A DNA stretch of 25,288 bases, taken from the IMG/VR virus record IMGVR_UViG_3300025362_000036, positions 1-25,288 of that record; one strand, 5' to 3'. Made by a program: the position numbers and the translations under genes. Below, in pieces: positions 1-25,288 of this stretch; the stretch's first letter is position 1; the number at the start of each line of letters is the position of its first letter. Source of the DNA: a virus. The notes under the pieces were generated by a model. That model worked only from the letters and a program-made list of their open reading frames with translations. It had not been told where the DNA came from and did no database searches.

Positions 1-530
1 CGATTAGTGCCAGCAGTTCCTCCACTACCGCCAGATCCATTGTTTCCAGCGCCGCCAGCACCCCCGAAATCATATCCATATGAAACGTTCGTCCCAGCTG
101 CGCCAGCACCACTCGGCCCACCAGCACCACCACCGCCACCGTTTCCTGTGCTATAATTGCCCTCGCCGCCGTCACCGCCATCATATTTTGTTGTGCCAGT
201 GGAGTCTTCTACCTTGCCGCGTGCTCCTCCGTAATGATCCTCTGTCCCCCATCCGCCAGCAGCAACTACTGTAACGCCATTGAATGTTGTGCTTGGAGTT
301 TGAGCGTCAACGCCAGATGGAGTGCCTATGACGCAAGCAATAGATGCGGCAGGGGTAACTGTTATCCCTGTTTTTGCTGCGTAAGCACCACCACCACCAC
401 CACCACCACTCCAAGTCGAATTATTTCCGCCTCTGCCGCCCGACCCCCAGCATTGAACATCAACTGAAGTTACTCCGGATGGGACAGTCCAATTTCGTAA
501 GCCTGCTGTAGAATAAACCTGAGTGGGCAT
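1..530 (-). CDS. glycine-rich tail fibre-like protein (3' end outside window)
   Basis: This reading frame starts at ATG 530 and is still open at base 1, so 176 codons are visible. The start is supported by an AGGGGAG Shine-Dalgarno sequence 7 bases upstream. The N-terminus (MPTQVYSTAGLRNWTVPSGV) followed by a short beta-type segment and then long Gly/Ser/Ala/Asn-rich runs matches the pattern of the glycine-rich domain seen in many phage tail and fibre proteins. Six consecutive glycines come from a GGT repeat. It follows a 40-residue gene and ends the fibre block. A role at the distal tail, in host contact or as a fibre tip, is inferred from position and composition only. The C-terminus, which would carry any receptor-binding part, is not in the window. 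Confidence 0.8.
   Translation of the reverse strand, partial: MPTQVYSTAGLRNWTVPSGVTSVDVQCWGSGGRGGNNSTWSGGGGGGGAYAAKTGITVTPAASIACVIGTPSGVDAQTPSTTFNGVTVVAAGGWGTEDHYGGARGKVEDSTGTTKYDGGDGGEGNYSTGNGGGGGAGGPSGAGAAGTNVSYGYDFGGAGGAGNNGSGGSGGTAGTN
386..409 (-). repeat. eight-unit trinucleotide repeat (CAC/GTG) inside the glycine-rich gene
   Basis: Eight perfect CAC units on the plus strand are read on the minus strand as part of Ser-Gly6-Ala. Slippage by one unit would add or remove one glycine without breaking the frame. I see the repeat directly; any length variation is inference. Confidence 0.8.
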
Positions 531-543
531 CTAGGCGCTCCCC

Positions 544-666
544 TTAAACTATTTCAACTGAAGCAGCCGCGCTCACAAGCCGCAAGTGCATCCAATCACA
601 CGTATACGAAGAGCCGTTTTGTTTTTCGTTCCGCTCTTTCTCTATGTTCAAATGGAATGTGTGCAT
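544..666 (-). CDS. small hypothetical protein, 40 aa, in the fibre region
   Basis: A short frame from ATG 666 to TAA 544-546 encodes 40 residues beginning MHTFHLNIEKERNEKQNG. Its start has an AAGGAG Shine-Dalgarno sequence 5 bases upstream, which overlaps the stop codon of the propeller-like gene before it. Its stop lies 13 bases before the start of the glycine-rich gene, with that gene's own Shine-Dalgarno in the gap. The tight spacing and strong ribosome binding site argue that it is translated. The N-terminal half is charged and polar, the C-terminal end is hydrophobic (LRLVSAAASVEIV). No family is recognised. It could be a small fibre-assembly factor or a remnant. Confidence 0.6.
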   Translation of the reverse strand: MHTFHLNIEKERNEKQNGSSYTCDWMHLRLVSAAASVEIV

Positions 667-675
667 GTTGTCTCC

Positions 676-2256
676 TTAGAGTTTTTCAGTTGTCATCCCA
701 GCCTTGAGAATTGACGCAGCTATCCTTGTGTTAGTATTGTCGAACGCGCCAGCCAGTCTTAACCTCTGATAGATGTGAATGATCTCTTCTGCCAGCTTCT
801 GTGGGTCGTTCATTAAGTCGGCACTAAGTCCGAACTGCTCTGAGAATGATTTCATGAATCCGAAATCTCCACCTATCTGCCAGTCATCTACCAGACTGAG
901 GTTTTCTGAAATATCTCTGGTTAGAGCAGACAACCACGATATTGTCTCGCTTAACGAAAAGGATTCGTCAGCAACCTTGTTAGGCCTAACATTTGCATCC
1001 CCTAAAACAGCAAGCACGTCGTAGATTTCTCTTGACATGGAAAAATCAGGATCAGTAGAAACCTGTAGCTCTTCGTTCGAGTAGAGCGTTAGATCTTGCT
1101 GGACAGCGTCCATTGTTAATGTCCGAGCGTAAAGATACTCAGCCGACGAGAGGTAGGGGTCTTGCACCCAATCGACCGCTGATTCCCATGTAGATATAGG
1201 CCAAAGATTCATTGCATGAAGATCTGAACTAGACCAGAAGCTGTCCTTCACCAAGAAGGGGCTATCCTGAAACGAAATAGACCCGTTCTCCGAGATCAAA
1301 CCCATCCGCATATAGAGCCCGTACTTTGTGTAGTAGCCTCCGCTGCTAGTCGGTTTGAATGTACCGTTATTCTTCGCATAGGAGACGAACACTCTTCTTG
1401 GCCATAGGTTTGCGGGTGGAGAGAGGCAGCACCCAAAACGTATGTTGCGTGCTTCATAGGTTCCAGTGGCGGTTGAATCTGCCACAACTTCTGCCGCGAA
1501 CGATATTGATGTTACGCTTACAGTCCCGATGCTGATAACAGGCACACCAGTGGCAGATTTGTAAGCAGCAATGAAGCGGTTATCATCGAGCTTCTTGATT
1601 GTGACGTCTCCAGAGACAGAAAATCCTGTGGATAGCGATGTTGGAGTCCCGAATGATAGAACATATCCGCTGCGTGATCCAGAGACACAATAGGTTGTCC
1701 CGCCAGAGCCGTAGGAGATCACAAAGTTATCTCCGTCAAGCACACAGACGTCAACGTTTTCAACGCCTGCGTCTTTGAACGTGTATGGCGAAGAGAACGT
1801 AAGCGAGGTTCCGTTGACGACACCAATGAATGCTTTTCCTAAGCTTGAAACAGAACCGGCAATAATGAATGTGTTGTCGTCTATACGTGCGGTGTTAGCG
1901 CCTATCGTCCTTGCTGGGAGAGATCGCACAGATCCTCTTCCGACGCTAGAGCCATTCCAAGTGCACGCCCAGGCACGGTATTCAGTAGCCATCACAAACA
2001 GTGAGTCAGTTATCGTGATTAAAGACTTTGCCTGTTCCTGTGTGTCATAAGCGCCATAGATCATGTCTGTTGTTGTGAACAGATTGTCGAGCACCTTCGC
2101 CTGGGCGTAGTATAGGTATTGAATCCAGCCTTGACTAGATGGGACGAGATACGTCTTAGATCCAGCGACGGCCAACGCGTCTTGACCTATTGGCTCGCAC
2201 GCCACCACGCCCTGGCCGGACCCAAGTGTTTGTACGCCCCCAAGAGTTATATTCAT
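676..2256 (-). CDS. propeller-like tail/fibre protein, 526 aa
   Basis: The protein carries a repeated unit of about 45-50 residues. Around residues 124-160, 170-210 and 220-258 the pattern is a LDDN-type turn, an FIIA/FVIS/FIAA strand, and then a Gly-rich hairpin ending in a T/S-x-S-F strand. A related unit sits near residues 78-110. This suggests blades of a beta-propeller, as in many phage tail proteins. The last 120 residues are different: short acidic Ser/Leu repeats (FSLSETISWL, DISENLSLVDDW, MKSFSEQFGLSAD) and a helical end. The start ATG overlaps the stop of the previous gene as ATGA, a coupling junction. Location after the baseplate genes suggests a peripheral baseplate or fibre part. 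The exact role is unknown. Confidence 0.75.
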   Translation of the reverse strand: MNITLGGVQTLGSGQGVVACEPIGQDALAVAGSKTYLVPSSQGWIQYLYYAQAKVLDNLFTTTDMIYGAYDTQEQAKSLITITDSLFVMATEYRAWACTWNGSSVGRGSVRSLPARTIGANTARIDDNTFIIAGSVSSLGKAFIGVVNGTSLTFSSPYTFKDAGVENVDVCVLDGDNFVISYGSGGTTYCVSGSRSGYVLSFGTPTSLSTGFSVSGDVTIKKLDDNRFIAAYKSATGVPVISIGTVSVTSISFAAEVVADSTATGTYEARNIRFGCCLSPPANLWPRRVFVSYAKNNGTFKPTSSGGYYTKYGLYMRMGLISENGSISFQDSPFLVKDSFWSSSDLHAMNLWPISTWESAVDWVQDPYLSSAEYLYARTLTMDAVQQDLTLYSNEELQVSTDPDFSMSREIYDVLAVLGDANVRPNKVADESFSLSETISWLSALTRDISENLSLVDDWQIGGDFGFMKSFSEQFGLSADLMNDPQKLAEEIIHIYQRLRLAGAFDNTNTRIAASILKAGMTTEKL

Positions 2257-2597
2257 ACTCTAAGCCCAAGCCCCTCAATTCGCTCCATTAGATCGAAACC
2301 AGTCCAAGGAGTAGAGCCGTCTTCCTCAGCTTCGATTGCTGGGAACCACTCGTTGCCAAGCCGGTTCGCGTTCTCCAGGTCAACTATCTCGGCGTCATCG
2401 TTACTCTTGATGATGTTAAGAAGGGTTGTTTGGTCTTGTGTCTCGGATACACACATGGCGTAGTCACCGCTGTCTGATTCCTTGTAGCAGATGATGGTCG
2501 CTTGGGTATGGACTTGGTCCCACCACAGAGGCCATCGTGGTTTTACAACGCCACCAGATGTCTCTTTCTCAATTGGTCCTACAACAAAGATGATCAT
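2253..2597 (-). CDS. hypothetical protein, 114 aa, in the fibre cluster
   Basis: The frame starts at ATG 2597 with GGGAGG 5 bases upstream, which overlaps the previous gene's TAG stop, and ends in an ATGA overlap with the next gene. The protein begins MIIFVVGPIEKETSGG and is rich in acidic residues, Trp and Gly, with no signal peptide or clear membrane segment. No family is recognised. Sitting between two propeller-like tail proteins and coupled to the second, it may be a small structural partner or chaperone of a fibre protein; this is inference from context. Confidence 0.7.
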   Translation of the reverse strand: MIIFVVGPIEKETSGGVVKPRWPLWWDQVHTQATIICYKESDSGDYAMCVSETQDQTTLLNIIKSNDDAEIVDLENANRLGNEWFPAIEAEEDGSTPWTGFDLMERIEGLGLRV

Positions 2598-2606
2598 AGT
2601 TCCTCC

Positions 2607-3284
2607 CTACATGTGGCATATGTTAAGACGTTCACCAGCTACGGAGAACCTGTCCCTGTGGGCTAAGTAACTCACGCTTGGGTTACTGGCAAGGCTACCA
2701 ATAGGCGTAGGAGTAACAACCTTGAGGATCGCGCCGGTTGCTATGCTTATCTGATAGTATTTGTTGCTTTGTTGTTTTATCGCCCACACAGTCTCGTCTC
2801 GTGAATCGAAGTCAAAACCGCCGTCATGTATACTGATAGGCAACTGCATTAGAAGCGACCGCGTATACGGAGAAGTTGGTAGATACTGGTAGATATAGTA
2901 CCCAACACCGATACAGAAGTTATCTCCGAGCGTCCATGCTCGGGGGTCCGTGTCTCCAGATAAGCTGAATTCAAACTGTTTTACACCGGCAGCACTGTAT
3001 TTAACTTGCTCTCTGTACCCGCCTGGCCACACGTCTCCATTGTGATCAACAGCAATCCCCCATGTACCAGAGGTTGATGCTGAGAACGATGTAAGTTGTG
3101 CCCCGGTGTCGATGTTGTAAGACTTAACGACCGAACCGCTGTATACGAACAAGTCTTGGTCTAGTCCAAAGGCCAGATCTCTCGCAACAATACCAGCGGT
3201 GAACGCTTTCTCGATAGTGGCAGCGTCAGTGTCTACCTTGTATATCTGAGTAGATCCTTGAGCCACTGAGTATAGAACGGCCAT
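2607..3284 (-). CDS. propeller-like tail protein, 225 aa
   Basis: I place the start at ATG 3284 because AGGAGG lies 6 bases upstream at the end of the fibre gene; a longer frame from TTG 3320 lacks this. The protein (MAVLYSVAQGSTQIYKVDT...) shows repeated short units with a W-G/A-I-A/K motif and an x-D-x-x-T/S-G turn: WGIAVDHNGDVW near the middle and WAIKQQSNKYYQISIATGA near the end. Such units are typical of NHL/WD-like beta-propellers with about 40-residue blades. It is shorter than a complete six-blade propeller, so it may form an incomplete or multimeric one. Context (between a fibre protein and other tail proteins) suggests a virion role. Confidence 0.7.
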   Translation of the reverse strand: MAVLYSVAQGSTQIYKVDTDAATIEKAFTAGIVARDLAFGLDQDLFVYSGSVVKSYNIDTGAQLTSFSASTSGTWGIAVDHNGDVWPGGYREQVKYSAAGVKQFEFSLSGDTDPRAWTLGDNFCIGVGYYIYQYLPTSPYTRSLLMQLPISIHDGGFDFDSRDETVWAIKQQSNKYYQISIATGAILKVVTPTPIGSLASNPSVSYLAHRDRFSVAGERLNICHM

Positions 3285-3286
3285 GA

Positions 3287-4564
3287 CTATCCTCCTGCTG
3301 GAGCTACGTATCTCTCCCAAATGATCTTGGCAACTGCGCCCGTTGCGCCAAGTGCATCAGCCGGACCCTCGATTGACATGCGATCCGTGTATGGAGTAAG
3401 TGTCACAGTTGGGGATAGGTCGCTCTTTCCCTTGGTGTTTCCGGAGCCAACAACGACGGTCCCGATGGAGACGCCATTGCGCTTGAAGGTGAACGTGATA
3501 GCTCCACTTGGTGAACCAGCGGATGCAAGGCTTACCTCAAGTCTGGCCACTCTAATGATAGAGTCAGTGATTGAGATGTCTGGGAATACAGACGAGTAAA
3601 ACTCTCCGGTTGGCACGTCCACCGTCGGCGCGTATCCGGCCTCAAGAGAACCTTTCTCGATAACTCCAGTCACGGCATCGATCTCATGCTCGTGGTCCGC
3701 AAGAGCCATCTCGGGATCATGGGCCCCGTTGCCATGAGGGTCGGTTGCAAGAGCCACGGCGTGCAGGTGCAGATACCCAAGAGCATCGACGAGGTTCTGT
3801 ACGTCGAGTGGGTCTGCCTGTCCGGTATGGTGAGTGGAATAGTGATCCCTGTTGTGATGGTCGTCTATGCTAACGTCAACCAGCGCGTCATGGCTCAGAC
3901 CGAGATCATTATGCTCGGGAGCCGTCGCTTGGTGGAGATAGTTGCTTGTATCGCATAGATTCTTGACATCGAGCTCGTCGGAAGCGCCGCACTTATGCGA
4001 AGAAGCATGAGCAAGCGTATCAGATGAGATCCACACGTTTGCAGTGGCATCGTATAGGTAGATGTCCATGCCTCCAAGTTCAATCCAGATGTCTCCATCC
4101 ATGATACCTTGTTCATAGATCATAGAGAGCGTGGGTTGGGTTGCAAGGATGAATGGGTCAGAGATAATAGAGGCCCAGACGTTTGACTGAACCTTGACGC
4201 CAAGAAGCATTGTCACTTGCTCTTGGAGCGTTGCTGCGTTGGCAATGAAACAGTCGTCCAGGTCGTTTGCTGTGCTAGGAACCTTGATGCTTGCAATCTT
4301 TACTTGCGCCGTGGACAGCGTTGGTTCCACAGGGGAGGCACTAGGTGTCCCTTTTGAGATTGCGTAGGCCGCATCTGGCTGTGTCGTACTGGCCGCGTAC
4401 GCGAACGTCGCGTAAATCACGTCGATACGATCACTGCCAGAAGGCGCGTCAAGCGTAACCTGGTCGGCCAGTGCGGCATTCTCGTAAATCATAACACCGT
4501 CACACAGGTAAGTACCGACGTTGATCGTTATGTCGTAGTCGCCAGTACCCTTCTGCACGGACAT
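3287..4564 (-). CDS. tail fibre / baseplate-attached fibre protein, 425 aa from first ATG
   Basis: Residues about 1-110 look like the baseplate-attachment region of phage fibres: GTYLCDGVMIYENA, then SGSDRIDVIYATFAY, a G-x-P-x-x-x-P-x-x-P segment and a V-K-I-A-S-I-K-V strand. Residues about 185-295 are His-rich and contain two copies of a motif: HKCGASDELDVKNLCD at 190-205 and HTGQADPLDVQNLVD at 246-260, as in repeated shaft or metal-binding segments of fibres. The C-terminal 120 residues are beta-rich. The first ATG (4564) has only a poorly spaced AAGGA before it, and the same frame stays open and protein-like for 34 more codons upstream, next to an AGGAGG. The real N-terminus is therefore probably near 4663-4666, with a non-standard start codon. 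Confidence 0.8.
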   Translation of the reverse strand: MSVQKGTGDYDITINVGTYLCDGVMIYENAALADQVTLDAPSGSDRIDVIYATFAYAASTTQPDAAYAISKGTPSASPVEPTLSTAQVKIASIKVPSTANDLDDCFIANAATLQEQVTMLLGVKVQSNVWASIISDPFILATQPTLSMIYEQGIMDGDIWIELGGMDIYLYDATANVWISSDTLAHASSHKCGASDELDVKNLCDTSNYLHQATAPEHNDLGLSHDALVDVSIDDHHNRDHYSTHHTGQADPLDVQNLVDALGYLHLHAVALATDPHGNGAHDPEMALADHEHEIDAVTGVIEKGSLEAGYAPTVDVPTGEFYSSVFPDISITDSIIRVARLEVSLASAGSPSGAITFTFKRNGVSIGTVVVGSGNTKGKSDLSPTVTLTPYTDRMSIEGPADALGATGAVAKIIWERYVAPAGG

Positions 4565-4666
4565 GTCCTTCGTCAGGCAGACGGGTAACGCCCTCTCCCA
4601 TTTCGTATTGAGTGGGTCTGTCGTGCGTGGTGAGTGAAAGTCGTGTATCCTTAGTTGCGTGATGAT
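4565..4666 (-). other. in-frame upstream extension of the fibre gene without a standard start codon
   Basis: Reading the fibre frame upstream of ATG 4564 gives 34 sense codons that look like real protein (TQLRIHDFHSPRTTDPLNTK, then WERALPVCLTKD) and run straight into MSVQKGTGDYD. The frame is closed upstream only by the TAG of the HNH gene (4673-4675). An AGGAGG overlaps that TAG and ends 5 bases before the second of two ATC codons, exactly where a start codon should be. No ATG, GTG or TTG is present in the 34 codons. One base change (ATC to ATG at 4663) would make a normal start. It may use a rare ATC start, be a damaged start, or be a sequence error. Confidence 0.6.
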
Positions 4667-4672
4667 AGCCTC

Positions 4673-5194
4673 CTATATCGTAGCTGAGATAATTTTGTTA
4701 GATTTCATACTGTTGCATCTACGACAGGCAAGAACCGCATTGGTGGCTATGTGTTCTCCGCCTTTTGATACCGGGATTACGTGGTCTATCGTGCAGTATG
4801 CGGGGTTGTTCTTGTCCCCGTCCTGAAGCATCTTGCATTCGCAGTATTTACATAACCCACGTTGCCCTTCCCACATGGAGGAGATCTCATCTCGGGATAT
4901 TCCCCCGCCTCCGGCCCTCAAACGGTGTCTCCTGTTGACCTGAGCCGCAGCACGTACGCGCTTACCATTAGCAGTAGACCTGTATCTCTTCAACTTCGGT
5001 CTATTATCATAGAGTTCACGGTTCAATTGGGCCGTCATCTCTCTATGTATAATATGGCTACTATTATCGTAGTCGTTAAGCCAAGTCTCTATTGTTTTCC
5101 TGTTAGGCCCGAGTTCAGTGGATATATCAACCTTCGTCATTCCAGCGTTGAATAAAACAGTAGCTTTGTCTCTTAATCCTATTGAGTATTCCAT
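4673..5194 (-). CDS. HNH endonuclease (free-standing homing type), 173 aa
   Basis: The C-terminal part has the full HNH/zinc pattern: C115-x2-C118, then IDH with H138, N152, and C157-x2-C160 followed by NSMKSNK. HNH enzymes of this type cut DNA, and in phages they often spread as selfish homing genes. Residues 18-40 (MTKVDISTELGPNRKTIETWL) resemble a helix-turn-helix, and 65-93 are strongly basic, both fitting site-specific DNA binding. It sits between gpI and the fibre gene with 3 bases before its ATG and a weak Shine-Dalgarno. Nothing around it looks like an intron, and both neighbours have their own reading frames, so a free-standing insertion fits best. The junction with the fibre gene lacks a normal start codon, which may be a scar of the insertion. 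Confidence 0.9.
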   Translation of the reverse strand: MEYSIGLRDKATVLFNAGMTKVDISTELGPNRKTIETWLNDYDNSSHIIHREMTAQLNRELYDNRPKLKRYRSTANGKRVRAAAQVNRRHRLRAGGGGISRDEISSMWEGQRGLCKYCECKMLQDGDKNNPAYCTIDHVIPVSKGGEHIATNAVLACRRCNSMKSNKIISATI

Positions 5195-5197
5195 AAT

Positions 5198-6118
5198 TTA
5201 TCTTATCTCAAATACTGAATGTACCTCCCAAAGTCCAGTGTCGAACTCTAGATACGAAGGCGTTGGTTGCCCATCATCATCGTCGAACGTCTCCCACTCA
5301 GGGGTAGCGTCGGCAGTCTGGTCGTCTAGGTAGTCCCAGGCGAAGTAGAAGTTTGTTGACACAGAAGGGTCAAGAGGTTCGTCATTTGTATCCCATCGTC
5401 CACCGTCATCGAAGTAACGCAGATCATCGAACGTCTTCAGTCCAGTGATCTCCTCATACACAAGCTGCACAGACTCGAAGTGTTCCGCCTTAGTTCCACG
5501 GCATACGATGTATGGATAGCAGAACCGTCCTGCTGGGTGCATGGTATGGATGAGGTTTTTGAATGCCTTGATGCGTGGCCCGATCTCACCAAATGTGTAG
5601 TCTTCTGGATCGATTCTGATAAAGACAACGTATGAATACTCTGCCTCGTAGCCGTACTCGTAGCCTCCTGACGCATTCCAGTCTGAGTTCACGAACGTGC
5701 CGTTGCTGTCGAGGAGGTCATCCAGGTCAAACTCTGGCGTTGTCGTAATCTCAGATGCAGACGCTGCTGTTGGGGTCCAAAGTTCTCCCAGACCTTTGAA
5801 CAGCTTGTCTAGTGTTAGTTTAGAGATCAGTCTAATTGCGTATGGCGTTCCCTTGAGGTCGTAGAACTCTACGATAGTCGCTGCCTCTTGGCGACGGGCC
5901 TCTTCTGTCTTACTTTGCAGCTTCCATCCTAAGGATCGTGCAATATACTTTAGGTAGTCAGCGTCGGTAGTAAAGATGCCCTGAATCTCTCGAAGACGAG
6001 CTTCGTCAGAGTGGATCTCCTCTAGCTCAGCTTGGAGAGGAGCAAGGAACGTCTCTAGTACGCCCTCATCATCCATGAACTTGTAGAGCTTGGGGAGCAG
6101 GTCATACATGTTAAGCAT
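5198..6118 (-). CDS. baseplate wedge / tail protein I (P2 gpI-like), 306 aa
   Basis: The N-terminal 100 residues follow the phage tail protein I pattern: YDLLPKLYKFMDDEG, an FLAPLQAELEEIHSDEARLRE helix, FTTDADYLKYIARSLGW, and an EFYDLKGTPYAIRLI segment. GpI-type proteins join the baseplate wedge to the tail fibres. The C-terminal part is acidic and aromatic and does not match anything I recognise; it may be the fibre-contacting part. The frame overlaps the gpJ gene by 8 bases. Two starts are possible, ATG 6118 and ATG 6109 (MYDLLPKLY). Order gp25, gpJ, gpI, fibre is the classical P2-like baseplate order, here broken only by the HNH gene. Confidence 0.85.
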   Translation of the reverse strand: MLNMYDLLPKLYKFMDDEGVLETFLAPLQAELEEIHSDEARLREIQGIFTTDADYLKYIARSLGWKLQSKTEEARRQEAATIVEFYDLKGTPYAIRLISKLTLDKLFKGLGELWTPTAASASEITTTPEFDLDDLLDSNGTFVNSDWNASGGYEYGYEAEYSYVVFIRIDPEDYTFGEIGPRIKAFKNLIHTMHPAGRFCYPYIVCRGTKAEHFESVQLVYEEITGLKTFDDLRYFDDGGRWDTNDEPLDPSVSTNFYFAWDYLDDQTADATPEWETFDDDDGQPTPSYLEFDTGLWEVHSVFEIR

Positions 6119-7526
6119 CGGTTACCTCCACTGTTACCTGCCCGGCTGCTAGAATCTCGCCAGGTTCGGTAACGATGTCAACAACAGTTCCAGCCCCAGA
6201 CTCAGATAGAATGGTTACTGTGGCGTGTACTATGTCGTCGTGCGTCTCAAGGTAGTTGTATACATCTTGGATGTACACAGTAGTGTTGAAATCAGCGTTT
6301 GCCATCATCGACCTAAGCCCAGCAGTTACATCTGATACGACCTCTGAAGAGTCTGCATCCTCATGGATAACTAGTTCACAGCCAACGTCAACAAGAACGA
6401 TGGTTGGAGCAAGCACCTGTAGGTCTTCAGTTATCATTCTTATGTCAGTGAAGTAGGTAGCTACTGCTGTAAGGAGCGTTGCGCTTGGAGTTGCCCCTCC
6501 CTGCGGCAAGATAAATAGCTTGACTATGTTCGCGCTGGGGTGGTCAACGTCAACCTTGTCAATCTCTCCGAAGACCTCAGCCAGCCGTTCATAGTCGTCC
6601 CTGGTTACAGCCCGGCCTCTTGTGATGGCCACGCTCGGAAGATTGGCCCTCAGTTCCTCGGTTGTCTCTTCATCAGCGCCCCCCGATGCAGCGGACTCAT
6701 TGGTTACACTCGTGACATTTGATAAAGACGACCCAACGGCTGTAAGTGTGTTAGCACCTACGTTACCATCAACGCCACCACCTGTGATGTATTCAACAAC
6801 GACCTGATCTCCTGTCGTAGGGATATTCCCGTAAGTTCCATCCCCTAGGCGCACGTATGCTTCACCATCAGAGTCTATCCATAGACGCCAGCCATTCTCG
6901 CCAGCGGCCCATGGTAGTGAAGGGAATTGAGCCCATTCTTGTCCGCCGATGTATACACTAAGGGAGTATTCGCCCTCTGCGAGCATTACAAGGCCGGTAT
7001 TTAGGAGTTGGAACTCTTGGTTCTTAGCGCCGGTAGAAACACCGATGATTTGGCCCTCTACGTGGACTCCGTTTATAGCGCCAACTGTGGCGTAAGCCTG
7101 GCCAGGTGGTATGTATAACTGCTTGACAGTCTCAAACGTAATCTCTCCGTCTGAAGTAGATACCCTAGTCTTGGCCGGGATGGTAGCCGCCACGTCTGTG
7201 TTCGTCTTCGTGAATGTAAGGTCAACCTGTGCGGCTGCGTATGCGTGAGGATAATACCCAAACCATTCAGCTTGCCGACACAGAGAAGCCCTACTACGCG
7301 CCGTGGCTGGGAACGACTCGGTTGCTGTTACGTTTTGATGGAACCGGAACATGTCGGCTAATCCAGCGAAGACCTCGACCAGAACCATACCCATGTCTGA
7401 GGGAAGGTGGTCAGTCCACTGCTTGAAGTCGTCTTCTGACTTCAGTGCCGCCACGATACCAGTACGGATTGAATCAAATGTTTCATCCGTGAACTCGACA
7501 ATCGTATTTCTTGGTCTAGTCGTCAT
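6111..7526 (-). CDS. baseplate wedge protein J (gp47/gpJ family), 471 aa
   Basis: This is a baseplate J-like protein, equivalent to P2 gpJ or Mu gp47 and structurally to T4 gp6; it forms the ring of wedge dimers around the hub. Supporting segments are the N-terminal PSDMGMVLVEVFAGLADMF helix, IPAKTRVSTSDGEITFET, the G-D-G-T-Y-G-N-I-P-T-x-G-D-Q-V-V-V-E-Y region followed by GGGVDGNVGANTL, and an R-G-R-A-V-T-R-D-D-Y-E-R-L-A motif, all characteristic of the family. AGGAG precedes ATG 7526. It follows gp25 and overlaps gpI, so wedge parts are likely made in balanced amounts by coupled translation. Confidence 0.92.
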   Translation of the reverse strand: MTTRPRNTIVEFTDETFDSIRTGIVAALKSEDDFKQWTDHLPSDMGMVLVEVFAGLADMFRFHQNVTATESFPATARSRASLCRQAEWFGYYPHAYAAAQVDLTFTKTNTDVAATIPAKTRVSTSDGEITFETVKQLYIPPGQAYATVGAINGVHVEGQIIGVSTGAKNQEFQLLNTGLVMLAEGEYSLSVYIGGQEWAQFPSLPWAAGENGWRLWIDSDGEAYVRLGDGTYGNIPTTGDQVVVEYITGGGVDGNVGANTLTAVGSSLSNVTSVTNESAASGGADEETTEELRANLPSVAITRGRAVTRDDYERLAEVFGEIDKVDVDHPSANIVKLFILPQGGATPSATLLTAVATYFTDIRMITEDLQVLAPTIVLVDVGCELVIHEDADSSEVVSDVTAGLRSMMANADFNTTVYIQDVYNYLETHDDIVHATVTILSESGAGTVVDIVTEPGEILAAGQVTVEVTDA

Positions 7527-7534
7527 GTGGTCTC

Positions 7535-7945
7535 CTAAACTGTGACTTCGATATAATCAGTGATCTGCGTGGCGTTATGTTTGAATCCAAGGCGCATCTT
7601 AACGAACCCCTGGTCGGGGTCTTGCTCAACGATTGTTGCCTCGATGAGGGACACCCGTGGCTCGTATTCTGCCAGTATGTCTTGTAGTTCTGAAGCCATC
7701 CACATCATCTCGACTTCTGTGTTTGGCCTGAACACTACGTGAACCGGCTCGGCCCCGAACGATCTTCGGAAGAACCTCTCTCCTCTGATAGTTCTGATGA
7801 TCTGTACGATTGCCTCAACAATGTGCTGCATTACGCCAGTAGATAGGTTCACAGTAGATGTTGCTACCTTCCCCGTTGGGGCAAGCCTGAATGGGAAAGA
7901 TACGCCTGTGTATCCGATCTCTGACCTCTTGAATTGTTCAGCCAT
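7535..7945 (-). CDS. baseplate wedge gp25-like protein, 136 aa
   Basis: This small protein matches the T4 gp25 / P2 gpW family. The N-terminal G-V-S-F-P-F-R segment, the RTIRGERFFRRSFG block (residues 51-64) and the conserved E95-P96-R97 motif followed by V-x-L-I-E-A-T are all present. The EPR motif is the family's hallmark, used in binding the sheath-initiating handshake and the gpJ core. Length is typical. The start ATG 7945 has AGGAG 7 bases upstream, adjacent to the TAG of the spike gene. Despite the old 'lysozyme' label for this family, no enzymatic role is expected. Confidence 0.92.
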   Translation of the reverse strand: MAEQFKRSEIGYTGVSFPFRLAPTGKVATSTVNLSTGVMQHIVEAIVQIIRTIRGERFFRRSFGAEPVHVVFRPNTEVEMMWMASELQDILAEYEPRVSLIEATIVEQDPDQGFVKMRLGFKHNATQITDYIEVTV

Positions 7946-7954
7946 TGTTGTCTC

Positions 7955-9442
7955 CTATGAAAAGGCTAGGTCTAACAGTTCTTTACCGGACGGCAAACCT
8001 TCTTTGCTGAATAGTCCGCTCAGTAGTCCTCCACCGACAGCCTTTATGCCGTCAGTGAACGGTGTAAGAACCCCGCCGGTAATTACGTTGAGGCCATCAA
8101 CAAGTCCTCCGAACAGCCCAGACATTACCATTCCAGGGTTGCCAGAACACAGTCCAGCAGCAAGGTCTAGAGCGGAATCAACAAAAGGAACGTCCGGAAT
8201 CAGTGTTCCTAGTGTGTCTCCGATCAGAGAACCGGCTTTGTCAGCAACGAAGGCTATTCCATCGTCTAAGATTGGGCCAAGCAGTTCTGACCCTAAGCCT
8301 GTCAGCGTGTCAGTGATACCAGCGGCAGCACCCATCTCAAGCAGCTTGTTAGCTCCGTCATTCACGAAGTTGGCCAGTCCTGATAGATCAAGTCCATCAA
8401 TCTGTGTCTGCATAGCAGCGGATTGATCTCCAGTAAGTTGACCGCCAAGACTACCAGCTACACCAGCCCAGTCAGACAGTTGAGATTTCGTGTCTGTCTC
8501 GATGTTGTCCCCAAGGCTAGTAAGCATCGTGGTTGCTTCGTTAATGACATCAGTCGGATCAACAGATGGCAGCATGTCCCCGACTGCGGAGGCGAGGCCG
8601 TCAGTGACCCCGTCTGTGATAGATCCAATGGGGTCATCGAGGAATGTATCAACCTTGACGATGCCCTCACACATGTTCTGACCGAACGTGATAATAGAAT
8701 TGAAGATACTCTCTACTGTGGCGCTATTTTCAGAAGGAGGTGTTTGTGAGCCAGGAACTCCGTCCTCTCTAGGCTCCTTAGTAACAAATGCCCACTCCGA
8801 GATGTAGTCTTTAATCTCTTCAGAGTCGATGTCTGTTATGTCTCCTGTGTCTCCCGTATGTGAGTGTTTGAGGAACTGTTCCGCGAAGTAACGCCCGAGA
8901 GCTATCTCACTACCTACATTAGTGGCGTCCTCACCTATCTCCAGGCGTGGTTCTGGCTGTCCGTCAGCCTTGGCTACGTCTAGGACCATGTGGTTTGTCT
9001 TGGAGTGCATGAGGAAGTACTGTAGCAACATCTTGTTGATGTATGCAGGATTTACTGTGGCTTCAGATCCTCCACCCTCAGGAGTTTGGCGTATCTGCTT
9101 CTCCCTGTCTTTGTTAGTGTAGTCGTCATTGTCGTACTCTGTTGGCAGGTCACCATCATGAGGTAGAAGCCCAATGCAGTACGGCAGACCTTGCTTGCCA
9201 GCCTCGAACCCGATAATACAGTTGTCGCCGACACGTGGCGTCATGTACGATCCATACCGACCATCGTTATCTTTGATTGCCCCTGAACCAATGGTTGTGA
9301 CGACAGCCCACGGAGTTATCCAAGGAGACTCAGTGCCGTTTGGGAGGACAGACCTGAGCGATGAGATGTCGGCCTTTATAAGCACAACACCCTTATGATG
9401 CCTTACTATTAAGATCTTTCCTTGATATAGCCCAGCTAACAT
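7955..9442 (-). CDS. baseplate spike (gpV/gp5-type OB fold) with long C-terminal extension, 495 aa
   Basis: Residues 1-93 fit the oligonucleotide/oligosaccharide-binding fold at the base of phage spikes: LYQGKILIVRHHKGVVLIKA, PWAVVTT, then TPRVGDNCIIGFEAGKQGLPYCIGLLP. The spike is the central trimer that pierces the cell envelope. An H-S-H-T-G motif at 193-197 and a G-S-Q-T-P-P segment at 231-236 resemble the usual ends of such proteins. Here another 255 residues follow, rich in Gly, Leu, Ala and Asp with repeated amphipathic stretches such as DGLASAVGDML, GSLIGDTLGTLIP and VGGGLLSGLFSK. That extension is unusual for the family. AGGGAG precedes ATG 9442. The gene follows the hub gene, as expected. 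Confidence 0.87.
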   Translation of the reverse strand: MLAGLYQGKILIVRHHKGVVLIKADISSLRSVLPNGTESPWITPWAVVTTIGSGAIKDNDGRYGSYMTPRVGDNCIIGFEAGKQGLPYCIGLLPHDGDLPTEYDNDDYTNKDREKQIRQTPEGGGSEATVNPAYINKMLLQYFLMHSKTNHMVLDVAKADGQPEPRLEIGEDATNVGSEIALGRYFAEQFLKHSHTGDTGDITDIDSEEIKDYISEWAFVTKEPREDGVPGSQTPPSENSATVESIFNSIITFGQNMCEGIVKVDTFLDDPIGSITDGVTDGLASAVGDMLPSVDPTDVINEATTMLTSLGDNIETDTKSQLSDWAGVAGSLGGQLTGDQSAAMQTQIDGLDLSGLANFVNDGANKLLEMGAAAGITDTLTGLGSELLGPILDDGIAFVADKAGSLIGDTLGTLIPDVPFVDSALDLAAGLCSGNPGMVMSGLFGGLVDGLNVITGGVLTPFTDGIKAVGGGLLSGLFSKEGLPSGKELLDLAFS

Positions 9443-9452
9443 TTACACTCCC

Positions 9453-11117
9453 TTACTTACTAAACCAGCCAAAGAGTCTTGCCATCCATCCCTCTGCGCT
9501 ACCGCTTGACACACCAGACGTTAAGAGCGCCAGCAGGCTCTTCAGCGTTTCCGTGTCGTCACTTCCGTCAATAGTACACCCGGCCACCTTCATTGTCATT
9601 GAGTAGCTGCCTTGTGCATCCATCTTGTGTGTCACGCTCTTTATGAGATAGATCCTTGAGTAAAATGCCAGGTCTTGATCGTCTGTTGTACCTGACTGTG
9701 CCTCTGAAGATGCTCCTTTTCCTAGTCCGGTAAGCGCAACAAGCTGCCCATCTACCAGTTTCGGTATACCGTACGAAACAATTTCACCAGTGAGCTTGCT
9801 CTCAAGAGCTCTCTTTAGCTCAGTGATGTCCATCTCTGCTGTAGCAGGTGCATTTATTGGAGGAATCAGCAATCGTATGTATTTGTCTGCACCATATGAG
9901 CCCAGAGAGGATTCTTTTGGGCTGATAACGCCAGCGTACGTGTCTGGTATAGGTTTTTCTGTCTCAACTGTTTCCTCTTCGTCTCTCTGTGTAAACAGCT
10001 TGACGAACGATGCCCATTTACCTTGAGTTTCGCTCTCTACCAACGACATAGACGCAGACCTGATCAACCCATTACCTTCCCTGTATTGTAGAACTGGTAT
10101 ACCTGGGAATCCGTACTTCTCGATGAACTCATGCGCCAACATAATGATGAATTCAGACCCCTGGATTCCCCAGACCACACGGACATCGGACTTAGACACT
10201 AGACCAACCAATGTGTCTTTGAAGTAGCCTTCAGTTGTTGCTGGTACATAATTTCCTGTCACTGTTTGGCCGCTAAGCCCAGACCTAAACGCCTCTGCTT
10301 GGCCTTCGCTGTAATTACTTGCTTCAATAGCAGTTGGCAGACTACCAGTAGCTGGGATTATTCCAGACTCCAAAGCCCTGGTTATCCTGCTCATGACTCT
10401 ATAAAGATATGCGTAATCAGACTCCAGCACAACAGGGTCTGTAACTCCCACTGTAGAACGGTTCCACTCGTGGGCAATCTCGGCTGGATTATGTTCTCTG
10501 TCACCAACTATCGATTTGCTGATTCCTGAAAGAGTGGGCGTGAAGTGCAGTCCCATTATTTCCCTGTCATATATCCCTTTATCTAGGATCTTGATGATTT
10601 CGATCATCCTGTCGCTTATAGCGAGGGTGCACTTGTATGTTTCTGCGAGGGTGGCCATTGAAGTCATGAAAGCTGAATCTGGCTTGTCTATAATCCAATG
10701 ATCGACACTGCCATTTGGCGTTGTGTTCTTCTTCATCAGCGCCGATGCACTGAATAGCCTAACTGAGATGGTTTGTGGGCCGTCCTCAGGAAACGTAGGG
10801 ACCTCCATCTGAGGATACCCCACCATCTGTGTCATGTCCTCTTTCTCCTGGTCGTAATACCCTATGTACACCTTCCATGGCTCGTAGTAGATCTCTCCAC
10901 TATTGTCACGCTTGCCGCCTGTATGAACGGCTGACATTATTAGGTTGTCGTCGTCAGCAAATTCTAGCCTAGAACAGTCGGCCTCTCCTGAAGTAAAGTC
11001 AAGCTCTGCACTAATAAGACGTTGCCTGTAGGTGTAATTTACGCCAGCGAACGCCCTATCGAGCACTTCTGACTCGATAAACATAACGCCTTGGTGTCTT
11101 AAAAGGTCAGCTCTCAT
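9453..11117 (-). CDS. baseplate hub protein (gpD/gp27/VgrG-N-like), 554 aa
   Basis: By order (tape measure, initiator, LysM, this gene, spike) and features it is the baseplate hub, the trimer that carries the spike and continues the tube. The N-terminus reads as a gpD-type domain (VNYTYRQRLISAELDFTSGEADCSRLEFADDD, here split: strand, then D-F-T-x-G and L-E-F motifs). The middle contains VYIGYYDQE and QTISVRLFSASALMKKN, which match hub beta-barrels. The C-terminal half contains SRIYLIKSVTHKMDAQGSYS, a typical late hub strand ('thxid..Gy.t'). The end is a hydrophobic amphipathic stretch (GWMARLFGWFSK). Start ATG 11117 follows the LysM gene with a GAGG 5 bases upstream. Longer than P2 gpD, with an insertion at about 245-300. 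Confidence 0.82.
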   Translation of the reverse strand: MRADLLRHQGVMFIESEVLDRAFAGVNYTYRQRLISAELDFTSGEADCSRLEFADDDNLIMSAVHTGGKRDNSGEIYYEPWKVYIGYYDQEKEDMTQMVGYPQMEVPTFPEDGPQTISVRLFSASALMKKNTTPNGSVDHWIIDKPDSAFMTSMATLAETYKCTLAISDRMIEIIKILDKGIYDREIMGLHFTPTLSGISKSIVGDREHNPAEIAHEWNRSTVGVTDPVVLESDYAYLYRVMSRITRALESGIIPATGSLPTAIEASNYSEGQAEAFRSGLSGQTVTGNYVPATTEGYFKDTLVGLVSKSDVRVVWGIQGSEFIIMLAHEFIEKYGFPGIPVLQYREGNGLIRSASMSLVESETQGKWASFVKLFTQRDEEETVETEKPIPDTYAGVISPKESSLGSYGADKYIRLLIPPINAPATAEMDITELKRALESKLTGEIVSYGIPKLVDGQLVALTGLGKGASSEAQSGTTDDQDLAFYSRIYLIKSVTHKMDAQGSYSMTMKVAGCTIDGSDDTETLKSLLALLTSGVSSGSAEGWMARLFGWFSK

Positions 11118-11118
11118 A

Positions 11119-11370
11119 TTACCTCGCAGGGATAACTAGCTGCATTCCAGGGGTGAGTTGTTGGAACACATCCATTATTTCGTTTACATCTGCTATGATG
11201 TACCACAGGGATTCATCCCCATAGTACTTATAGGCAATCATATCTAACATCTCACCATACACAACGATATGTAATCTGCTGCCAGCCTTGATCTCTGTTT
11301 CCGGCAGTCTGAGGTCTTTGATGTTATACTCCGTTCCCCAGGCTATGATAGGTTGTTTCCCTCTTATCAT
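11119..11370 (-). CDS. LysM-domain baseplate protein, 83 aa
   Basis: Residues about 31-82 form one LysM domain: GEMLDMIAYKYYGDESLWYI followed by A-D-V-N-E-I and L-T-P-G-M-Q-L-V-I-P. LysM proteins in contractile tails sit at the tube-hub interface and may contact peptidoglycan. The first 30 residues form a short separate segment (PIIAWGTEYNIKDLRLPETE). The ATG overlaps the TGA of the upstream gene as ATGA, so its translation is likely coupled. In Afp/PVC-type injection systems the equivalent LysM domain is fused to the protein encoded just upstream here; in this phage it is a separate polypeptide. Confidence 0.88.
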   Translation of the reverse strand: MIRGKQPIIAWGTEYNIKDLRLPETEIKAGSRLHIVVYGEMLDMIAYKYYGDESLWYIIADVNEIMDVFQQLTPGMQLVIPAR

Positions 11371-12176
11371 GGTGTAAGTAGAGCACCTCCAGCAGAAGCA
11401 GCGCCTTGGCCACCACCGGTTGGTACGTGGGAGTTGAAAGATACAATCATTCTAGAGTCATCAATCATACCGAGATTAAGAGTGACTCTCGCCCTGGTCG
11501 GCAGCATTAGTGCAGCAGCTTGAGGTGTAGTGCCATGTAGCAACTCCTCTATGCTTATGCTCTGAACAAAACCAACCTGAATCCTACCGCCATATACTAG
11601 CTTCACGAGCGGCGGCACTCCAAATTGCTCTTGAGATACCTGTCTGCCGCTTCCTCCAGCGCCCCTTAGTGGCGGCAGTGCTATTGGCAGACCTGATTTG
11701 TCGTGTGGTATTGTCAGCATTTGTATATCATCGAGGTCTGTGCCAATGTGTCCTAGTGGATGTGGAGACGAGTGGGCATCTAGCAGCAGATCGAATGATA
11801 CTACCCTGATCCCCCTATTAGAGAATGTAGTGAGCGGCATTGCCTGTCCTTGGATCGCCGTCTCCGTCCAGTTGGCAGATACGTTATCTTTGATGGCTTC
11901 TGGGTTCTTCTTGAACACGATGTAGATGCCAAGGCCAGTATTAGATAGGATACCTTTCTGTCCACCGCCTGGGTCTTTGGCCGGTGGAGATGCTTGTTGT
12001 CGCCCGAGGACGTTGTTGAGTACTGTTCTCTTGAACTGACCAATGCCAGAGGTTATGAAATTATTGATAGCCCCGTTCGCCATAAGGGCAGCATTGGCGG
12101 CGATGCCTGTTATGCTGGCTCCACCTGTAAATGCGTCCTTAGCTGTTTGCGCGAATCCTGCTAAAATGTCAGCCAC
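11367..12176 (-). CDS. tube initiator / Afp7-type tube protein N-terminal-like, 269 aa
   Basis: The region from about residue 80 to 240 resembles the tube-like domain found in Afp7/PVC7-type proteins: IYIVFKKNPEAIKDNVSANW, then P-L-T-T-F-S-N-R-G-I-R-V-V-S-F-D-L-L-L-D-A-H, and late strands VGFVQSISIEELLHGTTPQA and RARVTLNLGMID. These connect the first tube ring to the hub. The first 60 residues are helical and Ala-rich. The start is GTG 12176 with GAGGAATT before it, 8 bases after the tape measure TAG. Its stop overlaps the LysM gene. Function as a tube initiator or upper hub ring is inferred from this likeness and from position between the tape measure and LysM genes. Confidence 0.72.
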   Translation of the reverse strand: MADILAGFAQTAKDAFTGGASITGIAANAALMANGAINNFITSGIGQFKRTVLNNVLGRQQASPPAKDPGGGQKGILSNTGLGIYIVFKKNPEAIKDNVSANWTETAIQGQAMPLTTFSNRGIRVVSFDLLLDAHSSPHPLGHIGTDLDDIQMLTIPHDKSGLPIALPPLRGAGGSGRQVSQEQFGVPPLVKLVYGGRIQVGFVQSISIEELLHGTTPQAAALMLPTRARVTLNLGMIDDSRMIVSFNSHVPTGGGQGAASAGGALLTP

Positions 12177-12184
12177 AATTCCTC

Positions 12185-15118
12185 CTATGCAGAGACCTGC
12201 GCAAGCGTATTAAATGCCGCGCCTCTCGCTAATCTCTCAGTCTCTTCATCGGCTTGGTTCTTCAACACTAGCTCAACTTCCTGTGCTGCTTGCATTGGGT
12301 CAGTGCTCGTTATGTTAAACACATTGGAAGGAACAACAGGCTGTTGAGGTGTTGGGAACGGATACGACGCTGCCATATTTCTCTTTGATGCGTTGTTAAT
12401 CAATGCCACGACAACGGCAATGAGTCCAGCGCCTAGAAGTATAGGAAGCAGGACCTTCATCATAGGAGCCATTGCGCCCATTGAGAACATAGCTCCAGCC
12501 GTACCCATCGCACCAGACGTTCCTCGTGCTGCCATAACAGCGGCTGTGTTAGCGCCGAGGGCTACGGGGGCCGCTGCTGTTGATGCGATACCGCGACCGA
12601 CCATGTTCTTTGTTGCCACACCAAGCCGAACAACACTCATCTTGTTGAGTCGTGAAGCGATGAGGTTTTGTCTAGCTATAGATTGTGTCGTTGAAGCAGC
12701 TATGAATGCCCCATTTGCTCCTCTTGTCACTGCGGTGGAGACACCTGTTCTGCCGGGGAATTTAGCTAGTGCGGCCTCTACGTCCTTGCGGCTCCTAACT
12801 GCGGGGAGTCCAGGTATAAGAGCAAGACCTGTACCGCCCGGCTTGGTTGCTGCAAATTTCCCAGCAGTTTCTCCAGTGAGAGGAACTGCCATCGCTGCCC
12901 TGGCCATGCCGGGAACATGAGCAGTGGTCATGGCTGCTCTGTAAGCAACCCTCTCAGCAATCATGATGCTCCACATTCTCTTAACTGACTTGAATAACAC
13001 TCCGCTGCCCATCTTGGTGAGGAGCCATTGGATTGCAGTGCCAACAGCCCAGATACCTTTTGCTGCTTTCCACATCAAACCGAGAGCAATTATCTTGCCG
13101 AGACCACGAGCGAATGCCTCAAAACCTCTCTGTGTATTACCGAACCCTCTAAGCCATGCCATTCCTTTGATGATTCCGAAGAAACCCTTGTAGACAAGCT
13201 TAACGACGGGCCAAATACCGTCAGTAAATATGCGTCCGACTACCTTGAATACAGCGCCAAACCCGTAGCCTATTTTTTCAAGATAGCCACCAGGTTGAAA
13301 GATATCGGTAAATGCTTTTAGCTTTGGATTAAGCCTGCCGGTATAACCTTCTGTACCCTCGTTGCTTGAGTAGTGGGTGAGAGCGTACCACCACTTGTAC
13401 ATTCTCTTTCCTACAGTACCGGACTCGCCAACACTGTCTTTCCACCAAGAAGTGAACTCCTGCGTTCGCTCTTTGAGGTTCCACAGGTTCTTCTTCCAGG
13501 CGTATGCAACCATACCACCAAGCAGAGCAACTCCACCTAGTACCTTGAGTGGTGTTCTTGCAAATGATTTGATGTACGCGAAACCAACTCTATGTGGTTG
13601 TACAGCTAGTGTGGCGTCTGACACGCCCCTGAAGTATCCCATTCTTCTCAGTCGCGTCATGTTGCTCATAATGAGCATGGTCTCTCTACCGACGTCTGCC
13701 ATTCTAGTTCGTAGGATGAAGAAGACACCGGCTGCGATACCACCGAGACCAGAGATGCCGATTATTGCAGCGCCGAGAGCCATCATGGTAGGGATTAGAG
13801 ACATAGCAGTGTCGTTAGACGAGATCATTGCGTTTGTGAATACAACAATCTCAGTTCCGGCCTGGACGAATGGACGGATCATCGTATTGATAGGAGTACC
13901 AAGAGTGGTATTCAGGTTCTCCATTGAAGCTGCCCACTGGTCATTGCTCCACTCCAGTGTTAAGTGTATCTCATCTAGTCGTTCTTTGAGTGATTTGTCT
14001 GCATCGCTGAGAGTAGACGCCCAGTTATCGTTGTACAGTTCCGCGTACTCTTCCTGTGAGTATCTGCCAACAGCCAGGAATCCCTGTCCTTGTCTGATAC
14101 CAAACAGTTCAAGGATAAGTGCATCTATAGCTGAGCCAGCTTGAGCACCTTGTCCACGGGCAATTGCCTGTTGCTTGATGTCTTCCAGCATTGCAGTTGC
14201 GTCTACGAAAGCCGCTCCGATGTTTTGCATGTTGCCAAATTCATCGTATAGAGGAGCTCTTCCAGCAAAGGCTAGTCCAGCCTGAAGCATTTCTTGAACA
14301 TCAGGGTTAGTCGCTCTGGAGTACAGAGTTCTTTGGAGAGTACCAGCACGACCGACCTCAACTCCAGCAGATACAAGTGCCTGTGTCAGTTGAAGTGTTT
14401 GTGCGATGTCTTGTCCGTACGCCCCAGCAGCTTGTCCAGCCACACCGAGTACCTTGGTGAAGTCTGCTGCTGTTGCTTGTCCCTTGTTGGCGAAGTATGC
14501 GAACATGGATGTCATCTCACCTGCGCGTTCCATCTCCATGTTGTACATTCTTGCCGTTACAATCATGTTCTTGGTAGCGTCTCCAAGACCAATCTCAGCA
14601 AGAGTAGCTAAGTTTGCTGCGTTTGCTGTGGCGCTCTTGATCCCTTGTGCGTCTAGGCCAGCGCGAGCGGCTGCTAGAACAGCACTAGAAATCTCAAGGA
14701 CCCCGAACGGGGTTGTCATTGCAAGATCTGATGAGTATTGTTGCAGGTCTTTGATCGTGTCGCGGTATTCCCACAGAACACCCTTGATCTTTGCCCAACT
14801 TGATTCGTAGTTCTTTGCGGCCTTAGTCATGCCGCCGATGAACACCTTTGAGATCAGTGCTTGGCCGACGCGCATAGCCATAAGAGCATAGAACGTGTAT
14901 CGGAACGTGCTTTGTGCTGCGTGCTGCATAGACTTGCTGTACTGTCTACTAGCAACCACAGACGTACGGCCCAGACCTGCTGTTGCAGCGCCTTGGGCAT
15001 TCAGTTGGTGCGTGATGCCTGTAATTTCATTACGAAAGGCACGGGCTTGCTGGGTAGCTGCTGCTCCAGAAAACCGTGCCTGTACGTTAAGTAGTATATT
15101 GCTGCCGATACCAGCCAA
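12185..15118 (-). CDS. tail tape measure protein, 977 aa
   Basis: The longest gene of the window, directly after the chaperone frames, encodes the tape measure that sets tail length and lies inside the tube. Residues about 135-345 match the TP901-type core (TTPFGVLEISSAVLAAARAG, F-A-N-K-G-Q-A-T-A-A-D-F, LQLTQALVSAGVEVGRAGTL). Hydrophobic segments lie at about 441-470, 525-541 and 889-909, which could act in membrane penetration during DNA entry. The start is TTG 15118: AGGAGG lies 6 bases upstream. The ATG at 15123 is in another frame. The C-terminus (NVFNITSTDPMQAAQEVELV) matches tape measure ends that bind the hub. Using the general rule of about 1.5 angstrom per residue, the tail would be near 150 nm; this is an estimate. 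Confidence 0.93.
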   Translation of the reverse strand: MAGIGSNILLNVQARFSGAAATQQARAFRNEITGITHQLNAQGAATAGLGRTSVVASRQYSKSMQHAAQSTFRYTFYALMAMRVGQALISKVFIGGMTKAAKNYESSWAKIKGVLWEYRDTIKDLQQYSSDLAMTTPFGVLEISSAVLAAARAGLDAQGIKSATANAANLATLAEIGLGDATKNMIVTARMYNMEMERAGEMTSMFAYFANKGQATAADFTKVLGVAGQAAGAYGQDIAQTLQLTQALVSAGVEVGRAGTLQRTLYSRATNPDVQEMLQAGLAFAGRAPLYDEFGNMQNIGAAFVDATAMLEDIKQQAIARGQGAQAGSAIDALILELFGIRQGQGFLAVGRYSQEEYAELYNDNWASTLSDADKSLKERLDEIHLTLEWSNDQWAASMENLNTTLGTPINTMIRPFVQAGTEIVVFTNAMISSNDTAMSLIPTMMALGAAIIGISGLGGIAAGVFFILRTRMADVGRETMLIMSNMTRLRRMGYFRGVSDATLAVQPHRVGFAYIKSFARTPLKVLGGVALLGGMVAYAWKKNLWNLKERTQEFTSWWKDSVGESGTVGKRMYKWWYALTHYSSNEGTEGYTGRLNPKLKAFTDIFQPGGYLEKIGYGFGAVFKVVGRIFTDGIWPVVKLVYKGFFGIIKGMAWLRGFGNTQRGFEAFARGLGKIIALGLMWKAAKGIWAVGTAIQWLLTKMGSGVLFKSVKRMWSIMIAERVAYRAAMTTAHVPGMARAAMAVPLTGETAGKFAATKPGGTGLALIPGLPAVRSRKDVEAALAKFPGRTGVSTAVTRGANGAFIAASTTQSIARQNLIASRLNKMSVVRLGVATKNMVGRGIASTAAAPVALGANTAAVMAARGTSGAMGTAGAMFSMGAMAPMMKVLLPILLGAGLIAVVVALINNASKRNMAASYPFPTPQQPVVPSNVFNITSTDPMQAAQEVELVLKNQADEETERLARGAAFNTLAQVSA

Positions 15119-15129
15119 GGCATTCCTCC
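15119..15129 (-). promoter_or_regulatory. ribosome binding site that fixes the TTG start of the tape measure
   Basis: Right after the chaperone stop the minus strand reads AAGGAGGAATGCC and then TTG. The AGGAGG is 6 bases from TTG 15118, in the tape measure frame, whereas the ATG in between is out of frame and only 1 base from the AGGAGG. The TTG is therefore the start. Confidence 0.75.
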
Positions 15130-15381
15130 TTAGCTATTGTTCATTGTGTCCATCTCGTCTTTCTGAATCTTTGCGTCAGTCAGCAACATGCTGAAGTAGA
15201 TGTTCCTATCTCTTATGGTGAGTGAATCCCAATAGGCTAGGGTCCAGTGGTATTTCTGAAAGATCAGATGCCCCTGGACCTCAAGAAGTCCGTGATCATA
15301 AGGAGGGAGTTTAACGACGAACGGGAGACCCTCAGAGTCGTAGTCTATCCCGCATTCGAAGCGAAAAAATCTGCCACCCAA
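15130..15381 (-). CDS. second tail assembly chaperone frame, made by -1 frameshift
   Basis: This frame of about 77 codons past the slip site overlaps the end of the first chaperone gene and has no ATG near its beginning. It opens only after a TGA at 15382-15384; the first possible initiator is TTG 15381 with no Shine-Dalgarno. It is in the -1 frame relative to the upstream gene and both pass over T TTT TTC at 15363-15369. Slippage there would fuse 257 residues of the first protein to 77 residues encoded here (RFECGIDYDSEGLPFVVKLP... ending DEMDTMNNS), giving a 334-residue product. This G/GT arrangement just before the tape measure is conserved in many tailed phages and helps fold or load the tape measure. 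Confidence 0.82.
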   Translation of the reverse strand: MGGRFFRFECGIDYDSEGLPFVVKLPPYDHGLLEVQGHLIFQKYHWTLAYWDSLTIRDRNIYFSMLLTDAKIQKDEMDTMNNS

Positions 15382-16133
15382 TCAATAGGGTTGGGGAAGA
15401 ACTTGGTGCGGCACTTATCGCACTCGATCTTCTCGGCGTCCGCGATTCCAGGCTTTGTACCATTGTACACACGCTCAATCATCTTGATGTCACTGGCCTT
15501 GAGCTTGTCGAGGTCTCTAAGAGTAGCAGATCCTCTCCAGTCTGGACCGAGTTCTGTGATTGCTTTCAAGATCGATTCAGCTTGAATCGTACCGAACTTA
15601 ACTTCTCCTCCACCTTCAGGGGCAACGAGGTCGAGGTACTGACGATATGACATCAGGCCAATCTTTCCCTGTGAATATGGAGTGCCTTCCTGGTCGAGGG
15701 TGGTGATCGGGGTAGACAGGGTGAACGGGGCAGATCGCTCTTCGTTGTTAAACGGAGATTCGAACCCTTCGTCCCCAAATCGATTGATAACGACATCTGC
15801 GAAGACAAATTCTTCAGTTCTTTGATCTCCACATTTGGGGCATACGTGTTGAACTTCTGGTCCTTTTTCGCCAGCATCAAGCTGTGCGATTGAGAAGAAG
15901 ATGAACTCTACATCGATGTTGTACATGTCGAGAAGCATTTGCTTGGTAGGAGTACCAATGCCAACGATCTCAGTAACGCAGTCAGATAGGAGCCCGATGT
16001 ACATCTCTCTTTTCTTCCCAGAGATGAGGTTGTCTCGGACTTTACGAAGCATTCCTCCGGTAGGCTCTTTGAGCTCAACCAGGTCGCATACTTCACCTTC
16101 ATGGATAATACCGATAGGTAGTTTGACTTGCAT
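15345..16133 (-). CDS. tail assembly chaperone with zinc ribbon, 262 aa
   Basis: Located between tube and tape measure genes, where tail assembly chaperones are found. The N-terminus (VKLPIGIIHEGEVCDLVELK, then EPTGGMLRKVRDN) matches the start of Mu gp41-type tail assembly proteins. Two Cys pairs, C98-x2-C101 (HVCPKCGD) and C238-x2-C241 (IECDKCRTKF), form a probable zinc ribbon; similar Cys pairs occur in T4-like baseplate hub assembly proteins, an alternative identity. The last codons before TAG contain the slippery T TTT TTC, so some ribosomes should continue into the second frame. AGGGAG precedes ATG 16133. The 60-base gap upstream contains a hairpin. Confidence 0.8.
   Translation of the reverse strand: MQVKLPIGIIHEGEVCDLVELKEPTGGMLRKVRDNLISGKKREMYIGLLSDCVTEIVGIGTPTKQMLLDMYNIDVEFIFFSIAQLDAGEKGPEVQHVCPKCGDQRTEEFVFADVVINRFGDEGFESPFNNEERSAPFTLSTPITTLDQEGTPYSQGKIGLMSYRQYLDLVAPEGGGEVKFGTIQAESILKAITELGPDWRGSATLRDLDKLKASDIKMIERVYNGTKPGIADAEKIECDKCRTKFFPNPIDWVADFFASNAG
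15363..15369 (-). promoter_or_regulatory. -1 programmed frameshift site T TTT TTC
   Basis: In the zero frame the codons are GAT TTT TTC; sliding back one base re-pairs both tRNAs on TTT TTT, and reading continues as CGC TTC. The heptamer fits X XXY YYZ. It lies 15 bases before the zero-frame TAG and inside the overlap with the downstream frame, which is open from 12 bases upstream of the heptamer. I did not fold the downstream RNA to look for a stimulating structure. Confidence 0.8.
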
Positions 16134-16158
16134 GATGTTTCTCCCTTGAAACGAGGCT

Positions 16159-16183
16159 CAAAAGGGGCCGCTACCGACCCCTT
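16159..16183 (-). terminator. hairpin with short U run between tube and chaperone genes
   Basis: On the minus strand AAGGGG pairs with CCCCTT (plus-strand arms 16162-16167 and 16178-16183) around a 10-base loop, followed by two more T before G. It sits in the longest non-coding gap of the window, just after the tube gene stop. It resembles a weak intrinsic terminator that could lower transcription past the highly expressed sheath and tube genes, or an mRNA end protector. The U run is short, so termination would be partial. Confidence 0.45.
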
Positions 16184-16193
16184 CTGGCAATGA

Positions 16194-17162
16194 CTAGCTT
16201 TCGATGAAGCCGTCGCACGCCATGACGGTTTCCCGAGTGGCGAGTGCTGGTGAACCCGCGTCGAGGTCACCATAGCTGACTGAAGACGGCCAGCAGTTGA
16301 ACAGCTTAATCGTCTTGAGTGGTTCGTCCGATCCTGGCAGTGCGTCAGGATGGTAATGATTGATCACGAGATTCTTCCGTGTAGGTGCTTGCTTGAAGAT
16401 GCTTGAGCACCAGTCTAGCCACGGTGCGCTCACAAGTCCACTACCGGCGGAGGTAGCCCAAGAACTTACGTTCTCGATGATCCCAGGTGAACCTACGACA
16501 GGAGCAGAACGGAGAGTGATGGACCTAAGTCCAATGTCGCCTCCGTCAGCCGACCAGTCGTTCATAGGCTCGTACCGTGATGGCCAAGCCTGTACGATTG
16601 TCCACTGAGCGATGATCTCTCCACCACGGTTCTTGAGTCTGATGACCCAGTTGCCACGGAAGGCGCAGTTGTTACCACCAACGGTGGAGAACGAATTACC
16701 TGGGCCTTGGATCTTGCCCAGCTTCTGCATCGCCGTGTAGAGGGGGTTGCCCTCGCCAAGCTCTACAACTTGCTGGACAGTGATCTCTGGAAGAGAAAAC
16801 TTGTCCCACAGCTTCTGCACATTGAGTACCGTGCTTTCACGTGACTCGACTATATCCCAGTTCACACCGAGACCTGAGAAGCTGCGTATGTGTGCCAGAA
16901 CCTCTCCGTCGAGTTCTACCTCAAAGAAGAAGTTACCTGCTGGTGTATCACCACATCCTGCGAATGGAGCTTCAGAGAACGTGATGTTTCCGGTATTCAA
17001 CTGGGCAGGGAGATCGATCTTCCCGTTCCTTGTTGATTCAGATACACCGTCAATTGTTTCGATGGTGCGCTCAAGTCCAGTGATTCCCTGGAGTTTGTGC
17101 TCTCCTCCCTCACCAATAATGGCTACGGTGAAGAGACCTTTACGCGCTCTTTGCTCGCCCAT
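16194..17162 (-). CDS. tail tube protein with apparent nested duplication of the tube domain, 322 aa
   Basis: The protein follows the sheath gene with an AGGGAGG before ATG 17162, as expected for the tube. It is about twice the length of T4 gp19-type tubes (about 160 residues). Two segments look like the first half of a tube domain: 10-65 (LQGITGLERTIETIDGV ... LPAQLNTGNITFSEA) and 78-132 (HIRSFSGLGVNWDIVESRES ... FSLPEITVQQV). Two look like the second half: 169-222 (R-G-N-W-V-I-R, then IVQAWPSRYEP) and 262-320 (R-K-N-L-V-I-N, then LFNCWPSSVSYGDLDAG). The order first-first-second-second means one domain sits inside the other. Role as the inner tube under the sheath is well supported by context; the nested fold is my inference. 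Confidence 0.85.
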   Translation of the reverse strand: MGEQRARKGLFTVAIIGEGGEHKLQGITGLERTIETIDGVSESTRNGKIDLPAQLNTGNITFSEAPFAGCGDTPAGNFFFEVELDGEVLAHIRSFSGLGVNWDIVESRESTVLNVQKLWDKFSLPEITVQQVVELGEGNPLYTAMQKLGKIQGPGNSFSTVGGNNCAFRGNWVIRLKNRGGEIIAQWTIVQAWPSRYEPMNDWSADGGDIGLRSITLRSAPVVGSPGIIENVSSWATSAGSGLVSAPWLDWCSSIFKQAPTRKNLVINHYHPDALPGSDEPLKTIKLFNCWPSSVSYGDLDAGSPALATRETVMACDGFIES

Positions 17163-17173
17163 TCGCTACCTCC

Positions 17174-18718
17174 CTAGCTCTCTTGTGCAGACTCAGCCAT
17201 AGGCAGGTCGCCAGTGTTGAACAGTTGCACCTCGAACTCGATGAACTCTGCTGGCTTGACAGGACAGATACCGACTACACAGGTCATGATGCCTTGGTCA
17301 ACCAGTTCGTCAGGGTTCGTGGTGGCGTCACACTTGACGTAAAATGACTCTTCCGGCGTCTTTCCAGCGAACGCTCCGAGGGAGTGGTAGTACATGAGCA
17401 GCATTGCTGCCGTGTCTTCCACCCGTCTCCATGTAGCAGGTGCGTTCAGTTCGAAGACGAATTGGAGCCCACCGTCTTGCAGCGTCTTTTTGATTACATT
17501 GACGAAGCGACGGACGTTGAGGTATCGGAAATGCGTATGCACGTCGAGCGTGCGGACACCCCAAGGCAGGAATCCTTCGAATGGGAACTGCGCGATCACG
17601 TTGATGCCGACGGGGTTGAGGAGTTGTCCTTCACCCAGAGAACACTCGTGAGCAAGCTCGGTGATGGGCAATGGATACTTCACACCGGCTGGAGCAGCCC
17701 ATACACCGTAGTCCCAATCGTTCTGTGCATAGATACCGCACATATATGGGGCAGTTGGCTTGTTCGTGGTTCCTTCTACAACCCAAGGGTAGTAGATGGC
17801 TTCGTTTCCATTTGATTGAAGGTTTTCGGCCACCCATTCGTACGCCTCTTGAGGCGTGTACCCCAGAGGAAGGTCCATCACGTAGACGTCGATGCCCTTG
17901 CGAGCCATCCGCGTGTTCACGTACGTCTGACCGTTTGTCATAACGGCTGCGGCTGTGATTCCTGGGTGAACGATTGACAGACACTCGTTTACTCTATCCA
18001 GTGCATACAGTCCTGTCTCGGAAGCTGGATCGCCATAGTAGTCAGCATCAGCTATGCTTCCAAGGCCATCGAATCCAAGCAGCATGACGTTCGTGCTCGC
18101 CGTAGGCAGAACAGAGTCGTCATCAACTGCAACGGTAACGAGAGTAGATTTCTTTGTGGCGTGATCGTTCATGACGTCTTCCACGAAGAAATCGCTGGTG
18201 CTGTCAAGGCTCATGTCAAGGAATCTTTCAACGACTCGTGTCTTAGTTCCGATTGTTCGGATTACGTACACGTCGAAGTTATCATTCTCGGAGTCAACAT
18301 TAGCAATCTGAATTGACAGATCATTGCCGTACGTTCCGTAGTACTTGGCCGTGAATGTCATGAGGGTCGTAGGTGTTGCCTCACCATCCGTTACTTCAAC
18401 AACAGCCTTAACAGCTGTCAGCGTTGCTTCCTCTGTGATGTCGGAGTAGTGACAGGTTCTCACCACGTACAGGCGTTGTCCACCCATACGGAAGAAGTCT
18501 CGTGCGCCGTATGCGAGGTAGCCATTCACAAAGTCGTTTCCGAACTTGCGAACGAAGTCAGCCCAACTCGTAACGAGCGTTGGCGTGTTCATTGGTCCCC
18601 ACTCAGCAGTTCCAATAAAAGCGGATGCTGCTGAACCTGCTGGTTGCAGCGGCTCGCCGCCCATTGGGACTTCTGAAGTGAAGACTCCTGGGTAACGGTA
18701 TCTTTCGTTTCCGGCCAT
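17174..18718 (-). CDS. tail sheath protein, 514 aa
   Basis: This is the contractile sheath subunit. The N-terminus (YRYPGVFTSEVPMGGEPLQP, then S-A-A-S-A-F-I-G-T-A-E-W-G-P) and the C-terminal half are canonical: GVKYPLPITELAHECSLGEG, LNPVGINVIAQFPFEGFLPW followed by G-V-R-T-L, then Y-L-N-V-R-R-F-V-N-V-I, a V-F-E-L-N-A-P-A-T-W segment, and C-P-V-K-P-A-E-F-I-E-F-E-V near the end. A variable domain is inserted at about 80-230. GGAGGTGACC lies just upstream of ATG 18718, inside the end of the preceding 59-residue gene. Sheath subunits wrap the tube and drive it through the envelope on contraction. Confidence 0.96.
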   Translation of the reverse strand: MAGNERYRYPGVFTSEVPMGGEPLQPAGSAASAFIGTAEWGPMNTPTLVTSWADFVRKFGNDFVNGYLAYGARDFFRMGGQRLYVVRTCHYSDITEEATLTAVKAVVEVTDGEATPTTLMTFTAKYYGTYGNDLSIQIANVDSENDNFDVYVIRTIGTKTRVVERFLDMSLDSTSDFFVEDVMNDHATKKSTLVTVAVDDDSVLPTASTNVMLLGFDGLGSIADADYYGDPASETGLYALDRVNECLSIVHPGITAAAVMTNGQTYVNTRMARKGIDVYVMDLPLGYTPQEAYEWVAENLQSNGNEAIYYPWVVEGTTNKPTAPYMCGIYAQNDWDYGVWAAPAGVKYPLPITELAHECSLGEGQLLNPVGINVIAQFPFEGFLPWGVRTLDVHTHFRYLNVRRFVNVIKKTLQDGGLQFVFELNAPATWRRVEDTAAMLLMYYHSLGAFAGKTPEESFYVKCDATTNPDELVDQGIMTCVVGICPVKPAEFIEFEVQLFNTGDLPMAESAQES

Positions 18719-18720
18719 TA

Positions 18721-18900
18721 CTAACGGTCACCTCCGATGACTCTCAGGTAGCCACCTCTGACCAGAGCTTTCACGTCGAGTGACGCGTACTCTTCTGTAG
18801 TCAGAAGGATCTTACCTCTCTTCGGAAGATAGATTGCACCATTTCTTCCGTCGATATTGATCGTCAGCAGATTCCTGGTGACGTTCATTACTGTTTTCAT
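18721..18900 (-). CDS. small protein upstream of the sheath, 59 aa
   Basis: A short frame from ATG 18900 to TAG 18721-18723 encodes 59 residues starting MKTVMNVTRNLLTINIDGRN and containing a YLPKRGKILLTTEEY segment. AAGGAG lies 6 bases before the ATG, overlapping the previous gene's stop, and the gene ends 2 bases before the sheath ATG while supplying the sheath's Shine-Dalgarno. This is a well-placed real gene. A small protein before the sheath also occurs in Mu-like phages (DUF2635), and this one shares that location and size, but I cannot claim homology. It could be a sheath or neck cofactor. Confidence 0.75.
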   Translation of the reverse strand: MKTVMNVTRNLLTINIDGRNGAIYLPKRGKILLTTEEYASLDVKALVRGGYLRVIGGDR

Positions 18901-18911
18901 GTGCTCACTCC

Positions 18912-19559
18912 TTATAGTTGGAGAACTCCTACGTTTGTTTCTATTGTAGTTATTGCGTCAGGGTCGGGTGTCGGAAGCTCTACTTCTGCTTCAGCTTCGA
19001 CTATTTCTTCAGCGATACTTATCCCAAAGACGACTGAATCGACTAATGGATCTGTTTTAGATCGTCCATCTATGAATATGAGTCCTTCAAAAGTAAATGT
19101 GTAGGTGTAGATCCCACTCTCCGACTCACTGGCTCCGTCAACGAACCCTTCATACAGAAACGCTACGCTTTCATCCTCGTGTTCAATACACGGGAAGTCT
19201 CCAAGCTCTGCAAGGAGCGCGTCCCGCATTGAATCTGCCTGCTGTTGAGAGTTGTCGTCATCGATCTCATCTACATCATCTGAGATGACTAGAACCTTCA
19301 CTACTATCTTATGCGGAATCCGTTGGGTTGCTGTTGCCGTGCCAGCTTCGTAGTCCTTGACAGTTACAACGTCTTGAACTGCTTCTCGCATCGGAGACAG
19401 TGACCAGTAGAACAGAGACCTAGGCAAATCTTGGAACATATGTATTTCTTTGAGGTCGCAGAACTCTGATCTAGGTATATGGAACCGAGTGCATCGGTCC
19501 ATTGCGTCGTCAATCCTTGAGCCCCATGCCTCCTTGAGTTGCAGGAGAGTCATTGCCAT
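18912..19559 (-). CDS. probable tail terminator / neck protein, 215 aa
   Basis: The start ATG 19559 shares its A with the TAA stop of the preceding gene (TAATG), a classic coupled start; a longer frame from GTG 19580 is possible but less likely. The protein (MAMTLLQLKEAWGSRIDDAM...) has an alpha/beta middle with IPHKIVVKVLVISDDVDEID and a later YTYTFTFEGLIFIDGRSK strand pair, then a very acidic tail (AEEIVEAEAEVELPTPDPD). Size and location between the neck proteins and the sheath fit a tail terminator or tail completion protein, the ring that caps the tube and sheath and meets the head. No specific family is recognised, so the role is mostly from context. Confidence 0.7.
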   Translation of the reverse strand: MAMTLLQLKEAWGSRIDDAMDRCTRFHIPRSEFCDLKEIHMFQDLPRSLFYWSLSPMREAVQDVVTVKDYEAGTATATQRIPHKIVVKVLVISDDVDEIDDDNSQQQADSMRDALLAELGDFPCIEHEDESVAFLYEGFVDGASESESGIYTYTFTFEGLIFIDGRSKTDPLVDSVVFGISIAEEIVEAEAEVELPTPDPDAITTIETNVGVLQL

Positions 19560-20383
19560 TATTCTTTCACCAGTACCCACGGAGCGAATCGTTTCTTGGT
19601 TTCAATCAGAGCCTTACGTGCTCTGTATCTGGTAAGTGATGTCTCATCGAACCGTTCTTGCCCAAGCGTTCGTCTTGCTATCGTTGCCAAATTCGTGAAG
19701 TATGCTCCAGCAACCACCGTCGCGGTCTCGTTAAGAACCTTGTCGATATTGTCTGGGAACATATCCCTAGGCGGGATAAACACGACAGCGCCTGGGTGCT
19801 CGCTCTCATCACCAGCAGGAGTAATGTTGTCTTTATACGAACCCTCGCCAGTGAAGTTCCTATCTCTCCACGCCATGATCTTTTTGACCTTCTCAGGCCC
19901 AAGGTCTGATGCGTAAAGAACCAGTCCAGTGTCAGCCATCTGGTTGATCATCTGGATATTTGTGATCATTGACTGGGACTTATGAGAAGCAGGTTCAGGC
20001 ATTACCTCTATTGCGAATCCAGCGACACCACTACGTCCGATACTGCTCTTCTTAAGGGTGACTTGAAGGGAGTCGGCAAAGTCGCCGGTATCGTTCAAAA
20101 CACCCTGTCCATCTGAGCCAGAGGAGTTTCTCCTGGCGCTCAAGGTGTCCTCTGATACAGGGGGTGGACCTTGATGCTCGTCTCCTCGAAGCATCGCCTT
20201 GTACTGCTCTAGAACAGCTTCGCCAACAAGTCTGATTGCTTCGTCATATCCCATGACGGGATTGAGGAATTCTTCAAGAACCCTTTGGCCGTAGTCCCAG
20301 TTCATGGGAGTACCAGTTCCAGTACTGTAGAAGGGATACACTCCACCGTGCAGCGTGGCCGGGGCCATGTTCATAGCTTTCAT
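19559..20383 (-). CDS. probable neck / head-tail joining protein, 274 aa
   Basis: A helical N-terminal part (YGQRVLEEFLNPVMGYDEAI, then RLVGEAVLEQYKAML) is followed by VLNDTGDFADSLQVTLKKS at about 95-113. A similar L-x-x-T-G-x-x-x-x-S-L pattern marks HK97 gp10 and virion morphogenesis (P2 gpG-like) neck proteins, which form the head-to-tail stopper region. A second half with IPPRDMFPDNIDKVLNETAT and a basic C-terminus follows. The gene lies 3 bases after the upstream TAG, and three ATG codons (20383, 20374, 20368) are close together, so the exact start is uncertain. Assignment as a neck protein rests on this motif and gene order. Confidence 0.65.
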   Translation of the reverse strand: MKAMNMAPATLHGGVYPFYSTGTGTPMNWDYGQRVLEEFLNPVMGYDEAIRLVGEAVLEQYKAMLRGDEHQGPPPVSEDTLSARRNSSGSDGQGVLNDTGDFADSLQVTLKKSSIGRSGVAGFAIEVMPEPASHKSQSMITNIQMINQMADTGLVLYASDLGPEKVKKIMAWRDRNFTGEGSYKDNITPAGDESEHPGAVVFIPPRDMFPDNIDKVLNETATVVAGAYFTNLATIARRTLGQERFDETSLTRYRARKALIETKKRFAPWVLVKE

Positions 20384-20386
20384 CAG

Positions 20387-21013
20387 CTATCTAAAGTCCC
20401 ACATCCCAGACATCTCTACGACCTTCCAGGTGTTGATGCACTGTCTGATCTGAGAGTCTCGGGACATATCGGTGCGTGTCTCCTTGCTTGGCTTCGTGTC
20501 TCTGCTTGATGCTTGGTGAGAAGAAACAACCTCTCGTCTTAGTTGATGCCATGCCATTCGCATGACACAGTCCTTAACGTCCCACGGTATCGTAGGAACA
20601 AGGTCGTCGTCTCTGACGATCTTGTCGCTCGGGTCTCCGAACTTTGCAGTAACGAGAACAGTTCCAAACTGAGTCTCCTCAATAGCGTTTGGAACTTCCC
20701 CGAACTTGGAATCGTTGTAGAAGATAAAATGCCCATTGAACGTCACACTGTCTAGGATGTCAGTACCATCGTCGGTCACAGAGACCAGCGCAAGAACTGG
20801 GTAGGGGCAGCGAAGGGAAGTGGTCCCAGTCGAGTGGAGCTTGACAGCAAGCTGTCTTGCCTCAATCCAATACCCAAGATCGTGCCGATCCGTTTGGGAG
20901 TAGAACGAATCTTCGCCAATCGAGAGGGCTTGCGTTATCTGGTCGTCTGTGAACGATCTGTTAGTTTCATGATAGATACCGGCCTTGAATTCAGCCAGCG
21001 TGACAAGTGACAT
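20387..21013 (-). CDS. probable head-tail connector protein, 208 aa
   Basis: The N-terminus (LVTLAEFKAGIYHETNRSFT, then DDQITQALSIGEDSFYSQTD) looks like the helical start of gp6/gp15-like head-tail connectors, which bind under the portal. A beta hairpin (RCPYPVLALVSVTDDGTDIL) as in that family ('P..PI..v.sv.d.G') follows, then WDVKDCVMRMAWHQLRREVV, a C-terminal helix. The stop of the previous gene and this ATG abut as TAGATG, with GAGGTG just before. Position after the capsid and before the other neck proteins supports the call. Confidence 0.72.
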   Translation of the reverse strand: MSLVTLAEFKAGIYHETNRSFTDDQITQALSIGEDSFYSQTDRHDLGYWIEARQLAVKLHSTGTTSLRCPYPVLALVSVTDDGTDILDSVTFNGHFIFYNDSKFGEVPNAIEETQFGTVLVTAKFGDPSDKIVRDDDLVPTIPWDVKDCVMRMAWHQLRREVVSSHQASSRDTKPSKETRTDMSRDSQIRQCINTWKVVEMSGMWDFR

Positions 21014-21460
21014 CTACACCTCTTCGAAAGAGCTCATAGCTTCTGAGTTCGTGTGCATTCGTTCCCAGAACTTATGGTCTACGTCAATCTCCTTGCCATA
21101 ATCATCAGGCCCAAGATTGATACCCAGAGATGCGATGATGTACCGGCCCTTACCAACGTACCGGACACGTCTCATCTTGCCCTTATTTAAGATAGCTACC
21201 ATGTCGCTCTCCTTCCCACCAAGACGGAGTTTAGAGCTAGGCTTACGATCTTCCATGCGCTCGTCTTTCCGCTCTTTGCGCTCCTCGTCGGTTTGTGGAT
21301 CTCCCACCGAAGGAGCCGCCTCATCCAAAGGAGCTGGTGGAGTTTTTGACTCCACCAACTCTTCGGCCAGATGTGCATGAACGCGACAGAATAGGGAACC
21401 TTCCTTAGCTTTCCCTTTACACTGTTCACCGTTCTTCTTAATAGCTTCACAGCGAGCCAT
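21014..21460 (-). CDS. hypothetical head-region protein with Cys/His zinc motif, 148 aa
   Basis: The first 30 residues contain C4, C14, C25 and H28 in the arrangement C-x-A-I-x-K-N-G-x-x-C-K ... F-C-x-x-H, a compact zinc-binding motif found in several small phage and bacterial proteins. A charged, probably disordered stretch follows (about 38-75, with DEERKERKDERMEDRK), then a beta-rich C-terminal part (NKGKMRRVRYVGKGRYIIAS and LGINLGPDDYGKEIDVD). AGGAGG lies 5 bases upstream of ATG 21460, partly inside a hairpin. It comes directly after the capsid gene, a place often used by decoration or head-completion proteins; the actual function is unknown. Confidence 0.7.
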   Translation of the reverse strand: MARCEAIKKNGEQCKGKAKEGSLFCRVHAHLAEELVESKTPPAPLDEAAPSVGDPQTDEERKERKDERMEDRKPSSKLRLGGKESDMVAILNKGKMRRVRYVGKGRYIIASLGINLGPDDYGKEIDVDHKFWERMHTNSEAMSSFEEV

Positions 21461-21461
21461 C

Positions 21462-21479
21462 AGAACCTCCTAGGGTTCT
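21462..21479 (-). promoter_or_regulatory. hairpin overlapping the ribosome binding site after the capsid gene
   Basis: AGAACC and GGTTCT form a perfect 6-base-pair stem around a 6-base loop CTAGGA. The AGGAGG that should start the next gene spans the loop and the 3' arm. The stem ends 1 base before the ATG and begins 3 bases after the capsid stop. It could limit initiation of the next gene relative to the capsid or protect the capsid mRNA end. Confidence 0.5.
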
Positions 21480-21482
21480 ACT

Positions 21483-22493
21483 CTATTCGGAGTAGTCCCA
21501 CTCGGGGTTTGCGGTTACGCCAGTGATCTTCACGAACGAAGCGTGGTTCGTTACAATGAAGTCATCGTACATGTACCCGGTGAACTCAAAGGTATCTGAG
21601 CGTCTGAGGTACTCTGCCATGAGCTTGAACTCACGGTGCACGATCCACTTGAAGTTGGAAGGATCTCCGAGGATGATCGTAGATTCATCTTCTCCGACTC
21701 CTTGATCCTCTGGGACAACAGCGAGGCCGTCCGTTCCATTCTTGTTGATGAAAGGAATTCCGCAAGGCGTCAGGCCGCCCTTACCATTGAGGATTGCATC
21801 GCCCATGTCGGTTTGTCGGCTACCGAGGTAGTTACGGTAGTCTTCTGCCGAACGAGTTCCACCAAGCCATCGGTATCGCTGTTTAGCGAACTTCCGGTAC
21901 TTGTTTGGAACTTGGTTCCAGGCCGTTGCAAACATCGCGTACGTAGGATACGAAGCGGTGAGGTTTGCGGCGTCGAGGATGGTTGCTCCATTGGCTGCGC
22001 TTACCTGTTCGAACCAACCTTCGTTGATGTCGATGAGCTTCTCCCACGATGTTGCGGGAGCGCCATACAGGTCTTCGTCACCGAGACATGCGAGGATTTC
22101 CGTATCAACGCCCCAACGTTGCATCCAAAGAGCGATGACGTGGTCCTTGTACGTACCATTCTCGATTGTCCAGTGAATGTCTTCCCAGGTCAGGTTGAAC
22201 TGGGTTCGGCGCTTCTTCACAGTGTACTCGGCCTTGGTATGGCTGAGTGCGCCAGTCTCGTCCGTGTACTCTACACCCTCAGCAGCAGAGACTGTTGCTG
22301 GGTTTGCGAAATCGATGTAGTAGAAGATACCTGCGCGGTTGTCCTTGTACTGGATATCAACCAGGTCAAGGATTTCTGCTTCGCGCACGAACTCGTCAAC
22401 GAAAGTGCGTGCTTGGTTTGCATTGAGAAGCCCGTTCACACCAATTTGGTCTGACGTGAACTTCTCCATGACTTGTGACTTGGTCATGCTCAT
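21483..22493 (-). CDS. major capsid protein, 336 aa
   Basis: Gene order (portal, protease/scaffold, this gene, neck genes) and length indicate the HK97-fold major capsid protein that builds the head shell. The N-terminal 25 residues (QIGVNGLLNANQARTFVDEF) resemble the N-arm of capsid proteins of T4/P2-like groups. The middle has the expected extended-loop-like strand (KAEYTVKKRRTQFNLTWEDI), a spine-helix-like region (KDHVIALWMQRWGVDTEILA) and the C-terminal half holds DPSNFKWIVHREFKLMAEYL, typical of capsid A-domain strands. Two ATGs (22493 and 22487) could start it. GGAG sits in a hairpin loop 11 bases before the first. The TAG stop is followed by a second hairpin. Confidence 0.85.
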   Translation of the reverse strand: MSMTKSQVMEKFTSDQIGVNGLLNANQARTFVDEFVREAEILDLVDIQYKDNRAGIFYYIDFANPATVSAAEGVEYTDETGALSHTKAEYTVKKRRTQFNLTWEDIHWTIENGTYKDHVIALWMQRWGVDTEILACLGDEDLYGAPATSWEKLIDINEGWFEQVSAANGATILDAANLTASYPTYAMFATAWNQVPNKYRKFAKQRYRWLGGTRSAEDYRNYLGSRQTDMGDAILNGKGGLTPCGIPFINKNGTDGLAVVPEDQGVGEDESTIILGDPSNFKWIVHREFKLMAEYLRRSDTFEFTGYMYDDFIVTNHASFVKITGVTANPEWDYSE

Positions 22494-22498
22494 GTGTA

Positions 22499-22514
22499 TA
22501 AAACCTCCGTTTTA
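22499..22514 (-). promoter_or_regulatory. hairpin with the capsid gene's GGAG in its loop
   Basis: On the minus strand TAAAAC pairs with GTTTTA around the tetraloop GGAG, upstream of the capsid ATG. The Shine-Dalgarno bases are thus shown in the loop, 11 bases from ATG 22493 in linear sequence. The stem is A/U-rich and weak, so the effect is uncertain, but the perfect symmetry around GGAG is visible. Confidence 0.45.
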
Positions 22515-22527
22515 GATCGTGGTGAAG

Positions 22528-23658
22528 CTATTCGCCGTGGTTTCCCCAGCGGTCTTCCTTCAGTTGGTCAGCAGACTTTGTTGCCTCTGGCAAGAGGCTC
22601 GACTTTCCGCCCGTCAGTTTCTCAACAACATCAACGATCTGCTTGATCGCTGTTGAGTTTGCTTCGACAGCCGTCACGATGGACGTGTCAGCAGCCTTCT
22701 TTTGCAGGTCGGCAAGAGTCTCAGCGAGAGTCTTTTCTCCCTCAGGTAGGGCGGCCTTGATCTCTGCGATCTGAGTTTCGATGGCAGACAGGTCAACCGC
22801 CTTCTCGCCGAAGTCAACTGACTTCAGTTCGGTAAGGAATGTGTCGAGACGAGCACCAAAATCAGCACTGACATTCTTCTCATCCTTCTTTGGGTCTTCC
22901 TCAGTAGAGAGGATGCCCTTCATGTCTTCGGTGAACTTGCTGAAGAGTGCCTTGAGCCCACCGGCCTTAGGTACAACTACCTCTACAACTCGAACCTCGT
23001 ACCGGACATCGCCAAGATCGTCCTCTGCCTTGACACCGATGACTTCTCGGACATCAACAGGTACGCTCTTGTTCTTGATACCATCAGCGAGGTATGAAGA
23101 GATGTCGGCCATAGCCGTCTCACTCTTTGCAACGATAGTCACTAGGCCAGCGTCACGGTCAAACTTGATTTCGAAATCTTTCAGGTTCACGCTTTTACCT
23201 CCGATAAAATAGCTTCCTGGGTTCATAGGCTCATCTACGTACGACACGCGTACTAGAGAGAATGCCTTGAAACGCCGAATAGGTCTCGGGTCTCCATCAA
23301 TGGGTGCGATTAGTTCGGCATCAAATAGCTTGTATTCAATAGAATATCCCTTGATGTCGCCAGCGATGATCGCTGCTTTAACCCATTCCTTTGTTGGGAC
23401 CGTTACCAGAAGAGGGCCATCAGATGTGACCTCTACGGACTTGGTCCGTCCGACGATGAACTTCTTGCGGTGCATGAAATTGATTGGTGCACCAGTTCCG
23501 AAGAACTCTACAAGGGCTTTCAGCCAAGTCTCCGCAGGGATGAGGTCTCTGTAATTCGCGTCTCCGCGATCAACAACAGGGGCGTTGGCATAGCCAGACA
23601 CCTCGCCATTCTTGACATTGAACTCTACCCGTACGAATGCTTTTCCTGAACTAGGCAT
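22528..23658 (-). CDS. prohead serine protease (XkdF-like) fused to scaffold-like region, 376 aa
   Basis: Residues 1-160 match the XkdF/U35-type prohead protease: NFMHRKKFIVG with H63, GDIKGYSIEYKLF with S106, and VRVSYVDEPMNPGS. H63 and S106 are the likely catalytic pair. The enzyme cleaves scaffold and capsid arms during head maturation. From about residue 215 the protein becomes acidic, helical and coiled-coil-like (LDTFLTELKSVDFGEKAVDL, AIETQIAEIKAALPEGEKTL), as in scaffolds, suggesting that one gene supplies both. I chose ATG 23658, preceded by GAGGGAG; a GTG at 23670 in the same frame lies before the Shine-Dalgarno. The start overlaps the portal stop by 8 bases. Confidence 0.87.
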   Translation of the reverse strand: MPSSGKAFVRVEFNVKNGEVSGYANAPVVDRGDANYRDLIPAETWLKALVEFFGTGAPINFMHRKKFIVGRTKSVEVTSDGPLLVTVPTKEWVKAAIIAGDIKGYSIEYKLFDAELIAPIDGDPRPIRRFKAFSLVRVSYVDEPMNPGSYFIGGKSVNLKDFEIKFDRDAGLVTIVAKSETAMADISSYLADGIKNKSVPVDVREVIGVKAEDDLGDVRYEVRVVEVVVPKAGGLKALFSKFTEDMKGILSTEEDPKKDEKNVSADFGARLDTFLTELKSVDFGEKAVDLSAIETQIAEIKAALPEGEKTLAETLADLQKKAADTSIVTAVEANSTAIKQIVDVVEKLTGGKSSLLPEATKSADQLKEDRWGNHGE

Positions 23659-25132
23659 TTGCTCCCTCACTCTCTCTACTTCCTACTCGGTCGTTGTTTG
23701 GTTTTTCAAGCGATGCTTCTGCTATCCTCTTGATCATGTCAAGTGGGACAGGAACCCCGCCAGCGTTAATGAAGTATTGTTCTCCTTCTTCTCCGATACC
23801 GAACTCACCAATCTCAGCACGAGCTTCGTTGATGTTCTTGATACCGGCTCTGACGTACAGATTGAGCGCCGTCGCCTTCTTTTGAAGGTCGGTCAGGTCG
23901 ATCTCGTTGAACTGAACTCCCCAAGCAGCACGACGACCGTCATACTGTGAGAAGAAGACCTTGTCAAACAGCCGTTCGTAGACACGTTGCCGTGGTCTCA
24001 CTACTAAGCTCTTGAAAAGATCAAACTGTGATTCACCCTCTCCAGGGCCGCCAAGGTGTCCAGCAGCCACGATAGAGACGACTTTCGGAGGGACTCCATG
24101 TGCTCTACAGATCTCATCGCGGTTAGCTTCACGTACGATGTTGTACTGATCGAAGTTAAGCTCAGTTCTGAGCTCCTCAAGAACCGACTTTGTTCCAGGC
24201 GGCGTACCAATCATCACTAGCTTGTTGGACCGAACCTCCATCAAAGAGTTGATGTAGTTCGTAAGCGTTGACTGGTTCTTAGGATCGATTGTGGAGTATG
24301 CTCCGTCCATTACTAGCAGGTAGCGCGAGATCCCCTTGTCCTCGAAGAACTCGATGACGTTGAGGTGTTGAAGCCGGTTCGAGAGCGCAGCGAACAGTGC
24401 AGACCAGATGCTTGGCATTCCGTACCAGTGGTTCGCAGGAGTGTATTGTTTCAGTTGAACCATTTCGTTCGGCCACCGTCCAGTCTTCTTGTGCATCTGG
24501 TAATCGGGAGCCTCCGTTCCAAATTCTCGGAAGTATACATGTGTTCCATTGACGATCTGTACGTAGTCACCAAGAGGGACCTTGCCATCTGCTACTGGGG
24601 CCAGCCTGTACATGGTGTATGCCGAAACATGCACCAATTCCTTGACCTTGCCTCCGATGTCTCGCAGGATCTCAATGAATGCGTTGCCGAGAGCGCCATA
24701 GTCTGTTTCTACCCTGGTGAGGAACTCATCCATGCCATCCGAGCCGAACATATTGTTGAAGTCTGACTCCATAGCAGCAGAAGGTTTTTCTCCCTTCTTA
24801 GATTTGTGGATGAATTTGAACCCACCGGCATTGAGACAAGCAGCCTTCACAGAGCAACATGCTCGATTGGTGGGCTCCTCATCAAAGAGAACAGCAAGGT
24901 CAGAAGGTTCAACGCTGTACGGCCACGACATGATCGTGTGAAGGCCTTTGAGGTCTTCATTAAGAGCATTAAGCGAAGTAGTTGCAAGCCTGACAGAACC
25001 GGCAGCGGACTTGCCGTTTATTGCGGCGTTCCGAAGCGAGTTAGCCAAAGAGTCAGAGACGCCATCCAGTTTCAGGACGGTGGCTTGGGCGCTGGGTGTG
25101 TAGTCTTCAATTTGAACCTTGTTGTCGGCCAT
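23651..25132 (-). CDS. phage portal protein, 493 aa
   Basis: The protein has the features of a phage portal of the PBSX/SPP1-like families: the N-terminal crown/wing region (LFDEEPTNRACCSVKAACLN, then ETDYGALGNAFIEILRD), a HWYGMPSIWSALFAALSNRL segment, the helical clip-stem region (IKDKGISRYLLVMDG-like; here FFEDKGISRYLLVM), and REANRDEICRAHGVPPKVVS followed by a Gly-rich loop. Portals form the dodecameric ring at one head vertex through which DNA is packed and to which neck proteins attach. Its ATG is 2 bases after the TAG of the preceding gene (TAGCAATG) with no clear Shine-Dalgarno, suggesting coupled translation. The following protease start overlaps its end. Confidence 0.94.
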   Translation of the reverse strand: MADNKVQIEDYTPSAQATVLKLDGVSDSLANSLRNAAINGKSAAGSVRLATTSLNALNEDLKGLHTIMSWPYSVEPSDLAVLFDEEPTNRACCSVKAACLNAGGFKFIHKSKKGEKPSAAMESDFNNMFGSDGMDEFLTRVETDYGALGNAFIEILRDIGGKVKELVHVSAYTMYRLAPVADGKVPLGDYVQIVNGTHVYFREFGTEAPDYQMHKKTGRWPNEMVQLKQYTPANHWYGMPSIWSALFAALSNRLQHLNVIEFFEDKGISRYLLVMDGAYSTIDPKNQSTLTNYINSLMEVRSNKLVMIGTPPGTKSVLEELRTELNFDQYNIVREANRDEICRAHGVPPKVVSIVAAGHLGGPGEGESQFDLFKSLVVRPRQRVYERLFDKVFFSQYDGRRAAWGVQFNEIDLTDLQKKATALNLYVRAGIKNINEARAEIGEFGIGEEGEQYFINAGGVPVPLDMIKRIAEASLEKPNNDRVGSRESEGANA

Positions 25133-25134
25133 TG

Positions 25135-25288
25135 CTATTCAGTGCTTGCAGTGACGTTCCGTGCGCTGATGTCTGCGTATACGAGATACACAAGCGCGTC
25201 CGTTGTGTCGATGTCGAGCCGGACATACTCAGCGAGCGCAACAGGTGTTGCGTCACCGGACATTCCGATAGACACACCAGCCGTTCCA
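25135..25288 (-). CDS. unrecognised gene, C-terminal 50 residues only
   Basis: The frame is open from the right window edge to TAG 25135-25137 and gives about 50 residues ending in DALVYLVYADISARNVTASTE. Strand-like residues (VALAEYVRLDIDTTDALVYL) suggest a beta-rich C-terminus. It runs in the same direction as the portal gene and stops 2 bases before its ATG, so it belongs to the same operon. A terminase large subunit is commonly found at this position, but nothing in these 50 residues resembles a terminase nuclease domain. No identity is claimed. Confidence 0.65.
   Translation of the reverse strand, partial: GTAGVSIGMSGDATPVALAEYVRLDIDTTDALVYLVYADISARNVTASTE

Follow-up and report, generated by a model that had tools for sequence, protein, structure and literature searches.

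The open reading frame at 16194-17162 on the minus strand of a 25,288-nucleotide stretch of viral DNA (the window, that is, the whole stretch analysed) encodes a tail tube protein of 322 residues in which, almost certainly, one gp19-like tube domain is interrupted by a second, complete one. The explanation that accounts best for the data as a whole, to which we give a probability of about three in four, is that this nested duplication is the main tube protein of a contractile-tail phage, that each protein fills two ring positions, and that the ring is a trimer whose two kinds of domain are contacted alternately by the sheath. If this is true, sheath subunits that contract around a threefold tube need not each face identical tube subunits, and the inner and outer positions would be free to specialise. 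The nested design is uncommon.

Nested order of the tube domains

The reading frame was confirmed to start with ATG. The PF06841 profile matches its product in two stretches with a total of 88.2 bits (cut-off 28.2), each of which passes the curated cut-off by itself, and TIGR02241 matches with 76 bits (cut-off 62). Residues 77-218 give one unbroken alignment with positions 2-129 of PF06841. The C-terminal 99 residues alone match positions 66-133 (E 1.5e-8), and the N-terminal 76 residues alone match positions 5-55 weakly (E 0.044). Because the two ends of the protein match complementary halves of the profile, they represent one split domain with a complete second domain between them. When the outer halves (about 11-69 plus 260-322) are joined, they match PF06841 with an E-value of 9.9e-10; the inner region (about 78-223) alone does so at 4.2e-12. 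Both results are as expected from the proposal of the first-pass annotation that one tube domain lies inside another, and no fold other than a tube was matched by the inserted region. The outer second half also matches single-domain tubes in a profile comparison (E 2.9e-12). In a sequence comparison with the PDB, residues 73-217 resemble the tube of the Anabaena injection system and residues 249-318 the second half of other tubes.

These data revise the segment boundaries as follows. The first half of the outer domain (residues 10-70; 16953..17135, minus strand, like all the parts of the protein) contains strands 1-3, placed by the model at residues 11-16, 21-28 and 60-64, and a long loop; it is delimited by the PF06841 match and by the relatives. 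The complete inner domain (residues 77-222; 16497..16934) is inserted in the outer strand 3-helix loop. A linker (residues 223-244; 16431..16496), recognized in the sequence and as an indel site among the relatives, leads back to the second half of the outer domain (residues 245-320; 16203..16430), which comprises the helix and strands 4-6. At the break point an ordinary tube domain reads GNVTLKKGTFKGD-NKFYEWY. The window protein instead reads GNITFSEAPFAG, followed by the insertion, after which the outer domain continues as SAPWLDWCSSIF. Since the break falls between GNITFSEAPFAG and SAPWLDWCSSIF, the insertion is located in the strand 3-helix loop.

The segment order first-first-second-second, originally read from short motifs, was correct, as judged from profiles and relatives. 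Most of the motifs are also present: GITGL and SFSGL, SEST (41-44) and REST (108-111), RGNWVI (169-174) and RKNLVI (262-267), and WPS (193-195 and 291-293). The L-P-x-I-T signature claimed for both first-half segments, however, is literal only in the second of them (LPEIT, 124-128), the first reading LPAQLNTGNIT. In the window protein taken by itself, the segments of either pair are no more similar than shuffled sequences (P about 0.7), and the motifs alone would be insufficient; therefore, the evidence for nesting is based on profiles and on the family. Among the relatives, the second halves resemble each other with z-scores up to 9.1 and the first halves up to 4.5.

Nested tube proteins were found in seven IMG/VR records, 53-100% identical to the window protein; the 100% identical record may represent the same virus. 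The inner match (profile positions 2-129) and the C-terminal half (about 61-134) are present in all seven, and the N-terminal half (5-55/57) is detected at E 1 or better in four of them (the relatives with an outer first-half match being G001, G002, G005 and G006). A sequence-pattern scan of IMG/VR recovered only the seven known records, scans of genome collections found no relative, and a scan with the cyanobacterial injection-system tube found nothing. In tblastn searches of cultured phages with three family members, only C-terminal matches were obtained, to single-domain Streptomyces tubes and to one uncultured phage. The best relatives of the outer second half (the KLFNCWP region) are in the Streptomyces phages GiJojo, BRock and LuckySocke and in related environmental contigs. 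The tubes of these phages and contigs are single-domain proteins of about 192-211 aa, whereas the window protein has a double domain. LuckySocke, together with Alone3, also provides the best relatives of the window sheath.

The predicted structures are weak, but both contain two full sets of tube elements in the nested order. For the window protein, AlphaFold with seven sequences gave a pLDDT of 53 and a pTM of 0.57; for a 54% identical relative, with 21 rows, the values were 62.9 and 0.65, with the core strands at about 80. The rows added for the relative covered the C-terminal half only and are therefore uninformative on the pairing of the halves. An alignment that also included single-domain tubes came out of MAFFT wrongly aligned and was left out of the folding. 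In both models strands 1-3 are followed by a complete set (strands 1, 2 and 3, helix, strands 4, 5 and 6) and then by a helix and strands 4-6, a strand order that suggests, with modest confidence, two complete sets of tube elements, one nested in the other. The nesting is thus supported by the profiles, by every relative and by the order of the secondary-structure elements in both models. In Foldseek searches of the PDB, the tubes of contractile injection systems rank first with both models (E down to 9.4e-8 with the model of the 54% identical relative).

Three cysteines, at residues 70, 166 and 290, are invariant in all seven aligned sequences. Cys70 lies at the junction of outer strand 3 and the insertion, Cys166 precedes inner strand 4 and Cys290 is within the KLFNCWP region of the outer domain; a disulfide role is possible. 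In the inner domain, a strongly conserved stretch, GPGxxxSxVGGxxCxxRGxW (residues 153-172), separates the helix from strand 4. It is longer than its equivalent in ordinary tube domains and is predicted with low confidence.

The tube gene in the tail cluster

The tube gene lies between a sheath gene and the chaperone and tape measure genes. The sheath protein (17174..18718, minus strand, 514 aa) matches phrog_23 (E 9.5e-51) and, over cut-off, PF17482 and PF22671. Its gene makes the tail contractile, and it adjoins the tube gene in all seven IMG/VR records. On the other side, a 262-aa protein with CxxC pairs (15345..16133, minus strand) is encoded ahead of the tape measure gene, in the place of a tail assembly chaperone, and shows a weak, sub-cut-off match to PF12322. 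The tape measure protein (12185..15118, minus strand, 977 aa) has matches in several tape measure families of PHROGs (best E 1.9e-13) and in PF10145. The contractile tail cluster, all on one strand with the tube gene, comprises genes for portal, prohead protease-like protein, capsid, connectors, sheath and tube, followed by the chaperone-position gene and those for tape measure, LysM, hub-like, OB/spike-like, gp25-like, J-like and I-like baseplate proteins. The place between sheath and chaperone/tape measure genes is the usual one of the main tube gene, and 16194-17162 is the only recognizable tube gene of this phage fragment. Because of this position, the 322-aa protein is very probably the main tube protein of a phage with a contractile tail.

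Near the end of the chaperone-position gene, a TTTTTTC slippery heptamer is present in the X XXY YYZ register (15363-15369, minus strand). A -1 shift at this site enters an 83-aa reading frame (15130-15381), and both the heptamer and the downstream frame are kept at the equivalent position in one relative (L002). Programmed frameshifts in tail assembly chaperones are found in many phages, and this heptamer is a probable example. Elsewhere in the tail/baseplate cluster, an HNH endonuclease gene (4673-5194, minus strand; PF01844, E 1.3e-10) is flanked by the I-like baseplate gene and by tail fibre-like genes, and it is possibly a mobile element.

Ring symmetry

We propose that each protein would fill two neighbouring positions of a six-position tube ring, and that three proteins would close the ring, with true threefold and pseudo-sixfold symmetry. 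The rings would stack around the tape measure protein via the long strand 2-strand 3 loop retained in each domain, as in known tubes. The sheath subunits, which are single and ordinary in size, would then bind inner and outer domains in alternation over the six positions. A sheath-wrapped tube has little space for an extra domain outside its wall and none in its lumen. Given this known packing of tube and sheath, each domain most likely has a ring position of its own. Three chains amount to 3 x 322 = 966 residues per ring, compared with 6 x 163 = 978 for T4 gp19. Because three chains thus have the content of six single-domain subunits, and because the published duplicated proteins form lateral trimers, a trimeric ring with pseudo-sixfold symmetry inside a sixfold sheath appears to be the best reading, and a likely one if the protein is both nested and the main tube protein. 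The published cases are the tube proteins T5 pb6 (PMC5717097) and P74-26 gp93 (PMC10034513), and the hub or connector proteins T5 pb3 (PMC10038345) and the HFTV1 baseplate-tail connector (PMC12494034).

The linkers between the domains are about 6-10 and 22-26 residues long, which would also let the two domains of a chain be placed in successive rings. The tube would then be built of sixfold rings two layers high, the inner domains forming one ring and the outer domains the next, with a two-ring repeat. Such a stack would be free of any symmetry mismatch with the sixfold sheath, and in the models both domains keep the long loop reaching the next ring. However, no precedent for it was found, and the fused domains of the known tube or hub proteins are neighbours within a single ring (PMC5717097, PMC10034513, PMC12494034); we regard it as unlikely. 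A different pairing of the halves can also be imagined, in which residues 10-70 pair with 166-222 and residues 78-132 with 262-320, the halves being exchanged between neighbours. Profiles cannot separate the pairings from the scores of individual halves, the two ways of joining the halves give similar scores, and the single-domain relatives are most similar to residues 78-132 in their first half and to residues 262-320 in their second. Nevertheless, residues 77-218 make up a tube domain with normal spacing and no break, both in the window protein and in all seven records, and the strand 3-helix loop of this inner domain is canonical and short, so that interleaved domains are barely credible.

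The protein might instead be a minor component of the tube end (initiator, adaptor or terminator), with an ordinary single-domain tube gene elsewhere in the genome. The records are all fragments, the largest of 43.5 kb, and there is a match to the CIS5 adaptor family, albeit weak and far below cut-off. A location directly between the sheath and chaperone/tape measure genes, in a conserved order, argues against such a role, as does the failure to find a second PF06841 gene in the seven fragment records, and we consider it very improbable.

Known tubes and a second nested case

With T4 gp19, Afp1, Pvc1 and Anabaena All3324 the window protein shares the PF06841/TIGR02241 family, with a PF06841 score over the curated cut-off, and an equivalent place in a contractile tail, its gene lying between sheath and tape measure. 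Those proteins, however, have one domain of about 140-165 aa per chain and form hexamers, whereas here there are two nested domains per chain. With T5 pb6 it shares a duplicated tube domain in one chain, and three copies per ring are expected here too. In pb6, two subdomains in tandem are joined by a linker and an Ig-like domain is present in addition, and the T5 tail is non-contractile (PMC5717097). In the window protein, by contrast, the half matches flank an unbroken inner domain, the Ig domain is absent, and the sheath gene adjoins. P74-26 gp93 likewise has two similar tube domains and a pseudo-hexameric ring (PMC10034513), but its N-terminal and C-terminal domains are in tandem with a linker, in a non-contractile tail. 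The recorded threefold tubes, those of T5, phiCbK and P74-26, are all non-contractile (PMC5717097, PMC10034513). The tandem rather than nested order in the tubes of T5 and P74-26 is a point against the trimeric reading.

It had been suggested earlier that a contractile example has not been described. This agrees with the open-access literature searched (most subscription journals lie outside that scope), in which neither a contractile trimeric tube nor nested tube domains were found. The paper on phage JS1, which has a curved contractile tail, mentions no duplicated tube. The phiCbK tube was considered as a nested case, but its PDB relative 8xan, judged by eye from the strand order in the sequence only, looks tandem. 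Phage G was rejected as a case of a fused tube, its two tube candidates, gp179 and gp180, being separate genes.

A likewise nested protein was found in Salinibacter phage M1EM-1 (L101), where the product of MF580955.1 9579-10415 is annotated as phage major tail protein. Its residues 79-216 match positions 33-176 of phrog_1407, its first 67 residues match 23-96 and its end 123-164; the joined outer halves match 23-164 (E 4e-7). PF06199 covers residues 79-202. The same nested major tail protein is present in M8CR30-2, M8CR30-4, L107 and L108, and no earlier description of this nesting was found. In contrast to the PF06841 tube beside a sheath gene in the window, it belongs to another family (PF06199/phrog_1407), and no sheath gene is recognized in the M1EM-1 cluster by annotation and gene sizes. 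From the sequence, the insertion appears to lie in the strand 3-helix loop, as in the window protein. Because the M1EM-1 protein is nested and no sequence relation between it and the window family can be detected, nested duplication appears to have originated at least twice, at an equivalent loop. The two cases suggest how the identical subunits of a ring could become fused in pairs with no need of a long tandem linker. On balance we favour the broader view that a threefold, pseudo-sixfold tube runs in a sixfold sheath, that nesting evolved at least twice at one loop, and that fusion of neighbouring ring subunits is favoured at the strand 3-helix loop. M1EM-1 is cultured on Salinibacter ruber M1, and the question of symmetry is therefore directly testable. 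In a viral fold search the M1EM-1 protein was the one match that aligned with the model over the whole length (357 columns, TMq 0.45), above the values typical of single-domain tubes (0.29-0.35), which lends weak, model-based support to a similar two-domain arrangement.
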